The notes under the pieces: generated by a model
Database searches by the model: none
Told to the model about the DNA's origin: nothing
Seen by the model: only the letters and a program-made list of their open reading frames with translations
Assembly (NCBI GenBank): GCA_003577305.1
Contig: QEVL01000002.1
Coordinates: forward strand, 1 to 64,000
Direction: 5' to 3'
Source of the DNA: Burkholderiales bacterium
GTDB taxonomy: Bacteria; Pseudomonadota; Gammaproteobacteria; Burkholderiales; Burkholderiaceae_E
Length of the DNA: 64,000 nt
Translations under genes and position numbers: made by a program
Shown here: positions 1-64,000 of the stretch, in pieces
Numbering within the stretch: position 1 is the stretch's first letter
Layout: each line of letters starts with the position of its first letter

Positions 1-7
1 TTCTCTG

Positions 8-1533
<1,526 letters not shown>

Positions 1534-1682
1534 GGTTTCCCAATGGATGTTCGTTTACCGTGTGAGCGTTCGATTTTCCGAGATCCGCTCCGGAACGAGT
1601 CCGGCCCGGAACCCGCCTCGGGTCCGTGAGAACCCTCGGCTTGGCGCGTTCGCCCGAACGCCCACACTTATCGGCTGTTGAT

Positions 1683-1691
1683 TGTTAAAGA
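1683..1691 (-). promoter_or_regulatory. rRNA leader boxA antitermination site
   Basis: On the minus strand the sequence reads TCTTTAACA, the core of the boxA element bound by NusB/S10 in rRNA leaders. It lies about 150 nt upstream of the mature 16S 5' end, the normal place for the leader boxA. Confidence 0.7.
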
Positions 1692-1741
1692 TCGTGGATC
1701 GCGCTGCATTTGCAGTTGGCCGCGATCAGCAGAGAAAAGAA

Positions 1742-1770
1742 AGTATGGAAGATTATCGTAACCCTGTCAA
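1742..1770 (-). promoter_or_regulatory. rRNA operon promoter, proximal
   Basis: On the minus strand there is a perfect -35 (TTGACA, complement of 1765-1770), a 17-nt spacer and a -10-like hexamer CATACT (complement of 1742-1747), reading toward 16S. With the distal candidate at 1831-1859 this gives the tandem promoter layout usual for rRNA operons. Confidence 0.7.
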
Positions 1771-1830
1771 CTCGACTGCCTGATCGGCTCGTCCGCACTT
1801 TCGTGTGCGCTTCTCACCGCAGAGCCCTCC

Positions 1831-1859
1831 ACTATAGCAACGACCGCCGCGGCCCGCAA
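1831..1859 (-). promoter_or_regulatory. rRNA operon promoter, distal candidate
   Basis: Minus-strand TTGCGG (1854-1859), 17-nt spacer, TATAGT (1831-1836), directed toward 16S. It sits between the enoyl-CoA hydratase stop codon and the proximal rRNA promoter. Confidence 0.5.
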
Positions 1860-1897
1860 ACCGCGGCGGCGGCCACGCGCCCGCGGCCGCCTCGCCT

Positions 1898-2674
1898 TCA
1901 GCGATGGCGGAACTGCGGCTTGCGCTTCTCGACGAAGGCCGCCATCCCTTCCTTCTGGTCTTCGGTGGCGAACAGCGAGTGGAACAGGCGCCGCTCGAAC
2001 AGGATCCCCTCGGCGAGCGGCGCCTCGTAGGCGCGGTTGATCGCCTCCTTGGCCATCATCAGCGCGGGCAGCGAGAATCCTGCGATCGTTGCAGCGGCTT
2101 CGAGAGCCTCGTCGAGCAGCCGCTCGGCCGGCACCACGCGCGAGACCAGCCCGGCACGCTCGGCCTCGGCCGCATCCATGGTCCGGGCCGTCAGGCACAG
2201 GTCCATGGCCTTGGCCTTCGACACCGCCCGCGGAAGCCGCTGGGTGCCGCCGGCGCCTGGAATCACGCCCAGGCGGATCTCGGGCTGGCCGAATTTCGCG
2301 GTGTCGGCGGCGATGATGATGTCGCACATCATCGCCAGCTCGCAGCCACCGCCGAGCGCGTAGCCGGCGACTGCCGCGATCACCGGCTTGCGGATACGCC
2401 TGATCGTCTCCCAGTTGCGCGTGATGTACTCGCTGCGGAAGACCTCCATGTAGCCCCAGCCGGCCATCGCGGCGATGTCGGCGCCGGCGGCGAACGCCTT
2501 GTCGCTGCCGGTGATCACGATCGCGCCGATGCCGTCATCGGCGTCGAAGTCGAGCAGGGCCGCGCCGAGCTCGTCCATCAGGCGGTCGTTGAGCGCGTTC
2601 AGTTGCCTGGGCCGGTTCAGCGTGACCAGCCCGACCCGGCCGCGGGTTTCGACCAGAATGTTCTCGTAGGACAT
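1898..2674 (-). CDS. Enoyl-CoA hydratase/isomerase family protein
   Basis: 258-aa crotonase-fold enzyme expected to add water to trans-2-enoyl-CoA in fatty-acid or aromatic-acid beta-oxidation. The oxyanion-hole segments are visible (FAAGADI at 61-67, [10 protein letters not shown] at 106-115). The two catalytic glutamates are in place: Glu112 in GGGCELAM and Glu132 in [17 protein letters not shown]. Length is normal for a monofunctional hydratase. It is transcribed away from paaK, about 250 bp apart. A role in phenylacetate degradation (PaaF-like) is plausible from that neighbour but not shown by the sequence. The start at 2674 gives the canonical short N-terminus. Confidence 0.93.
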
Positions 2675-2925
2675 GCGCAGTGCTCCTCATGACGCCCGCG
2701 CAGCGGGCGGGCGCATTGTGCGGCGCCGGCACGCGGCGGTGCCGACGGTGGACGGAAGACGCCGACGGTCTGCGCGGCAGCGAAGGCCGCGCCGGTCGTC
2801 GACGCCGATTCTGCCACGCACGCCACATGCCGCGCCGGGCAGCCGCACAGGGTTTAACATCGAATCGTCGCGCACGACGCCCGCCGTGCAGTCGCGCCGC
2901 GCCACGAGAACCGGGGGGGGTCGCC

Positions 2926-4254
2926 ATGAGCTCCACGAGTGCAGCAGTGATGGTCTCGGCCGGAGGGTTCCCGCTCGAGCCGATCGAGCGGGCGAGCGTC
3001 GACGAGTTGCGCGCGCTGCAGTTGCAGCGGCTGCGCTGGTCGCTCGACCACGCGTACCGCAACGTCGCGCATTACCGCGCGAAGTTCGACGCCGCCGGCG
3101 TCCGCCCCGAGGACCTCAACTCGCTCGACGACCTGGCGCGCTTCCCGTTCACCACCAAGGCCGACCTGCGCGAGACCTACCCGTTCGGCATGTTCGCGGT
3201 GCCGCGCGAGAAGGCGGTACGCATCCACGCCTCGAGCGGCACCACCGGCAAGCCGACCGTCGTCGGCTACACCGCGCGCGACATCGATGCGTGGGCCAAC
3301 CTGATGGCGCGCTCGATCCGCGCCGCGGGAGCGCGCCCCGGCGACATCGCGCACGTCAGCTATGGCTACGGACTGTTCACCGGCGGGCTGGGCGCGCACT
3401 ACGGCGCCGAGAGGCTGGGCCTGACGGTGGTCCCGTTCGGCGGTGGCCAGACCGAGCGACAAGTGCAACTGATCGTCGATTTCCGGCCCGCGATCATCCT
3501 CGTGACCCCCAGCTACATGCTGGCGATCGCCGACGAGATCGAGCGCCAGGGGCTCGATCCGCGCGCGACCAGCCTGCGCATCGGCGTGTTCGGCGCCGAG
3601 CCGTGGACCAACGAGATGCGCGCCGAGATCGAGAAGCGGCTCGCGATCGACGCGGTCGATCTCTACGGGCTGTCGGAAGTGATGGGGCCGGGCGTGGCCT
3701 GCGAATGCCTCGAGACGAAAGACGGACCGACGATCTGGGAAGACCACTTCTACCCGGAGATCGTCGACCCGCACACCGGCGTGGTCCTGCCCGAAGGCGA
3801 GTTCGGCGAACTGGTGTTCACCTCGCTGTCGAAGGAAGCCCTGCCGATCGTGCGCTACCGCACCCGCGACCTCACGCGGCTGCTGCCCGGCAGCGCACGC
3901 ACGATGCGCCGCATGCAGAAGATCACGGGGCGTTCCGACGACATGATGATCGTGCGCGGCGTGAACGTGTTCCCCTCGCAGATCGAGGAGCTGATCCTGC
4001 AGCGGCCCAATCTGGCGCCGCACTACGTGTGCGAGCTCACGCGCGAGGGCCCGATGGATGCGCTCACGGTGCGCGTCGAACTGAAGAGCGGCGAGCATCA
4101 CGACGGCGCCGACGCGGTCGGCGCGGCCGCTGCGCTCGAGCACGCGATCAAGACCTACATCGGCGTGACGGTGACCGTGCGGGTCGAGCCGCCGGGCGCG
4201 ATCGAGCGCTCGGTGGGCAAGGCGAAACGGGTGATCGACAAGCGGGGGCGGTGA
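2926..4254 (+). CDS. paaK: Phenylacetate-CoA ligase
   Basis: 442-aa AMP-forming adenylate ligase that activates phenylacetate to phenylacetyl-CoA, the first step of aerobic phenylacetate breakdown. It has the P-loop-like motif SSGTTGKPT (103-111), the YGLSEVMGPG segment near residue 246 and the C-terminal YRTRDLT ... GRSDDMMIVRGVNVFP hinge typical of PaaK. Length matches the family. The ATG at 2926 has only a G-rich upstream tract as ribosome site; an ATG 8 codons inside (2950) is an alternative. Only the ligase and a divergent hydratase are here, not a full paa operon. Confidence 0.92.
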   Translation: MSSTSAAVMVSAGGFPLEPIERASVDELRALQLQRLRWSLDHAYRNVAHYRAKFDAAGVRPEDLNSLDDLARFPFTTKADLRETYPFGMFAVPREKAVRIHASSGTTGKPTVVGYTARDIDAWANLMARSIRAAGARPGDIAHVSYGYGLFTGGLGAHYGAERLGLTVVPFGGGQTERQVQLIVDFRPAIILVTPSYMLAIADEIERQGLDPRATSLRIGVFGAEPWTNEMRAEIEKRLAIDAVDLYGLSEVMGPGVACECLETKDGPTIWEDHFYPEIVDPHTGVVLPEGEFGELVFTSLSKEALPIVRYRTRDLTRLLPGSARTMRRMQKITGRSDDMMIVRGVNVFPSQIEELILQRPNLAPHYVCELTREGPMDALTVRVELKSGEHHDGADAVGAAAALEHAIKTYIGVTVTVRVEPPGAIERSVGKAKRVIDKRGR

Positions 4255-4267
4255 GCAGCGGCCCTCG

Positions 4268-5314
4268 TCACGGCACTGCGGGCACGAACCGGGCGCCGAA
4301 CGAGCCGATGGCGATCAGGCCGCTCGTCGTGCGAAAGCGCAGGCGACCAGCCAGTTCGAGACCCACCTCGCCAGGCCTGCCGAAGTAGCGCGCCTCGAAG
4401 GCGCCGCCGTCGAGATCGGGATCGATGCGGTCGACCGAGGTGAGCGACCCCGTCAGCTTGCCGGGAGACACGCCGGACGATTTCGACAGGTCCAGCGGAT
4501 CGAGGGGCAAGGTCTCGAACGCCAGTGTCCCCGGAGTGCCCGTGTAGTAGGGCATCACGATCGTGCCGAGACGCCCGGAGACGATCTGCCCGACTCCGTC
4601 GACCCTGATTTCGATCGGCGCACTGAAACTGCGCAGCCGGTCCAGGTATCCGCCACCGGCTTCATCCGGCCCCACGGCACCGACGGCAAATCCCCGGAAC
4701 GACCCGCTCGCCCGATCGAGCGGCCATTGACTGGTGAGGCTGTTCGGGGTCGCCGCGTACCACGGGCCGACGAAACCTTCGACCTGGTTCGGCACCTTCT
4801 CCCAGGTGCCGTAACCCGCGTATTTCAGCTGCGGCGGCTGCCACGGCGCGGCGACCTTGTAACAGCAGGCGCTGCCGAAATCGGTGAGCGCCGCGTAGGG
4901 TGCAGTCAGACCGGACCTCAGCGGTTCCTCGTACGCGCTCCCCTGCAGTGCGCCCAGGATGTCGCGCTCGTAGACGGAAGGAGTCCTGTTGTCGGCGGTG
5001 AACGCAATGACGCTGTCCAGCGGATGCAGGGCAACCGGGAAAGCCAGCGTCAGGTCGTAGCTGTCCACAGGCTGGGGAATTCCAACCGCGCCCTCGACGG
5101 ACAGGAAGACGCCGGTCTTCGTCGGCACGCACATGCCGATCGCGAATCCATCGGGGCTCGACGAGGCCGCGGAATCACAGGCCGGCGGGACCGGAACGCC
5201 CGGGACATGTCCGGTCGCCGAGCCACCGCCGCAGGCCGCGACGCCGACGGCAAGCAACAATGCGACGGCCGATGCGCGCAAAGGCCGGGAGTCACGCGTG
5301 CGCTCGGGATTCAT
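4268..5314 (-). CDS. Hypothetical outer-membrane-type lipoprotein
   Basis: 348-aa protein with a lipoprotein signal: basic N-terminus, hydrophobic stretch, then lipobox VAAC at about residue 25-28. The rest is glycine- and beta-rich with no recognised catalytic motif. The C-terminus (FEARYFGRPGEVGLELAG ... IAIGSFGARF) loosely resembles the end of TbpB-like surface lipoprotein barrels, which finish in a similar YG...E.GG...GAFGA pattern. This is a weak similarity seen by eye. It converges on paaK with a 13-bp gap. Function unknown. Confidence 0.8.
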   Translation of the reverse strand: MNPERTRDSRPLRASAVALLLAVGVAACGGGSATGHVPGVPVPPACDSAASSSPDGFAIGMCVPTKTGVFLSVEGAVGIPQPVDSYDLTLAFPVALHPLDSVIAFTADNRTPSVYERDILGALQGSAYEEPLRSGLTAPYAALTDFGSACCYKVAAPWQPPQLKYAGYGTWEKVPNQVEGFVGPWYAATPNSLTSQWPLDRASGSFRGFAVGAVGPDEAGGGYLDRLRSFSAPIEIRVDGVGQIVSGRLGTIVMPYYTGTPGTLAFETLPLDPLDLSKSSGVSPGKLTGSLTSVDRIDPDLDGGAFEARYFGRPGEVGLELAGRLRFRTTSGLIAIGSFGARFVPAVP

Positions 5315-5537
5315 GCGGCCAGCCCCGGAAAAAAGCCCCAGTATGCGGTTGGAGTGTCGATGGACGCCGCAGCATCGCGCCCGACGAGCGGACGAACGGA
5401 GGGCATGCCCCGCCGAGTGTACCCGCTGGCCGCCCCGCGGCCGACGCCCCTGCGCGGCCGATCGCGACGAAAGTCACTTTCACCGCACGAAGCGGGCAAA
5501 ATAGCGCGCTGCGAGCGAAAACCCAGGGGAACCAACG

Positions 5538-6533
5538 ATGTTCGATGCGCTGTACCTCGAAAAGCCCGAAAGCGGCTTTTCCGCGACTCGCCGGCAACTA
5601 AGCGACGAGGAACTCGCGGCGGCCACGCCCGATGCCGACGTCACCGTGCGCATCGAATACTCGACGATCAACTACAAGGACGCGCTCGCGATCACCAACC
5701 GCTCGCCGGTGGTGCGCCGCTGGCCGATGGTGCCGGGCATCGACGGCGCCGGCGTGGTCGAGTCGAGCTCGCACCCGGGGTTCGCCGCCGGCGATCGGGT
5801 GATCCTCAACGGCTGGGGCGTGGGCGAGACGCACTGGGGATGCCTCGCGCAGCGGGCGCGGCTCGAGGGCGACTGGCTGGTGGCAATGCCGGCGGGAATC
5901 GACGCGCGTCGCGCGATGGCGATCGGCACCGCCGGCTACACCGCGATGCTGTGCGTGATGGCGCTCGAGCGCCGCGGCGTCATGCCTGCGCAGGGCGAGA
6001 TTCTCGTGACCGGTGCCGCCGGCGGCGTGGGCAGCGTGGCGATCGCGTTGCTCGCGCGACTCGGTTTTCGCGTCGTCGCATCCACCGGCCGGGCGGCCGA
6101 GGCCGACTACCTGCGCGCACTCGGCGCCGCCGAAGTGATCGATCGGGCGACGCTGTCCGAACCCGGCAAGCCGCTGCAGAAGGAGCGCTGGGCCGGCGTG
6201 GTCGATGCGGTGGGCTCGCACACGCTGGCCAACGCCTGCGCGCAGACAAAATACCGCGGCACGGTCGCCGCCTGCGGACTGGCCGGCGGCATGGACTTCC
6301 CGGCGACGGTCGCGCCGTTCATCCTGCGCGGCGTGACCCTGGTCGGCGTCGACTCGGTAATGTGCCCGATCGACGAGCGGCGCGAAGCGTGGCGGCGCCT
6401 CGCGACCGAACTCGACCCGGCGCAACTCGAGCGCATCACCACCATCGTCGGTCTCGACGAGGCGCTGAAACTCGCGCCGCAGATGCTGGCCGGCAAGGTG
6501 CGCGGCCGCGTCGCGGTCGACGTGAACCGTTGA
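5538..6533 (+). CDS. acuI: Acrylyl-CoA reductase (NADPH), AcuI/YhdH family
   Basis: 331-aa zinc-free medium-chain dehydrogenase/reductase that reduces toxic acrylyl-CoA to propionyl-CoA. Family hallmarks visible are the N-terminal [11 protein letters not shown], the [12 protein letters not shown] block, the PGIDGAGVV turn and the Rossmann motif [13 protein letters not shown] (about 155-166). It ends in VAVDVNR. Length is exactly that of the family. It may be translationally linked to the M61 peptidase that follows within 0-33 bp. Confidence 0.93.
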
Positions 6534-6565
6534 GCGCACCGGCCAGGCGCCCGGCGGGGGGCGCA

Positions 6566-8386
6566 GTGCGCCGGCACGGGGTCGAGCCGGTCTCGTACCG
6601 GATCGTGCCGGTCGATCCGCACGCACACCTGTTCGAGATCACGCTGACGATCGCGCAGCCCGATGCCGAAGGGCAGCGCGTGGCGCTGCCGGCCTGGATT
6701 CCCGGCAGCTACATGATCCGCGAGTTCGCGCGTCACGTCGTTTCGATCGGGGCACGCAGCGCCGGGCGCGCGGTACGCCTGCGCAAGCTCGACAAGCACA
6801 CCTGGCAGGCGGCGCGCTGCGACGGGCCGCTCACGCTCGTCTATCGCGTCTACGCCCGGGACCTGTCGGTGCGCGCGGCGCACCTCGACGCGACGCACGG
6901 CTTCTTCAACGGCACCAGCGTCTTCCTGAGAGTGCTCGGCCAGGAGGAGCGGCCCTGCGAAGTGCTGATCGAGCCGCCGTCCGGAGAGGAATACGCCGGC
7001 TGGCGCGTGGCCACCACGCTGCCCGAGGCGGGCGCGCGCCGCCACGGCTTCGGCCGCTATCGGGCGGCCGACTACGACGAGCTGGTCGATCACCCGGTGG
7101 AAATGGGGCGCTTCACGCTCGACGCCTTCGAAGCGGGCGGTGCGCGCCACGAGATCGCGATCACCGGCCGCCACGACGCCGACACCGCGCGACTGTGCCG
7201 CGACCTCGCGCGCATCTGCGCGCAGCACGCGCGCCTGTTCGAGCCGCGCACGCGCCGCGCGCCGCTCGAGCGCTACCTGTTCCTGGTGATGGCCGTCGGC
7301 GAGGGCTACGGGGGGCTGGAGCACCGCTCGAGCACCGCGCTGATCTGCTCGCGCAACGACCTGCCCTGGCGTGGGCAGCGCGAAGTGTCCGAGGCCTATC
7401 GCACTTTCCTCGGACTGGCGAGCCACGAGTACTTCCACACCTGGAACGTCAGGCGGATCAGGCCTGCGGCGTTCGCGCGCCACGACCTGCAGCAGGAGAA
7501 CTACACGCGGCTGCTGTGGATCTTCGAGGGCTTCACCTCGTACTACGACGACCTGATCCTCGTGCGCAGCGGGCTCATCGGCCGCGACGCGTACCTGGAC
7601 CTGCTCGCGAAGGTGATCACCGGCGTGATGCGCGGCCCGGGCCGGCGGGCACAGAGCGTGGCCGAATCGAGCTTCGACGCCTGGATCAAGTATTACCGAC
7701 CCGACGAGAACTCGCCGAACGCGGTCGCCAGCTACTATGCGAAGGGCTCGCTGGTGGCCCTGGCGCTCGACCTGACGATCCGCAGTCGCACCGGCGGCCG
7801 CCGCTCGCTCGACGACGTGATGCGGCTGATGTGGACGCGCTACGGGCGCGACTTCTTCTCCCGGCGCGAGGGCCTCGGCGAGGAGGAGTTCCCGCGCCTG
7901 CTCGAAGAGGCCGTCGGCCTGCGGCTCGACGCGCAGATCCGGAACTGGGCCTACGGCACGGCCGAACTGCCGCTCGCGCCGCTGCTGAAGACCGTGGGCG
8001 TCGAGCTCGCGTTCGGTCGCGGCGACCAGGGCCCGGTCTCGCTCGGCGCGAGGCTCGCTACGCGCGACCGGCAGGTCGAGATCGCCACCGCCTACAGCGG
8101 TCAGGCGGCGCAACGCGCCGGCCTTTCGGCCGGCGACACGCTGGTCGCCGTCGACGGCCTGCGCGTCGACGAGCGCGCACTGAAGGCGCTGCTCGCGCGT
8201 CGCAAGCCGGGCGACCGGCTTCGCGTGCACGCATTCCGCCGCGACGAATTGTTCGAGTGCGAACTCGAGCTCGACGCGCCGCCGGCGACCGACGCGAAGC
8301 TGAAGCTCATGCCCGGACCCGGCGCACGCGCCACGCGGCTGCTCGGCGGATGGCTCGGCGGGGGCCGCTCCGGTCCTGCGGGCTGA
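6566..8386 (+). CDS. M61 family peptidase with PDZ domain (glycyl aminopeptidase-like)
   Basis: About 606-aa zinc peptidase of the M61 family. An N-terminal beta domain (PAWIPGSYMIREFARH) is followed by the gluzincin active site HEYFHTWNVRR (residues about 287-297) and a C-terminal PDZ domain (AQRAGLSAGDTLVAVDGLRV, about 513-532). No signal peptide is apparent from this start. The start is uncertain: a GTG at 6566 is taken, while an in-frame TTG at 6530 overlaps the acuI stop. Both keep all domains. The long open frame upstream of acuI in this frame is not coding. Confidence 0.88.
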   Translation: MRRHGVEPVSYRIVPVDPHAHLFEITLTIAQPDAEGQRVALPAWIPGSYMIREFARHVVSIGARSAGRAVRLRKLDKHTWQAARCDGPLTLVYRVYARDLSVRAAHLDATHGFFNGTSVFLRVLGQEERPCEVLIEPPSGEEYAGWRVATTLPEAGARRHGFGRYRAADYDELVDHPVEMGRFTLDAFEAGGARHEIAITGRHDADTARLCRDLARICAQHARLFEPRTRRAPLERYLFLVMAVGEGYGGLEHRSSTALICSRNDLPWRGQREVSEAYRTFLGLASHEYFHTWNVRRIRPAAFARHDLQQENYTRLLWIFEGFTSYYDDLILVRSGLIGRDAYLDLLAKVITGVMRGPGRRAQSVAESSFDAWIKYYRPDENSPNAVASYYAKGSLVALALDLTIRSRTGGRRSLDDVMRLMWTRYGRDFFSRREGLGEEEFPRLLEEAVGLRLDAQIRNWAYGTAELPLAPLLKTVGVELAFGRGDQGPVSLGARLATRDRQVEIATAYSGQAAQRAGLSAGDTLVAVDGLRVDERALKALLARRKPGDRLRVHAFRRDELFECELELDAPPATDAKLKLMPGPGARATRLLGGWLGGGRSGPAG

Positions 8387-8413
8387 ACGCGGCGGCACGC
8401 CAGCGGGGCAGCC

Positions 8414-9214
8414 CTACCCGAACAGCGCTGCCAGCGCCTCGCCGGGGTCGGGCGCGCGCATGAACGCTTCGCCGACCAGGAACGCGTTGACGCCGGCCTG
8501 CCGCATCCGCGCCACGTCGGCCGGGCCGAGGATGCCGCTCTCGGTGACGACCAGCCGGTCGGACGGAATGCGCGGCAGCAGCGCCAGCGTGGTATCGAGC
8601 GACACCTCGAAGCTGCGCAGGTTGCGGTTGTTGATGCCCAGCAGCGGCACGTCGAGCACGAGCGCGCGATCGAGCTCGGCCGCGTCGTGCACCTCGACCA
8701 GCACGTCCATCGACAACGCGCGCGCGAGCGACGCGAATTCGGCCAGGCGCGCGTCGTCGAGCGCCGCGACGATCAGCAGGATGCAGTCGGCGCCGTTGGC
8801 GCGCGCCTCGTAGACCTGCCAGGCGTCGACGACGAAGTCCTTGCGCAGCACCGGCAGTGCGCACGCCGCGCGCGCGGCGCGCAGGTCGCCGAGCGAACCG
8901 CGGAAGAAGCGCTCGTCGGTGAGCACCGACAGGCAGGCCGCACCGTGCGCGGCGTAGCGCGCGGCGATGGCGGGCGGATCGAAGGGCTCGCGCAGCAGGC
9001 CCTTGCTCGGGCTCGCCTTCTTGATCTCGGCGATGACGGCCGCCCGGCCGGCGGCGATCTTCGCGCGCAGCGCGCGCTCGAAACCGCGCACCGGCTGCGC
9101 CTGGCGCGCCGCCTCCGCCTGCGCGCGCATCTCGGCATCGCTGCGCAGCCGGCGGGCCGCCGCCACTTCCTCGCGCTTGACGGCGACGATGCGCGCCAGG
9201 ATGTCCTCAGCCAT
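8414..9214 (-). CDS. trpC: Indole-3-glycerol phosphate synthase
   Basis: 266-aa TIM-barrel enzyme of tryptophan synthesis (CdRP to indole-3-glycerol phosphate). Key segments seen are [13 protein letters not shown] with the catalytic lysines, [22 protein letters not shown] and [14 protein letters not shown]. It overlaps the trpD stop by 8 bp, so it is the last gene of trpG-trpD-trpC. The ATG at 9214 gives the normal N-terminus ([16 protein letters not shown]). Confidence 0.96.
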
Positions 9215-10250
9215 GGCGCTCGCGCGCGCAGCGCCGGGTGAACTCCACGAACGCGTCGAGCCGGGCACGCGCGGCGCCCGAGGCGATCGTCTCGCGCGCC
9301 AGCTCGATGCCTGCACCGATCGAATCGACCACGTTGGCCGCGTAGAGCGCCGTGCCCGCGTTCAGCGTGACGATCTCGCGCGGCGTGCCGGGCCGGTTCG
9401 ACAGCGCCTCGAGCACCATCTCCTTCGACTCGAACGCGTCGACCACGCGCAGCCCGCGGTTGCTGATCATCGACAGGCCGAAGTCTTCCGGATGGATCTC
9501 GTATTCGCGCACCTCGCCGTCCTTCAGTTCGCCGACCATCGTCGCCGCGCCGAGCGAGACCTCGTCCATTCCGTCCTTCCCCCAGACGACGAGCGCGTGC
9601 TTCGCGCCCAGCCGCTGCATCACCCGCACCTGGATGCCCACCAGGTCGGGATGGAACACGCCCATCAGGATGTTCGGCGCGCCGGCCGGGTTGGTGAGCG
9701 GCCCGAGGATGTTGAAGATCGTGCGCACGCCCAGTTCGCGGCGCACCGGCGCGACGTTCTTCATGGCCGGGTGGTGATTGGGCGCGAACATGAAGCCGAC
9801 TCCGGTGGCGCGGATGCAGTCGGCCACCTGCGAAGCGTTCAGCATGATGTCGGCGCCCAGCGCCTCGAGCACGTCGGCGGCGCCCGATTTCGACGAGACG
9901 CCACGGTTGCCGTGCTTGGCCACCGTCGCACCGGCCGCCGCAGTGACGAAAGTCGACGCGGTGGAGATGTTGAAAGTGTGCGAGCCATCGCCACCGGTGC
10001 CGACCACGTCGACGAAGTGCGGACCACCGTCGACCTCGACCTTGTGGGCGAACTCGCGCATCACCTGGGCCGCGGCGCTGATCTCGCCCACCGTCTCCTT
10101 CTTCACGCGCAGACCCATCAGGATCGCCGCCATCATCGTCGGCGACATTTCGCCGCTCATGATCTGGCGCATGATCTTCAGCATCTCGTCGTGGAAGATC
10201 TCGCGATGCTCGATGCAGCGGGTGAGCGCTTCCTGCGCGGTGATCGTCAT
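9207..10250 (-). CDS. trpD: Anthranilate phosphoribosyltransferase
   Basis: 347-aa enzyme transferring phosphoribosyl from PRPP to anthranilate. The glycine-rich PRPP loop [14 protein letters not shown] and the anthranilate-binding segment [21 protein letters not shown] are intact. The start at 10250 overlaps the trpG stop (ATGA), indicating translational coupling. Length is normal. Confidence 0.97.
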
Positions 10251-10822
10251 CGTGGTTCTCCGAGGAAGTTGGCGAGCAGCGCGTGGCCGTGCTCGGTGAG
10301 GATCGATTCGGGATGGAACTGCACGCCCTGCACGGGCAGTTCGCGGTGCCGCAGTCCCATGATTTCGCCGTCGTCGGTCCACGCGGTCACTTCCAGGCAA
10401 CCGGGCAGCGTCTCGCACTCGAGCGCCAGCGAGTGGTAGCGGATCGCGGTGAACGGGTCGGGAAGCCCACGGAAGACGCCCACGCCGTTGTGGCGGATGA
10501 GCGAGGTCTTGCCGTGCATCACCTGCTTCGCGCGCACCACGCGCCCGCCGAAAGCGGCGCCGATCGCCTGGTGCCCGAGGCACACGCCGAGGATCGGAAC
10601 GCGCCCGGCGAACCGCTCGATCAGCGGCAGCGAGATGCCGGCTTCGGCGGGAGTGCACGGGCCTGGCGAGATCACGATGCGCGCGGGCGCCAGCGCGGCG
10701 ACCTCGTCGAGCGTGGTCGCATCGTTGCGCACGGTGCGCACCTGTTCGCCCAGTTCGCCGAAGTACTGCACCAGGTTCCAGGTGAAGCTGTCGTAGTTGT
10801 CGATCATCAGAAGTTTAGACAC
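10247..10822 (-). CDS. trpG: Anthranilate synthase component II (glutamine amidotransferase)
   Basis: 191-aa class I amidotransferase providing ammonia to TrpE. The nucleophile is in [10 protein letters not shown], and the His/Glu pair is in [13 protein letters not shown]. The start is GTG at 10822 with a strong AAGGAG 6 nt upstream. trpE, which usually precedes trpG in betaproteobacteria, is not in the window. The sequence just upstream drops in GC and holds no intact gene, so the operon appears cut here. Confidence 0.96.
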
Positions 10823-11393
10823 AGCAACTCCTTGATTTATATGACTTAACTTCCGAAGAAGAGCTGCCGTTACTCACATCGTTATACACATTCGCAGTGG
10901 ATTTCGATGGAACGAGCGCAGAAAAGTGGCCCGGACGAGGAAAAGGCGCGGTGGTGGGCGCTCCGTCGCACCGCTGCGACACGGGCCGACTATGGTGCAA
11001 GCAAGGACGCAGGGGCGCCCGCCTGCGCAGAGGACGCGCAGGCACACCTTGCGCCGTTGGGGCGCGCGGTGTTCGCGATCTAGGGGGTGTTGGTGGCATC
11101 GGGCAATCTCCTATGTTCTTGGAGCCGCCGTGCCGGAGAGCCATCTGCTGAACCTTGCCCACCGATACGGCGGCAAGGCGCGGTGCGAAACCGCAACGAC
11201 GTGCCGCTTCCTACTGGAAGCGCCACCACTGAGCAACGTTGATCGGAGCGATGCGGTTCATTGGCAAACCGAAGTTCAGCTAACCGGAAGATGCGTGTGC
11301 AAGCAGAGCTGCCCACAGCAGCTTCATAACCTGGCCATATTACCACGCCACCCCTGGTAGCCGTCCACCATTGCTAAGCGCAAGGGCAACCAG
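10823..11393. other. Gene-free junction stretch upstream of trpG
   Basis: About 570 bp with no credible coding region on either strand; open frames here are short and arginine-rich. The first ~80 bp are markedly AT-richer than both sides. A minus-strand TATAAC (RC of 10882-10887) could serve as a -10 for trpG, but no good -35 is seen. No tRNA, integrase or clear terminal repeat was found, so the island end cannot be fixed. Confidence 0.4.
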
Positions 11394-11567
11394 TTACTGC
11401 ACGTTGGCGAACATGTCGATCTTCGGCCAGCCGAGCAGCTTGGCGCTGCCGTGCAGCAGGACCAGCCATGCACTGACGATGCGCAACAGCGAAAGCGCTT
11501 CGGGCGCCCAGCGGTTGGCGAGCGCGGCCGCATCCGGGGCTGTCGTACCTGGGGCTGTAGGGCGCGC
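11394..11567 (-). pseudogene. DoxX family protein, N-terminal remnant
   Basis: One minus-strand frame encodes NRWAPEALSLLRIVSAWLVL followed by LHGSAKLLGWPKIDMFANVQ and a stop at 11394. This matches the first transmembrane segment and HG..KL.G.P motif at the start of DoxX membrane proteins. Full DoxX is about 130-150 aa, so the C-terminal two thirds are missing, and no convincing start codon precedes it. Likely a decayed fragment left by rearrangement. Confidence 0.5.
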
Positions 11568-11696
11568 CAGGCGCCGCAGCGGGCCGGCCGCTGCATCGCC
11601 TCGCGCACCCGGTCGGGCCGGTCGCTGACGACCAGTTGGCAGGCCAGCTCTCCGGGATGCAGGGGCGCAAGGTATCGGCGCCGCACCCGACGGCGA

Positions 11697-12356
11697 TCAA
11701 GGGTGAACCTGCCCAACCTCGGAACTCACCTGGACACTGCCGATCGAGGGCATCCTCTTATTGAGCAGCGCAAGATCTCTCTCGCGCCGATCTTCGACCG
11801 TGATCTTCTGTGCCTTCCACTCGCGCAGGTCCAGATTGAGTTGACCGATGTAGGTCGCCTGCCCGGGCTTGATGACAAACCGGTAGCTGAAGGGACGCTT
11901 CGGGCTGTACTCGGTACCACCGCTTGCCTCAGCTCGGTCTCTGAGCTGCCATGTATAGAACTCGTACGCACCAGGTGGCAGGCGGAGAGATGCAACGCGC
12001 CCGGCCGTTGCGCCTTCCCATAGGTCAAGCGGTTCGGCCGAGCTTGGCCCCTTGACCACGACCTCCTGGCCGCCGCCAGCGCGTGCAGTTGCTCTCGATG
12101 CACCGCGTGCATGCTGAAGCACCGATTCGAAGTACGGTCGAGCAATCACAGCTTCGCGCTCTTCTGGAGCGAGCGCGCGGATCCGGTACTCGAAGCTGGA
12201 AATCTTCTCAAGCGGTTCACCCGACAAGGTCAGCGACACGATCAAGAGCCCTTCCGGTTGCCCTGGGGTCAGAGCGTACCCAGTAGGAAGATCGGACGTG
12301 GCTGCGCAGCCTGTCAGGCTCAACGCGACCAGGGTTGGAAACAGCATTTGCTTCAT
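11697..12356 (-). CDS. Hypothetical lipoprotein
   Basis: 219-aa protein with a lipoprotein signal (KQMLFPTLVALSLTGCAA; lipobox LTGC at about 14-17). The mature part has a beta-rich region including LRLPPGAYEFYTW and GQATYIGQLNLDLREW, as in small periplasmic lipoproteins with an immunoglobulin-like fold. No known catalytic residues. The ATG at 12356 is preceded by GGGAG. Downstream of a LysR gene on the same strand (67-bp gap). Function not recognised. Confidence 0.78.
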   Translation of the reverse strand: MKQMLFPTLVALSLTGCAATSDLPTGYALTPGQPEGLLIVSLTLSGEPLEKISSFEYRIRALAPEEREAVIARPYFESVLQHARGASRATARAGGGQEVVVKGPSSAEPLDLWEGATAGRVASLRLPPGAYEFYTWQLRDRAEASGGTEYSPKRPFSYRFVIKPGQATYIGQLNLDLREWKAQKITVEDRRERDLALLNKRMPSIGSVQVSSEVGQVHP

Positions 12357-12423
12357 GAGGACTCCCTTCCTTCTCTGTGATTGAATCGCTGGTATCCAAT
12401 GTCCATCCGTGGACGAACGGACG

Positions 12424-13332
12424 TCACGGCGTCGGCTCCCCCTCTTTAGACCCAAAGGTCTCGCGCGCACGCGCGAGGAATCGCTTCATTGACGCAGACG
12501 GTTCGCCTTGCCGGCGAAGCAGGTAGGTCGACAGCGTGGGAGCTGTACCTACCAGGGGGCGGATCGCGATGTCGGAGCGCTGGAGGGTTTGCACCTGCGA
12601 GGCGATGGCGAAACTGATGCCGTAACCCGCCCCTACTAGAGTGAGCATTACGCCCAAGCTAGTCACGTGGTCGACAACCTTGGGCTCTACCGATGCACCT
12701 TCAAGCACAGCCTGGATCTGGTGGTGACAGCCCGAGTCCGCCTCTGGATGACACAGCACCACCGGAAACTTCAGCGCGTCGTCCAGCCTGACCTGGCCGT
12801 GGATCAACAATGGATGGCGCGCCGGCACAACCACAGACAGAGGATCGGTCCAAACCGCCTCGGCGACGAGCCCGTCGTTGACCGCATTGGACAGGGCAAA
12901 GCCAACGTCCAGCAGGTCGTTGTGCAGACCCTTGAGCTGCTGACGAAACGGCATCTCGAACACACGTATCTCAAGCTCAGGCTCTTGCTCACGGCTGCGC
13001 GCGAGCAGAGTGGCGATGCGCGGCTGGGCCAAGCTGTCACAGATGGCGATGCGCAAATAGCCCTGGTAGCCTTGCGCCGCCCCCTTGGTGGCCTGGATTG
13101 CCTGGTCCACCGTCGCAAGCACGCGCCTGCTTTCGCTCAACAGTACCTGACCTGCCCAGGTCAATCGCGTCTGGCGCGTACTTCGATCAAACAATTGCAC
13201 GCCAAGCAGGTCTTCAAGATCCCGCATCGCGCGCGACACCGGCGACTGCTCTATACCCAAGCGCTCCGCCGCACGCGCGAAATGCAGTTCCTCCGCCGCG
13301 ACGACAAAATAGCGCATCAATCTGAGTTCCAT
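12424..13332 (-). CDS. LysR-type transcriptional regulator
   Basis: 302-aa LysR regulator: N-terminal winged HTH (LRYFVVAAEELHFARAAERL-type helix-turn-helix, IEQSPVSRAMRDLE recognition helix) and a C-terminal effector domain (LLDVGFAL, VPARHPLL, MLTLVGAGYGISF). It is clearly related by eye to the LysR at 37862-38773, sharing IEQSP.SR, PxRHPLL, DSGCxxQ and STYLLRR/TTYLLRR. The two paralogues flank the metal cargo and point outward. Target genes unknown. Confidence 0.93.
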   Translation of the reverse strand: MELRLMRYFVVAAEELHFARAAERLGIEQSPVSRAMRDLEDLLGVQLFDRSTRQTRLTWAGQVLLSESRRVLATVDQAIQATKGAAQGYQGYLRIAICDSLAQPRIATLLARSREQEPELEIRVFEMPFRQQLKGLHNDLLDVGFALSNAVNDGLVAEAVWTDPLSVVVPARHPLLIHGQVRLDDALKFPVVLCHPEADSGCHHQIQAVLEGASVEPKVVDHVTSLGVMLTLVGAGYGISFAIASQVQTLQRSDIAIRPLVGTAPTLSTYLLRRQGEPSASMKRFLARARETFGSKEGEPTP

Positions 13333-13472
13333 GGCGGCGGCCTCCTGTTCTCGTTGTTCGCTTGCCTGCGGCAGACCACGGCGTTGCTCGCCATGCCGTC
13401 GCTACCCAACGCCATCAAACTGCTGGAGCTGAGAGGCTTCATAGGTGCGGGTGCCATGCACTGCCTCTCTAA

Positions 13473-14849
13473 TCAGGCCGGGGAGGCGGACGATTCGGCT
13501 GTGCGGGTAGCCTTGACCGAACCCGAAAGTCCGTCCTCATCCATCAGGGTCATGCCGATCGAGGAAATTCCACCCGACGATGCAGCCAACGGCCGCCCAC
13601 CATGCATGCGCGCAATCGCCGCCACAATGGACAGCCCAAGCCCATGATTGCGACGAGCGTCGCTGCGCGAGGGATCTGCGCGGTAGAAGCGGTCGAATAG
13701 GCGTGGAAGGTCTTCAGAACCGATCGTGGCGCCTTTATTCACCACCTTCAGCACGACTTCTCCAGAAGACGCCTTCGAGATTTCCACTCGTATAGTGGAT
13801 CCGCGTTGCCCGTAGCGCGTGGCATTGCTGATCAGGTTGGACAGCGCGCGCTGCAGCAAAGGAGTGTCGAAGCTTCCGTCGGCATCACCGGCAATCTCGA
13901 GCCCCAGACCGGCGTCGGCGAGGGACGCTTCGTGGTAGTTCGACACCTGTCTCGCCAGCGCTGCCAGGCTCGGTGTTGGCGTACGTCGTGCCGTAACGCC
14001 GCGGTCGGCCTGTGACAGAAAAAGCATATCGTGGACGATGCCGGCGATGCGCTGCAGTTCTTCCAGGTTCGATCCGAGCACATCGCGCAACTCACTGGCA
14101 TCGCGCGCCTTGCGCAGCGCCAGCTCTGTGCTGCCGATCAGCGTCGTCAGCGGCGTGCAAAGCTCGTGCGCGACATCGGCATTGAAGCCCTCCAGTTGCT
14201 CGTAGGCCAGCTCCAACCTACCGAGAAGGCCGTTGAACTGTGTGATTAGTGGTTCAAGTTCGTCCGGCTGAGCAGATCCGTCCAGCCGACGATGCAAGGT
14301 ATCGGCCGCAAGCCGTCGAGTCTGCTCTACCAGATCACGCAGCGGTTGCAGGCTAAGACGAACAAGCAGGAAGCCGCCGACCGACACGAACAGCGTCCCT
14401 GCAAGGGCGGCCACTGCGAGCGTGAATCCGAGGCGACGCAACAGCGCGACATCGTCGCGAATGTCGAGCGTCAGGAGGGCGACCAGCGGATCTTGATTGG
14501 AAGTTCGGACAGGCGAAGTGAACCGCACCGAGCGAACAGAGTTGGCCGGCGCAGGCCGTGCGTACAACACCGAGCCATCGGAACGCGTGAGCGAGAGAGC
14601 CATGTCGGCATGGCCGATGAAGAACTCGTCGAGCTTGTGCTTCAGCGTGCTTATGTCTTCGTCGGACTCGGCAAGCAGATGGCGCAACTGCGCCTCTTTC
14701 TGCTGCAGGTCGTCGATTTGGCGTGCCTCGAACCCTACCTGCGCGGCGCCATAGACCGCGGCACAGACCGCGATCAGACCGACCAGACTCTGCAGTGCCA
14801 GCCAATAGGAGAGCCGGCGGCCAAGTGATCCAATGCGGCTGCGGCTCAT
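13473..14849 (-). CDS. Sensor histidine kinase of heavy-metal type
   Basis: 458-aa membrane kinase of the CusS/CzcS/CopS kind. It has a TM segment near 16-37, a periplasmic sensor loop to about 140, TM2 near 141-165, HAMP ([23 protein letters not shown]), the dimerisation H-box [18 protein letters not shown] with His228, an N-box ([13 protein letters not shown]) and G-box [17 protein letters not shown]. The H-box has Cys where Arg is nearly invariant (HELRTPL). It overlaps the response regulator by ATGA, forming an RR-HK operon. Probable sensor of periplasmic divalent metal, inferred from context. Confidence 0.93.
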
Positions 14850-15532
14850 TGCTCGCGAAGCTCCAGCACGTAGCCCATACCGCGCACCGTGTGCAGCAAA
14901 GTGCGCTCAAACGGACCATCAATCTTGTTCCGCAGACGGCGAACGGCAACGTCAATGACGTTCGTCGCGCTGTCGAAGTTCATGTCCCAAACCTGCTCAG
15001 CGATCTCGGTGCGTGAGAGCACCTCCCCCTGTCGGCGCAGGAACAGTGCAAGCAGACTGAACTCCTGAGCGGTGAGTTCCAACCGGCGGCCAGCCCGAAC
15101 CGCCCTGCGGCGCATCAGGTCGATCTCAAGGTCCGCCAGACCAAGCACGGTCGTGTTGCCTACTTCGCGCGCCGGTTGTGCGCGACGCAGAAGCACTTGG
15201 ATGCGCGCGAGCAGTTCAGAGAAGGCGAACGGCTTGACAAGGTAGTCGTCAGCACCGCTCTGCAAGCCTCGCACACGATCTTCGACACGCACGCGTGCAG
15301 TGAGCATCAAGACCGGGGTCTGCTTTGTCTGTCGCAGCGCAGCCAACAGGCTCAGACCGTCGATACCTGGCAGCATCCCGTCCAGCACGATTAGCTCGTA
15401 GTCGAACTCCATTGCCAAGTGAAGCCCATCGACGCCGTTGTGAGCGACATCCACCACGAAGCCTTCTTCCGTCAGCCCCTTACGCAGGTACTCGGCCAGC
15501 TTGATCTCGTCCTCGACGACCAGCAGCTTCAT
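14846..15532 (-). CDS. OmpR/PhoB-family response regulator (metal type)
   Basis: 228-aa regulator with receiver (VVEDE acidic pocket, phospho-acceptor Asp51 in [13 protein letters not shown], Lys in LVKPFAF) and a winged-helix DNA-binding domain ending in [10 protein letters not shown]. Resembles CopR/IrlR/CzcR. The ATG at 15532 is preceded by GAGGG. It is the first gene of a leftward operon with the kinase, divergent from the DUF4148 gene. It is the best candidate to bind the CTGTCAT sites at 15575, 25327 and 36390. Confidence 0.94.
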
Positions 15533-15565
15533 CGTCCCTCGGCTCCCGCGCGGCACCGCGACAAC

Positions 15566-15620
15566 CTGTCCGAACTGTCATCAGTCGGACCCACTTCTGT
15601 TGGCACGCGATTTCTACATT
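15566..15620 (+). promoter_or_regulatory. Operator and promoter of the DUF4148 gene
   Basis: Half-site CTGTCAT at 15575-15581, preceded two bases earlier by a degenerate copy (CTGTCCG, 15566-15572). Exactly 33 nt later is a -10-like TACATT (15615-15620) inside GATTTCTACATTG. The same half-site-to-hexamer distance occurs at 25288-25342 and 36351-36405. A second dyad (GTCCGA 15568-15573 / TCGGAC 15585-15590) overlaps it. Located between the divergent regulator and DUF4148 genes. Confidence 0.6.
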
Positions 15621-15678
15621 GGCAGGCATCCCCCAGCAGGCTGCTGACGGGACCCCTGCCAGCAAAGGAACCGACACC

Positions 15679-16017
15679 ATGCGCTTTAGCCACCCCACCC
15701 TTGCTGCTCTCGCAGCCACCGCCGCCCTCGCTTTGCCCGGCTTTGCACAGGCCGATTCGCCGTATCACCCCGCGAACGGCGAAGTCGGGTTCACCTACCA
15801 TCCGGAGCACTTCAAGAGCACCAAGTCCCGCGCCGAAGTGATCGCCGAGGTCGAAGCCGCACGCAAGGACGGAACGCTGGCCTTGATCCAACGAGGTGCG
15901 CCCTTGCCTGTGAAGAGCACCGGTCCTGCCAAGACACGCCAGCAGGTCATCGACGAGATGCGGAACGAGCCGCCCGAACAACGGCGCGCACGCATGGAGA
16001 TGATGGTCGGCCCCTGA
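15679..16017 (+). CDS. DUF4148-like secreted protein
   Basis: 112-aa protein with a cleavable signal peptide (HPTLAALAATAALALPGFAQ, cleavage near AQA-D). The mature part is small and charged, with the SRAEVIAEVEAARKDGTL and RQQVIDEMRNEPPEQRRA repeats typical of DUF4148 proteins, which are frequent in Burkholderiales periplasm. The start at 15679 is chosen for the signal peptide. The upstream operator suggests control by the adjacent two-component system. Function unknown. Confidence 0.85.
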   Translation: MRFSHPTLAALAATAALALPGFAQADSPYHPANGEVGFTYHPEHFKSTKSRAEVIAEVEAARKDGTLALIQRGAPLPVKSTGPAKTRQQVIDEMRNEPPEQRRARMEMMVGP

Positions 16018-16031
16018 GATACTGGCGTCTT

Positions 16032-16277
16032 CTAGTGGTGGCGCGGATTGCTCTTGTTGGAGCCTCCGCGCCGCTTCTGCTTTCCGGCAACTCGACCCGC
16101 TGTCAAGCGGTCCTGAAGCTGCTGGCTGTAGCTGCGCGGGGGCGTTGCCGGCGGAGGTGGATGCCGCTTGCGCCAGTAGCTGTACACAAGCCAAGCCACC
16201 ACGCCGGCAACAAGAAAGCCCAGCCAGATCAGTGCGATTGTCTGAGCCAGGTCCTTGTCGAGCAGATGTCTGCGCAT
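16032..16277 (-). CDS. Small single-pass membrane protein
   Basis: 81 aa, starting MRRHLLDKDLAQ, followed by one TM segment (TIALIWLGFLVAGVVAWLVY) and a basic, proline- and Gln-rich cytoplasmic tail (KRHPPPPATPP ... KQKRRGGSNKS). A strong GGAGG lies 5-9 nt before the ATG at 16277. It converges on the DUF4148 gene. Not recognised; its location suggests metal-stress association. Confidence 0.6.
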   Translation of the reverse strand: MRRHLLDKDLAQTIALIWLGFLVAGVVAWLVYSYWRKRHPPPPATPPRSYSQQLQDRLTAGRVAGKQKRRGGSNKSNPRHH

Positions 16278-16485
16278 CCCCCCTCCTCGTGCTGCGCTCG
16301 CGCTCGACGGAGCGCCAAGCGCGCGCGCGCCAACTGCCGAGAACGCCGCCGTCCACGTGACACCGACCAAGACCTGCCGCAGGGCCGCACGTAGGCGGCA
16401 CTCGAACCTGGTGTCCGAAGCTTGACTTCGTCCGGGCTGAGGTCCGGCCAGGGAGAGCCGCGGTCACGCCTAGGGCCACGCGGGA

Positions 16486-16857
16486 CTACTTGAGCGTGAA
16501 CCGTGCCGCAACGGCTGGCTTGCCGTTGAGAGCCACGTCCGCCAGCACCTTTGTGCCGGCACCGAGCTTGAAACTTCCCTTCGCTTCGAGCTTGTCGCCA
16601 GCGAGCGTCAAGGGTGCCTCGGTCTTGTCGCTCCCGTTGAATACCGTCACCTTGCCAGTGGCACTGGTCAGCTTCATTGGCTTACCGTGGTCGCTGACGT
16701 GGATCACAATCAGGTCGGATTTGGCGACAAGCTCCATGTCACCGGTCTTGGTCTCGACGACCACGCCACCATGCTGGGGCTTGTGATCATCTGCAGCGTG
16801 GACCGGCGCCGCGGCGACGATGGCAGCGACGAGGGTCGCGAATGCATAGCTCTTCAT
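16486..16857 (-). CDS. Small periplasmic protein of the metal operon
   Basis: 123-aa exported protein: signal peptide KSYAFATLVAAIVAAAPVHA with cleavage after AHA, then DDHKPQHGG, a histidine-rich mature N-terminus that could bind metal, and an all-beta remainder. The ATG (16855-16857) overlaps the stop of the phosphoethanolamine transferase gene (TGATG), so it is the last gene of the Czc operon and probably translationally coupled. AAGGAG lies 9-10 nt upstream. No named family recognised. Confidence 0.82.
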   Translation of the reverse strand: MKSYAFATLVAAIVAAAPVHAADDHKPQHGGVVVETKTGDMELVAKSDLIVIHVSDHGKPMKLTSATGKVTVFNGSDKTEAPLTLAGDKLEAKGSFKLGAGTKVLADVALNGKPAVAARFTLK

Positions 16858-18539
16858 CACGTCTTCTCCTTTCGACTATCGACTGAGATAGCCGGTTGCG
16901 TGGGAACGCGACAGGCAGCGAACACGTCCGCCTGAGCGCGGTACACAGCGGCTCGGACACCGGAAATGCCCAAGACCGAGTGGTACAGGTTGTCGTGCGA
17001 CAGGGAAGAGGTCCGTTGCATCAAGCAGCCACGGTCCAGCCCGAGGCGCCCGAGCGTGGCCTCCGGCAGCCAAGCCATAAACGGCACTTCCTTCTGGTAA
17101 GGCGGTGCGAAGTCATAGGGCATGCCATGCAGAAAGATCCCGCTCTCGCCGAGCGACTCGCCGTGATCGGATACGAACATCAGCGCCGTGTCGGCTCGGT
17201 TGGAGTTCGCGCTCAGGCTCGTGATTGCCCAATCAAGCACGTGGTCTGTGTAGACGAGCGCGTTGTCGTAGGCGTTGACGACGGAAGCCGGATCGCAGCG
17301 GTCCAGAGCGTTGGTGCTGCACACAGGGGCGAAGCGCTCGAAAGTCGGGGGATAACGGCGGTAGTAAGCCGGTCCGTGCTGGCCTTTCATGTGCAGCACA
17401 ATGACCGTGTCGCGTTCGACTGCCGCGAGGCGCTGATCCAGTCGATCGAGTAGCACCTCGTCGAAGCAGCCTTCGACGCCACAACCAGCATCCGAGGCAA
17501 GGCTCGCAGCATCAACAACCTGAACGCGGTCGCACACGCCCTTGCACCCGGAGTTGTTGTCGATCCACCAAACGTCCAATCCCGCGCGCTGCAGCGCATC
17601 GAGCAGACTCTCGCGACGGTAGGCCAGACCGTCGGCGTATGCCGCCCGGCCGACGTCCATGAACATGCAGGGCAGTGAGGTGGCCGTCGCCGTGCCGCAG
17701 GCTTCAGCCGTACCGAAATTGATAAGGTCGGGGCGCGCCGCCAGCATCGGCGTCGTCGGACGGCCGTACCCGTTCAAGGACAGGCTGGCGGCACGAGTGG
17801 TCTCGCCGATGACGAGCACCAGCACCAGTGGCCGGCCTGCTTGTTCAACGCCAGAAAGGCGCGCCGCATCGGCCGCCGCAAGCACGAACTCGCGGGGCGC
17901 ATTGATTCGCGCACGAGCAAAGCCATGGGCTGCTGCCAGCAGGTTGATCGGTACCAACTGCGATCGCAAATCGCGATGGTTGCGAAACAGCGACGCATAG
18001 GACGCGAAGAAGCCCGTGAGGAGCAACGCCGAGACGCCAAGCAGCACTGTCAACGTCGCTGCCTTGTCGGCTAGCGCGCCGAGCAGACCGCGAGGCGTCA
18101 GCGGTATGCGAGAGAGAACCACGGCAGGAACGACGCCCAGGCCGAGCACCCAGACAAGCAACCCGGGGCTGAGCAGCTCGCCGACCTCGGCTGCATCCGT
18201 CTCCAGGACATTGCCGAACATCCCTCGATCGAACGCGATGCCGTAGCGGTTCATGAAATACGCCAGTGCCGCCGCAGCGACCAGGAGGCCGCACAACACC
18301 GGCTTTGCCGCGCGCCCCCAAGTCAACAGTTCGAGGCTCAGCCAGACCAGGACCAAAGCCAGTATCGGCAAGGTCAGCAGCCAGGCCGCACGATCGGCGC
18401 TCCAACCATCAACGGCCCGCCACAGCGCGGACCAGAACGGCAGGTTCAACAGCCCGAGCATCCACAGCGCCACCGCGAGGTTGAACACCGGCAGGCGGAT
18501 CGGTGTCCGAGGATGGAGCGGGACTTCACGCCAACGCAT
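16857..18539 (-). CDS. eptA: Lipid A phosphoethanolamine transferase (EptA/MCR family)
   Basis: 560-aa inner-membrane enzyme. About five N-terminal TM helices (residues ~18-215) are followed by a periplasmic sulfatase-fold domain. The nucleophile motif VIGETTRAASLSLNGYGR is present (probable catalytic Thr247), as are the DHGESLGE zinc site and HGMPY. Several Cys pairs for disulfides are visible (CGTATATSLPC, CKGVC, CGVEGC). The family moves phosphoethanolamine from PE onto lipid A, lowering negative charge and giving polymyxin tolerance. It lies in the metal-efflux operon, coupled to the next gene. An ATG at 18560 is an alternative start. Acceptor is inferred, not proven. Confidence 0.9.
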   Translation of the reverse strand: MRWREVPLHPRTPIRLPVFNLAVALWMLGLLNLPFWSALWRAVDGWSADRAAWLLTLPILALVLVWLSLELLTWGRAAKPVLCGLLVAAAALAYFMNRYGIAFDRGMFGNVLETDAAEVGELLSPGLLVWVLGLGVVPAVVLSRIPLTPRGLLGALADKAATLTVLLGVSALLLTGFFASYASLFRNHRDLRSQLVPINLLAAAHGFARARINAPREFVLAAADAARLSGVEQAGRPLVLVLVIGETTRAASLSLNGYGRPTTPMLAARPDLINFGTAEACGTATATSLPCMFMDVGRAAYADGLAYRRESLLDALQRAGLDVWWIDNNSGCKGVCDRVQVVDAASLASDAGCGVEGCFDEVLLDRLDQRLAAVERDTVIVLHMKGQHGPAYYRRYPPTFERFAPVCSTNALDRCDPASVVNAYDNALVYTDHVLDWAITSLSANSNRADTALMFVSDHGESLGESGIFLHGMPYDFAPPYQKEVPFMAWLPEATLGRLGLDRGCLMQRTSSLSHDNLYHSVLGISGVRAAVYRAQADVFAACRVPTQPAISVDSRKEKT

Positions 18540-18713
18540 CGCTCCCCCTGGCCTGCACATCAACCGACCCGTCTGCCCCGTTCGACGGCGCCAATGGGCC
18601 GGGTGAATGCGGGAGCTGCCACGCCCTTCGTAGAGAGGCGTGCGCAGCATCGACCTTGGCGTGGCCGGTGCGCATCGGCAGTCGCTGGCAATGGCCGGCG
18701 GGCTGGCTTCGCA

Positions 18714-19055
18714 TCAGTGGATCGCCTCCGCCGACACGATGTCGACGACGTAGATCCAGCCAGCTCGTCGCTGCCCGGTTCTCCCTGCGGCGCGAATCGC
18801 GGCCACCAACTCGGCCACGTCCGCATCCTCGCAATGCAGCTCCAGCTTGAATTCGCGGGTGACCTCCTGTCCGAGGTCGACCGAGTAGTGGCGCTCGTCC
18901 TGGTCGATTGGCGCCAGCGAACCTTGCACGGCATAAACCGTCAGGTTGTGCTGACCCGCGTCGCCGGGCCGGGGCACCCACGCGCTGGTTGCCTTCACCG
19001 CCTCGATGACATCCGCGATGCGCGTGCGGTGGACATAGGCCTTGATTTCCTTCAT
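18714..19055 (-). CDS. PII-like metal-associated regulator
   Basis: 113-aa ferredoxin-like protein starting MKEIKAYVHRTRIADVIEAV, the PII signature N-terminus, with the C-terminal GWIYVVDIVSAEAIH strand. The T-loop lacks the PII uridylylation tyrosine context. PII-like proteins of this kind sit beside CzcA-type pumps and are thought to sense metal or nucleotide. The start overlaps the czcA stop by ATGA. Role inferred from neighbourhood. Confidence 0.85.
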   Translation of the reverse strand: MKEIKAYVHRTRIADVIEAVKATSAWVPRPGDAGQHNLTVYAVQGSLAPIDQDERHYSVDLGQEVTREFKLELHCEDADVAELVAAIRAAGRTGQRRAGWIYVVDIVSAEAIH

Positions 19056-22000
19056 GGAGCTTCCTCTCGGGCTTGGACGGATGGGGAGGATTCGTCGCTC
19101 TCGGCGCGTTCAGCCGCGAGGCGCTTGCGCTCGTCGCGCGCTTCGGACCACTCCCAGATCAGCGGCAGCAGCAACAGCGTGAGCAGCGTCGAGGTGATGA
19201 GGCCGCCGACCACGACGGTGGCCAGAGGCCGCTGCGTTTCAGCGCCCACCCCGGTGGAGATCAGCATCGGGATCAGGCCGAGGATGGCCACCGAGGCCGT
19301 CATCAACACCGGGCGCAGTCGCAGCGCGGTGCCCTGCCTGACCGCATCGCGCACTGAAAGCCCCTGTCGTCGTCGGTCGTTCAGGAAGCTCACGAGCACG
19401 ATGCCGTTGAGCATCGCGACCCCGAACACGGCGATGAAGCCGATCGCCGAGGGCACCGACAGGTATTGGCCCGAGATGAACAGCCCGACGATGCCGCCGA
19501 TGATCGCGAAGGGGACGTTGGCGATGATCAGCGTCGCATGGCGCACCGAGTTGAACGCGGTGTAGAGCAGGATGAAGATCAGGCCGATCGTCAGCGGCAC
19601 GATGATGCCCAGGCGGGCCATCGCGCGCTGCTGGTTCTCGAAGGCGCCGCCCCACTCGATCCAGTAGCCCGGAGGCATCTTGACCTTCGCAGCAATCGCG
19701 GCGTTGGCGTCCTGCACGAAGCCGTCGACGTCCCGCCCTTGCACATCCATCTGCAGCACGGCATAGCGCTGCAGCGACTCGCGGCGCACGAAGGTGTAGC
19801 CCTCGTCCAGCTTGATCTTGGCCACCTGGGAGAACGGCACGAGGGCGCCCTCGGCCGTGCGAATGGGAATGGAGGCGATCGCCGAAGGACTGTTCCGGTA
19901 CTCCTCGGCCAAGCGCACGGCGATGTCGAAGCGGCGCGTGCCGTCGATCAACGTCGAGACCGTTTCTCCGCCCACACCCGCTTGCACGACGCTCAAGATG
20001 TCGTCAGCATTCAGGCCATAGCGGGAAGCCGCCTGCCGGTCGACTTCGATGACCATCTGCGGCTTGCCCTTGTTGGCCTCGGCCGACAGGTCGGCCACCC
20101 CGGGCACGCCGCCGATGACGGTCTTCAGTTGCCCCGACAGATCCTCGAGCTTGTCGAGCTGCTCACCGTAGACTTTCAGCGCCAGCGTGGCTCGCACGCC
20201 GGAGATGAGTTCCTCGACCCGCATCTGGATCGGCTGCGTCGCGCCGAACACCGCGGTCTGCACTTCGCCTTCGAGATACTCCTGCATCTCCTTGCCGAGT
20301 GCGGAGAAGGACTGCTTCTGCGGCCACTCGTCCTGCGGCTTCAGGTCGAGCAGCACCTCCATGTAGTTGACGTCGGCGGTCTCGCCCTTCTCGGCGCGGC
20401 CGATGGTCGCCAGCACGGAGCGCACCTGCGGATACTTCTTGCGCAGGCTGGCATCCATCACGTTGGCTACGCGGATCGACTCGTCCAACGATGTCGAGGG
20501 AATGCCGACGACGCGGAACATGATCGCGCCTTCCTGCAACTGCGGCATGAACTCCTTGCCGAGCAGGGGAAAAAGGGCCAACGCGCCGATCAGCAGAACT
20601 ACGGCAGCACCGACCACGGTCTTCTTGCGGTCCAGCGCCCAATCGAGCAGCGGCAGGTACACCTTCTTCGCGCCGCGAACCAGCCAAGTGTCCTTCTCCT
20701 CCTTCGGTTTGAGGATCAGCGCAGCCAGCACCGGCACCAGCGTCAATGACAGCAGCAGCGAGCCGGCCATCGCGAAGGTGATGGTCAGCGCCATCGGCTT
20801 GAAGAGCTTGCCTTCTAGCCCCGTCAGCGAGAACAGCGGCAGGAAGACGACGATGATGATCAGGATCGCAAAGGCGATGGGGTTCGCCACCTCACGGGCT
20901 GCTTCCAGCACCACGCGCGTCCGGTTGATCGGCCGTCCGGATTCGCGTGCGTGCGAGAGCAGCCGGAAGGCGTTCTCGACCATGACCACGGCGCCATCGA
21001 CCATCATGCCGATGCCGATCGCCAGGCCCGCCAGCGACATCAGGTTCGCCGACAGCCCGAAGCGGTTCATCAGGATGAAGGCGAACAGCATCGCCAGCGG
21101 CAAGGTGACGATAACCACGATGGCCGAGCGAAACTCGCCGAGGAAGAGGAACAGGATGATCGCCACCAGGATCGAGCCTTCAAGCAGAGCGCTCTCGGCG
21201 GTCTTGAGGGCCTTCTCGACGATCTCGGTGCGGTCGTAGACCGCCTTCAGCTCGATGCCCTTGGGCAGCGCCGCCTGCGCAACGGCGAGCTTGGCCTTGA
21301 CCCCGGCGACGACGTTGGCCGCGTTCTCGTGGATGCGTGCCAGCGCGATGCCCAGCACCGTCTCGTGGCCGTCGCGCGTCACCGCGCCGAAGCGCACCGC
21401 CGGTGCCTCCTTGACGTCGGCGATGTCTCGAACGTAGAGCGGCGTGCCGTTTCGTTCGGCGACGACGATCGAACCGATGTCGGCCACGTTGCCGACGAGC
21501 CCGATGCCGCGCACGAGGTACTGCTCGACGCCGATGTTCAGGTACTGGCCGCCGACCTGCTTGTTGTTGGCGGCCAGGCGCTCCATCACCTCCTTGAACG
21601 TCAGGCCGTACTTGACCAGGCGGCGCGGGTCGATCTGCACCTGATACTGCTTCTCGTGCCCACCCCAGGTGGTCACGTCGTCCACGCCCGGCGCGGTGCG
21701 CAGGATCAGCCGCACGGTCCAGTCGTGCAGCGTGCGCAGATCCATAGCGCTGAGCTTCTTGTCGGCGTCCTCGATCGTGTACCAGAACACCTGGCCGAGG
21801 CCCGAACTGTTCGGACCCAGAACCGGCTCGCCATAGCCCTGGGGCAGGCGCTCCTTGACTTCCTGCAGCTTCTCTCCGACCAGGCGGCGCGCGAAGTAGA
21901 TGTCGACGTCGTCCTTGAAATAGACACCCACGTAGGACAGGCCGAACAGCGAGACCGAGCGCACGACCTCGACGTCGGGCAGGCCGGCCATCGCGCCTTC

Positions 22001-22207
22001 GATCGGCACGGTCAGCAGGCGTTCGATGTCTTCGGCGGCAACGCCGGGCGACTCGGTGTAGATATTGACCTGCGCCGGCGTCACGTCCGGGAAGGCATCC
22101 ACCGGCACCTGGCGGAAGGCCATGACCCCAAGCCCGACCAGCACGGCGAAGGCGACCAGCACCAGCACCTTGTAGCGCAGCGCGGCATCAACGATTGCAT
22201 TGAGCAT
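19052..22207 (-). CDS. czcA: Heavy-metal RND efflux pump, CzcA/CusA family
   Basis: 1051-aa RND transporter using the proton gradient to pump divalent cations across the outer membrane with CzcB and CzcC. It has twelve TM helices and two large periplasmic loops. The TM4 signature reads LAIGIGMMVDGAVVMVENAF: the Asp and Glu of VDGAVVMVEN are kept, but the DFG Asp of classic Zn/Co/Cd CzcA is replaced by AIG, so substrate class (Zn/Co/Cd versus Ni/Co or Cu) cannot be fixed by eye. Order czcI-C-B-A favours zinc/cadmium/cobalt. Confidence 0.93.
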   Translation of the reverse strand: MLNAIVDAALRYKVLVLVAFAVLVGLGVMAFRQVPVDAFPDVTPAQVNIYTESPGVAAEDIERLLTVPIEGAMAGLPDVEVVRSVSLFGLSYVGVYFKDDVDIYFARRLVGEKLQEVKERLPQGYGEPVLGPNSSGLGQVFWYTIEDADKKLSAMDLRTLHDWTVRLILRTAPGVDDVTTWGGHEKQYQVQIDPRRLVKYGLTFKEVMERLAANNKQVGGQYLNIGVEQYLVRGIGLVGNVADIGSIVVAERNGTPLYVRDIADVKEAPAVRFGAVTRDGHETVLGIALARIHENAANVVAGVKAKLAVAQAALPKGIELKAVYDRTEIVEKALKTAESALLEGSILVAIILFLFLGEFRSAIVVIVTLPLAMLFAFILMNRFGLSANLMSLAGLAIGIGMMVDGAVVMVENAFRLLSHARESGRPINRTRVVLEAAREVANPIAFAILIIIVVFLPLFSLTGLEGKLFKPMALTITFAMAGSLLLSLTLVPVLAALILKPKEEKDTWLVRGAKKVYLPLLDWALDRKKTVVGAAVVLLIGALALFPLLGKEFMPQLQEGAIMFRVVGIPSTSLDESIRVANVMDASLRKKYPQVRSVLATIGRAEKGETADVNYMEVLLDLKPQDEWPQKQSFSALGKEMQEYLEGEVQTAVFGATQPIQMRVEELISGVRATLALKVYGEQLDKLEDLSGQLKTVIGGVPGVADLSAEANKGKPQMVIEVDRQAASRYGLNADDILSVVQAGVGGETVSTLIDGTRRFDIAVRLAEEYRNSPSAIASIPIRTAEGALVPFSQVAKIKLDEGYTFVRRESLQRYAVLQMDVQGRDVDGFVQDANAAIAAKVKMPPGYWIEWGGAFENQQRAMARLGIIVPLTIGLIFILLYTAFNSVRHATLIIANVPFAIIGGIVGLFISGQYLSVPSAIGFIAVFGVAMLNGIVLVSFLNDRRRQGLSVRDAVRQGTALRLRPVLMTASVAILGLIPMLISTGVGAETQRPLATVVVGGLITSTLLTLLLLPLIWEWSEARDERKRLAAERAESDESSPSVQAREEAP

Positions 22208-22222
22208 GTCGTCTCGTCCCTC

Positions 22223-23446
22223 TCAATGCCCGTGGCCGAGCTGCGACTTGAGCTTGCGCGCCTTCAGCGCGTAGGCGCCTTCGGTGACCACCTGCTCGCC
22301 GTTCTTCAACCCCGCCTTCACCACTGTGCGCCCGCCGCTACGCTCGCCTGGCTCGATGACGCGCATCTCATAGGCGCCTTGCTCGTAGACGAACACCGTC
22401 GGCTGGCCTTGCATCAGCACGATCGCGGCATCCGGGAGCGACAGCACCTCTCGGCTCGCGGCGCCGGTCCGACCGCCGGCCTCGATCGTGGCGGTCGCAA
22501 ACATCTCGGGCTTCAGACGCCCGTCGGCATTGGGCACGACGATGCGGGCCGCGACGGTGCGCGAGTCCTTGTCGAGCGCGGCGCCAATGAGGTCGACGCG
22601 GCCGGCAAAGGTCTCGCCGGGGTAGGCCGAGACGCTTACCTTGGCGCCCGCACCAGTGCGCACCTTGGCGAGCGCGGATTCGGGCAGATCGGCCAGGATC
22701 CAGACTTGACTCAAGTCGGCGACGGTGAACATGGGTTCGCTGGGGCTGGCCAGTTCGCCGAGCGTGGCCTTCTTCTCGACCACCGTGCCCGCAAAGGGCG
22801 CCGTCACCGCAAAGGTGGACACACTTCCGGTGGAGCCTGCTGCGCTCCCTCGGAGTAGGCGCAGCTTGTCCGCGGCGGCCCGCAGCGAAGCGGCTGCCTT
22901 GTCGCGATCGGACTGAGCACGAATGAAGTCCTTGCGCGGGATGATCTCGTCGGCGGCGAGATCCTCGGCGCGCTTGAAGTCGGTTTCGGCGATGCGCAAT
23001 TCCGACTGTGCCTGCACCCAGGCCGCGTGCGCTTCGCCGACCTCCACGCTGTCGAGCGTCGCCAGCGCTTGACCGGCGCGCACGCGGTCGCCCAACTTGG
23101 CAGGGGCCGAGGTGATGCGGCCCTCGATGCGAGGCGCCACACGTGCGAGCTTGTCCGCGTCGGGTCGGATGGTCGCCGTGACGACGACCTCGTCTCCCAT
23201 CGCCTGGGCCTTCAACGCCTCGACCTTCACGCCGGCGCGTTCCGCCTCTTCGCTGGTGAGGGTGAGTTCTTCGCTCTCGCTGTGTCCTTCCTCCTTCTTC
23301 TGCTCGGCACTGCTGGCGCCTTCAGCCGCGCGTTCATCCTTGGCGCCGCCTCGGTCGCAAGCCGCCAGCGTGAACGCCACGGCCAGCGCGAGGGCCAGCC
23401 CAGCCAGGCGCAGGGGGCGACGGGTGTCGTCTTGTGCCGTGATCAT
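22223..23446 (-). CDS. czcB: Membrane-fusion protein of the CzcCBA pump
   Basis: 407-aa periplasmic adaptor. It starts MITAQDDTRRP and has a hydrophobic segment ending in lipobox LAAC, so it is probably a lipoprotein. A Glu/Ser-rich stretch (EEGHSESEEL) precedes the barrel-sandwich halves (IEGRITSAPAKLGDRVRAGQ and VTAPFAGTVVEKKATLGE) around a coiled-coil hairpin (about 150-240). The C-terminal H of GHGH may bind metal. The ATG at 23446 overlaps the czcC stop (ATGA). Confidence 0.92.
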   Translation of the reverse strand: MITAQDDTRRPLRLAGLALALAVAFTLAACDRGGAKDERAAEGASSAEQKKEEGHSESEELTLTSEEAERAGVKVEALKAQAMGDEVVVTATIRPDADKLARVAPRIEGRITSAPAKLGDRVRAGQALATLDSVEVGEAHAAWVQAQSELRIAETDFKRAEDLAADEIIPRKDFIRAQSDRDKAAASLRAAADKLRLLRGSAAGSTGSVSTFAVTAPFAGTVVEKKATLGELASPSEPMFTVADLSQVWILADLPESALAKVRTGAGAKVSVSAYPGETFAGRVDLIGAALDKDSRTVAARIVVPNADGRLKPEMFATATIEAGGRTGAASREVLSLPDAAIVLMQGQPTVFVYEQGAYEMRVIEPGERSGGRTVVKAGLKNGEQVVTEGAYALKARKLKSQLGHGH

Positions 23447-24717
23447 TTGAATCCTTCCTGCGACCAGCCGGCCGCTTGTTCGAGTTCGATTCGGGTCGCG
23501 TGGTACTCGGCCAGCGCGTCGTTCAATTCGCGCTCGGCATCTAGGGCCTGGCGGTTCACGAGCAGTTGGTCGAGCAGGCCGATCTGGCCGGCTTGGCGCG
23601 ACCTCGCGGCGAGCTGCTGGTTGTCGGCCGATGCGGAAGCCATCGTTCGCTGCAGGCGCAGCACGCGCTCGCGCTGGCTTTCCAGCCGGCTCCACAGCCG
23701 CCGAACCTGGGCTTGCGCATCCCGCACGGCGACAGTGCGTTCGATCTCGGTCTGCCCCACTTCGCTGAGCGCCTGGCCGATCGCTGCGTCGTTGCGCTTG
23801 AAGAGCGGCAACGGCACCGACACCGTCAGCGAAGTGACTTGTTCGCGCGCACCGGCGAAGCCTTCCCGGCCGACATTGACACCGACCGTCACGTCCGGGT
23901 AGCGAGCGGCCCGCTCGACACCGAGGCGGGCTCGCGCCGCGGCCTCGCGGCCCGCGAGCGCGCGCAGTCTCGGTAGATCGAGCGCCGACGTTTGGAGCTG
24001 TTCGAGCGGATACGCGGGCGCATCACCGGCCGGCAGGGGCAACTCGCCGACCACGTCGGGCAGCGCGGAGGGAGGAAGCTGAAGCACGCTGCCCAGGTCG
24101 CTTCGGGCATCGAGCAGGTGTTCGCGTGCCACGGCGACCGCGTTGCGCGCCCGCTCGGCCTCGATCAAGGCGACGTTCGCGTCGAGGCGCGTGTCCTCGC
24201 CCGCGGCGCGTCGCCTCGCGACCGCCTGTGCGGTGCTGTCGAACAGTTCGACCGAGCGTTGCTCAATCTGGACCCGGCGCTGAGCGGCCAATACCGCGTG
24301 GAAGCGCAGCGCGGCCTCAGCGCGTGCTTGTCGGCGCGCATCCTCGACTTCGGCGCGTAGCGCATCGAGCGCAGCCGATGCAGCTTCCCGGCGTCGCGCT
24401 TGCTGTCCACCCGTCTCGATCGCTTGGGCGATGCCGACAGTCCACTCGGTGGCACGGCCATCAGGTGCACTCGCGCGACGGCGGGTGCCCTCCGTGCTCA
24501 GCGCAGGGTTGTTGAAAAGCAGCGGCGCTGCTTCTCGGCGCGCGCCCTCGACAGCCGCGAACTGAGCTTCGCGGGCTCGCAACGCGGGGCTGGCGGCCTC
24601 GGCGAGGCGCATCGCCTCCGCCAGGGTCAGCGGTCCAGTACCTTGAGGACTCTGTGCACCTACAGGTAGCGCTGAAGCCGCCAGAATGACGGCCAGCGCC
24701 GGGAAAAGAAATCGCAT
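23443..24717 (-). CDS. czcC: Outer-membrane factor of the CzcCBA pump
   Basis: 424-aa TolC-type channel with signal peptide (FLFPALAVILAASALPVGAQ), duplicated outer-membrane efflux repeats of long heptad helices (LTLAEAMRLAEAASPALRAR; LPRLRALAGREAAARARLGV) and beta strand VTVGVNVGREG. It provides the exit duct for the RND pump. 59 bp downstream of czcI, ATGA overlap with czcB. Confidence 0.92.
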   Translation of the reverse strand: MRFLFPALAVILAASALPVGAQSPQGTGPLTLAEAMRLAEAASPALRAREAQFAAVEGARREAAPLLFNNPALSTEGTRRRASAPDGRATEWTVGIAQAIETGGQQARRREAASAALDALRAEVEDARRQARAEAALRFHAVLAAQRRVQIEQRSVELFDSTAQAVARRRAAGEDTRLDANVALIEAERARNAVAVAREHLLDARSDLGSVLQLPPSALPDVVGELPLPAGDAPAYPLEQLQTSALDLPRLRALAGREAAARARLGVERAARYPDVTVGVNVGREGFAGAREQVTSLTVSVPLPLFKRNDAAIGQALSEVGQTEIERTVAVRDAQAQVRRLWSRLESQRERVLRLQRTMASASADNQQLAARSRQAGQIGLLDQLLVNRQALDAERELNDALAEYHATRIELEQAAGWSQEGFK

Positions 24718-24776
24718 CGAATCATCCTTCTTGTCTCACGACAGAAGCGATTCGGGGCGATGTGTCTTTTCGTCAG

Positions 24777-25184
24777 TCAGCCTATATGAGCTGCCGTCAC
24801 CACGCCGCCGAATCGCGCGGCAAGAGTGGGATGGGCTCGATCAGGGCGCTGAGGTCCCGGAGGGATGTGGGAACTGTAGCGGGGTGTCTGGAATCGCGTG
24901 AAGTCAGCCTTCGGGGGCTCTGCGAGCACGGGCGACATCGCGGGCATGAATGCGCACGTAGCAAGGTGGCAGCTCTCGCAGTCCGCGTGATAGATGCCCC
25001 CGCTATCGCCAGTATCGTCCGTAGCCGACACGACCTCGCCGCTGGCCAGGTGCTTGTGCTCGTGATGGCCGAAATGCTTCTTGGCCAAAGCACTCGACTC
25101 GTGCGCGCAGTACGGCGCAGCCGAGGCCCAGACCATCTGGAACGGCATCACGCACAGCAAGAGGACGAGCACCCAACGACGCAT
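24777..25184 (-). CDS. czcI: CzcI-like periplasmic metal regulator
   Basis: 135-aa secreted protein: signal peptide RRWVLVLLLCVMPFQMVWAS, then AAPYCAHESSALAKKHFGHH, EHKH and a Cys motif CESCHLATC. This is the CzcI pattern, a small histidine/cysteine-rich protein preceding czcC in Cupriavidus-type clusters and thought to modulate induction. First gene of the leftward Czc operon. The AT-rich start region follows the shared operator at 25327-25342. Confidence 0.88.
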   Translation of the reverse strand: MRRWVLVLLLCVMPFQMVWASAAPYCAHESSALAKKHFGHHEHKHLASGEVVSATDDTGDSGGIYHADCESCHLATCAFMPAMSPVLAEPPKADFTRFQTPRYSSHIPPGPQRPDRAHPTLAARFGGVVTAAHIG

Positions 25185-25287
25185 ATCTTTTTATGTTACA
25201 CGAACGCAAGGCTTTCGGGCGATGGCTTCTGCGCCCTCCGGCTCGACGGGCCCGCACAGACAACATCCCTCCACCTTGTTCGTGCGC

Positions 25288-25342
25288 AATCTACAGGCTG
25301 GTGAGGGACAGGAGTCGATCCGCAACATGACAGGGCTGTCAT
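25288..25342 (-). promoter_or_regulatory. Operator and promoter of the Czc operon
   Basis: Perfect dyad ATGACAGGGCTGTCAT at 25327-25342 (extended by C/G on each side). On the minus strand a -10-like TAGATT (RC of 25288-25293) follows its CTGTCAT half by exactly 33 nt. The position upstream of czcI and the match to 36390-36405 point to an OmpR-type activator, most simply the nearby response regulator. Confidence 0.65.
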
Positions 25343-25653
25343 GTGAGGTATGGCTCCGCCAGCCCTGGTTGCGCCGACACCGCTCCAGCCGCCGCATGGA
25401 CGCACCGCGTTGACCTACGGGGTCGACGCCGAGCTTCGCGCTGCACCCATACGAGAACGCCGGCAGCGAAACCCAGATCCACCGCGCCGCCCGATACGAA
25501 GCAGCCGCCTTCCACCGCGCACCCGTGAGAGTCGCGACATGGAGATCGACGCGGGGCGAGCGTCTGCATCCGTGTCCGGTGTGCCGGCGACGAAGTGATC
25601 GCACAGGGCGAGGTTTTGGGCATGATCAGACCGTTCGCAGCAACGATCGCATA
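25343..25653. other. Intergenic stretch between Czc promoter and czcD stop
   Basis: About 310 bp separating the two leftward metal operons. Short frames exist on both strands, but none shows a ribosome site or a recognisable protein. No clear terminator for the upstream operon was found. Confidence 0.4.
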
Positions 25654-26571
25654 TCAAAACGGCTGCTGAACTTCGGCACCCTGAAGCGCTTCGTCCTCAA
25701 GCTGGATCGTCACATGCGTCAGGCCGAAGCCGGTCTTCATCGCCTCCTGCGCGGCAGCCAAAGTCGCCCGTGCCGAAGCCATGTCGGTCACGACGAGATG
25801 ACCGCTCATCGCATCGGCGCCGGACGTGATCGTCCAGACATGGAGATCGCGCGCGGCGACTACGCCGGGAATGTCGAGCAACGTCTTTTCGAGCAGCGCC
25901 ATGTCGATCTCCGGCGGCGTCCCTTCCATCAGGATGTGGACCGCCTGCTTGAGCAGCGTCCATGTGCGCGGGACGATGAACAGCCCGATGCCCGCGCCGA
26001 TGATCGGATCGACCAGTCGCCAGTCGGTCAGGACGACGATGGCCGCTGCGACGAGGACGCCGAGCGAGCCGAGCATGTCCGCCAGCAGCTCGAAGTAGGC
26101 GCCCTTGACATTGAGACTTTCCGTCGACCCCGCGGAAAGCAGCTTCATGCCGACCAGATTGACGACGAGGCCCACGGCGGCAATGACCAGCATCGGCCCG
26201 CCGACGATTTGCGGATGGCTCAGGAATCGCTGATACGCCTCGTACAGGATGTAGACCGTCAGCAGGAGCAGAACCACGGCATTGGCCAGCGCCGAGAGCA
26301 CCTCCGTGCGGACGTAGCCGAAGGTGTTGCGCGGTGTCCGCGGCCGTTCTGCAAACCGGATGGCGAACAAGGCCAAGGCCAGGCCCCCCGCATCGGTGAG
26401 CATGTGCGCGGCATCTGCGAGGAGCGCGAGGCTGCCGGTCCACAAGCCGCCGACCACCTCCACGGCCATGAAAGCGCTGGTGAGAGCCAGCGCCAGACGC
26501 AGCCTGGTCTTGTGTCGACCGGCGGCCGTCGTGGCGGGCATACGCTCCACCGTCGATTTTCCGTCCTCCAC
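25654..26571 (-). CDS. czcD: Cation diffusion facilitator (CzcD/ZitB family)
   Basis: 305-aa zinc/cadmium/cobalt proton antiporter of the inner membrane. Six TM helices with the metal-site motif LLADAAHMLTDAGGLAL in TM2 and ELLADMLGSLGVL in TM5, then the cytoplasmic dimer domain (IDMALLEKTLLDIPGVVAAR, DLHVWTITSGADAMSGHLVV). Last gene of the copper/zinc operon, 22 bp after the CzcP-like gene. Confidence 0.94.
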   Translation of the reverse strand: MEDGKSTVERMPATTAAGRHKTRLRLALALTSAFMAVEVVGGLWTGSLALLADAAHMLTDAGGLALALFAIRFAERPRTPRNTFGYVRTEVLSALANAVVLLLLTVYILYEAYQRFLSHPQIVGGPMLVIAAVGLVVNLVGMKLLSAGSTESLNVKGAYFELLADMLGSLGVLVAAAIVVLTDWRLVDPIIGAGIGLFIVPRTWTLLKQAVHILMEGTPPEIDMALLEKTLLDIPGVVAARDLHVWTITSGADAMSGHLVVTDMASARATLAAAQEAMKTGFGLTHVTIQLEDEALQGAEVQQPF

Positions 26572-26593
26572 TTGGCGATCCTCTCGTAGGCGG

Positions 26594-29134
26594 CTACGGT
26601 TGGCTCAGTATTCCTGCCTGGCTCTTCGGCAGCGACGAGTTCCCGTTCGCGTCACGATAGGCCAGCAGCCGCAGCGCATTGAAGACGACCAGCAGGGTGG
26701 ACCCCTCGTGCACGGCCACGGCCGGGCCGATGCCCAGGCCGATGATCGTGGCCGGCACCAGCAGCGCCACGACGCCCAGGCTGACGAACACGTTCTGGCG
26801 AATCACCGAGCGCGTATGTCGACTCAGGCCCACCGCGAACGGCAGGTGCTTGAGATCGTCAGCCATGAGCGCCACGTCGGCGGTTTCCAGCGCGACGTCC
26901 GAGCCGGCGGCGCCCATCGCGACGCCCACCGTCGCGTTGGCCATCGCCGGGGCGTCGTTGACACCGTCGCCGACCATCGCCACCTTGGTCTGCTGCCGCA
27001 GCTTGCGGATCGCCTCGACCTTGTCCTCGGGCATCAGGTCGCCCCAGGCTTCGTCCAGACCGACCTGGCCAGCGATCGCCTCGGCGACCTTCTTGTGATC
27101 GCCGGAGATCATGATCATGCGGCGGATGCCCAGCTCGCGCAGTTGCTGCAGGGCTTCCTTTGCGGCGGCGCGCGGCGTGTCCAGCAGGCCGATGGCGCCC
27201 AAGTCACGATCCCCGCGCCGCACGACCATGGTGGTGCGGCCGCTTTCGCGCAGGCGCTCGATCGCAGCCTGGGCGGCGGCACCCAGCGCCGGCACGCCAT
27301 CGGTACCGAACATCTCCACCTTGCCGATCCACACCGTTTCGCCTTGCAGGTTAGCGGTGACGCCTCGGCCGATCAGGTTCTGCAGGCCATCGGCTGTGGG
27401 CGCATGCTTTCCGCCCAGGCGCTCGCGCCCATCCCGCGCAATGGCGGCAGCCAGCGGGTGGTCGCTGAGCGACTCCACCGCCACCGCCACGGACAACAAC
27501 TCTTCTTCGCTCGTGCCATCGACGGCCACCACATCCGTGATGCGGGGCTTGCCCTCAGTCAGCGTGCCGGTCTTGTCGAAGGCCATCGCATCGAGCGAGC
27601 CCAGCTCCTCCAGCGGCGCGCCGCCCTTGATCAGCACACCGCCGCGCGCGGCCCGTGCGATGCCCGAGAGCACCGCGCTGGGCGTGGCAATTGCCAACGC
27701 ACAGGGGCTGGCGGCCACCAGCACGGCCATGGCGCGGTAGAAGCTGTCGCGGAAGGGTTCATCGACCACGACCCAGGCGAACAGCAGCAGGAAGGCCAAG
27801 CCCAGCACGGCGGGCACGAAGATGCGCTCGAACTTGTCGGTGAAACGCTGCGTCGGCGACTTGCGCGTCTCGGCCTCGCTGACCATCTTCACCACCCGCG
27901 CCAACGCGGATTCGCTGGAGCGGCGAGTCACTTCCACCTCGATGCCTCCCGCACCATTGATGGTTGCAGCGAAGACGCGCGAAGACGCATCGACGCCATC
28001 GGGACGGGCGCGCGCCTTCGCGGCGTCCCCGACCGGGCGCTTATCCACCGGCATGCTTTCGCCCGTGACCGGCGCCTGATTGATGGCGGAGGTGCCCTGC
28101 ACGATGAAGCCGTCGGCCGGCAAGCGCTCATTGGGCCGCACCAGAACGATGTCGCCGACGACCAGCTCCTCGACGGGAATCTCCTTCGTCTGACCATCGC
28201 GGCGCACCGTCGCAGTGTCCGGCGCCAGCTCGGCCAGTGCCTCGATGGCGCGCTTGGCGCGTCCCATCGCGTAATGCTCCAGCGCGTGCCCCAGGCTGAA
28301 GAGGAACAGCAGCAGCGCACCCTCGGCCCAAGAGCCCAGCGCTGCGGCGCCGGCGGCCGCCACCAGCATCAGCGTGTCGATCTCGAAGCGCTTGAGCTTG
28401 AGGTTGTCGATGGCCTCGCGCAGCGTGTAGAAGCCACCGAAGAAGTAAGCCAGGATGAAACAGGCCAGCGGCAGCCAGCCAGGCGCGCCCGCCATCAGTT
28501 TGTCGATCGCTACGCCGACGCCTAGCAGCACGCCGCAGGTCACCGCGAAAATCATCTCAGTGTTGGCGCCGAGCAGGCCTCCATGTTCGTGCTCGTGCTC
28601 GTGCTCGTGTGCATGCTCCTCTTTCTCGCCCGGCTCGTGACGATGCCCAGGTTCGCCGTGAGCTGTGGGTGTCGCAGTCGTCGAGCCTTCGAGCCGCTCG
28701 ACCCCCGCATCGGAGAGCGCCTTGAGGATGGCCTTCTCGGTGATCGCCTTGCGGTCGAAGTCCACATGAACCAGCCCGGTCGCGCTGGCGTCGGCATCCA
28801 GCACGCCCGGCAACCCGCGCAGCAGGTCGGTCACCGTCCTGGCGCGGCGTGCGTGGCCGATGCCATCGGTCTGCCACAGCACGTGCGCGAAGCGTTCGGT
28901 GATCTGCGCACCAGCCGCCTGCACGATCTCGCGTATGCGGGCCAGCGGCAGCACCTCGGGATCGTGATGGATGCACAACTGCGCCGGCGCATCGCCCTGC
29001 GCCGTGCGCACATGCACCTTGTCGATGCCTTGACGGCCTTGCAGGTCGTCGATCAGGCGTTGAACGATGGCGTCCTGCGCGTCAGCGATCTGTGGCAGTA
29101 CGAGGGGAATGTCGAGGCGCAGTTTGTTGGCCAT
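26594..29134 (-). CDS. P1B-4-type heavy-metal ATPase (CzcP/CadA-like)
   Basis: 846-aa metal-exporting P-type ATPase. A roughly 200-residue N-terminus includes a run of alternating His/Glu (HEHEHEHEHGG) suited to metal binding. The core has TGES, TM6 motif SPCALAIATPSA, DKTGTLTEGKPR and GDGVNDAPAMANA. The pair SPC in TM6 and HEGST in the last TM region is the signature of the P1B-4 class (Co/Zn/Fe; CzcP of Cupriavidus metallidurans), not the CPC of CadA/ZntA. It follows the MerR gene by 128 bp. Substrate is inferred. Confidence 0.9.
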   Translation of the reverse strand: MANKLRLDIPLVLPQIADAQDAIVQRLIDDLQGRQGIDKVHVRTAQGDAPAQLCIHHDPEVLPLARIREIVQAAGAQITERFAHVLWQTDGIGHARRARTVTDLLRGLPGVLDADASATGLVHVDFDRKAITEKAILKALSDAGVERLEGSTTATPTAHGEPGHRHEPGEKEEHAHEHEHEHEHGGLLGANTEMIFAVTCGVLLGVGVAIDKLMAGAPGWLPLACFILAYFFGGFYTLREAIDNLKLKRFEIDTLMLVAAAGAAALGSWAEGALLLFLFSLGHALEHYAMGRAKRAIEALAELAPDTATVRRDGQTKEIPVEELVVGDIVLVRPNERLPADGFIVQGTSAINQAPVTGESMPVDKRPVGDAAKARARPDGVDASSRVFAATINGAGGIEVEVTRRSSESALARVVKMVSEAETRKSPTQRFTDKFERIFVPAVLGLAFLLLFAWVVVDEPFRDSFYRAMAVLVAASPCALAIATPSAVLSGIARAARGGVLIKGGAPLEELGSLDAMAFDKTGTLTEGKPRITDVVAVDGTSEEELLSVAVAVESLSDHPLAAAIARDGRERLGGKHAPTADGLQNLIGRGVTANLQGETVWIGKVEMFGTDGVPALGAAAQAAIERLRESGRTTMVVRRGDRDLGAIGLLDTPRAAAKEALQQLRELGIRRMIMISGDHKKVAEAIAGQVGLDEAWGDLMPEDKVEAIRKLRQQTKVAMVGDGVNDAPAMANATVGVAMGAAGSDVALETADVALMADDLKHLPFAVGLSRHTRSVIRQNVFVSLGVVALLVPATIIGLGIGPAVAVHEGSTLLVVFNALRLLAYRDANGNSSLPKSQAGILSQP

Positions 29135-29262
29135 GCTGATGTGATAAGTGTTGAGAGAATGTCCGATGTCTCCGATGCGTCAAGCCGCCCGAGAAATCTG
29201 GGTGGATCGTCGATTCAGCCTATAGGCTTGCCGTTCGCCAATCGCCGCATCAAAAAGCCGAG

Positions 29263-29706
29263 TCACGGCCTGGCCTCGACCGCCGCAGGAGAGCAGCAAG
29301 TGGATGCCGACTGGCCGGATGCCTCTATGAACGAGGCCAGGATCGCGCAGTCGTGCGACTTGTCACCGTCGCAGCGCGCCCGCAGTGCCAGGAGCTGGCG
29401 GTTCAATTCGCGCAGCGAAGTCAGGCGTTGGCGCACTTGGGCGATGTGCTTGTCCAGCAAAGCATCCACCTGCGTGCAGGATTGGGAGGGCGCCGCGGCG
29501 AACGCCAGCAGCTCCCGGATTTCCGGCAGCGGGATGTCCAGCGAGCGGCAGTGCCGGATGAAGCGCAAACGCTCCAGGTGGTGATCGGCATAGAGCCGAT
29601 AGTTCGAGGACTCTCGTGCTGGCGCCTCCAGCAGCCCTTCGCGTTCATAGAAGCGCACGGTCTGCACGTTGCATTCGGCCTTGGCGGCAAGTTCACCGAT
29701 CTTCAT
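29263..29706 (-). CDS. cadR: CadR/PbrR-like MerR-family regulator
   Basis: 147-aa metal-sensing activator: winged HTH (KIGELAAKAECNVQTVRFYE), dimerisation helix, then metal-site cysteines Cys77, Cys112 and Cys120 at the spacing of CadR/PbrR, and a Cys-rich tail (STCCSP). Such proteins twist promoters with 19-20-bp spacers upon Cd/Pb/Zn binding. Such a promoter exists at 34371-34401, 4.7 kb upstream at the head of the same operon. The start overlaps the stop of a 31-codon ORF. Confidence 0.92.
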   Translation of the reverse strand: MKIGELAAKAECNVQTVRFYEREGLLEAPARESSNYRLYADHHLERLRFIRHCRSLDIPLPEIRELLAFAAAPSQSCTQVDALLDKHIAQVRQRLTSLRELNRQLLALRARCDGDKSHDCAILASFIEASGQSASTCCSPAAVEARP

Positions 29707-29798
29707 TTCATTGCTCCACCGTTCGCCACTCGTGCCCTGTCGCGCGCCTCGATGATCAGCTCTGCGATGCGGGAGATCGCTGGTCGGACATCGCTCAT
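29703..29798 (-). CDS. 31-codon ORF coupled between DsbA-like and MerR genes
   Basis: Reads MSDVRPAISRIAELIIEA then RDRARVANGGAMK. Its ATG overlaps the DsbA stop (ATGA) and its stop overlaps the MerR ATG (ATGA), so ribosomes could pass through all three genes. It may only serve coupling, or encode a small amphipathic peptide. No family recognised. Confidence 0.45.
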   Translation of the reverse strand: MSDVRPAISRIAELIIEARDRARVANGGAMK

Positions 29799-30460
29799 GG
29801 CGCCTTGCGGAGGCGTTCCGCCTCGCTCTTGACCATCGCCAGCAGCACGCTCGGATCAGGCTCGGGCAACTGCCTGCCGTTGACGAAGAAGGTGGGCGTG
29901 GTGCGCACGCCCACGGCTTTCAGGTCGGCGACGTCCTGCTCCAGCAGCTTGTCCACTGCGCCAGTGGCCACGTAGGCGCGAGCCTGCTCCAGGTCCAGGC
30001 CCGCAGCGCGGGCGAACTCCCATGCCCGCTCCGCTGCTGGATTGCTGTGGCTGGCCCAGACCGGCTGGGATTGCATCAGCGCATCCATGACCGGCTCGAA
30101 GCGCTGCTGCCGACGTGCGGCCTCCAGGATCTGCACGCCGGCAACCGACGGTTCCTGGTGGAAAGGCACGTAGCGGATGACCAGTCGCACCTCGCGCGGG
30201 TACGCGGCCAGGATCTGCTTGACGTGGGGGTAGAAGGCGCGGCAGGCCTCGCAGGCCGGGTCGAAGAACTCGACGATCGTGACCGCGGCGTCAGCAGGGC
30301 CGATAACCGGCGAATGCGCTCGCACCATGACGTCGAGCTTCGCTGCGGCCTGCTCCGCCGCCTGTTGCCGCTCGTGGCGCTGGTAGAGGAAGGTGGCCGA
30401 AGCGAAGGCCGCCAACGCGACAAGGGCCGTGAGGATGACGGCGGAGTTGCGTCGGGTCAT
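29795..30460 (-). CDS. DsbA-family thiol:disulfide protein
   Basis: 221-aa secreted thioredoxin-fold protein. The N-terminal hydrophobic anchor (SAVILTALVALAAFASATFL) is followed by VTIVEFFDPACEACRAFYPH with the active site CEAC and the cis-Pro loop VRTTPTFFVNG. It should oxidise or reduce cysteines of periplasmic metal proteins. Overlaps dsbB by ATGA and is embedded in a copper/zinc operon, suggesting repair or disulfide supply under metal stress. Confidence 0.9.
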   Translation of the reverse strand: MTRRNSAVILTALVALAAFASATFLYQRHERQQAAEQAAAKLDVMVRAHSPVIGPADAAVTIVEFFDPACEACRAFYPHVKQILAAYPREVRLVIRYVPFHQEPSVAGVQILEAARRQQRFEPVMDALMQSQPVWASHSNPAAERAWEFARAAGLDLEQARAYVATGAVDKLLEQDVADLKAVGVRTTPTFFVNGRQLPEPDPSVLLAMVKSEAERLRKAP

Positions 30461-30906
30461 GCGGAAGTCCTTGAGCGGGTGATGATGAGCAGTACCGCGA
30501 TGGCGACGAAGGCAGCCAGCGCCAGCAGGGGCAGCGGCAGGCCGCTCAGGATGGTCATGTCGGCACTGGTGCAGGACACGCCCCGACTGCAGGGCGTGAT
30601 GCGCTCGGGGATCAAGCCCAGGTAGAGCAGGCTGTGAAAGCCTGCCACCAGCCCGCCACCGACAGCCAGCGGCAGCGCGTAGGGCCAGACGGCCGCATCC
30701 GCACGCAGGCTGGCCACGCCCAGCATGATCGCCAGCGGGAACATGAAGGCGCGCTGGAACCAGCACAGATTGCAAGGCGCCTGACCCATGACTTCGCCGA
30801 CGAACAGCACCGCGAGCGAAGCCAGCAGCGCGATGAGCCAGGCGGCGAACAACGGGCCCCAGCCCGTCTGCTGGCGTGGCAGTGCCGCCTCCTCAGCCAC
30901 GGGCAC
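30457..30906 (-). CDS. DsbB/BdbC-like disulfide oxidoreductase
   Basis: 149-aa membrane protein with four TM helices. Its first redox pair is CNLCWFQR and its second pair is in the periplasmic loop CSRGVSC, as in DsbB/BdbC that reoxidise DsbA and pass electrons to quinone. The start is a GTG at 30906 (a GTG at 30900 is also possible). Overlaps the ATPase stop by 14 bp. Partner of the adjacent DsbA-like protein. Confidence 0.9.
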   Translation of the reverse strand: MPVAEEAALPRQQTGWGPLFAAWLIALLASLAVLFVGEVMGQAPCNLCWFQRAFMFPLAIMLGVASLRADAAVWPYALPLAVGGGLVAGFHSLLYLGLIPERITPCSRGVSCTSADMTILSGLPLPLLALAAFVAIAVLLIITRSRTSA

Positions 30907-33016
30907 CCTCCCGGTGGCGGATCAGCCGCGATGAGTTGGCCAGGATGCCGATGTCGGGAATGGACTGCAGCGCCGCCGCGAAGATGGGTGGCAGCAGGCC
31001 GAAGGCCGCCAGCGACAGGCCGAAGAGGTTGTACAGAGCCGTGAAGGCGATGTTGGCGCGTACCACCCCCATCGTGCGCCGCGCAATGTGCACCGCCTCG
31101 GCCACGAGCCGCCAGTCCTCGCGCATCAGCACGACGTGGGCAGCCTCCATCGCGATGTCGGTGCCGCCGCCCATGGCGATGCCCACGTCGGCCTGGGCCA
31201 GCGCGGGGGCGTCGTTGACGCCATCACCGACCATCAGGACGCGGTGTCCCTGGCTCTGCAGCTCGCGCACGATGCCGATCTTGTCCTCGGGCAACAGGTC
31301 GGCACGGTAGTCAAGGCCCAGCGGCGCGGCGACGGCGACGGCGGTGCGCTCGTTGTCGCCGGTCAGCAGTTCGATACGGCTGATGCCGGCCGCGCGCACG
31401 GCCGCCAGTGCGTCGGCCACTTCCGGACGCGGCGTGTCCTGAGCGGCGAACAGGCCGGCGAGCTCGCCATCCACGGCCACGAATAGCAAGGTCTTGCCCT
31501 CGGCTTCGAGCCGCTGGGCAACGTCAGGTGTGGTTCCATCCGCGCCACCGGCGAGCAGGCGGCGGTTGCCGATCTCGACCACCCGCCCGTCCACCTCGGC
31601 GCGCACGCCACGCCCGGGCAGGGCTACGAAGCGGGCCGGCTCAGCCTGCGGCATCCCGCGCTCTGCTGCGAGCGCTCGGACCGCCTCCGCCAGCGGATGC
31701 TCCGAATGACGCTCGGCCGTGGCCGCCAGTCGCAACAGCGCGACCTCGTCCAGCGAGCCGAGCGAAACCACGTCGGTGATGCGTGGGCAACCGGTGGTCA
31801 GCGTGCCAGTCTTGTCCACCAGCATCACGTCGCAGCCGACCAGGGCTTCGATGACCTTGCCGCCCTTGATCAGCAAGCCCTGGCGCGCAGCCGCACCGAC
31901 GGAGGCCATCATCGCGATCGGCGTGGCCAGCGCGAACGAGCACGAGCAGGCCACCACCAACACTGCCACGGTGGCCAGGATATTGCCGCTCAGGAGCCAA
32001 GTCAGCAGTGCGACGATCGCCACGATCGGGAGGTACCAGCCGCTGAAGCGATCGGCGACGCGTTGCACCTTGCCGCGGTTGGCCTCGGCATCCTCGACCA
32101 GTTGCACGGCGCGCCCGAAGGTAGTGTCGCGGCCGATGCGCTCGGCGCGCAGCTTGACGTGGCCGAGCTTGGCCAGTGTGGCTGCGTAAACCGGGTCGCC
32201 GGGCTCGACCTCCACCGGCATGCTCTCGCCGGTGATCGCAGACTGGTCGAAGGTGGCCTGGCCCTCCAGCACGATACCGTCCACAGGTACGCGCTCGCCC
32301 GGGCGCACGATGACCAGATCGCCCGGCTTCACAGTCTCGATGGCGACGTCGCGCTCCACGCCTGCCTGCAGCACCCGCGCGGTCTGCGGCACCAGTGCGG
32401 CCATCTCCTTGAGCAGCTTGCGCGCCCGCTCGCTGGTGAAGCGCTCGGTGAACTCGCCGATGCGCATGAAGAACACCACGACGGCGGCCGTGGCCCATTG
32501 GCCGATGGCCAACGCCGCCACAGCCCCCACAGACATCAGCGTATGGCTCGTGACCTCGCGCCGCAGCGCGCTTCGGAGCACGTCCCTGAAGATGGGGTAG
32601 CCGAAGCCCAGCACCGCCAGCAACCCGGCCCACCAGGGCACGCGCGCTGTGAGCTGGCCGAACAGGCCCAGGCCTTCGCCGATCACGACGACGAACAGGA
32701 TGGCGCCGAACAGAATGCCCAGCGTGGTGAAGAGCTGGCGCTGCAGCGCCTTGGCTTCCAGGACGTGGGTGGCCGCCACGTCGGAGTCTGCGGCGACCGG
32801 CGCCGGCTGGGGCACCGAGAAGCCGATTCGCTCGATGGTCGCGCGCAGTGCGTCGGCTGTCGCCACGCCGTTGTCGAACTGGATGACGGCCTTCTCGGCG
32901 TTGAGCAGCACGTCGGCGCTCTGAACGCCGGGCACCTTCATCAAGGCGCGCTGGGCCTTGCGCGCGCACGCCGCGCAGTCCATGCCCGAGACCGGCAATT
33001 CGACCGTCTGGATCAT
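30893..33016 (-). CDS. Copper-type P1B ATPase with atypical CSC motif
   Basis: 707-aa metal ATPase. N-terminal HMA domain with GMDCAACARKAQ (11-22), eight TM helices, TGESMPVE, DKTGTLTTGCPR, HSEHPLAEAV (the HP locus) and GDGVNDAPALAQAD. The TM6 metal site reads VVACSCSFALATPIAMM, that is CSC instead of the CPC found in nearly all copper and zinc pumps. The rest of the P-type machinery is intact, so it is unlikely to be dead. Overlaps the HMA-protein gene by ATGA. Metal (Cu/Ag) is inferred from neighbours. Confidence 0.9.
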   Translation of the reverse strand: MIQTVELPVSGMDCAACARKAQRALMKVPGVQSADVLLNAEKAVIQFDNGVATADALRATIERIGFSVPQPAPVAADSDVAATHVLEAKALQRQLFTTLGILFGAILFVVVIGEGLGLFGQLTARVPWWAGLLAVLGFGYPIFRDVLRSALRREVTSHTLMSVGAVAALAIGQWATAAVVVFFMRIGEFTERFTSERARKLLKEMAALVPQTARVLQAGVERDVAIETVKPGDLVIVRPGERVPVDGIVLEGQATFDQSAITGESMPVEVEPGDPVYAATLAKLGHVKLRAERIGRDTTFGRAVQLVEDAEANRGKVQRVADRFSGWYLPIVAIVALLTWLLSGNILATVAVLVVACSCSFALATPIAMMASVGAAARQGLLIKGGKVIEALVGCDVMLVDKTGTLTTGCPRITDVVSLGSLDEVALLRLAATAERHSEHPLAEAVRALAAERGMPQAEPARFVALPGRGVRAEVDGRVVEIGNRRLLAGGADGTTPDVAQRLEAEGKTLLFVAVDGELAGLFAAQDTPRPEVADALAAVRAAGISRIELLTGDNERTAVAVAAPLGLDYRADLLPEDKIGIVRELQSQGHRVLMVGDGVNDAPALAQADVGIAMGGGTDIAMEAAHVVLMREDWRLVAEAVHIARRTMGVVRANIAFTALYNLFGLSLAAFGLLPPIFAAALQSIPDIGILANSSRLIRHREGARG

Positions 33017-33249
33017 GGCTGCGGCGCCGGTACGTCGAAACCGGCGTCCTCGATGGCGCTGACCAGGGCTTCGCGCGTGACGCGGGCCGAATCGATCTGG
33101 GCGATCACCTGAGCCGGCTCCAGCGACACCTGCACATCGGCCACGCCGGGCAGCGCGCGCACGGCCTTGTCCACGCTGCGCACGCAGCCGCCGCAGTCCA
33201 TACCGGCCACCGGCAGGACGATGCGCTGGAGGTTCGGGGCCTGGGTCAT
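33013..33249 (-). CDS. CopZ-like heavy-metal-associated protein
   Basis: 78-aa single HMA domain (IVLPVAGMDCGGCVRSVDKA) with metal site CGGC, the size of copper chaperones that deliver metal to P1B ATPases. It precedes the ATPase gene with ATGA overlap. Confidence 0.9.
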   Translation of the reverse strand: MTQAPNLQRIVLPVAGMDCGGCVRSVDKAVRALPGVADVQVSLEPAQVIAQIDSARVTREALVSAIEDAGFDVPAPQP

Positions 33250-33276
33250 GGAGGACTCCTCTTCAAGCGTTGACGT

Positions 33277-33759
33277 TCAGAGCCAGCGCCGCACCGTTGC
33301 GGCGTAGGCGTCAAAGTCGGGCCCGAAGCGGGCTCGCAAGGCCTGCTCCTCCGGCTTGATCTGAAAAACGGTCAGATACCAGACGAACAACGGCAGCAGC
33401 AGGAAAGCGGACAGCTTGGCCAAGTACAACGCCCAGGCGAGCAGCACGAGGCAAAAGCCCAGGTACATCGGGTTGCGCGTACGGTGGTAGATGCCGCGCA
33501 CGACCAGCGACGCGGCGGCAGCCGGCCGTCTCGGGTCCACCGTGGTGTGGGCTTGGCGGAAGGCGAGCACGCCGGCCAGGCAGACCGACGCGCCCAGCAG
33601 CGCGACGATGACGCACACGACGGCATGCAACCGGCCCCAATGCGGCATAGCGATCACGGCGGGCAGGAGCCACATCACCGTGGCCACCGCCAGAACAAGT
33701 ACCAGCGGCGGCACCTTCAGGGCCAGAGCGGGCCCAGAGGGTTGTTCAGCGCTTCTCAT
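33277..33759 (-). CDS. Isoprenylcysteine methyltransferase-like membrane protein (CzcN-like)
   Basis: 160-aa protein with four hydrophobic segments and the ICMT/PEMT-type motif LVVRGIYHRTRNPMYLGFCL plus PEEQALRARFGPDFDAY. This family includes CzcN/NccN of metal-resistance clusters, whose biochemical role is unknown. The ATG at 33759 overlaps the PCuAC gene end by 14 bp. Confidence 0.85.
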   Translation of the reverse strand: MRSAEQPSGPALALKVPPLVLVLAVATVMWLLPAVIAMPHWGRLHAVVCVIVALLGASVCLAGVLAFRQAHTTVDPRRPAAAASLVVRGIYHRTRNPMYLGFCLVLLAWALYLAKLSAFLLLPLFVWYLTVFQIKPEEQALRARFGPDFDAYAATVRRWL

Positions 33760-34264
33760 GGTGTTCCGCTCCGCCGCCTTGCGCGGCTGGCGCGCCCATC
33801 GCGCCAATCGGCGCCGCCAGCAGTTCGACCTGCACCTTGCCGGCGCGCTGCAGCTCCAGCGTGATGGGTATCCGCATCCCCGGCCGGATCGGCTGCGTCA
33901 GGTCCATGAACATGACGTGGACGCCGCCAGGCTTGAGTTCGACCGTTACGCCGGACGGAAGCGCCAAGCCGTCCTTCTGCCAGCGCATGCGGGCCACGTT
34001 GTCGATCGCCTCCATCGTGTGGATCTCGGCGCGACCCGCAACGGGGGATGTGACTCCCACCAGCCGATCGGCTTCGCGTCCCTCGTTGGTCAACGACAAA
34101 TAGCCTGCACCGGTCGACGCGGCAGGTGGGGTTGCCCTCGTCCATGGACGGTCGATGCGGATGGCGCCAGCACGCTGCCCCTGAGTCCAGGCGCTCGTCA
34201 CGAAGCAAAGCAGCACGGCGGCGCCTAGCACCCGACGGGAAAGACGATGGAAAAGAGGCGACAT
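33746..34264 (-). CDS. PCuAC periplasmic copper chaperone
   Basis: 172-aa exported protein (signal RRVLGAAVLLCFVTSAWTQG). Cu(I) ligands of the family pattern H(M)X10MX21HXM are visible: HTMEAIDNVARMR and GGVHVMFMDL. The His-rich end GGGAEHHEKR may add a site. It likely carries copper in the periplasm. First gene of the ten-gene leftward operon, about 107 bp from the MerR-type promoter. Confidence 0.92.
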   Translation of the reverse strand: MSPLFHRLSRRVLGAAVLLCFVTSAWTQGQRAGAIRIDRPWTRATPPAASTGAGYLSLTNEGREADRLVGVTSPVAGRAEIHTMEAIDNVARMRWQKDGLALPSGVTVELKPGGVHVMFMDLTQPIRPGMRIPITLELQRAGKVQVELLAAPIGAMGAPAAQGGGAEHHEKR

Positions 34265-34370
34265 GGTTTGTGTTCAGTGTTCGCACAGCATCGACAAAGC
34301 AAGCCACTCACGTTCAGCTCCGCCCCTCGAAACGAGCGGTGGAAAGCGCTGACGAGCAGCTCTACCAAAG

Positions 34371-34401
34371 AGCGTAAACCCTGTAGTGGGTGTAAGGTCA
34401 A
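34371..34401 (-). promoter_or_regulatory. MerR-type promoter of the copper/zinc operon
   Basis: Minus strand: TTGACC (RC of 34396-34401), a 19-nt spacer, TACGCT (RC of 34371-34376). The spacer carries the dyad ACCTTACACCCACTACAGGG followed by T. The long 19-bp spacer and dyad between -35 and -10 are the hallmark of MerR-family-activated promoters (compare copA/CueR, pbrA/PbrR). The only MerR gene in the window lies in the same operon. Confidence 0.75.
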
Positions 34402-34836
34402 CAGAGGTTCGAGACAAAAGCAGCCGATTCTTCGTCACGGCTCAAGACGGAGGGCAAAGCGGAGTGGCCGCCATGCGCCTTTTCTAGCCGCCAACGAGCC
34501 AACATCGGCGTTCGATTGAGTCCACTACCGAAAGCCTGCGCGGCGCCTCCAACCTATCCAGCAACCGCAGGCGCCCTCGCCGCACCTTCGAGAGCCCCAG
34601 CCATGCATACACGAGCATGCGCATGTGCATGTGCATGTGCACGATGAATACTGGCTACGGACTGCTCGACAGAGGCGTCGGATGCTTTGACGGCGGTACG
34701 CTGATCGAGCCGAAGGGCTATCGCGCACAGATGCGGTCGATGCGCTTGGAAGCGCGAGGGGCGGCAGAGCCAAGGCGCGATGAAGATCCCCCGCCAAAAC
34801 GTCACTGGAGAACCAGTGATCCGACAAGCTCACAAA
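34402..34836. other. Gene-free stretch with hexamer repeat
   Basis: No supported gene. Contains a short tandem repeat (GCATGC followed by three GCATGT units, 34615-34638), which makes a weak minus-strand frame with alternating Ala-His. I do not consider that frame coding, as it has no ribosome site or family likeness. Confidence 0.4.
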
Positions 34837-36306
34837 CTAATCAAATCGCTCCACTGTGAACCATGGGGAGACCCGATCGTGCATGGCACGAACGACGGCA
34901 GTCTGCCCTGGTCTAATATTCACCGGCTCCGGCATCAGATAAAGAGCTGGCCTCCAGTGCGAGGTCGCAGTCTGCGCGCGCGGGTGATTCTCAAATGTCG
35001 TGATCCGATCAACCCTCAGTCGCAGCCATTGAACGATGCCGTAGCACCTCCCTTCCACTGTCACCGGTATGCGAATTTGGGTGCATTGCGGCACCCATTC
35101 TTTCTGTTGTTCGAAGTCAAATCTGAATGCTTCGGTCTCGTCACCAAGCAGTTCGATTTCAAGATCATCCCGCGCCAGCATCTGCCTTCTGGTGATCACC
35201 TGGTTGAAGGCCGAGAGGTCAAGGCCCTCCACCGTTTCCACGCTCAAGTTGGAAGCGAGCCTTTCACCTCCAAACAAAGCGATCATCAGACTGGCTGAGG
35301 CCGGTATGATTCGACAGCCCGGCTGGAGTAGACGCAGCTTTGCGTCTTCAATGCTCGCCAGCACCCGCTCGCCAAGCAGCTCGCTTGAGAACAGTTCGAA
35401 TACCAGCACGTTTGCCGGCTCAGGCAGATCGGTTCCCAGTTGCAATTCTGTGGAGCGCTTGGGAATCAGCGAGATCCTGGAGGCCAATCCGTTGTTCTCG
35501 ATAACCTTGCTCGCCATCTGCGCAACCAATGGTTCAGCCTCGCAGGTCGTCAGGCTCTTAGGGCCCATCCGTGCCGCAAACATGGATAGCAGTCCCGCGC
35601 CTGTCCCGATTTCGAGCACGCGTGAATCGGAATCGATTGCGGTGCGCAGCGCACCTTGGTAGGCCTCGTTCCTGGCGTGGTCGTTTAACATCGAGATATG
35701 CCAGAGTGGCACCTGCCGCTGCTGGACCTCCGCCAACCTGCGATGCGCGGCAACGAGGCCCGCGTCCGCTGCGATTGCAGCTTGAAACGCGGCCGTCGCT
35801 CCTGCCAGATCGCCGAGATGCTCTAGAGCAATCCCGAGATTGTTCTTCGCTCTCGCGTTAGACGGATCAATCTCCAGTACGTGCTCGTAGTGCTCAATAG
35901 AATCAGCATGCCGCTCGTTCATCTGGAGCAACCTACCGAGATTGAGACGAGCTACGGGCCAGTCGGCACGTAGCTCGATGGCCTTCCTGAAGCACGCCTC
36001 CGCCTCTTCTGTTTTGCCAAGCGATTGCAGAGTCAAGCCGAGGTTGTTATGCATCACGGCCACATTCGGCGCGAGCGCAACTGCCCTGCGGTGAACGGAT
36101 TCCGCCTCGTCTCTACTGCCTAAGTCATCCAGCAGGCAACCAAGGTTGGACAAGACTTCGGGACTATCCGGCTGAAAAGCCAAACCCAGACGATAGGACT
36201 TCACAGCCTCCGGAAAGTAGCCCGCCTGCTGCAGCGCGCATGCATGGCTAAAGTGAGCTGCGGCGCTCGCGTGTCGCAGATCCTTTTCTCGATGCTTCAG
36301 ACTCAA
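34837..36306 (-). CDS. TPR-repeat protein with PRMT7/9-like methyltransferase domain
   Basis: 489-aa fusion. Residues ~15-195 form about five TPR units (for example VLSNLGCLLDDLGSRDEAES, MHNNLGLTLQSLGKTEEAEA, AKNNLGIALEHLGDLAGATA). Residues ~200-489 are a class I methyltransferase of protein-arginine-methyltransferase type: WHISMLNDHARNEAYQGALR, motif I VLEIGTGAGLLSMFAARMG (230-248), post-I CEAEP, a double-E-like loop FELFSSELLGER (Glu304, 309, 313) and a THW-loop-like SHWRPALYL near 445. Eukaryotic PRMT9 has the same TPR-PRMT order. Its promoter carries the same operator as the Czc operon. Substrate unknown. Confidence 0.8.
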   Translation of the reverse strand: MSLKHREKDLRHASAAAHFSHACALQQAGYFPEAVKSYRLGLAFQPDSPEVLSNLGCLLDDLGSRDEAESVHRRAVALAPNVAVMHNNLGLTLQSLGKTEEAEACFRKAIELRADWPVARLNLGRLLQMNERHADSIEHYEHVLEIDPSNARAKNNLGIALEHLGDLAGATAAFQAAIAADAGLVAAHRRLAEVQQRQVPLWHISMLNDHARNEAYQGALRTAIDSDSRVLEIGTGAGLLSMFAARMGPKSLTTCEAEPLVAQMASKVIENNGLASRISLIPKRSTELQLGTDLPEPANVLVFELFSSELLGERVLASIEDAKLRLLQPGCRIIPASASLMIALFGGERLASNLSVETVEGLDLSAFNQVITRRQMLARDDLEIELLGDETEAFRFDFEQQKEWVPQCTQIRIPVTVEGRCYGIVQWLRLRVDRITTFENHPRAQTATSHWRPALYLMPEPVNIRPGQTAVVRAMHDRVSPWFTVERFD

Positions 36307-36350
36307 TGCCTCTCCAGCGCAGAGAACGACCGGGTTTATTGGTTGTAGGC

Positions 36351-36405
36351 ACTATAGAAATCCTTCGCGAACAGAATTCGAACGAGCAGATGACAGCCCT
36401 GTCAT
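36351..36405 (-). promoter_or_regulatory. Operator and promoter of the TPR-PRMT gene
   Basis: Dyad ATGACAGCCCTGTCAT at 36390-36405 is the exact reverse complement of the dyad at 25327-25342. On the minus strand CTGTCAT is followed after 33 nt by TATAGT (RC of 36351-36356) within GATTTCTATAGTG, nearly identical to GATTTCTACATTG of the DUF4148 promoter. Confidence 0.65.
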
Positions 36406-36800
36406 ATTGCTGCCGATCAAGGCGGAGTCGACCGGCGAAGAGGCTGGCACAGCCGGGAGAGCTGGCGCTGAACAGTTCGGCTAGTGCGATGGGCCAATAG
36501 GCCGTCCCTCGACGCGGAGAAGCGATCGAGAGGTTCTGACGCAAAGGGGCAAGCAGCATGTACGTCTCCGTCGGCCAACGATGGCGCGGCTTTGATCGTC
36601 GCCGGCCGATAGCCCGGCGTCCTGGGCGCTACCTACCGGAAGACGCGGACCCCACGACAGCGGCGCGTTCAGCGCGAGCGGGAGATCCCAGATTCAGGAC
36701 CGTGGCAACGTCACGAGGTAAGCGCAGCCACATTGGCCCAGGCACGTGAGCCCTGCCGAGCCACCGATGTTGCGAGCTTCTTCCATTGACAATTCGCATC
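36406..36800. other. Intergenic stretch, no gene seen
   Basis: About 395 bp of lower, uneven GC between the TPR-PRMT promoter and the HXXEE gene stop. Frames are short and arginine-rich without ribosome sites. No terminator or repeat recognised. Confidence 0.4.
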
Positions 36801-37361
36801 TCACGCCACCCCACGCGCTAAGCGCCACATGCCCCACCAAGCGAGTGGCGCAAGGACAACAACGCTGGCCATGCCGGGGAAGTATCCATAGGGCTCGGTG
36901 GTCAGAAGCGGCAGAAGAAAATGCGCAAGCTCTGTGATTCCCATCGAAGTAAAGAACGTCCATGCCAAGAGGCGTCCGAACTCGTAGTCGCGCCTTACCA
37001 AGAAGGGAACAGCGAGCCATGCGCCAATCGGGACTATTAGGAGAGCCAAGATCAGTCCCACGGATATCTCGGGGACAGGCGTTCCAGTGATCCGATCGGA
37101 AACAACCTCGAAGAATGCCGTCCGATTTTCTTCGACCTTGTGCAGGATGAGGAAGGCGAGCATCGTCAGCCAATAGGGCACTCTGATGGATGCCCATGAT
37201 GCTCCCGTCCGCACCAGGAGCCAGACTACGAATCCCCCAAGGTATCCCGTTAGAAACAAGGCCGCGTAGAGTGGCCCAAGATAGATAAGACCGAATAGCG
37301 GCACTGCAAGCGAAAAGAGAAGCGCGAGCACGATCAGCAGCTTCGACTTATTCATCTTCAT
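36801..37361 (-). CDS. HXXEE-type membrane protein
   Basis: 186-aa protein with about five TM helices. The motif LHKVEENRTAF (His-x-x-Glu-Glu) and the later ITELAHFLLPLLTTEPYGYF match the HXXEE domain family of unknown function, whose conserved His and Glu in membrane helices suggest a metal-dependent membrane enzyme. ATG at 37361; another at 37355. Stand-alone gene of lower GC than the ICE core. Confidence 0.7.
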   Translation of the reverse strand: MKMNKSKLLIVLALLFSLAVPLFGLIYLGPLYAALFLTGYLGGFVVWLLVRTGASWASIRVPYWLTMLAFLILHKVEENRTAFFEVVSDRITGTPVPEISVGLILALLIVPIGAWLAVPFLVRRDYEFGRLLAWTFFTSMGITELAHFLLPLLTTEPYGYFPGMASVVVLAPLAWWGMWRLARGVA

Positions 37362-37861
37362 CGCAAGATCCTTGTGTGTCCCGGCACGCACCGCACAACC
37401 TCACACGTAGGCAAACCCACAACCTTCGTCAAGCGCCAACTGGGGTGCCCCGCTAAAGCCGAGACGCGACAGATTTCGATCCTTGGTCCCAAGCGCCGAC
37501 CGCTTGGCGCTGCAGGCACTCACGCCCTCCTTTGATTGGCGCTCCTTTATGTGAATTCTACTCTGGCGGTACAGCGTCGATCACGACGGTCGCGGCACTT
37601 CTCGAAGGCACTAAATCTATAGTTAGTATGAGTGCACGGCGGGGCGCGGCGCCGCGCCAGCGGGACGCGTTGACCAAGCGATGCGCCAGTCAGCGGGGCC
37701 AAGTGTCGCCGGCCATCCCATCTCGGATCGGCCACCGCAATACTGATGCTGTCCCTTACGACGCCCAGGCCTAACCGCGCGTCGGATCATTGAAGCATCC
37801 GAAGACCTTGTGATCCCAGGCTGTCTCAAGGCCTAGCGGCTCGATCTGAAGGTAGGAGAAC
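37362..37861. other. Intergenic stretch before the second LysR gene
   Basis: 500 bp between a leftward and a rightward gene, so it should hold both promoters. No credible ORF. A T-N11-A LysR box could not be singled out. GGTAGGAG precedes the LysR ATG at 37862. Confidence 0.4.
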
Positions 37862-38773
37862 ATGAATTTGCGCCATCTTCGATCCTTTATCGCGGTAGCG
37901 GAGGAACTACATTTCGGTCGAGCGGCACGGCGGTTACATATAGAGCAATCCCCTCTGTCGCGAACAATTCAAAGGTTAGAAACGGACTTGGGCGTGGCCT
38001 TGTTGGAGCGCACGCCGCATGGTGTTCGCCTGACCCCTGCCGGGCAAGTATTCTTGCTGGATGCCCAACGTGTTCTGCTCACTCTCGATCAGGCGCAGAC
38101 TAACGTGCGAGCGGCCGCCGCCGGCTATCGGAACATCTTTCGCGTCGCACTGTCGAGCCACATAGGAAAGTCCCGATTACCTGCGCTTCTCGCTCTCTCC
38201 CGGAAAGAAGCACCAGAGGTGACGGTCCGCCTCTTTGAGACCACAGGAGCACAGCTAATGATAGGGCTTGGCAGCGGCTTGTACGACGTCGGCCTTACCT
38301 TGGCGGATGACGGAGATGCTGGATTTATCGCCACACCACTCTGGGAAGACCCTTTGATGGTCGTCCTCCCTACACGGCATCCGCTGCTGGCTTACAAAGA
38401 ACTGCCGCTAAAGGAAGTTGTCAGCTATCCCCTGGTGTTGTGCGACCACAAGGACAGCAGCGGTTGCACTCAGCAGCGCGAGCGACTGTTCCGATCGGTG
38501 GCGGCCCAACCCGTAGCGGTGGAATACGTGGCCTCCCACTCCCTGATGCTGACGCTGGTTGCGGCGGGATACGGAGTGGGATTCTCGACTGAAGGACATC
38601 TGGCGAATCGCCAACATTTCGATGTCGTGGCACGTCCGTTGGCCGGTCAGACAGCACCGCTGACCACGTATCTGCTGCGACGCGACGGAGAGATGGCGGA
38701 GCCTCTAAGGCAATTCGTCAACCGAGCGCAGCGTGTCGGTCGCTTGCAGGGAGCCGACGAACGGTCGGTGTAG
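37862..38773 (+). CDS. LysR-type transcriptional regulator
   Basis: 303-aa regulator with HTH (LRSFIAVAEELHFGRAARRL, IEQSPLSRTIQRLE) and effector domain (LYDVGLTLADD, LPTRHPLLAY, LMLTLVAAGYGVGF). Paralogue of the LysR at 12424-13332. It lies just before the ICE backbone gene set, where element-encoded regulators are common. Confidence 0.93.
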   Translation: MNLRHLRSFIAVAEELHFGRAARRLHIEQSPLSRTIQRLETDLGVALLERTPHGVRLTPAGQVFLLDAQRVLLTLDQAQTNVRAAAAGYRNIFRVALSSHIGKSRLPALLALSRKEAPEVTVRLFETTGAQLMIGLGSGLYDVGLTLADDGDAGFIATPLWEDPLMVVLPTRHPLLAYKELPLKEVVSYPLVLCDHKDSSGCTQQRERLFRSVAAQPVAVEYVASHSLMLTLVAAGYGVGFSTEGHLANRQHFDVVARPLAGQTAPLTTYLLRRDGEMAEPLRQFVNRAQRVGRLQGADERSV

Positions 38774-39308
38774 TGCCGTCCGTCGGTCGGCCCGATTCCT
38801 TTTCGGTCTTGCGACTGACCTGATCTGCATCTTCGCCGAGCCCCGCCGCACAGCAGCGGTATGCCGTCGATCTGCATAGCAGCGTGCCACACCGCTGCGG
38901 GGTCGGGAAGGTCACTGAAGTGATGCGGGGCGCATCAGCGAGTGTTGGATGCAATCCGGCTCAGAAAGCCGATGCATTGACGCTTTACTCGATCTGACGT
39001 GGCGCGAAAACTTCATCATGGCTTTCGGGTGAAGCGCAACACTCTTGGTGCCCTCCCCCGGCGCGAACGAACAGGCGACCTTTCAACTCGTTGCGTCGGT
39101 AACTGAAGTTTTCACAGACGCATTATGGTGGAGGACTATCGAGCGCCGCAAGGTGTGATTGGCCAACTTTCGTGCGGCGGAGATCGCCGCTCAAGGTCTT
39201 TGCCACGATGCCGACCGGCTCGCGCTTCGTCTCGGACTCCTGGTACTCGCCGTGACCATGCGGGTCGCGCGTGTTGCCGTGTCGATCCGATGGTGGAGAG
39301 GGCGCGAT
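38774..39308. other. Intergenic stretch at cargo/backbone border
   Basis: 535 bp with no supported gene; a rightward frame extends upstream of 39309 but lacks family likeness before MPKKSSCLTF. No tRNA 3' end, direct repeat or integrase fragment was recognised. Confidence 0.4.
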
Positions 39309-40070
39309 ATGCCGAAGAAGTCGAGCTGCCTTACTTTTGGGGCCAAGACCTACTATCGCCCAATTGAGGCGACTATTCGCTGGTGCGGCCTGCTGCGCTT
39401 CGAACTCCATATTCTGAAGGCACTTGGGCAGCGCGCGTTGCCGGAGGTGCGCGAGTTCCCGCGCTGGCCCCTGCTGCGTTTGAATGCGGAGCGCATATTC
39501 GACGCGCTGACACATGGTGAACTTCCCTGCGGCAAAGCGGGATTGGTGCAGGCGTCGCAACGGCCGTCGCTCGATGACCCTGATTTGACTGTGCGCCACG
39601 TAGACCTGAAGGTATGGATGTCGCACTACTATCCCAGCGAGAGGCCCTCCTTCCTCTTCGACGACATCGAGCGCGCACTGCATCCCGCGGTCAGCTTAGA
39701 TGCGCTCAACGTCCTGCTGGCCGATCGCGAGGCCGCCAAGGTGCAGCTCGCCGAACTCTCTCAACTACATGCGGTACTGCAGGCGCAGCACGAAGCACTG
39801 GTGAAGGATCACGCCAGGCACGTCGTCGAGGGCGGCGATCCGCGCGAACCCAGCCTTCGCAGCGAATCGACCTATCTGAACATCATCGGCGGGCTGCTCA
39901 CGCTGCTGCTGGGCAAATCGCCGTCAGGCACCGCGTACTCGTCCTTCCGCAACATGGATGCCGTGGTGAGCGCACTGCTCGCGCACCACGAGGGCCGGCC
40001 GGGGCTGAGCGAGCGAACGCTGTGGAGCAAGCTGGCACAGGCACGGCGGCATCTAGAGGCATCGCGCTGA
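39309..40070 (+). CDS. Conserved ICE backbone protein upstream of alpA
   Basis: 253 aa from MPKKSSCLTFGAKTYYRPIE. Contains YRPIEATIRWCGLLRFELHI (HTH-like), the stretch DDPDLTVRHVDLKVWMSHYY, a coiled coil near 145-180, and a C-terminal RSESTYLNIIGGLLTLLLGK ... RTLWSKLAQARRHLE block resembling small DNA-binding ends. Genes of this appearance lie next to alpA/parA in ICEclc/PFGI-like elements. Start chosen by that conserved N-terminus; function unknown. Confidence 0.72.
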   Translation: MPKKSSCLTFGAKTYYRPIEATIRWCGLLRFELHILKALGQRALPEVREFPRWPLLRLNAERIFDALTHGELPCGKAGLVQASQRPSLDDPDLTVRHVDLKVWMSHYYPSERPSFLFDDIERALHPAVSLDALNVLLADREAAKVQLAELSQLHAVLQAQHEALVKDHARHVVEGGDPREPSLRSESTYLNIIGGLLTLLLGKSPSGTAYSSFRNMDAVVSALLAHHEGRPGLSERTLWSKLAQARRHLEASR

Positions 40071-40193
40071 GGAATCGGCACTCTCTGCAATTGCAGTCGT
40101 ACCGTCTGCAGTTGCAGTGAATCGGACCGCAGCGATGTATTCAATGCGAGGCACTTTCCGAACAGCGCCAGTGAGCGTCAAGGAGTGTCTCTC

Positions 40194-40412
40194 ATGTCTT
40201 CGCAGACCGCCGCATCAGCGGCTCCGGCCGAGCATCGCATCCTGCGCCGCGCCGAAGTCGAGGCCAAGACCGGCTTCAAGCGCGCTCACATCTACAGCCT
40301 GATGAAGGAAGGCAAGTTCCCGAAGGCGTTGCGCCTGGGCGTGCGCGCCGTGGGTTGGGACTCGGTGGAGGTCGAGCAGTGGATCGCTGATCGCCTCAAA
40401 GAGCGCGCCTGA
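40194..40412 (+). CDS. alpA: AlpA-family excisionase/regulator
   Basis: 72-aa MerR-like HTH protein: LRRAEVEAKTGFKRAHIYSL then MKEGKFPKALRLGVRAVGW and VEQWI, the AlpA signature. AlpA proteins activate integrase or excision genes. The ATG at 40194 has AAGGAG 8 nt upstream; an in-frame GTG at 40185 is too close to the SD. First of the alpA-parA-parB series. Confidence 0.92.
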   Translation: MSSQTAASAAPAEHRILRRAEVEAKTGFKRAHIYSLMKEGKFPKALRLGVRAVGWDSVEVEQWIADRLKERA

Positions 40413-40451
40413 CGCCGCTTCTCGTTCATGCCATTCAACGAGGAGAGCGCC

Positions 40452-41330
40452 ATGAAGGTGGTGAGCATCATTTCGACCAAGGGCGGCGTGGGCAAGACCA
40501 CGACTGCGGCCAACTTGGGCGGCTTCGCGGCCGACGCCGGGCTGCGCGTGCTGCTGCTGGACCTCGACGTGCAGCCCACGCTGTCGAGCTACTTCACGCT
40601 GGACGTGCGCGCGCCGGCTGGCATCTACGAGATGCTGGTCTTCAACGAGCGGCGCATCGAGCAACTGGTATCGCGCACGGCCGTCGTCGGCCTGGACTTG
40701 GTGCTGTCGAACGACGACCGCGGCGAGCTGAACACGCTGCTGCTGCATGCGTCGGACGGCCGCCTGCGGCTGCGCCACCTGCTGCCGACGCTGGCGCCGC
40801 TGTACGACCTTGTGCTGATCGACACGCAGGGCGCGCGCTCGGTGCTGCTGGAGATGGCGGTGCTGGCTTCCGACTTGGCGCTATCGCCGGTGACGCCGGA
40901 AATCCTGGCGGCGCGCGAACTGCGGCGCGGCACCTTGCAGTTGATCGAGGACATCGCGCCGTACCGCCACCTCGGCATCGAGCCGCCGCCGCTGCACCTG
41001 CTCATCAACCGCGTGCATCCAGTGTCGTTGAATGCACGACTGATCCAGCAGGCATTGCGGCAAGTGTTCCAGGACCATGTCGGCGTGCGCGTGCTCGATA
41101 CCGACGTGCCGGCGATCGAGGCGTACCCGCGCGCAGCAACAAGAGGCTTGCCGGTGCATCGCGTGGAGTTCCGCCAGCCCGCGGGCCGCGTCGCGCCGGC
41201 TGCCTTGCAGACCATGCGCGCGCTGGCCGGCGAGTTGTTTCCGGAATGGCGGGAGCGGTTCGCGCGGGTGACCGGCCGGCCGGACGTGCAAGCCACAGCA
41301 GGGAGCGCAAGCCATGGCGAGCGCCCATGA
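40452..41330 (+). CDS. parA: ParA/Soj-like partition ATPase
   Basis: 292-aa Walker-type ATPase: deviant Walker A KGGVGKTTTAA (10-20), Walker B VLIDTQGARS, DLDVQPTLSSYF. In this ICE family ParA/Soj stabilises the excised element and, in ICEclc, affects host cell division. ATG at 40452 with GAGGAG just upstream. Overlaps the next ORF by 17 bp. Confidence 0.95.
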   Translation: MKVVSIISTKGGVGKTTTAANLGGFAADAGLRVLLLDLDVQPTLSSYFTLDVRAPAGIYEMLVFNERRIEQLVSRTAVVGLDLVLSNDDRGELNTLLLHASDGRLRLRHLLPTLAPLYDLVLIDTQGARSVLLEMAVLASDLALSPVTPEILAARELRRGTLQLIEDIAPYRHLGIEPPPLHLLINRVHPVSLNARLIQQALRQVFQDHVGVRVLDTDVPAIEAYPRAATRGLPVHRVEFRQPAGRVAPAALQTMRALAGELFPEWRERFARVTGRPDVQATAGSASHGERP

Positions 41331-41577
41331 ACTGGCGCGTGGGCACAAGCGACTGCGCGCGCTCATCGAGTTCGCGTTTGGCGAAGGTTGGCACGTCAAG
41401 CGCACACCGGGCGGGCACCTCAAGTTCACCAAGCCGGGCTGCGCCGCGATCTACACCAGCTCTACTACCAGCGACCACCGCACTGGGCTCAACGCTCGCG
41501 CGCAGCTTCGTCGCGCCGGCCGAGAGGCGCAAGCTGCTGCCGACCCGGCATCCACACCGGAGAATGGCCATGGCTGA
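41314..41577 (+). CDS. Small HicA-like protein between parA and parB
   Basis: 87-aa protein, starting MASAHELARGHKRLRALIEF, with GWHVKRTPGGHLKFTKPG. The G-H-x-K/R pattern on a dsRBD-like fold is that of HicA mRNA interferases. It overlaps parA by 17 bp and parB by 8 bp, so it is co-translated. In ICEclc the gene shi sits beside parA and acts with it in division arrest; position suggests an equivalent, but I did not compare sequences. No HicB antitoxin is adjacent. Confidence 0.75.
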   Translation: MASAHELARGHKRLRALIEFAFGEGWHVKRTPGGHLKFTKPGCAAIYTSSTTSDHRTGLNARAQLRRAGREAQAAADPASTPENGHG

Positions 41578-43219
41578 CCTGACGCCGCAGGACATGGCCG
41601 CTAAACTGCTGGCCTCGGGCTTCGAGCGCAGCGGGCCTATGGCCGCCGCATTGACCGATCCGATCGCGGACACGCCGATGGTGGTGACGCTGGACCAACT
41701 GCGTCCCTACGACCACGACCCGCGCGTGACGCGCAATCCGGCTTACGAGGAAATCAAGGCGTCCATCCGCGAGCGCGGTCTGGACGCGCCGCCTGCGATC
41801 ACGCGCCGGCCCGGCGAGCCCCACTACATCATCCGCAACGGCGGCAACACGCGACTGGCGATCCTGCGCGAGCTTTGGGCGGAGACCAAGGACGAACGCT
41901 TCTTCCGCGTGCCGTGCTTGTTCCGTCCGTGGCCGGCGCGCGGCGAAATCGTCGCGTTGACCGGGCACCTGGCCGAGAATGAACTGCGGGGCGGCCTAAC
42001 CTTCATCGAGCGCGCCCTGGGCGTCGAGAAGGCACGCGAGTTCTACGAGCAGGAGGCGGGGCAAGCGCTGTCGCAGTCCGAACTGGCGCGGCGGTTGTCG
42101 GCCGATGGCTTTCCAGTGCCGCAATCGCACATCAGCCGCATGGGCGACGCCGTGCGCTACTTGCTGCCGGCGATTCCTACGCTGCTGTACGGCGGCCTGG
42201 GCCGGCACCAGGTGGAGCGGCTGGCCGTGCTGCGCAAGGCCTGCGAGCGCACTTGGGATCGGCGGGCCTTGTCGCGCGACGTGTCGGTGGACTTCGCCTC
42301 GCTGTTCCAGGACGTGCTGTCGCAGTTCGACGCGCAGCCGGACACGTTCTCGCCGCAGCGCATGCAAGACGAGCTGGTGGGCCAGATGGCCGAGCTGTTG
42401 GGGGCGGACTACGACACGCTCGCGCTGGAAATCGACGACAGCGAGAGCCGGCAGCGTGCCTTGACCAGCGAACCGCCGCCGGTGAACCCGCCCACGCCTG
42501 CGATGCCCACGCCGCCTGTCGCGCTTGCTTCATCGAGGCAGCCCATGCCCGCGTCAGCGCCTTCAGCCGGCGGTGCGGCTGCGCCGGCCACAGCGCCGCC
42601 GCAGCCTGAACCTGCCGCGGCGCCGCGCGAGGAGCGCGATGACGAACGCCTGCAGGCGCACATCGTGTCGCCCGCGCCGACGACCGACCGGCTGCAATCC
42701 ATCCAGCGCATGGTCGCCGACCAGATGGGCGACAAGCTGCCCGACTTCGCGGCCAACGTGCTGCACGCGATTCCGGTGCAGGCAGGCGGCCTGTATCCGA
42801 TTTCGGATGTCTGGTACATCGAGCCCGGCCTGGACGCGCCGGATCGCCTGCGCGTGCACATTGCGCAGTTCGCCCGCGAGATTGCCGACGAGGCGGCGGC
42901 GGCCGATCACGTCGAGCCGCGCGACAGCGGCATCGGCTTCGTCTGCGTGGTGGCCAGCGAGGGGCGTAGTCTGCCGGCGTTCGCGCGCGCGGTGCTGACC
43001 CTGCTGCATGCACTGAGTGCAGCGTCCCTGCCCGCCACCGGGCTGGACCGCGCGCGGCTCGCCGACGAGCTCGGGCCGCTGCTGCACGGCCATGGCGGCA
43101 CATCGGGTCGTCTGAGCGACGCGGGGCTGGTCAAGCTGTTCCGGCTGCTGCGCCTCGCGCGCCGGCTCCTGGATCTGGAAACCGATGCGCCGCCCTGCGC
43201 CACGGACAACGGCGCCTGA
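41570..43219 (+). CDS. parB: ParB-family ICE partition protein
   Basis: 549 aa. N-terminal ParB/Srx domain (VVTLDQLRPYDHDPRVTRNP, RNGGNTRLAILRELW, HLAENELRGGLTFIERALGV), HTH (SQSELARRLSADGFPVPQSH), then a Pro/Ala-rich linker (~295-355) and an ICE-specific C-terminal domain. Start ATG at 41570 has GGAG 7 nt upstream; an ATG at 41564 is too close to it. Likely binds a palindromic site on the element. Confidence 0.9.
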   Translation: MADLTPQDMAAKLLASGFERSGPMAAALTDPIADTPMVVTLDQLRPYDHDPRVTRNPAYEEIKASIRERGLDAPPAITRRPGEPHYIIRNGGNTRLAILRELWAETKDERFFRVPCLFRPWPARGEIVALTGHLAENELRGGLTFIERALGVEKAREFYEQEAGQALSQSELARRLSADGFPVPQSHISRMGDAVRYLLPAIPTLLYGGLGRHQVERLAVLRKACERTWDRRALSRDVSVDFASLFQDVLSQFDAQPDTFSPQRMQDELVGQMAELLGADYDTLALEIDDSESRQRALTSEPPPVNPPTPAMPTPPVALASSRQPMPASAPSAGGAAAPATAPPQPEPAAAPREERDDERLQAHIVSPAPTTDRLQSIQRMVADQMGDKLPDFAANVLHAIPVQAGGLYPISDVWYIEPGLDAPDRLRVHIAQFAREIADEAAAADHVEPRDSGIGFVCVVASEGRSLPAFARAVLTLLHALSAASLPATGLDRARLADELGPLLHGHGGTSGRLSDAGLVKLFRLLRLARRLLDLETDAPPCATDNGA

Positions 43220-43234
43220 GCGCAGAGGCCAACC

Positions 43235-43795
43235 ATGTCGGCACCGCACCCGCTCAACCAGGCCGTGATCGCGCAGGCGCTGCACGACCTGCGCAACGGG
43301 CAGTTGCGACGCTGCAAGGCGATGGGCTTCGGTGAGGAAGAACTCGATGCGCTGAAGCATCCGGCCCTCGTGAGCGTGCTGGTCAACGCCACCGTGTCGT
43401 GGTGTTCGGTGTCGGTCAACCGCGAAGTGCTCAAGCGGCTGCTGAGCCAGGTGCACGACGTCGAGCAGGAGATCGCCACGGTGGATCGCATGCTGCGGCT
43501 GGGCGCCAGCACGGAGATGGTCAGCAAGTTCTTCGGCCTGACGCACCAGGAGGTGGCGCTGCGCCGGGACATCCTCGGTCTGCCCAAGCGCAAGGGCCGG
43601 CACCCGGTGCTGGACGAAGCGCAGGACGTGGCGTTGTGGGAGCACTGGAAGGCCGGCGTCTCGCAGCGCGGCATCGTGCTGAACGACGATGTGGCGATGC
43701 TCACATTGAGCATGGACCTGGCCGAGAGCATGAACCTGCCCATGTCGGTCATCTGGGCGGCGATACGGAACTGGATCGACCAGGGGCTGGTGTAA
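43235..43795 (+). CDS. DUF2857 (STY4526-type) ICE protein
   Basis: 186 aa with LNQAVIAQALHDLRNGQLRR, the central ATVSWCSVSVNREVLKRLLS and ATVDRMLRLGASTEMVSKFF GLTHQEVALRR, a HTH-like region. This is the DUF2857 pattern found directly after parB in SPI-7/PFGI-1 elements. Probably DNA-binding; no experimental role recalled. 15 bp after parB. Confidence 0.88.
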   Translation: MSAPHPLNQAVIAQALHDLRNGQLRRCKAMGFGEEELDALKHPALVSVLVNATVSWCSVSVNREVLKRLLSQVHDVEQEIATVDRMLRLGASTEMVSKFFGLTHQEVALRRDILGLPKRKGRHPVLDEAQDVALWEHWKAGVSQRGIVLNDDVAMLTLSMDLAESMNLPMSVIWAAIRNWIDQGLV

Positions 43796-43799
43796 GGCC

Positions 43800-45008
43800 A
43801 TGGCGACGGGCGGCGCACCACGGCGCGATGGTCCGGTGGCGCTGTCGGCTCTGTTCGATGATGCGCTACAGAAGCTGGCGCCTGCCCGTGGCGATGTGCC
43901 GCCTGTCAAGGGCGCCGCGCCTGCCGTCGACGCCTTCCTGTACAGCGGCAACCGGCACGAGAGCGTGCCGCGCCGGCTGTTCCTCGACCGCCGCCTGACG
44001 CCGTTGGAGCGCAACGCCTGGCAGGTGTTCCGCCTGCAGCTCAACGACGACGGCGTGACGGCATTCCCGACCTACGACCAGCTCCGGCCCTACCTGGCCT
44101 CGATGCCCTGCGCGGCGCAGGCCTCGCACGAGACCGTGGCGCGGGCGCTCACGCTGCTGCGCCTGACGCGATGGCTGTCGCTGGTGCAGCGGCGGCGCGA
44201 CCCGAAGACCGGCCGCATCCTCGGCAACCTGTATGTGCTGCACGACGAACCGCTGACGCCGTTTGAGGCGATGCAGTTGGACCCTGACTATTTGGGCTTG
44301 GTCAGCCAGGCCCTCACGCACGCGGCCAAGGCGGTGCAGATCGTGGGCGTGCAGACGCTGAAGGAAATTGCCGAAGACCCGATGCTCATCGGCCGCACGC
44401 TGCCGACGCGCTTGCAGGTGCTGGCACAGCGCATGGCTGCGGAGAGTTATCCACAAGAGGCTGTGAACCACGAATCCGAAGAAGGCTCGCAGGCCCTTCT
44501 TCGGAATGCCGATGTGCCCTCTTCGGAATCCGAAGCAGGGCTGAAACCCGCGCCGGACGGCTCTCTTCGGATTCCGAACGAGGACCGTACAGTACGTATT
44601 CAAAGTCATAGTGAGGTACGTACAGTACCGCGCGCACGAGCGCTGGAAGGCAGCTTGCGCCTGCCACAGCGCTTCCTCGGCTTGAAGGACGAGCAACGCA
44701 ACGGCGCCTTGGTCGCCTTGCAGCAGGTAGACGAGTCGCAACGGCAGGCGGTGCTGGACGAATGGGCCGCGCGCTGCCGCAACAGCGCGGTGCGCAACCC
44801 GGCCGGCTACCTGTTCGGCATCATCCAGAAGGCGATCCGCGGCGAGTTCAAGGCCTGGGCTGGCGAGAACGGCGCAACGCCGGCCGCGACACCGCCGCCA
44901 TCACCGGCGCCTGCGCCAGCGCCTGCGCCAGCGGAGTCGCAGCCTGCCGATCCGACGGTGGCACGCGCTTATCTGGACCGGATTCGGTCGAGCCTGCGGC
45001 GGCCCTGA
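43800..45008 (+). CDS. STY4528-family putative replication protein
   Basis: 402 aa. Conserved N-terminal part (FLYSGNRHESVPRRLFLDRR, LTPLERNAWQVFRLQLNDDG, SHETVARALTLLRLTRWLSL) with a replication-initiator-like winged helix. A low-complexity linker (about 218-280) is encoded by repeated palindromic DNA. The C-terminus has NPAGYLFGIIQKAIRGEFKAW. The family is annotated as pathogenicity-island replication proteins. 4 bp after the DUF2857 gene. Confidence 0.88.
   Translation: MATGGAPRRDGPVALSALFDDALQKLAPARGDVPPVKGAAPAVDAFLYSGNRHESVPRRLFLDRRLTPLERNAWQVFRLQLNDDGVTAFPTYDQLRPYLASMPCAAQASHETVARALTLLRLTRWLSLVQRRRDPKTGRILGNLYVLHDEPLTPFEAMQLDPDYLGLVSQALTHAAKAVQIVGVQTLKEIAEDPMLIGRTLPTRLQVLAQRMAAESYPQEAVNHESEEGSQALLRNADVPSSESEAGLKPAPDGSLRIPNEDRTVRIQSHSEVRTVPRARALEGSLRLPQRFLGLKDEQRNGALVALQQVDESQRQAVLDEWAARCRNSAVRNPAGYLFGIIQKAIRGEFKAWAGENGATPAATPPPSPAPAPAPAPAESQPADPTVARAYLDRIRSSLRRP
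44473..44628 (+). repeat. Palindromic repeat cluster inside the STY4528 gene
   Basis: Palindromes TTCGGAATCCGAA (44522-44534) and its complement form TTCGGATTCCGAA (44566-44578), half copies AATCCGAAGAAGG (44473-44485) and CCTTCTTCGGAAT (44495-44507), then two GTACAGTAC (44587-44595, 44620-44628). They fall in the poorly conserved linker-coding stretch, as iterons within an initiator gene would. Confidence 0.55.
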
Positions 45009-45013
45009 TCGAG

Positions 45014-45030
45014 CTATCCCCAGGGGATAG
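45014..45030. repeat. 17-bp palindrome, copy 1
   Basis: CTATCCCCAGGGGATAG, flanked AG/CT so the dyad extends to 21 bp. Just after the STY4528 stop, about 190 bp upstream of the PFL_4669 gene. Identical copies at 45082-45098 and 47043-47059. Confidence 0.7.
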
Positions 45031-45081
45031 CTGGGACAGCCGTCCTTCCATTGCGTACCGCGGTCGCAGCGGCAGCCTGAC

Positions 45082-45098
45082 CTATCCCCAGGGGATAG
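45082..45098. repeat. 17-bp palindrome, copy 2
   Basis: CTATCCCCAGGGGATAG, 68 bp after copy 1 (about 6.5 helical turns), in the same intergenic region upstream of the PFL_4669 gene. Confidence 0.7.
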
Positions 45099-45220
45099 CC
45101 GGAACACGCAGCCTTCCCGGATGCGCAAACCGGGCGCATGGCGGATTCGGTTTGTTGACTGACGGCCTTCCGGCCGATGCGGATGCTGGCGGCTCGTTCC
45201 CTTACCGCGAGTCGTCACCC

Positions 45221-46003
45221 ATGGCCACCGAACGCTCTGAACCGCTGCAACTCAATCTCGGATCGTTGCGCAGCACGATGTCGCTCACGCTGCACACGCA
45301 CCACGCTTCCCGCATCTGGCACGGCCGCGCGCCGGTCGAAGGGCGCCCCGGCATCATCGGCTTGAACGCCTACATCAGCGTGATGAACAAGATGAAACGG
45401 GGCTCGGAGCAGGACGACCCGTACAGCGACTGGTGGATGCTGCGCATCGAGGACAAGCTGGAGCAGACGAAGGCGGCGTTGAAGGGCCTGCGCGAGCAGG
45501 TGGACCAGGCCCTGGCGGACGTGCCCGCGGCGCTGTCATTGGGCGAGAACATGAACGTGCAGCCGGTGAAGCTACCGCTGTTCGTGAACGCCCAGCTCGG
45601 CTTCATGGCGGTGTACCTGCTGGCCGACTACGACGACCTGGCGCGGCGGCTGATCCTGGCCCACCACACCGCGTTGATCGACCGCAGCACGCTGGAGCGC
45701 TGGCTCAACGACGGCGCGCACAGCTTGCGCAGTCTGTTCAGCCTGGCCCAGCAGTACCGCTACTCCGGCGCGACGCGCGACGACTTCGCATCGAAGAACG
45801 CGGTGGCGCGCTCGGCGTTGGAGAAGTTCGGCGAGCTGCCGCAGGACGTGCTCGAAGGCACGCGCCGCTCGCGCTTTGCGCCACCGATCGCGCGGCGGAC
45901 GAACCGCACCGGCGCGCCGGCCGCTGAAGCCGCTGCCAGCAGCTACACGACATCGAAGGATGGCGCAGCCGATGGTGCCCCCGGCGAGGACGCACCGGCA
46001 TGA
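45221..46003 (+). CDS. PFL_4669 family (TIGR03761) ICE protein
   Basis: 260 aa starting at the ATG after the palindrome region. Conserved segments LGSLRSTMSLTLHTHHASRI, WHGR, GIIGLNAYISVMNKMKRGSE, DDPYSDWWMLRIEDKL and SLFSLAQQYRYSGATRDDFA match the integrating-conjugative-element family TIGR03761. Function unknown but always near ssb/topB. Overlaps the next gene by ATGA. Confidence 0.9.
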   Translation: MATERSEPLQLNLGSLRSTMSLTLHTHHASRIWHGRAPVEGRPGIIGLNAYISVMNKMKRGSEQDDPYSDWWMLRIEDKLEQTKAALKGLREQVDQALADVPAALSLGENMNVQPVKLPLFVNAQLGFMAVYLLADYDDLARRLILAHHTALIDRSTLERWLNDGAHSLRSLFSLAQQYRYSGATRDDFASKNAVARSALEKFGELPQDVLEGTRRSRFAPPIARRTNRTGAPAAEAAASSYTTSKDGAADGAPGEDAPA

Positions 46004-46545
46004 CAGCATCGACGCCATCGGCGCGCTTCACGCCACTGGAACAGGCGGACTTCCAGCGGCTGGAACACGCAGCCTACCTAAAAGGCCTTTTGAAGCCTTT
46101 TAAGGGTAAGGGGAGTCTGGAGACCTGGGCCAGCCAATGCACGGCGCTGCGCGACGACGTGATCGCGCTGGCGCAGCAGCGCATCCTCCCGCAGACGTGC
46201 GCCTTTCCCTTCAGTCGGCTGGACGTGCAACTGGCCCAGCAGACCACTGGCGCAGGCACGACCTTCCTGCGCTGGCGCAACCTCGATCGTTCCAGCATGG
46301 GCGTGGCGCTGTGGGAATCGCTGCTCGCGCGTTCGACGACGCCGGCCTCGCTGATCGACGACCTGTACGCGATCGAGCTGCAGCGCATCGTGCTGAACAT
46401 GCAGATCAGCCTTACCCACACCCTGGCCCGCCAGGCCCTGGACTGCGCCAACAAGATGGCCCAGGCCGAGGCGGTCTACCTGCGGCGCGTCCAAGGGCAT
46501 GCCGCGTCCACCACCACTTCACCCACCACCCAGGAGTCACCATGA
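46000..46545 (+). CDS. DUF3158 family ICE protein
   Basis: 181 aa with AYLKGLLKPFKGKGSLETWA, SQCTALRDDVIALAQQRILP and FLRWRNLDRSSMGVALWESL, the DUF3158 pattern. ATGA overlaps at both ends tie PFL_4669-DUF3158-ssb into one translational unit. Likely accessory replication/transfer protein; no catalytic motif seen. Confidence 0.88.
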   Translation: MTASTPSARFTPLEQADFQRLEHAAYLKGLLKPFKGKGSLETWASQCTALRDDVIALAQQRILPQTCAFPFSRLDVQLAQQTTGAGTTFLRWRNLDRSSMGVALWESLLARSTTPASLIDDLYAIELQRIVLNMQISLTHTLARQALDCANKMAQAEAVYLRRVQGHAASTTTSPTTQESP

Positions 46546-46988
46546 GCACGCACTTCGTCGGCGAGGGCAACATCGGTTCTGCGCCGGACTACCGCGAGTT
46601 TCCGAACGGCAACGACGAGCCGCGCCGGCTGCTGCGGCTGAACGTCTACTTCGACAACCCCATTCCCACCAAGGATGGGTTCGAGGATCGCGGCGGCTTC
46701 TGGGCGCCGGTCGAACTGTGGCACCGCGAGGCCGATCACTGGAAGACGCTGTACCAGAAGGGCATGCGCGTGCTGGTCGAGGGCCGCACGGTCAAGGACG
46801 AGTGGGAGGACGCCGACGACAACGAGCGCACGACCTTCAAGATCGAAGCACGGCGCGTCGGCATCCTGCCGTACCGCATCCAGGCCGTGACCCTCAGCGC
46901 GCGGACGCCGGAATCGGAGGCGGCCGCACCGGCGGCGAAGGAAGCCAAGGGGACAAAGCCGCCGAAGGAAACCAAGGCCAAGGCCTGA
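46542..46988 (+). CDS. ssb: Single-stranded DNA-binding protein (ICE-encoded)
   Basis: 148-aa OB-fold protein: FVGEGNIGSAPDYREF, RRLLRLNVYFDNPIP, FWAPVELWHREADHWKTLYQ, KGMRVLVEGRTVKDEW. The C-terminus is Lys/Ala-rich (KGTKPPKETKAKA) and lacks the acidic DDDIPF tip of chromosomal SSB. Protects single-stranded DNA during ICE transfer or replication. Confidence 0.9.
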   Translation: MSTHFVGEGNIGSAPDYREFPNGNDEPRRLLRLNVYFDNPIPTKDGFEDRGGFWAPVELWHREADHWKTLYQKGMRVLVEGRTVKDEWEDADDNERTTFKIEARRVGILPYRIQAVTLSARTPESEAAAPAAKEAKGTKPPKETKAKA

Positions 46989-47042
46989 TTCCGGCAGGGG
47001 GCGGCTGTAGCAATCCTCAGACGCCCGCCATGCACCAGCGAC

Positions 47043-47059
47043 CTATCCCCAGGGGATAG
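47043..47059. repeat. 17-bp palindrome, copy 3
   Basis: CTATCCCCAGGGGATAG in the ssb-topB intergenic region, 168 bp before the topB ATG. Identical to the copies at 45014 and 45082. Confidence 0.7.
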
Positions 47060-47226
47060 CGCCAAGGTCGTCCACCGAGTTCCAGTCGCCCTCCCGATAC
47101 GAGCCTCCCGCTGCGCCAGCCGCCGACAAGGCGGGCGCTGCGCCATTCGGCTTCCTTGCTGCTGTCATCTTCCTGCCCCGCCAAGCTGGGGCCATTCGAT
47201 GAACCGCACGTTCCAAAGGAGGCTTC

Positions 47227-49215
47227 ATGCGCGTTTTCCTGTGCGAGAAGCCTTCGCAGGGCAAAGACATCGCCCGTGTGCTGGGCGCCGGCCAGCGTGG
47301 CAATGGCTGCTACAGCGGCTCCGACACCGTCGTGACCTGGTGCATCGGACACCTGATCGAAGCTGCGCCGCCAGAAGCCTACGGCGAGCAGTACAAGCGC
47401 TGGTCCATCGACCAGCTTCCAATTCTTCCCGCCCGCTGGCGCGTCGAGGTCAAGCCCAAGACCGCCACGCAGTTCAAGACCGTGCAGCAGCTTCTCGCCC
47501 AGGCGAGCGAGCTGGTGATCGCCACCGATGCCGACCGCGAAGGCGAGATGATTGCCCGCGAGATCGTCGAGCTGTGCGGCTACCGCGGGCCGATCCAGCG
47601 GCTGTGGCTGTCGGCGCTCAACGACGCGAGCATTCGCAAGGCGCTGGGCGCGCTGAAGTCCTCGGCCGAAACGCTACCGCTGTACTACTCAGCCTTGGCC
47701 CGCAGCCGCGCCGACTGGTTGATCGGCATGAACCTGAGCCGCCTGTTCACCGTGCTCGGCCGGCAGGCCGGCTACAACGGCGTGCTGTCGGTCGGGCGCG
47801 TGCAGACGCCGACGCTGCGCCTGGTGGTCGAGCGCGACCGCGAGATCGCGCGCTTCATCTCCGTGCCGTATTGGGCCGTGGAAGTCGCAATGTCGGCCAG
47901 CGGGCAATCCTTCGTCGCCCACTGGCTGGCGCCCCAAGGCTGCACCGACGACGCCGGCCGCTGCCTGCAGCAGCCGGTGGCGCAGCAGGCCACTGAACGC
48001 ATGCGCGCCGCCGGCACGGCGCAGGTCGTGTCGGTCGACACGGAGCGCGTGCGCGAAGGCCCGCCGCTGCCGTTCGATCTGGGGAGCCTGCAGGAGGTGT
48101 GTTCGCGGCAGTTGGGGCTGGACGTGCAGGAGACACTGGACATTGCCCAGGCGCTGTACGAGACGCACAAGGCCACGACCTATCCGCGCTCCGATTCGGG
48201 CTACCTGCCGGAGAGCATGCTGGCCGAGGTGCCGGCCGTGCTCGCTGCGGTGCTTGCCACTGATCCCAGCCTGCGCCCGCTGATGGAACGGCTGGACCGC
48301 ACGCAGCGCTCACGCGCGTGGAACGACGGCAAGGTGACGGCGCACCACGGCATCATCCCCACGCTGGAGCCGGCCAAGCTCTCCGCGATGAACGAGAAGG
48401 AGTTGGCCGTCTATCGCCTGATCCGCGCTCACTACTTGGCTCAGTTCCTGCCGCACCACGGGTTCGATCGCACGACGGCGCAACTGGCCTGCGGCGGGCA
48501 GCAGCTTCAAGCCATCGGCAAGCAGGTCGTCGTTGCGGGCTGGCGCCAGGTGCTGGCCGAGCCGAAAGCGGAGGACGCGGACGGTGAACCGCTGCGCGGC
48601 CAGGTGCTGCCTGCGCTGCGCGAGGGCTTGCCTTGCCAGGTCGGCCAGGTTGATCTGAAGGCGTTGAAGACGCTGCCGCCCAAGCCCTACACGCAGGGCG
48701 AGCTCGTCGCCGCGATGAAGGGCGTCGCCAAGCTCGTCACCGACCCGCGTCTGAAGCAGACGCTCAAGGACACCACTGGCATCGGCACGGAAGCCACGCG
48801 CGCCAACGTCATTGGCGGGCTGCTGGCCCGCGGCTACCTGGTCAAGAAGGGACGCACCATCCGTGCCTCGGATGCTGCCTTCACGCTGATCGACGCCGTG
48901 CCGCCGGCCATTGCCGATCCCGGCACGACGGCGGTCTGGGAGCAGGCGCTGGACATGATCGAGGCTGGCACGCTGACGCTGGACACGTTCATCGAGAAGC
49001 AATCCGCCTGGGTGGCCCAGCTCGTGCAGCAGTACCGCGGCGCAACGCTCGCCATGAAGCTGCCGCCATCGCCAGCCTGCCCGCTATGCGGCGCACCGAT
49101 GCGCCAGCACACCGGCAAGAGCGCGGCCTTCTGGTCGTGCAGCCGCTACCCGGATTGCAAGGGCGCGCAGCCGGTCGGGGCACCGCGTAAGCGGACCACC
49201 GCCAAGGCATCCTGA
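47227..49215 (+). CDS. topB: DNA topoisomerase III (ICE-encoded)
   Basis: 662-aa type IA topoisomerase. Toprim domain (RVFLCEKPSQGKDIARVLG, DADREGEMIAREI), SVGRVQTPTLRLVVERD, the catalytic tyrosine motif TTYPRSDSGYLPES, GIGTEATRANVI and a C-terminal zinc ribbon CPLCGAPM ... CSRYPDC. AGGAGG lies 6 nt before the ATG. Homologues are core genes of SPI-7/ICEclc-like elements and resolve replication or transfer intermediates. Confidence 0.96.
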   Translation: MRVFLCEKPSQGKDIARVLGAGQRGNGCYSGSDTVVTWCIGHLIEAAPPEAYGEQYKRWSIDQLPILPARWRVEVKPKTATQFKTVQQLLAQASELVIATDADREGEMIAREIVELCGYRGPIQRLWLSALNDASIRKALGALKSSAETLPLYYSALARSRADWLIGMNLSRLFTVLGRQAGYNGVLSVGRVQTPTLRLVVERDREIARFISVPYWAVEVAMSASGQSFVAHWLAPQGCTDDAGRCLQQPVAQQATERMRAAGTAQVVSVDTERVREGPPLPFDLGSLQEVCSRQLGLDVQETLDIAQALYETHKATTYPRSDSGYLPESMLAEVPAVLAAVLATDPSLRPLMERLDRTQRSRAWNDGKVTAHHGIIPTLEPAKLSAMNEKELAVYRLIRAHYLAQFLPHHGFDRTTAQLACGGQQLQAIGKQVVVAGWRQVLAEPKAEDADGEPLRGQVLPALREGLPCQVGQVDLKALKTLPPKPYTQGELVAAMKGVAKLVTDPRLKQTLKDTTGIGTEATRANVIGGLLARGYLVKKGRTIRASDAAFTLIDAVPPAIADPGTTAVWEQALDMIEAGTLTLDTFIEKQSAWVAQLVQQYRGATLAMKLPPSPACPLCGAPMRQHTGKSAAFWSCSRYPDCKGAQPVGAPRKRTTAKAS

Positions 49216-49782
49216 CGCCCGCGATTCCCTCTGCCGCGCCGGCCGCTTCACTGGCGGCGAGGCAATCGTCCCGCAACCCGCGGGACACACCCCAGCGCGC
49301 ATTCCCTTCTGCAACGGTGCGCACGTCCGGCTCGGCCGATACCGGGCTGCGGGATGGAAGGTATTTGCTCCGCGAGTTGCGCGTCACGCGATTCTTCTGA
49401 TCGGTGTTCTTCCGCCGACTGCGAGGGGTCTCCCGAAGCCTTGCCTGCGCCGCAGCGCGGCGCGAGGTATCGGGAGACCCCTCGGGTCGTCGGTACTCGG
49501 TGCCGGCGCCTACCGGCGAAACAACAGGCTCCCTTTGTGCGCGGATGTGTGCCAGAGGCTTCCGGCCCCAGCCACGAAACGGGTCGGGTGCGAATGCTGA
49601 CGCAGCGAATGGCTTTGACGACGGCCTGGCCTGCAACAGCCCACAGGTGGTTTTCTTCCTCTTCCGCCGATGGCCTTCGGGTTATCGGCGCCTTGGTCGT
49701 GCCCGTCTCCAAAGCGGACGGCAGGTGGTTCCATTTCTCCGGCGACGGCGCCATGCCGCGCGTCCATCCTCGTGCCATGCGC
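49216..49782. other. Intergenic stretch downstream of topB
   Basis: About 570 bp without a supported gene; overlapping frames on both strands have no family likeness. It contains the long hairpin at 49422-49484 and leads into the first three-hairpin leader. Confidence 0.45.
49422..49484. repeat. Large hairpin, 15-bp perfect stem
   Basis: CGAGGGGTCTCCCGA (49422-49436) pairs perfectly with TCGGGAGACCCCTCG (49470-49484). The 33-nt loop holds an inner stem GCGCCGC-AGC-GCGGCGC. No T-tract follows, so it is not an ordinary terminator. Candidates: replication or transfer origin, or a structured RNA. Confidence 0.6.
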
Positions 49783-49849
49783 TGCTGACGATCGTCAGCA
49801 CCATGCCCTGGCAGCTTCGGTCTTCAAGGCTGCAACGCGGCTCGCCGCG
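49783..49849 (+). promoter_or_regulatory. Three-hairpin leader element, copy 1
   Basis: Stems GCTGAC/GTCAGC (49784-49799), GCAGC/GCTGC (49811-49833), CGCGG/CCGCG (49836-49849), with conserved TCTTCAAGGCT before the third. Ends 135 nt upstream of the 49985 gene. Covaries with copies at 51659, 54629 and 58148. Confidence 0.7.
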
Positions 49850-49922
49850 CTGACCGGACCCGTCCGCCTCGCACCGACCATCGCGGACGCTCGTCGTTTT
49901 CGGCGACGGTGCATTTTCTCAA

Positions 49923-49961
49923 CCACCCGAGGGGAAGCCGATCCCCTGGGGATGCGCGCTC
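49923..49961 (+). promoter_or_regulatory. CCACCC-hairpin leader with palindrome core
   Basis: CCACCC (49923-49928), GGGG, then ATCCCCTGGGGAT (49941-49953), which is the complement form of the core of the 17-bp palindromes at 45014, 45082 and 47043. It lies just before the ribosome site of the 49985 gene, so it could block or expose it. Confidence 0.5.
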
Positions 49962-49984
49962 CTCGATCTTTCAAGGAGCACGTC

Positions 49985-50221
49985 ATGTCTGAACCTTTCG
50001 CCGCCTCTCCCGCAGCATCGGTGCGCAGCGGCGCGCTGGCGCTGGCCTACACGGGCAAGCGCCTGCCGCTGCAAGTCCTGCGCAGTGCGGCCGGCCACTA
50101 CATCGGCACGCACGACGACGAAGGCCCGGTTTCACGGGAGTCCGTCGAGTATTTCCCGAGCCCCGAAGCCGCGCAGCGCGCGCTGGCCACCGACGCCTGG
50201 ACGCAGCGCGGCCACCCCTGA
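49985..50221 (+). CDS. Small ICE protein, unknown
   Basis: 78 aa, central stretch LALAYTGKRLPLQVLRSAAG then HYIGTHDDEGPVSRESVEYF and SPEAAQRALATDAW. The fold looks like a small beta-alpha domain. AAGGAG sits 6 nt before the ATG. First gene after topB, headed by both leader types. No function recognised. Confidence 0.75.
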   Translation: MSEPFAASPAASVRSGALALAYTGKRLPLQVLRSAAGHYIGTHDDEGPVSRESVEYFPSPEAAQRALATDAWTQRGHP

Positions 50222-50246
50222 CTTCCCTTCCCCCAGGAGCTTTCTC

Positions 50247-50639
50247 ATGAACCTGCCATTGCGTCAGGAGCTGTACGACCAGCTCGCGCGTGAAGACGCC
50301 CATTTCAGGCGTGCGCCCCAAGCCTTCTTCGAGGCCTGGAAGCGCGGTGCGGAGATTGCCGGTGCCCAGTGGTTCGGCGACGGCACCCGCGAAGGTTTGC
50401 AGCGTGCCAAGTCCAAGTGGGATCTGCGGCCCAACCTCCTGCTGCTCAACGACGCCCTCGGTGTCCTGAGCAGCGGCCAGCGGATGTTCCTGTCCGCGAT
50501 GGTGAGCTTCTACAACTCCCGCGAGGGAGGCGCGATGCTCAAGCGTTGCGGCTTCGAGGGCCTGTCCGACCTGGGCGGCCTCGATCTGGAACGGCGCCAA
50601 GTCATCGCGGACCTGACGCTGAACTACAACGGCTGGTGA
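50247..50639 (+). CDS. Hypothetical ICE protein
   Basis: 130 aa, mostly helical: RQELYDQLAREDAHFRRAPQ, AFFEAWKRGAEIAGAQWFGD, LSSGQRMFLSAMVSFYNSRE, GGAMLKRCGFEGLSDLGGLD. CAGGAGC precedes the ATG. Terminated by the hairpin at 50680-50718. Conserved in related elements by appearance; function unknown. Confidence 0.78.
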   Translation: MNLPLRQELYDQLAREDAHFRRAPQAFFEAWKRGAEIAGAQWFGDGTREGLQRAKSKWDLRPNLLLLNDALGVLSSGQRMFLSAMVSFYNSREGGAMLKRCGFEGLSDLGGLDLERRQVIADLTLNYNGW

Positions 50640-50679
50640 GCCGACCCCGGCCCGCCACCGAACTGCTTTTCCACCCCGT

Positions 50680-50718
50680 GAGGGACGTGCGCGCTGCAAG
50701 GCGCCGTGTCCCTCGTTT
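50680..50718 (+). terminator. Intrinsic terminator
   Basis: GAGGGAC (50680-50686) / GTCCCTC (50708-50714) with GC-rich inner pairing, followed by GTTTTCTTT. Ends the 49985-50639 unit. Confidence 0.7.
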
Positions 50719-50768
50719 TCTTTCAGACCTGTCCTTCCTGGGCGCCGGCCGCCTGGCTCCCATTTCAT

Positions 50769-50815
50769 CCACCCGCTGGGGTTCAATCCCCGGCAGGGGA
50801 TTGCCTCGGCCATCC
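50769..50815 (+). promoter_or_regulatory. CCACCC-hairpin leader
   Basis: CCACCC (50769-50774), then CAATCCCC-GGCA-GGGGATTG hairpin, competing with GGGGTTCAATCCCC. 18 nt before the ATG at 50833 and next to CCGGAGAAATCCC ribosome site. Confidence 0.5.
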
Positions 50816-50832
50816 TCTGCCGGAGAAATCCC

Positions 50833-51546
50833 ATGTCCTATTCCACCAATCCTTTCGTCCGTGGTTACGACGGCCTGTCGGTCGACCGGCTGCTAGCCAT
50901 TTCCTACGACGACGATTGCCCGCTGACCTACCTGCCACTGCACCCCTCGCAGTCGCATTTGCCGGACAGCCAAGTGACGCGCTACCCGTGCATCTTCTGC
51001 GACGACTTCGCCCTCATCACCGAGGGCCAGGACGTGCCGCCGGAACTGGACACGCAATGCCAAAGCCACGGCATCGCGCGCACCGTGGTCTACGCCGTCA
51101 TGGCCCACGAAGACGGCAAGCCGCTGCACGTGGCCGACACCTACTCGGACGAGGCTGCGCGCGAAGTGGTTCGGCGTCTGCGTTTCGACACCGGGCACTA
51201 CAGCCGGTGCTGGGAGATCAGCAGCGGCCACATCACCGGAGCGGCCTGGCACTTCCTCGCCGAGCTGGCGGACATCGCGACGCCGACGACGTTCCTGTTC
51301 ATCGCGTTCCGCATTCCGTACAGCCAGGCGATCGGCGTGAAGCTGATCGCCACGCCGTGGACGGACGCCAACCTGCGAATGGTCGAAGGCACGACCGCCA
51401 AGCGGCTGGATCGGGAACACCGCCGCAAGGGCATGCCCGATTGCCTGGTCGAGGTGCTGCGCCTGGCGGCGCTCGCCGACGTGCGCATGCTGGTCTTCGA
51501 CGCCGATGCGCCGGTGCTCGACGGATTGCCCGTGTTCGACGACTGA
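50833..51546 (+). CDS. Hypothetical ICE protein (DUF5983-like C-terminus)
   Basis: 237 aa. N-terminal half has a Cys pair (RYPCIFCDDFALI) and VVYAVMAHEDGKPLHVADTY. The C-terminal half, SSGHITGAAWHFLAELADIA ... VRMLVFDADAPVLDGLPVFD, recalls DUF5983 proteins of ICEs. The domain name is from memory and tentative. Closed by the terminator at 51556. Confidence 0.7.
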   Translation: MSYSTNPFVRGYDGLSVDRLLAISYDDDCPLTYLPLHPSQSHLPDSQVTRYPCIFCDDFALITEGQDVPPELDTQCQSHGIARTVVYAVMAHEDGKPLHVADTYSDEAAREVVRRLRFDTGHYSRCWEISSGHITGAAWHFLAELADIATPTTFLFIAFRIPYSQAIGVKLIATPWTDANLRMVEGTTAKRLDREHRRKGMPDCLVEVLRLAALADVRMLVFDADAPVLDGLPVFDD

Positions 51547-51555
51547 CGTTTCCTG

Positions 51556-51577
51556 AGCCCCGCTCGCGGGGCTCTTT
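51556..51577 (+). terminator. Intrinsic terminator
   Basis: AGCCCCG-CTCG-CGGGGCT stem (51556-51573) followed by CTTTCATTT. Confidence 0.75.
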
Positions 51578-51658
51578 CATTTGCGGAACACGGTCGCCGC
51601 CCGCTGCCGATTCTGGGACGACGCGGGCCGGCGCGTGCGCCACGCTGCAGGCATGTTC

Positions 51659-51723
51659 GCTGGCATTGTCAGCAGCATCCCAGACAGCCGAGACCTTCGA
51701 GGCTGCGGTGCGGCTCGCCGCAC
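51659..51723 (+). promoter_or_regulatory. Three-hairpin leader element, copy 2
   Basis: GCTGGC/GTCAGC (51659-51673, one G-U), CAGCC/GGCTG (51685-51705), GTGCGG/CCGCAC (51708-51723). Ends 107 nt before the 51831 ATG. Conserved ACCTTCGAGGCT. Confidence 0.7.
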
Positions 51724-51764
51724 TGGTTGTCTTTCCTCTCCCGGGCGCATCTCGCGCTCATCCA

Positions 51765-51812
51765 CCACCCCAAGGGACAGACCTCCCCTTGCGGGCGGAA
51801 AGCCCCTTGGTT
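51765..51812 (+). promoter_or_regulatory. CCACCC-hairpin leader
   Basis: CCACCCC (51765-51771) beginning an outer stem CCAAGGG / CCCTTGG (51770-51810), with inner GC-rich pairing; the ribosome site AAGGAGC follows. Confidence 0.45.
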
Positions 51813-51830
51813 TCCACAAGGAGCTTTCTC

Positions 51831-52628
51831 ATGGACACCCAAGCCATCCGCGCACAGATGCCGAAGCTGGTCATCGGTCACGTGCCTTCCAACGTGCGTT
51901 CGTTCAAGTTCAATGTCTTCGACGGCCAGCCCAAGGTTTCGACACTGGGCTTCCACATCGACCCCAAGCCCTTCGACGGCAAGGTGATCGCCAAGACCGA
52001 CGAGGCCATCGTCGTCAAGACGGGCCGCGCCGAGTTCGCGGTGCTCGACCGCTCGCTCGTGACCGACGCACCCGACGAGGGGGCCAAGGTGCATGTCGAG
52101 CCCTACGTCAGACGCCGCTTCGACGGACTGCGCGCCGATACGCCCGAGGAAGAGACCGCGTTCACGTCCGACGGCCAGCCGTACACGATCCGACGCCTCA
52201 TCCTCGGCGCCGCACCGGCGAAGCTGCCGATCCCCGAGCCGGCTTGCCCTCAGTTGCAGGATCTGATCCAGCAACTGGAGCAGTTGCCCGCGCCGGACGG
52301 CTTTCGCCGCGTGACGCACCTGCTGGTGGATGCCGGCGCCCGGGACTTCACCTGGGTCGATCCGCTGCCGAAGGACATCATCGCCGCGCCGCCCGCGATC
52401 AGCTTCACGGTCGCAACGGCGAAGTTCCAGGGGCGCGTCACCGTGCTCTACGAGCGTGGCCCCGACCTGTACGCGGTGGAACTGCACCGCGACGGCGAGC
52501 TGGTCGAACGGGTCGATGAACTGTTCTTCGACATGCTCGGCGAGGTGCTGGAACGGCTGATCGACGACGGGAGCTGGCGCCTCATCCGCGTGCAACGCCT
52601 GTCCGGCGGCAAGCCTGTTCAGCACTGA
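51831..52628 (+). CDS. Hypothetical ICE protein
   Basis: 265 aa: DTQAIRAQMPKLVIGHVPSN, VRSFKFNVFDGQPKVSTLGF, IDPKPFDGKVIAKTDEAIVV (beta domain), then FTSDGQPYTIRRLILGAAPA, KLPIPEPACPQLQDLIQQLE, ARDFTWVDPLPKDIIA. Homologues are sometimes labelled GTPase, but I see no P-loop. AAGGAG 9-10 nt before the ATG. Headed by three-hairpin copy 2. Confidence 0.75.
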   Translation: MDTQAIRAQMPKLVIGHVPSNVRSFKFNVFDGQPKVSTLGFHIDPKPFDGKVIAKTDEAIVVKTGRAEFAVLDRSLVTDAPDEGAKVHVEPYVRRRFDGLRADTPEEETAFTSDGQPYTIRRLILGAAPAKLPIPEPACPQLQDLIQQLEQLPAPDGFRRVTHLLVDAGARDFTWVDPLPKDIIAAPPAISFTVATAKFQGRVTVLYERGPDLYAVELHRDGELVERVDELFFDMLGEVLERLIDDGSWRLIRVQRLSGGKPVQH

Positions 52629-52692
52629 ACGCTATGCGGTTTCCCGTCCGCGCGGCGGGAAGCCCTTCGTTCCATTTCTCGGACGTCATTCC

Positions 52693-53058
52693 ATGTCTGT
52701 TCAATTCAAGGGCGCAGAGCTGCGGCCCGTGCTTGCCGCGGCCGTGGTCAACCAGTGCCGCGTCATCCTCGTGAAGGACCAGGGCGTGTACTTCATGTCC
52801 GAACGCGGCGAGAGCGAAGCTGGCGGCCGGCGCAAGCTGATCGCTTACGCGGTGGGCTGCAACCCCGACGTCGATGCATTTGACGACTGGTGGGAGTTGG
52901 CGCGCGCCGAGTTCGGCGGCGACGACTTCGGCGAGTTCTTCGATCCGCAGGATGGCGTCTTCGCGCTGGTCCTCAACGGCGAAGGCGACCTGGCGGTGTC
53001 GGCCACGGAGACGCACCTGTCGCTGCTGGCCGTCGCACCTGCGCCGACCGGCCACTGA
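52693..53058 (+). CDS. DUF3085 domain protein
   Basis: 121-aa protein with FKGAELRPVLAAAVVNQCRV, ILVKDQGVYFMSERGE, AYAVGCNPDVDAFDDWWELA, FGGDDFGEFFDP, matching DUF3085, a small domain restricted to plasmids, phages and ICEs. Function unknown. Weak ribosome site. A hairpin TTTCCCG..CGGGAA at 52632-52653 separates it from the previous gene. Confidence 0.82.
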   Translation: MSVQFKGAELRPVLAAAVVNQCRVILVKDQGVYFMSERGESEAGGRRKLIAYAVGCNPDVDAFDDWWELARAEFGGDDFGEFFDPQDGVFALVLNGEGDLAVSATETHLSLLAVAPAPTGH

Positions 53059-53086
53059 CGGTCCACCTGCCTTCCTCCTTACCCCC

Positions 53087-53115
53087 AAGCCCTCCATCGC
53101 GGGGGCTTCTTTTCT
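53087..53115 (+). terminator. Intrinsic terminator
   Basis: AAGCCC (53087-53092) / GGGCTT (53103-53108) stem followed by CTTTTCTT; ends the DUF3085 gene. Confidence 0.75.
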
Positions 53116-53144
53116 TCCAGCGCTGCGGCCTTGCCGCGCGCCGC

Positions 53145-53210
53145 GTTCGTCTCCAGCCCGTCCGGGCCCGCTCTGCCGGCACCCGCCGGCCCAACCGCCC
53201 GGAGACGAAC
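53145..53210 (+). promoter_or_regulatory. Structured leader that pairs the ribosome-binding site
   Basis: GTTCGTCTCC (53145-53154) is perfectly complementary to GGAGACGAAC (53201-53210). The latter contains the GGAG ribosome site 9 nt before the ATG at 53214. Inside the loop is a perfect GCCGGC-ACCC-GCCGGC hairpin (53175-53190). Such pairing would hide the RBS. Confidence 0.65.
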
Positions 53211-53213
53211 CGA

Positions 53214-54056
53214 ATGCGCGACCCCTGCGCGATCGACCAACCCACTTGCATCAGCTTCAGTGGCGGCAGAACCAGCGCGTACATGCTCTGGCGCTTGCTG
53301 CAAGCCAACGGCGGCCTGCCTGCGGACGCAGTGGCCTGCTTCGCCAACACCGGCAAGGAAGTGGAAGCCACCTTGCGTTTCGTGCGCGACTGCGCCGAGC
53401 ACTGGCACGTGCCGATCCACTGGCTCGAGTACCGGCCCGACGCACCAGGTCTTGCGGTGGTCGATTTCGCGACCGCGAGCCGCGAGGGCGAACCCTTCGA
53501 GGCACTGATCCGCAAGCGCCAGTACCTGCCCAACCCGGTGGCGAGGGGCTGCACCGTGTCCCTCAAGGTGAGAACGATGCACAAGTTCGTGCGTGCGCTG
53601 GGTTGGACCGAGTGGGACCAGTTCATCGGCATCCGCGCCGACGAGCAGCGCCGCGTCGTCAAGATTCGGGCGCGCGGCCATTCCACCGAATCGGTCAGCG
53701 AGACCATGTGCATGCCCCTGGCCGAGGCCGGCGTCACCGTGCACGACGTGACGGCGTTCTGGCAGGCGCAGCCCTTCGACCTGGAACTGCGGACCGTCAA
53801 CGGTCGGACGCTCGAAGGCAACTGCGACCTCTGTTTCCTGAAGCCGCGCGGCCAGCGCCTGGCGCTCATCAAGGCCAGGCCGGAGGCGGCGGTGTGGTGG
53901 ATTCGCATGGAGTCGCTGAACCTCGCCAGCAAGCCAAGCGGCGCGCGCTTCCGGGCGGACGGCCCCAGCTATGCGGACCTGGCGCGATTCGCGGCCGACC
54001 AGCGCGACCTGTTCGATGGTGCGGACGAGCCGATCGCCTGCTTCTGCGGTGACTGA
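53214..54056 (+). CDS. PAPS reductase-like PP-loop protein
   Basis: 280-aa adenine-nucleotide alpha-hydrolase of the phosphoadenosine phosphosulfate reductase family. PP-loop ISFSGGRTSAYMLWRL (SGGRTS 16-21), ACFANTGKEVEATLRFVRDC, FIGIRADEQRRV. Cysteines in GCTVSLK, GNCDLCFLK (CxxC) and terminal CFCGD could hold an Fe-S cluster. Family members activate sulfur substrates or modify nucleotides; true sulfate assimilation is unlikely on an ICE. The ATG overlies the leader at 53145-53210. Overlaps the next gene. Confidence 0.85.
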   Translation: MRDPCAIDQPTCISFSGGRTSAYMLWRLLQANGGLPADAVACFANTGKEVEATLRFVRDCAEHWHVPIHWLEYRPDAPGLAVVDFATASREGEPFEALIRKRQYLPNPVARGCTVSLKVRTMHKFVRALGWTEWDQFIGIRADEQRRVVKIRARGHSTESVSETMCMPLAEAGVTVHDVTAFWQAQPFDLELRTVNGRTLEGNCDLCFLKPRGQRLALIKARPEAAVWWIRMESLNLASKPSGARFRADGPSYADLARFAADQRDLFDGADEPIACFCGD

Positions 54057-54543
54057 CACACGCACCGCACCCTCGCGGCTGGTCCTGGTGCCGCTGTCGC
54101 TGCGCGCGGCCAACGCCTTCGTGCTGGCGCACCATCGACATCACCGGCCGGTGCAAGGCGGCAAGTTCAGCCTGGCGGTGGCCCTGGACGAAGGCGACGG
54201 CGCCGCACCCCAGCACCGCATCGTCGGCGTGGCCATCGTCGGCCGGCCGGTGGGCCGACACTTGGACGACGGCAGGACGCTCGAAGTCACGCGCCTGTGT
54301 ACCGACGGCACGCCGAACGCCTGTAGCAAGCTCTACGCGGCAGCGTTCCGCGCGGCGCGCGCGCTGGGCTACACCCGCCTCATCACCTACACGCTGCCCG
54401 CCGAAGGCGGCGCCAGCCTGCGCGCCTCGGGCTGGCGCCTGACCGGGCTGTGCGGCGGCGGCAACTGGAACCGCCAGCGCCGTCCGCGGCAGGACACTCC
54501 CGCCGCTCTGCGCGGGCCGAAGCTGCTCTGGGAGGCTGCGTAA
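54049..54543 (+). CDS. XF1762 family protein (GNAT-like)
   Basis: 164 aa from GTG at 54049, which overlaps the previous stop by 8 bp. Starts VTDTRTAPSRLVLVPLSLRA; has ANAFVLAHHRHHRPVQGGKF, GVAIVGRPVGRHLDDGRTLE, RLCTDGTPNACSKLYAAAFR, YTLPAEGGASLRASGWR. The layout is acetyltransferase-like, as in XF1762 proteins of phages and ICEs. An upstream in-frame ATG (53971) would overlap deeply and is rejected. Probably acts with the PP-loop protein. Confidence 0.82.
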   Translation: MTDTRTAPSRLVLVPLSLRAANAFVLAHHRHHRPVQGGKFSLAVALDEGDGAAPQHRIVGVAIVGRPVGRHLDDGRTLEVTRLCTDGTPNACSKLYAAAFRAARALGYTRLITYTLPAEGGASLRASGWRLTGLCGGGNWNRQRRPRQDTPAALRGPKLLWEAA

Positions 54544-54628
54544 CGCGCGCCGCCAATGCGGGACGGCGCCGATGCCCATTGCCGCTCGCGCCCGCGCGAT
54601 CCCCGCGCCACGCTTGCCGCCATGTTCC

Positions 54629-54696
54629 GCTGACACCCGTCAGCAGCATGCCCAGTTAGCCACGATCTTCAAGGCTATGGCGCGGTTCCGACCGCG
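54629..54696 (+). promoter_or_regulatory. Three-hairpin leader element, copy 3
   Basis: GCTGAC/GTCAGC (54629-54644), TAGCC/GGCTA (54657-54677), CGCGGT/ACCGCG (54681-54696), conserved ATCTTCAAGGCT. Ends 156 nt before the DUF3577 gene. I recall a published candidate RNA named DUF3577 motif; this position fits it, but no comparison was possible. Confidence 0.75.
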
Positions 54697-54852
54697 TTGA
54701 TCGACCAGTTCGCACCGGCATCCTTGCGCGAACGTCCATCGGTTTCGACCGATGGTGATGCCACCAAGCTGTTCCTTCAACCCACGCGGGGGTTCCACAC
54801 CTTCCCCGCCTGGGTCGGGTGTGTCTCCGCTTCTTTTCTCAGGAGATTCACC

Positions 54853-55425
54853 ATGACCACTTCCACCGACAAGTCCTACTTCGACCTGCACATCACGGGC
54901 CTCGGGTATCTCAATCGCATCCGCGAAGTGAAGCCCAAGAAAGGCGACGCCTTCCTGGCCTGCGACATTGCGGCGCTCAACGGTCCCAATGACAACGTGT
55001 CCTATGTCCGTTTCGACACGCGCGTCTCGGGCTCCGAAGCGCAGCACCTGGTCAGCCGCTGCGTGCAAGCCGTCGAGGCCGAAAGGAAGGTGATGATCGG
55101 CTTCCGCCTGGGCGATCTGTGGACCGACATCTTCACCTACACCAAGGGTAAGAACGCCGGCAAACCCGGCGTTAGCCTCAAGGCCCGCCTGCTGTTCATC
55201 AGTTGGATCAAGGTCGACGGCAAGCTCGTCTACAAGGCCGAACCCAAGCCGACCGAGGCCGACGATCGCCAGGATGGTGAGGAGCGCACCCCGGAAGTCC
55301 CCGCGACGACCGAAGCGCCCGCTGCTCGCCAAGCCCCCGCACCGCAGGCCACCCAGCCTGCTGCCGAAGCTGCCGATGAAGCCGCTGCCTATGCCCCCGC
55401 ATTGGCCGTTGCCGAGTCGTTCTGA
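54853..55425 (+). CDS. DUF3577 (STY4534-family) ICE protein
   Basis: 190 aa: STDKSYFDLHITGLGYLNRI, REVKPKKGDAFLACDIAALN, YVRFDTRVSGSEAQHLVSRC, VMIGFRLGDLWTDIFTYTKG. This is the DUF3577/STY4534 family, an OB-fold-like protein linked to ICE replication. The C-terminal third is a Pro/Ala/Glu-rich tail. TCAGGAG precedes the ATG. Headed by copy 3 of the leader. Confidence 0.9.
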   Translation: MTTSTDKSYFDLHITGLGYLNRIREVKPKKGDAFLACDIAALNGPNDNVSYVRFDTRVSGSEAQHLVSRCVQAVEAERKVMIGFRLGDLWTDIFTYTKGKNAGKPGVSLKARLLFISWIKVDGKLVYKAEPKPTEADDRQDGEERTPEVPATTEAPAARQAPAPQATQPAAEAADEAAAYAPALAVAESF

Positions 55426-55428
55426 TCC

Positions 55429-55461
55429 ACAAGGCCCCACCCCACGGGGCCTTGTCTCTTT
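55429..55461 (+). terminator. Intrinsic terminator
   Basis: ACAAGGCCCC (55429-55438) / GGGGCCTTGT (55446-55455), then CTCTTTC. The loop region includes a CCACCCC box like the gene leaders. Confidence 0.75.
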
Positions 55462-55479
55462 CGTCAGCAGGAGACCTTC

Positions 55480-56091
55480 ATGATCACCATCCCCGGCCAA
55501 TTGGCCATCAAGACCATCCACGGCAGGAACGGCGACTTCAACGTCGGCCGCCTGGCGACCTCGATCGGCGAGTTCGTCGTGAAGAACGCCGAGCTGGACC
55601 AGTACGCCGAAGGCAAGTACGAGGGTGATTTCATCATCACGGAAATCCGTCCCTCCACGTACAACGCCAACGGCCGCATGGTCATCGAGATCCGCGCCCA
55701 CCTGGGCGGGATGACGCTGTCCAACATCGACGCCCTGAGCCGCGACGACGCCCGCCGGCTGAGTCCGCAGGAAGTCGATCCGCTGGACGAGGAAACGCCG
55801 GCCCCTGCGCCCGCCGCACCGAAGGCACCCGCCCGAGGCAAGGCCCGCAAGTCGCGCGATCCCCTCGTCGATACCACGCCGTTCGGCAGCGAACCGGCCG
55901 CCACGTCACCCGCGGCTTCCGCCGATGCGGACGACGCAGCGCTGTTCGGCACGCTCTGGCCGCTGGGCGAGACCGTCAAGCTCGATGCCACCGTGGATCG
56001 CCGCGTCCTGCGTCAGCAGCGCGACCGGCTCGGCGAGCTGGGCTACGAGTTCGCTCCGCTGTCCCAGGACTGGCACCTCGCTACCGCCTGA
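55480..56091 (+). CDS. DUF3275 family ICE protein
   Basis: 203 aa. N-terminal domain ITIPGQLAIKTIHGRNGDFN, VGRLATSIGEFVVKNAELDQ, YAEGKYEGDFIITEIRPSTY is the DUF3275 signature. A Pro/Ala/Lys linker follows, and a C-terminal helix (VDRRVLRQQRDRLGELGYEF). Probably nucleic-acid binding; not characterised to my knowledge. Confidence 0.9.
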   Translation: MITIPGQLAIKTIHGRNGDFNVGRLATSIGEFVVKNAELDQYAEGKYEGDFIITEIRPSTYNANGRMVIEIRAHLGGMTLSNIDALSRDDARRLSPQEVDPLDEETPAPAPAAPKAPARGKARKSRDPLVDTTPFGSEPAATSPAASADADDAALFGTLWPLGETVKLDATVDRRVLRQQRDRLGELGYEFAPLSQDWHLATA

Positions 56092-56129
56092 CCAGTCGCC
56101 TGATCCACCGCCGCGCAAGCGGCATTCCA

Positions 56130-56158
56130 CCACCCGCCGGGGTTCTTCCCCCGGCGGG
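56130..56158 (+). promoter_or_regulatory. CCACCC-hairpin leader
   Basis: CCACCC (56130-56135) overlapping a 10-bp perfect stem CCCGCCGGGG (56133-56142) / CCCCGGCGGG (56149-56158). 34 nt before the ATG at 56193, no T-tract, so more likely a leader than a terminator. Confidence 0.55.
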
Positions 56159-56192
56159 GCGGAACTCCGGCCTTTGTCACAGGAGAAATCCC

Positions 56193-56588
56193 ATGGGCTG
56201 GACCTATGTCCGTACCTCGCGCGATCAACTGATCCGCGAGCTGACCGCAACGGAAGACACCGATCGCGGGCGCCGCGAAGTCATCGACCACGCGCTGATC
56301 GACAACGTGCTGTGGAGCGTGGTGCGCATCACCGCCAAGCAAGCAGGCCTGCGAGGGCTTGCGGCCGGCGATTCGGTCTGCATCATCTACTGCGACCTGC
56401 TGGAAGCCTCGGGCAACGAGTGGGGCTACAAGCCCCTCGTCGAGGCCGAGCATCCCTACTACTACTCGTGCCCGCTGCGCTTTCTCGCAATGGCGCCGGA
56501 GCAATGCGCCACCTGGCGCGCACGGGTGCACAGCTACCACGCACGCTTCGGTGGAGCAGGCAGCGCCGACGAATCGACGGCAGGGTGA
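56193..56588 (+). CDS. Hypothetical ICE protein
   Basis: 131 aa: GWTYVRTSRDQLIRELTATE, VLWSVVRITAKQAGLRGLAA, VCIIYCDLLEASGNEWGYKP, HPYYYSCPLRFLAMAPEQCA, WRARVHSY. Three to four conserved-looking cysteines and a basic surface. Small proteins of this look recur in ICEs; function unknown. ACAGGAG precedes the ATG. Confidence 0.75.
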   Translation: MGWTYVRTSRDQLIRELTATEDTDRGRREVIDHALIDNVLWSVVRITAKQAGLRGLAAGDSVCIIYCDLLEASGNEWGYKPLVEAEHPYYYSCPLRFLAMAPEQCATWRARVHSYHARFGGAGSADESTAG

Positions 56589-56595
56589 GGTTCAC

Positions 56596-56856
56596 ATGGA
56601 CAACATCTTGTCAACGCTCTCGGCCTCTCTGCTGGGCTTCGTCGAGGATCAGTTGTCCAACAACGACGTGTCCTCCGACGACGAGCTGTTGGAGCACTTC
56701 GTCGCCAACGGCCTCACCGAGGCGCAGGCGCGGCAGGCACTGACCTATCGCGACCTGTACCTGGGCCGCATCTACCTGGAAGGCTTCACGCCGATCCGCA
56801 CGGGTGCGCAGGCGTTGCGCTTCAACCCGCACAGCCGGCAATTCGAGTCGGACTGA
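56596..56856 (+). CDS. Small ICE protein, unknown
   Basis: 86 aa, acidic N-terminal half (LLGFVEDQLSNNDVSSDDEL) then FVANGLTEAQARQALTYRDL and YLGRIYLEGFTPI. 7 bp after the preceding stop, so co-transcribed. Terminated at 56908-56931. Confidence 0.72.
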   Translation: MDNILSTLSASLLGFVEDQLSNNDVSSDDELLEHFVANGLTEAQARQALTYRDLYLGRIYLEGFTPIRTGAQALRFNPHSRQFESD

Positions 56857-56907
56857 ACCACAGGCCCGCTCGTCCGGCCTGCATTCCTCTTCGTCAGACC
56901 CCCGTCC

Positions 56908-56933
56908 GGCCCTGCACCGCAGGGCCTTTTTCG
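56908..56933 (+). terminator. Intrinsic terminator
   Basis: GGCCCTGC-ACC-GCAGGGCC (56908-56926) followed by TTTTT. Confidence 0.85.
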
Positions 56934-57003
56934 TCCCCCGCAATCGCGCGCATCGGCAGCTCGCCTGTCGGTGCCCATTGCTTTTTCCTCACAGGAGATC
57001 GTC

Positions 57004-57843
57004 ATGCAACTCGCATCCCGCTTCGCCCCTCGTTCGCCGGTGCTGCGTTCGGACCATCCGTTGTCGGATGACCAGATTCGCACCGTCGCCCCGTCCATCT
57101 TCGCGGAGACCCCGCATGAAAGCCGTTCCCAGCGCTACAGCTACATCCCGACCGCCGCGGTTCTCACCGAGCTTCGCAAGGAAGGGTTCCAGCCGTTCAT
57201 GGTGTGCCAGACCCGCGTGCGCCATGAAGATCGGCGTGAGTTCACCAAGCACATGCTGCGCCTTCGTCATGCCAGCCAGATCAACGGCGCGGAGGCCAAC
57301 GAGATCATCCTGCTCAACTCCCACGACGGCAGCAGTTCCTACCAGATGCTCGCCGGCTTGTTCAGATTTGTTTGTATGAACGGTCTGGTCTGCGGCGACA
57401 CCACGGCCGACGTGCGCGTTCCGCACAAGGGCAACGTGACCGATCACGTCATCGAAGGCGCCTACGAGGTGCTGCGCGGCTTCGGCCAGGTGCAGGATTC
57501 TCGCGACGGCATGCGCGCCATCACGCTCGATGAGGGCGAGGCTGAAGTCTTCGCCCGATCGGCGCTGACGCTCAAGTACGACGACTCGGGCAAGGCCCTT
57601 CCGATCACCGAGAGCCAGATCCTGCGGCCGCGTCGTTTCGACGACAACCGACCGGATTTGTGGTCGGTCCTGAACCGAGTCCAGGAGAACCTGGTCAAGG
57701 GCGGCCTGAGCAGCCGCGCCGCCAACGGTCGCCAGCAGCGCACGCGGCCCGTGCAAGGCATCGACCAGAACGTGCGGCTCAACCGGGCGCTCTGGCTTCT
57801 GGCTGACGGCATGCGGCAACTGAAGGCTTCAAGAACGGCCTGA
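57004..57843 (+). CDS. DUF932 domain protein
   Basis: 279 aa. Contains SQRYSYIPTAAVLTELRKEG, FQPFMVCQTRVRHEDRREFT, EIILLNSHDGSSSYQMLAGL, FRFVCMNGLVCGDTTADVRV, the DUF932 phage/plasmid-protein signature. ACAGGAG precedes the ATG. DUF932 genes are widespread on mobile elements; no biochemical role known to me. Ends at a T-rich terminator. Confidence 0.92.
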   Translation: MQLASRFAPRSPVLRSDHPLSDDQIRTVAPSIFAETPHESRSQRYSYIPTAAVLTELRKEGFQPFMVCQTRVRHEDRREFTKHMLRLRHASQINGAEANEIILLNSHDGSSSYQMLAGLFRFVCMNGLVCGDTTADVRVPHKGNVTDHVIEGAYEVLRGFGQVQDSRDGMRAITLDEGEAEVFARSALTLKYDDSGKALPITESQILRPRRFDDNRPDLWSVLNRVQENLVKGGLSSRAANGRQQRTRPVQGIDQNVRLNRALWLLADGMRQLKASRTA

Positions 57844-57849
57844 ACTCCG

Positions 57850-57886
57850 GCGGACCTGCTCGCAAGGGCATGGTCCGCTTTTTCTC
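57850..57886 (+). terminator. Intrinsic terminator
   Basis: GCGGACC (57850-57856) / GGTCCGC (57872-57878) with inner TGC/GCA pairing, then TTTTTCTC. Confidence 0.8.
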
Positions 57887-58147
57887 GGGGCGCCGAATGC
57901 CGCGGGCCCGCGGGGCTGTCAGCAGTGGCTTCCCTAACCCGGCGATCGACGACCTTGCGGACAATCACCTCTGGCTGCAACCTCCCTGGCTTTTCCTCCC
58001 TGAGCCAAGCAGTCAATTTCGCCACCTCGGTTCGTTCCGGGGCGGCTCTTCTATTTCTGCGGTCTGGTGCCTGCCAATACGGGCACGGCGCACGGCCGTT
58101 TTGCGCTCGTCCCACGGAAGCCAATGAAGCAGGCTGCGCCCATGTCC
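57887..58147. other. Intergenic stretch before leader copy 4
   Basis: About 260 bp between the DUF932 terminator and the fourth leader element; a promoter is expected but no consensus hexamers stand out, and no gene is supported. Confidence 0.35.
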
Positions 58148-58213
58148 GTCGGCAATGCCGACAACATGCCCAGGTAGCCCAGACCTTCAAGGCTACGGTG
58201 CGTCGTGACGCAC
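58148..58213 (+). promoter_or_regulatory. Three-hairpin leader element, copy 4
   Basis: GTCGGC/GCCGAC (58148-58162), GTAGCC/GGCTAC (58174-58196), GTGCGT/ACGCAC (58198-58213), with ACCTTCAAGGCT conserved. Compared with the other copies both sides of each stem changed together. Ends 105 nt before the 58319 ATG. Confidence 0.75.
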
Positions 58214-58252
58214 TGGTTGTTCTTCTCGCCAAGACGCTCACCACGTTCCTTT

Positions 58253-58300
58253 CCACCCCATGGGGCAGTGACTGCCTCAGCGGGCGGTGCTGCCTCCTTC
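58253..58300 (+). promoter_or_regulatory. CCACCC-hairpin leader
   Basis: CCACCCC (58253-58259), TGGGGCAGTGACTGCC hairpin, then a second GGGCGGTGCTGCC run, before the ATG at 58319. Confidence 0.45.
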
Positions 58301-58318
58301 TTCATCGAGGACATCACC

Positions 58319-58975
58319 ATGCCCGTACCCACTGCTCCGAAACCGCTGTACCGCATCGACGAATGTCCCGACCTCATGGCCGATGGCTGCGTCGGCGACG
58401 AGAACGGCAACCTCGTCTTCCTCTCCATCTGGGCGCGCGACACCGCCGTCCAGCAGTTCCTGGCGCGCCTGACCCTCGGGCGCGACGAGCAGGGGCTGGA
58501 CCAGTTCCACATCGTCAACGCGCAGGGCGGCTCCATCCCGGTCTTCGTCGGCAACGTCGAGAACCTGGAGAAGCGCAGCACCCGCGCCTACCGCCGCACG
58601 TTGTTCGGTTCGCTGACCAACCTGTGGCTGTTCGACCGGCGTTGTGTGAGGCCCGACAAGGCCAATGCGAGCGCGCTGGTACTCCTGCCGCGCGATACCA
58701 CGCACCGGCTCGACCGCCTGTGGACGCTGGCGCAGGACACCTGCCCGCTGCCGCTGCTCGACCACTGGCGCGACCTCGTGCTGGAACTGCTGCAAAGCAG
58801 GTCGATGCTGACCCGCCTTCCGTTTGCCCTTGGGCCGCTGGAAGGTCATCGGCTCGCCATCGACGTGCCGGCGCTGACCCAGGCGCTGGGCGGCTTGATC
58901 CGCCAGGACGTTCTCACCACCGGCGAGCCCGCGAAGCGGATCACCTGCCAACGGCCGCTCGAAGCGGTGGCCTGA
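58319..58975 (+). CDS. Hypothetical ICE protein
   Basis: 218 aa: YRIDECPDLMADGCVGDENG, NLVFLSIWARDTAVQQFLAR, RAYRRTLFGSLTNLWLFDRR, LDHWRDLVLELLQSRSMLTR. No motif recognised. Headed by three-hairpin copy 4 and a CCACCC leader, closed by the terminator at 58987. Confidence 0.75.
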   Translation: MPVPTAPKPLYRIDECPDLMADGCVGDENGNLVFLSIWARDTAVQQFLARLTLGRDEQGLDQFHIVNAQGGSIPVFVGNVENLEKRSTRAYRRTLFGSLTNLWLFDRRCVRPDKANASALVLLPRDTTHRLDRLWTLAQDTCPLPLLDHWRDLVLELLQSRSMLTRLPFALGPLEGHRLAIDVPALTQALGGLIRQDVLTTGEPAKRITCQRPLEAVA

Positions 58976-58986
58976 ACTCGTCCCAC

Positions 58987-59015
58987 CGGACATGCACGCG
59001 CGCATGTCCGCTTTC
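58987..59015 (+). terminator. Intrinsic terminator
   Basis: CGGACATGC (58987-58995) / GCATGTCCG (59002-59010), then CTTTCC. Confidence 0.75.
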
Positions 59016-59041
59016 CTTCATCCTCAACCTAGGAGATTTCC

Positions 59042-60160
59042 ATGGCTCTCATGTTCCCGCGGCTTGCCCGCAACTTCGTGAAGAACGGGTACTTCCCGAC
59101 TGACGAACCCACGCTCGAAAGAGCGCTCGCCGCACTGTTGCCCGCGGACCCGTCCAATGGGCCGATGTGCATCCTCGATCCCTGCGCCGGCGAAGGCGTG
59201 GCGATCGCCGAAGCCGCGCACGCCCTCGGGCGCCAGCAGGTGCAGGCGTTCGCCGTCGAGTTCGACGCCGAGCGTGCGCGCCACGCACGGCAACTGGTCG
59301 ATCGCTGCATCCACGGCGACCTGATGGACACGCTCATCTCGCGCCAGTCGTTCGGCCTGCTGTGGCTCAACCCGCCGTATGGCGACCTCGCCAAGGATGC
59401 CAACGGCAACCTCGGCTACCAGGGCCAGGGCCGCGCCAGACTCGAGAAGCTGTTCTACCAGCGGACGCTGCCGCTGCTGCAGTATGACGGCGTGCTGGTG
59501 TTCATCGTGCCGTCCTACGTGCTCGATGCCGAGCTGGTCGGGTGGCTGACGCGCCACTTCGCCGAGCTGCGTATCTACCGTGCGGTGGAAACGCAGTTCA
59601 AGCAGGTGGTGGTCTTCGGTCGGCGTGTCCGCCGGCGCGACCAGGCATCGGATTCGGTGAAGGCTACGCGCGCGCTGCTGCTGCAGATCGGACAAGGCGA
59701 CGCCGAAGCCGAGGAACTGCCGCCCGCATGGCCGTTCCTGCCGTACACCGTGCCTGCCAGCCCGGCCGAGCCCGAGCACTTCTACCGCGTCACGATGGAG
59801 CCCGAGCAGTTCGCCGCTGAAGTCGGCCGACTGCAAGGGCTCTGGCCGATGGTCGATGCGCACCTGGGTGCCGCACAGCAGTCGCTGCGGCCACCGGCGC
59901 GCGCCTTGTCGCTCTGGCATACCGCCCTGGCCGTGGCCGCCGGCATGATTTCGGGCGTGGTGCGGTCCAAGGCCGGGCGGACCTTGGTCGTGAAAGGTGA
60001 CACCCACAAGGAGAAAACGCTCCAGACGGAGTTCACCGAGCGCGACGACGGCACCGTGGCCGAGACCCGCATCTTCACCGACAAGTTCGTGCCGGTCATC
60101 CGCGCCTGGGACATGACACCGGGCTCCGCGACGCGGGGCCAGGTGCTGACCATCCGCTGA
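59042..60160 (+). CDS. N6-adenine methyltransferase-like protein (DUF6094-type)
   Basis: 372-aa class I methyltransferase. SAM motif ILDPCAGEGVAIAEAAHALG (DPCAGEG 46-52), acidic AVEFDAERARHARQL and catalytic motif LLWLNPPYGDLA (NPPY 110-113), the amino-methyltransferase signature. There is no obvious target-recognition domain. Directly upstream of a SNF2-type helicase. TAGGAG precedes the ATG. May modify element DNA; target unknown. Confidence 0.88.
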   Translation: MALMFPRLARNFVKNGYFPTDEPTLERALAALLPADPSNGPMCILDPCAGEGVAIAEAAHALGRQQVQAFAVEFDAERARHARQLVDRCIHGDLMDTLISRQSFGLLWLNPPYGDLAKDANGNLGYQGQGRARLEKLFYQRTLPLLQYDGVLVFIVPSYVLDAELVGWLTRHFAELRIYRAVETQFKQVVVFGRRVRRRDQASDSVKATRALLLQIGQGDAEAEELPPAWPFLPYTVPASPAEPEHFYRVTMEPEQFAAEVGRLQGLWPMVDAHLGAAQQSLRPPARALSLWHTALAVAAGMISGVVRSKAGRTLVVKGDTHKEKTLQTEFTERDDGTVAETRIFTDKFVPVIRAWDMTPGSATRGQVLTIR

Positions 60161-60171
60161 TCGTTGTTCCC

Positions 60172-60195
60172 CGACGGCTTGCCGTCGCTCTTCTC
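60172..60195 (+). terminator. Intrinsic terminator candidate
   Basis: CGACGGC-TT-GCCGTCG (60172-60187) followed by CTCTTCTC; a weaker ACGGC/GCCGT hairpin with TTTCCTT follows at 60202-60224. Confidence 0.6.
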
Positions 60196-60224
60196 TCCAT
60201 CGACGGCTTCGCGCCGTTTCCTTC

Positions 60225-60269
60225 CCACCCTGGGGCATGTCATCGCCCCGCGAGGGAGGTGCATGCCCC
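60225..60269 (+). promoter_or_regulatory. CCACCC-hairpin leader
   Basis: CCACCC (60225-60230) then outer stem GGGGCATG (60232-60239) / CATGCCCC (60262-60269). Precedes the helicase ATG at 60289. Confidence 0.5.
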
Positions 60270-60288
60270 TCTTCTTTGGAGCATCACC

Positions 60289-62577
60289 ATGTCCCTCGAA
60301 ACTGTTCCCCCCGTTGAATCCGCGTCCGGCGACGCGCCCGTCCAGGACGACTTGCTGGAAGCGGCGGACTCCTCTCTCACGCTCAGCCTGCAGGACTTCG
60401 TGTCCGAGTTCGGCGACGAGCTGCTCGACTCCCTCAACCGCGCCAACCCGCCGGTCTACACCGGCCAGGCCCGGCCGCATCGTCAGATCGTGCTGGCGAG
60501 CCTCAAGCGCAAGCTGTTCCAAGCGCAGGCCGAAGTGGTCCATGCCGTGACCGAGCTGCTGGCCGACCGCGGCGAGCGCGCTGCGATCGTCAACGGCGAG
60601 ATGGGCTGCGGCAAAACGACGGTCGGCATTGCGACCGCCGCCGTGCTGCATGCCGAAGGCTACCGCCGCACCCTGGTGCTTTCGCCTCCCCACCTGGTCT
60701 ACAAGTGGCGGCGCGAGATCCAGGAGACGGTGGCCGGCGCCAAGGTCTGGGTGCTCAATGGCCCGGACACGCTGGTCAAGCTGATCAAGCTGCGCGAGCA
60801 GTTGGGCGTGCCGTCACCGAGCCAGGAGTTCTTCGTCCTGGGTCGCGTCAGGATGAGGATGGGCTTCCACTGGATGCCTGTCTTCAACCGGCGACGCACG
60901 CTCCACGGCGACGTGGGCACCTGCCCGGACTGCGGCCAGGTCATCACCGACCTCGATGGCGAGCCGATCAACCCGGTCGAGCTGCAAGCCGAGGAGTTCC
61001 GCCGCAAGTGCAGCCATTGCGCCGCGCCGCTGTGGACGCTGATCCGACCGCGAGGCCTGTCCGCCAGTGACCAGTCCTCAGCCGTGCTCAAAGCCTTGAA
61101 GCGCATCCCCACCATCGGAGAAGTCACCGCGCAGAGGCTCATGAAGCGCTTCGGCGATAGCTTCCTCGCCGCGATGTTGGGCGACAACGTGCACGAGTTC
61201 ATCAATTTGATGGACGGCAACGGAGAGCTGGTCTTTTCTGACCGCCAGGCGACCCGGATGGAACGGGCGATGGCGAACATGGAGTTCGGTTTCGGCGAGG
61301 GTGGCTACCAGCCCAGCGAGTTCATCAAACGCTACCTGCCGCAAGGCACGTTCGACCTGCTCATCGCCGACGAGGCCCACGAGTACAAGAACGGTGGCAG
61401 CGCGCAGGGCCAAGCCATGGGTGTGCTCGCAGCGAAGTCACGCAAGACCTTGCTGCTCACTGGCACGCTGATGGGCGGCTACGGCGACGACCTTTTTCAC
61501 CTGCTGTTCCGAGCCCTGCCTGGGCGAATGATCGAAGACGGCTACCGCCCGACCAAGAGCGGCAGCATGACCTCGGCAGCCATGGCGTTCATGCGCGACC
61601 ACGGCGTGCTCAAGGACATCTATTCCGAGAGCACAGGCACCGCGCACAAGACGGCCAAGGGCACCAAGGTGTCGGTGCGCACGGTCAAGGCGCCGGGCTT
61701 CGGTCCCAAGGGTGTGCTGCGTTGCGTCCTGCCGTTCACGGTCTTCCTGAAGTTGAAGGACATCGGCGGCAACGTGCTGCCGGCCTACGACGAGGAGTTT
61801 CGCGAGGTGGCGATGGACACGGCGCAAGCCGCGGCCTACCGCGACCTGTCGGGACGACTGACCTCGGAGCTGAAGCAGGCGCTGGCGAAGCGCGACACGA
61901 CGCTGCTGGGCGTGGTCCTCAACGTGCTGCTGGCCTGGCCGGATTGCTGCTTCCGGTCGGAGACGGTGGTGCACCCGCGCACGCGCGCCACCCTGGCGTT
62001 CGTTCCCGCTCAGTTCAGCGAGCTGGAGGTGATGCCGAAGGAGCGCGAGCTGATCGAAATCTGCCGGCAGGAGAAGGCAGCGGGTCGCAAGACCCTGGTC
62101 TACAGCGTCTACACCGGCACGCGCGATACCACGTCGCGTTTGAAGGTGCTGCTGGAGCAGGAAGGCCTCAAGGTCGCGGTGTTGCGCGCAAGCGTGGATG
62201 CCGCACGACGCGAGGACTGGATCGCCGAGCAGATTGATCGCGGCATCGACGTGCTCGTCACGAACCCGGAGCTGGTCAAGACGGGGCTCGACCTGTTGGA
62301 GTTCCCCACGATCGTCTTCATGCAAAGCGGCTACAACGTGTATTCGTTGCAGCAGGCGGCGCGCCGGTCGTGGCGCATCGGGCAGAAGCAGCCGGTGCGC
62401 GTGATCTACCTGGGCTACGCCGACTCCTCGCAGATGACCTGCCTGGGGCTGATGGCCCGCAAGATCATGGTGTCGCAGAGCACATCGGGAGACGTGCCCG
62501 AATCCGGGCTCGATGTCCTGAACCAGGACGGCGATTCCGTCGAGGTAGCGCTGGCGCGTCAACTCGTCGTCGCCTGA
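60289..62577 (+). CDS. SNF2/SF2-type helicase with zinc motif
   Basis: 762 aa. Walker A NGEMGCGKTTVGIATAAVLH (GCGKTT 106-111), DEAH box at 361-364 (LLIADEAHEYKNGG), motif III TGTLMGGYGDDLFHLLF, and a C-terminal RecA lobe with VTNPELVKTGLDLLEFP and QAARRSWRIGQKQPVRVIYL, the SNF2-type motif VI. A Cys4 cluster (CPDCGQ near 212, CSHC near 243) is inserted in lobe 1. Core ICE gene following the methyltransferase. Confidence 0.92.
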   Translation: MSLETVPPVESASGDAPVQDDLLEAADSSLTLSLQDFVSEFGDELLDSLNRANPPVYTGQARPHRQIVLASLKRKLFQAQAEVVHAVTELLADRGERAAIVNGEMGCGKTTVGIATAAVLHAEGYRRTLVLSPPHLVYKWRREIQETVAGAKVWVLNGPDTLVKLIKLREQLGVPSPSQEFFVLGRVRMRMGFHWMPVFNRRRTLHGDVGTCPDCGQVITDLDGEPINPVELQAEEFRRKCSHCAAPLWTLIRPRGLSASDQSSAVLKALKRIPTIGEVTAQRLMKRFGDSFLAAMLGDNVHEFINLMDGNGELVFSDRQATRMERAMANMEFGFGEGGYQPSEFIKRYLPQGTFDLLIADEAHEYKNGGSAQGQAMGVLAAKSRKTLLLTGTLMGGYGDDLFHLLFRALPGRMIEDGYRPTKSGSMTSAAMAFMRDHGVLKDIYSESTGTAHKTAKGTKVSVRTVKAPGFGPKGVLRCVLPFTVFLKLKDIGGNVLPAYDEEFREVAMDTAQAAAYRDLSGRLTSELKQALAKRDTTLLGVVLNVLLAWPDCCFRSETVVHPRTRATLAFVPAQFSELEVMPKERELIEICRQEKAAGRKTLVYSVYTGTRDTTSRLKVLLEQEGLKVAVLRASVDAARREDWIAEQIDRGIDVLVTNPELVKTGLDLLEFPTIVFMQSGYNVYSLQQAARRSWRIGQKQPVRVIYLGYADSSQMTCLGLMARKIMVSQSTSGDVPESGLDVLNQDGDSVEVALARQLVVA

Positions 62578-62590
62578 CCCACGTGCTCAT

Positions 62591-62628
62591 GCCGGCGGCC
62601 CCACCAGGCCGCCGGCTTCTTTTCTTTC
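62591..62628 (+). terminator. Intrinsic terminator
   Basis: GCCGGCGGCC (62591-62600) / GGCCGCCGGC (62607-62616), then TTCTTTTCTTT. Confidence 0.85.
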
Positions 62629-62671
62629 CCCTCATTCATTCAACGCCTCTGCGGAGGCCAGGAGTCATCTC

Positions 62672-63112
62672 ATGGACAACATGCATATCGCGGTCGCGTG
62701 CCGCAATGCTTCGGGCATGCCCGACGTTCCCGTCTTCACCGTGGCTGTCACGCCGCGGGACATCGAAGAAGGCACCCACTACGACAAGGCCATCGCACTG
62801 GCCGAAGACGCCCGCTACGAAGGCCCCTTCGTCTGCTTCGACGCCGAGGAAGCCGGCCCCATTCTGGTCGCGGCAAGGGCGCTGGACCTGATTCCCCAAG
62901 TGGTCGTGATCGACATGACCGATGGGGCCGTGCAATCGGTGCGCTGCGACGCGGGCGAGATCAAGGTGATCTGCTACGACGAAAACGACACCGAAGAAAC
63001 GTCCGCTGCCATGGCCGACCGTCCCTTGGGCGAAGGCGGCCAGCTCGTGCGGTGCTGGGCTCACGTCCAGACCGCCGATGTCGACCCAGGTTTGACCAAA
63101 GTCCGAGGCTGA
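62672..63112 (+). CDS. Hypothetical ICE protein
   Basis: 146 aa: NMHIAVACRNASGMPDVPVF, TVAVTPRDIEEGTHYDKAIA, LAEDARYEGPFVCFDAEEAG, PQVVVIDMTDG. Alpha/beta and acidic; no catalytic motif recognised. CCAGGAG precedes the ATG. Closed by a terminator at 63129. Confidence 0.75.
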   Translation: MDNMHIAVACRNASGMPDVPVFTVAVTPRDIEEGTHYDKAIALAEDARYEGPFVCFDAEEAGPILVAARALDLIPQVVVIDMTDGAVQSVRCDAGEIKVICYDENDTEETSAAMADRPLGEGGQLVRCWAHVQTADVDPGLTKVRG

Positions 63113-63128
63113 ACCGTCCTCGATCTTC

Positions 63129-63153
63129 AACGGCCCTCCGGGGCCGTTTCTTT
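63129..63153 (+). terminator. Intrinsic terminator
   Basis: AACGGCC (63129-63135) / GGCCGTT (63142-63148), then TCTTTT. Confidence 0.8.
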
Positions 63154-63273
63154 TGGCACGACATGCGCAGCGGTCGACGCCGGTAATCGGTCGGCTTCCA
63201 GTTCCCTTTGTTTGCTGCCGCCGAGCGACGACGCGGCGAAGGTGGCGGCTCCACGTTTCGGGGAGCCGATCCA

Positions 63274-63879
63274 ATGCGACTGTCCGCAAGTTTCCTCCGC
63301 CACCTGGCCGCGCCTGCGGCGATGGCTGGCGCCGTCTTCGTCGCGGGCTGCGCGACGAAGACCCCGCCACCGCCACCGGACCCGACGCCGACGTCGACAA
63401 CCTCGATCGGCAATCCCGGCATGGCCGCCGAACAGGCGACGAGCACCGGGTTGCCGGTCGGCTTCGTTCCAATCGCCCGCTATGGCCGCTACACGCTGGT
63501 TGAGCTGGTGCCACAGCCAGCTCAGCGCGACCTGATGGGCCAAGTCGTCGAGGTGGCGATTCCGGCCGGCTTCGATGCGAACGTGGGCGATGCCTTGCGG
63601 CACATTCTGCTGCGCACGGGCTATCGCCTCTGCGATACGGCCGAAGCCGCCCCCCTGTACGCGCTCCCGCTGCCCGCGGCGCATTTGCGTCTCGGACCGT
63701 TGCCGCTGCGCGATGCGCTGCTGGCGCTGGCTGGGCCGGCCTGGGAACTCTCCATCGACGACGGCACGCGCCAGGTGTGCTTCGCACGCCATCGGGCTTC
63801 AGCGGCAGCGGCGCAGGCCGCCATCTCGGCTGCGCCCGATCAGGCTCCACGCACCGAACCCCAGGAGATTCAGCCATGA
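63274..63879 (+). CDS. PilL-N-terminal-like lipoprotein of the conjugation/pilus region
   Basis: 201 aa. Lipoprotein signal HLAAPAAMAGAVFVAGC (lipobox VAGC), a Pro-rich spacer, then FVPIARYGRYTLVELVPQPA, DLMGQVVEVAIPAGFDANVG, DALRHILLRTGYRLC, a secretin-N-like fold seen in PilL/TcpQ proteins that start the transfer module of this ICE class. GGGGAG lies 9 nt before the ATG. Overlaps the next ORF by ATGA. Confidence 0.82.
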   Translation: MRLSASFLRHLAAPAAMAGAVFVAGCATKTPPPPPDPTPTSTTSIGNPGMAAEQATSTGLPVGFVPIARYGRYTLVELVPQPAQRDLMGQVVEVAIPAGFDANVGDALRHILLRTGYRLCDTAEAAPLYALPLPAAHLRLGPLPLRDALLALAGPAWELSIDDGTRQVCFARHRASAAAAQAAISAAPDQAPRTEPQEIQP

Positions 63880-64000
63880 CGTTCCCGCAGATGCCATCTA
63901 CCGGCGAAGGCCGCACCCGCTGGACCAAGATCGCCGCCGGCGTGTGGCTGGCACTGGTCAGCGTGCTCGCCATCGTCAACAGCGTGGCGCTGTCGCGCCC
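63876..64000 (+). CDS. Partial membrane protein, start of transfer module
   Basis: Only the first 41 codons are in the window: TFPQMPSTGEGRTRWTKIAA followed by a TM segment (GVWLALVSVLAIVNSVALS). CAGGAG precedes the ATG, which overlaps the previous stop. Continues beyond 64000; family not identified. Confidence 0.7.
   Translation, partial: MTFPQMPSTGEGRTRWTKIAAGVWLALVSVLAIVNSVALSR

Follow-up and report, generated by a model that had tools for sequence, protein, structure and literature searches.

The radC RNA as a predicted 5'-terminal leader of transfer-competence transcripts in an ICEclc-family element, with a possible role in processive antitermination

The window, that is, the whole 64-kb stretch of DNA that was analysed, sits in an ICEclc-family integrative and conjugative element and carries four copies of a structured repeat, which an earlier note, made from the letters of the sequence, had placed at 49783-49849, 51659-51723, 54629-54696 and 58148-58213. 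The four repeats are real, because in the cmscan of the window they match the radC RNA (Rfam RF01754) far beyond chance, with scores of 115.4, 108.3, 86.7 and 75.1 bits (E-values 2.6e-21, 1.1e-19, 8.8e-15 and 3.7e-12), all above the gathering score of 40 bits. In the whole genome there are four RF01754 matches above the cut-off, all within the window, and a fifth, degenerate copy lies outside it. The earlier note had mentioned a DUF3577 RNA motif. This name is wrong: no DUF3577-named Rfam family is matched at the gathering score in the whole window or at E<=1 in its 40-64 kb part, and at these copies no Rfam family other than RF01754 is matched at E<=1, so that with every copy matching RF01754 a DUF3577-named RNA is rejected. 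As far as the accessible parts of the two papers go, RF01754 was listed in 2010 by Weinberg et al. (PMC2864571) and was later placed among the families with extra covarying pairs (PMC7657543). Our literature search, with most subscription papers outside its reach, returned nothing on a radC RNA, motif, leader or riboswitch and met RF01754 only in two computational papers. The radC RNA is a known, unexplained bacterial RNA, and its copies appear to be the first bases of messages made before the transfer of the element.

All features described here lie on the plus strand. Copy 1 has the full form (49766..49912), with the hairpins H1-H3, a loop-2 pseudoknot and a 3' pseudoknot domain, the latter at 49861..49912 with CGTCCGC at 49861 pairing with GCGGACG at 49883 and GCACCG at 49871 pairing with CGGTGC at 49907. 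It is preceded by a promoter element of the transfer-competence type (49710..49745, score 20.1), 20 nt before the start of the RNA model, its predicted +1 is 49777, and it is followed by a gene for 78 amino acids (49985..50221), a homologue of ICEclc ORF88400 for which neither Pfam nor NCBIfam gives a match at E<=0.01. A strong intrinsic terminator-like hairpin (51555..51574) ends the unit preceding copy 2. The latter (51642..51731, predicted +1 51653; Rfam match extending to 51796) has the short form, in which the 3' pseudoknot domain is not found, with its promoter element at 51586..51621 (score 22.5, gap 20), and the gene after it (51831..52628) is a homologue of ICEclc ORF84835 whose KfrB-domain match is weak and under its cut-off. 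Copy 3, again of the full form (54611..54761, predicted +1 54622), follows a promoter element at 54554..54589 (score 31.1, gap 21) and contains a 3' pseudoknot made of GTTCGC at 54708 with GCGAAC at 54728 and of GGCATC at 54717 with GATGCC at 54757. It is the copy that heads the DUF3577 gene mentioned in the earlier note (54853..55425), which encodes a DUF3577/STY4534-family ICE replication protein and is the homologue of ICEclc ORF81655. Only 4 nt past the stop codon of this gene there is a strong terminator-like hairpin (55430..55454), the gap from which to the DUF3275 start at 55480 is too short to fit a promoter, and another such hairpin lies within the copy-3 unit at 56908..56926. Copy 4, of the short form (58131..58221, predicted +1 58142; Rfam match extending to 58285), has its promoter element at 58075..58110 (score 26.2, gap 20) and precedes a gene that matches nothing in Pfam or NCBIfam at E<=0.01 (58319..58975), with strong terminator-like hairpins about 12 nt past this first gene of the unit (58987..59010) and farther along the unit (62591..62616).

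The stem layout given in the earlier note stands, but three of its stem sequences had to be corrected on reading the letters: stem 1 of copy 2 is GCTGGC/GTCAGC, including one G.U, and stems 2 and 3 of copy 1 are GCAGC/GCTGC and CGCGG/CCGCG. Its statement that both arms of the stems change together is borne out by covariation in an alignment of 25 sequences, where 93.3% of the cells are paired, compared with 17.6-50.0% when the arms are slid, and where 65 cells show double changes, as against 18.4 +/- 4.9 in shuffled alignments, with 0 of 500 shuffles as high. One of the five covariation measures on this alignment, that of further pair types, is not above the shuffles (451/500), and the folding-energy z values are unimpressive, ranging from -1.6 to -3.1 on the plus strand and from +0.6 to -3.0 on the minus strand. 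Among 153 distinct cores, G.T outnumbers A.C by 98 to 14 in the 2447 cells of the three stems H1-H3, 5 of the 297 matches having been left out of this alignment; since G.T outnumbers A.C there, the structured strand is the RNA strand. It should be noted that the relatives are kin to each other, so that these cell counts overstate the evidence, and that the named relative set is the best 80 of 428 and is biased towards sequences close to the window's DUF3577. The first helix, P0, shows no strand asymmetry in the same cores (G.T 7, A.C 5).

Loop 2 carries a conserved CTTC(A/G)AGG. In the fixed alignment the loop-2 pairs give 31 G.T and 33 A.C, because the 3' end of the alignment is poorly aligned, and the loop-2 pseudoknot was therefore sought in each sequence separately, taking the best of five offsets. 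By this search it is fully paired in 149 of the 153 cores, while shuffled partners give a mean of 99.3 and a maximum of 109. Among leaders of the full-form classes, 140 of 142 have the second, 3' pseudoknot domain, as against 0 of 54 in the short-form classes; within the window only copies 1 and 3 have it, the 3' hairpin domain (model positions about 95-149) being clear in these two and not found in copies 2 and 4. With RF01754 the window copies share the sequence and the three hairpins, the proteobacterial setting and the Rfam type Cis-reg. They differ from it in that copies 2 and 4 are without the 3' domain of the model, and the structure line printed by cmscan omits both pseudoknots described here, the pairings of which covary. 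A role of the 3' domain as a general terminator is rejected, since inspection by eye shows a U-run mainly in members of the g49985 class.

The position of the RNAs fits a 5' leader, with one common promoter element 20-21 nt upstream of each window copy and a gene 106-157 nt downstream, the 5' ends being predicted. The start codons at 49985, 51831, 54853 and 58319 lie 136, 108, 157 and 106 nt past the copy ends quoted in the earlier note, in agreement with the 105-156 nt that it had given. Among 82 non-redundant copies, the transfer-competence element is found 19-23 nt upstream in 49, and 22 have a TTGACA-like box of at most one mismatch that begins between -27 and -22, with 10 occurrences of the box at other offsets over the rest of the scanned stretch; no copy has both, 11 have neither, 7 of these 11 being of the RadC class, and the two promoter types keep an equal distance to the RNA. 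Training of the promoter element forced one site on every sequence and included the window's copies, so that only ICEclc and the loci L160-L179 are independent of the training. In ICEclc, the sites before 81655 (score 9.3) and 89247 (9.6) are outscored by several other positions in the 80 kb, including a minus-strand match of 13.8, and only the exact 20-nt gap distinguishes these two sites.

The start of the inrR promoter of ICEclc was mapped by 5'RACE according to the accessible text of Gaillard, where the table gives 96,204 and the text puts the start 25 nt before the start codon; we used the text version, which agrees with the sequence (pk 13481, about 96,017 as mapped here). This promoter contains the element at an identical gap of 20 nt, ATCCT occupies model positions 1-5, and the mapped T falls at model position 12. 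Because one of the two promoter types has the geometry of this promoter with a mapped start, we strongly infer that the messages begin at about model position 12 and that their first bases belong to the 5' arm of the first helix. A start of the transcripts downstream of the RNAs, which the earlier note had named as an outcome that would refute it, is contradicted by this geometry of predicted starts. The likeness to the promoters of the ICEclc transfer-competence regulon is that the element recurs at inrR and near ORF67231 and stands ahead of the RNA at both 88400 and 81655. The accessible part of Sulser 2022 (PMC9286271) describes a 27-bp motif in transfer-competence promoters, including that of 58432, and gives no further ICEclc region for it; by contrast, the present element is not found at 58432 and also scores before 84835 and 89247. 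That the two are the same motif is our guess.

In ICEclc of P. knackmussii B13, where gene identities were inferred from the ORF coordinates, the radC RNA precedes ORF89247, 88400, 84835 and 81655 as well as a RadC gene taken as ORF58432, the end of which (pk 51081) is 15 bp off the place expected for that ORF. As stated in the accessible part of Gaillard, ORFs 88400, 84835, 81655 and 58432 head transcripts that are induced in stationary phase. If the RadC gene is ORF58432, four of the five RNA-preceded ICEclc genes thus head published transcripts. Together with the common promoter element at fixed spacing, this favours the idea of the earlier note that the copies mark a regulon; the same RNA core stands before genes of different families.

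Based on these data we tentatively propose, at somewhat less than even confidence, that the radC RNA is a 5'-terminal leader in the transfer-competence programme that works in cis on RNA polymerase during elongation. In this model, each radC RNA would open one transcription unit of the programme, transcription would begin at about model position 12 so that the message opens with the 5' strand of the first helix, and the RNA would then act on the polymerase in the manner of HK022 put, Tn916 canT and conAn2. Only the complexes initiated at the radC RNA promoters would pass the intrinsic terminators that lie within a unit, and stray transcription would halt there. Processive antitermination like that of put and canT is the mode of action that we favour, with a confidence well short of even, because several units contain strong internal terminators. 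That the radC RNA forms a proteobacterial class of processive antitermination RNAs gating read-through of the internal terminators of the ICEclc family is possible, and we hold it with more doubt than belief. As described in the accessible parts of PMC11658703 and PMC8955417, HK022 put, Tn916 canT, pLS20 conAn2 and EAR are processive antitermination RNAs, and the radC RNA resembles them in being structured and in standing near the beginning of transcripts, of a mobile element or an operon, in which intrinsic terminators occur. As with put, canT and conAn2, the promoter geometry puts the RNA at the start of the unit, the RadC-class copies excepted. The differences are that antitermination by the radC RNA is a proposal and that the link between the RNA and terminators is inconsistent between element families, internal terminators being enriched in ICEclc-type units and not clearly in others.

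The terminator counts are as follows. For first genes of RNA-headed units, distinct ends followed by a strong terminator number 26 of 48 for DUF3577 and 13 of 36 for KfrB, a hint of read-through, as compared with 0 of 219 after STY4528, inrR, g46000, ssb, topB and PilL2, this comparison set being the inrR-topB stretch plus PilL2. Few are found after the other first genes g49985 (0/35) and g58319 (2/48) and after the later unit genes DUF3275 (1/54), g56193 (1/42) and MTase (4/49). RadC is followed by a strong terminator in 22 of 26 rows with the RNA, two of the rows being one locus (L154) and one locus being too short, and in 1 of 3 without it. RT-PCR-joined ICEclc transcripts run across such terminators according to Gaillard's table, in the accessible part of that work. 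In other Pseudomonadaceae strong terminators are not enriched, with 7/26 downstream and 5/26 upstream of 26 RNAs in 20 regions, this set being an earlier listing in whose loci nhmmer finds more RNAs. At a lower threshold, 13 of the 20 regions hold, in 73 kb downstream, 34 terminators on the same strand and 17 on the opposite one, and 5 and 2, respectively, in 37 kb upstream, so that the count goes up on either strand. At plasmid loci a terminator follows DUF3577 in 2 of 5 cases with the RNA and in 2 of 6 without it, a seventh RNA-less locus being one that could not be judged. Terminators are thus not clearly enriched outside ICEclc-type units, nor, after DUF3577 at the plasmid loci, with the RNA relative to without it, which counts against antitermination. 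Moreover, where RNAs are closely spaced, a terminator stands just before the next promoter each time, and these look like short units with little for antitermination to do.

The position at the 5' end may also be read in another way, with the RNA stabilising the message, because a message whose helix starts at about +1 has no unpaired 5' tail; the removal of pyrophosphate and the entry of RNase E would be slowed and transcripts would accumulate. The retention of the start geometry across two different promoter types speaks for this explanation. We nevertheless regard it as rather unlikely, considering that the loop sequences and pseudoknots seem to be conserved beyond what a simple end-cap would require, that RadC-class copies have neither promoter type (they make up 7 of the 11 such copies), and that the places where 5'RACE failed include those upstream of ORFs 66202 and 73676, at which no RNA is found. 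A similarly low chance is given to the radC RNA as a common site for a putative factor of the element or the host, protein or small RNA, that co-ordinates translation. The same core before different gene families and the conserved loop-2 motif would be expected of such a site, and masking of the ribosome-binding site is predicted for 30/30 KfrB, 30/30 DUF3577, 29/30 g58319 and 27/30 g49985 leaders in the sample. However, genes without the RNA are equally masked (DUF5983 30/30, helicase 30/30, DUF932 20/20), with lower predicted masking at the RNA-less topB and g46000, and the classes differ in how far the start codon lies from the RNA. Masking as an RNA-specific output is rejected, being as strong at several genes without the RNA.

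A riboswitch that senses a ligand and uses the 3' region as its expression platform would account for the compact pseudoknotted fold and the two alternative 3' regions, but we consider it improbable, since several copies per element stand before unrelated genes, no metabolic theme appears among the matches found, and no general terminator lies past the 3' domain. The least probable explanation, to which we give hardly any weight, is an element acting as DNA, either a cruciform or an Frpo-like single-strand promoter on the transferred strand. In an Frpo-like promoter the template (transferred) strand is structured and the promoter boxes lie in the stem. A conjugative element with inverted repeats beside promoters would suit such a role. 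The sense-strand excess of G.T over A.C in H1-H3, however, disfavours a folded template strand as well as a cruciform, and the promoter boxes lie upstream of the hairpins, with none inside; on these two grounds the DNA-level element is rejected. The earlier note had left selection on RNA or on cruciform structure side by side, and of these the RNA is supported by the covariation and the G.T excess, and the cruciform is disfavoured by that excess.

Returning to the proposed action in cis on the message, the predicted location of the radC RNA at the 5' end of ICEclc transcripts, whose single-cell expression programme is known, provides a laboratory system, namely P. putida carrying ICEclc, for which promoter fusions exist. 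If the RNA controls read-through or stability, a post-initiation layer would be added to the transfer switch of a widespread element, and such control could explain the published mismatch between transcript levels and promoter activity.

Finally, we note, as an observation made by eye, a possible SD switch, with arms i-ii, iii-iv and i-iii.

The covariance-model search of the whole window gives four full-length matches to the radC RNA family (RF01754), all on the + strand, at 49766-49912 (copy 1), 51642-51796 (copy 2), 54611-54761 (copy 3) and 58131-58285 (copy 4), with 16S rRNA being the sole other Rfam family over its gathering score. The four copies are members of an already known RNA family. 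The earlier note had described them as a common three-hairpin layout; its arrangement, coordinates and distances are correct, while stem 1 of copy 2 and stems 2 and 3 of copy 1 are corrected here in small details. The host genome holds no further RF01754 copy over the cut-off. Within the window's family, 8 of 74 genomes have RF01754 (its own genome included; 7 over the cut-off), as do 2 of 369 sampled across its class, again its own included, and 133 of 398 sampled from the P. benzenivorans family, with the filters used in the larger surveys missing some weak matches. It is also noted that a permissive search of 40-64 kb gives a sub-threshold match to anti-hemB (RF02837; 28.4 bits, gathering score 49.5) at 57983-58054, directly upstream of copy 4, which is probably due to chance.

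A core model built from 25 copies and searched against the window and 80 named DUF3577-centred loci (the best 80 of 428 relatives) gives 231 matches, and all 231 are on the DUF3577 strand. Among 2447 cells of the three stems in 153 distinct cores, G.T occurs 98 times and A.C 14 times (34 versus 3 in H1, 22 versus 2 in H2 and 42 versus 9 in H3), from which the sense strand is deduced to carry the structure; in the same cores the outer helix P0, with 7 G.T and 5 A.C, is neutral. Moreover, in 149 of the 153 cores the four bases directly 5' of the conserved TTC(A/G)A can pair with the four directly 3' of hairpin 3, as compared with at most 109 when the partners are shuffled, and eight arm combinations of this loop-2 pairing occur (GATC/GATC, GGTC/GACC, GACC/GGTC, GACC/GGTT, GGTC/GATC, GGTG/CACC, GATC/GGTC and GGTT/GACC). 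Together with the stems it makes a 24-pair structure, with double changes in 12 pairs among 25 sequences, which none of 500 shuffles equals on four of five measures. An excerpt of PMC7657543 names radC/RF01754 among the families with extra covarying pairs.

Downstream of the core there is a second H-type pseudoknot (in copy 1, CGTCCGC/GCGGACG and GCACCG/CGGTGC). Among distinct leaders, 140 of 142 before DUF3577, g49985, g50247 (unnamed genes being called by their window start) or RadC/other genes contain it, as against none of 54 before KfrB or g58319. The full form is thus represented by copies 1 and 3 and the short form by copies 2 and 4, the lack of the second pseudoknot explaining the lower Rfam scores of the latter two. 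A divergent subgroup with a shorter loop 2 is seen in three of the fetched loci (L150:678-763, L028:5373-5459, L028:6271-6356 and L159:10295-10383), where by eye the pseudoknot arm is of GGGT type.

A 36-bp promoter element was learned from the DNA upstream of radC RNA, with the integrative element ICEclc held out. In the five non-RadC classes, all 92 non-redundant upstream regions have it 20-22 nt ahead of the RNA, one site being forced per training sequence; in the RadC/other class one region of nine has it, at 19 nt. The three highest scores in ICEclc belong to the sites before the RNAs of ORFs 88400 (24.4) and 84835 (21.8) and to the inrR promoter (17.7), at which the search gave no radC RNA. 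The next scores are in mixed places: 13.8 on the minus strand, 12.0 near 67231, others of 12.0-9.4 including 10.0 near 73676, and the sites before the RNAs of 89247 (9.6) and 81655 (9.3), with a gap of 20 at both. The mapped start of inrR is a T lying 25 nt 5' of the start codon, and the boxes given are TGTCGATCCT (-10) and TTGACT (-35) (Gaillard 2010, PMC2892462, in part); in G604, our source of ICEclc DNA, this promoter has ATCCT in the place of RNA model positions 1-5 and that T in the place of position 12. Among loci L160-L179, fetched after training, the ICEclc-like members have the same element at a gap of 20, and the other elements have in its place a TTGACA-like box, mostly at -24 or -25. 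The first promoter type is present at 49 of 82 non-redundant copies and the second at 22, with no overlap; the remaining 11 copies, of which seven are of the RadC class, lack both. Because of both spacings, the position of the RNA relative to the transcription start would be constant under two promoter types. It is well supported, and in our judgement very probable, that radC RNA is 5'-terminal in its transcript and structured on the RNA strand.

For ORF81655 the predicted start is 224 nt 5' of the start codon, versus about 250 nt for the very weak primer-extension product that alone was reported (Gaillard 2010, PMC2892462, excerpt). In the parts of Sulser 2022 (PMC9286271) available, a 27-bp motif is reported in eight of nine bimodal promoters, with 88400, 81655 and 58432 in Table 1; read-coverage steps lie upstream of 88400, 81655, 84835 and 89247 and none at 58432, and the 84835 and 89247 fragments gave no bimodal reporter activity. 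By contrast with that motif, which may or may not be the same and is reported there as absent elsewhere, the 36-bp element scores before 84835 and 89247, and has no match at 58432, where the motif is reported. Weaker window matches at 45127 (12.8) and 47127 (11.2), upstream of an AcaB/inrR-like gene and topoisomerase III and with no radC RNA at either, may be chance, because a minus-strand match at 11483 scores 13.2. A degenerate fifth radC RNA (28.1 bits) lies 14 kb past the window at contig 78084-78167 (L024:14084-14167), with neither promoter type upstream; the two ORFs directly 3' of it (78729-79885) resemble insertion-sequence transposase genes by eye.

The matches to STY4528, ssb, topoisomerase III, STY4534/DUF3577, XF1762 and PilL2 families around the copies, with AcaB at 45206-46000, assign the region to an element of PFGI-1/ICEclc type. 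G604 is taken as P. knackmussii B13, since, of 29 published ICEclc ORF coordinates compared with its + strand ORF ends, 12 agree within one base, the anchor included. By this mapping, radC RNA lies before five genes: ORF89247, ORF88400 (homologous to the 78-aa gene of the window), ORF84835 (KfrB-like), ORF81655 (tandem DUF3577) and a gene for RadC that is taken as ORF58432, its end being 15 bp off the expected position. The ICEclc transcripts listed by Gaillard 2010 (PMC2892462, partial text) are 53587-58432, 68241-81655, 83350-84835 and 85934-88400, and on this list four of the five RNA-preceded ORFs are transcript heads, the RadC gene being so taken. In the literature searched on radC/DUF3577 RNAs and, among the papers listed, on antitermination with conjugative elements and leader RNAs, we found no account of this link to the transfer-competence transcripts, nor of the predicted +1, the full/short split or the promoter spacing rule. 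In the copy-2 unit, a PAPS-reductase-like gene (below its cut-off) adjoins an XF1762-family gene at 53214-54543, an odd pair of which ICEclc has both. Long ORFs at 14-34 kb, beside the element, resemble by eye a metal-efflux cluster (RND pump, P-type ATPases, MerR-like regulator).

In ICEclc-type elements, strong intrinsic terminators are abundant in the units that follow radC RNA. Five of them lie on the + strand of the window at 49.7-64 kb, none at 40-49.7 kb, one in the element's next 28.5 kb and one (on the - strand) in 86 kb of flanking sequence. Counted per distinct gene end over the 80 loci (best 80 of 428 relatives), the window contig and ICEclc, terminators follow DUF3577 (26/48), KfrB (13/36), DUF3085 (24/43), the helicase (26/48) and DUF5983, a unit end (26/38); the counts are 0/35 for g49985, 1/45 for g50247, 2/48 for g58319, 1/54 for DUF3275, 1/42 for g56193, 2/9 for g56596, 2/22 for DUF932, 4/49 for MTase and 0/219 for STY4528, inrR, g46000, ssb, topB and PilL2 pooled. 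After RadC a terminator is present in 22 of 26 rows that have radC RNA and in one of three that lack it. In the window the hairpin after DUF3577 leaves no promoter room before DUF3275, so that transcription of DUF3275 requires read-through; in the Gaillard 2010 table (PMC2892462, as excerpted) published transcripts span such hairpins.

One explanation would be processive antitermination, in which radC RNA makes RNA polymerase read through the internal terminators of its unit. Excerpts of PMC11658703 and PMC8955417 present terminators inside a conjugation operon as a good sign of this mechanism, and Tn916 canT as an RNA of an integrative element acting by it. We rank antitermination ahead of stabilisation and of control by a trans factor and yet consider it possible rather than probable, because there is no terminator enrichment at 26 radC RNAs in other Pseudomonadaceae regions, where terminators called at a lower threshold are in excess on both strands, and because plasmid loci with and without radC RNA show no terminator difference. 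Finally, we note that the leaders of DUF5983 (50770-50832) and g56193 (56110-56192), which have no radC RNA, contain a CCACCCGC-GGGG-CCCC hairpin and a hairpin masking the ribosome-binding site, a form resembling the segment directly 5' of the start codon in RNA-headed genes; by eye, the arms could also pair in other ways, which hints at a translational switch.
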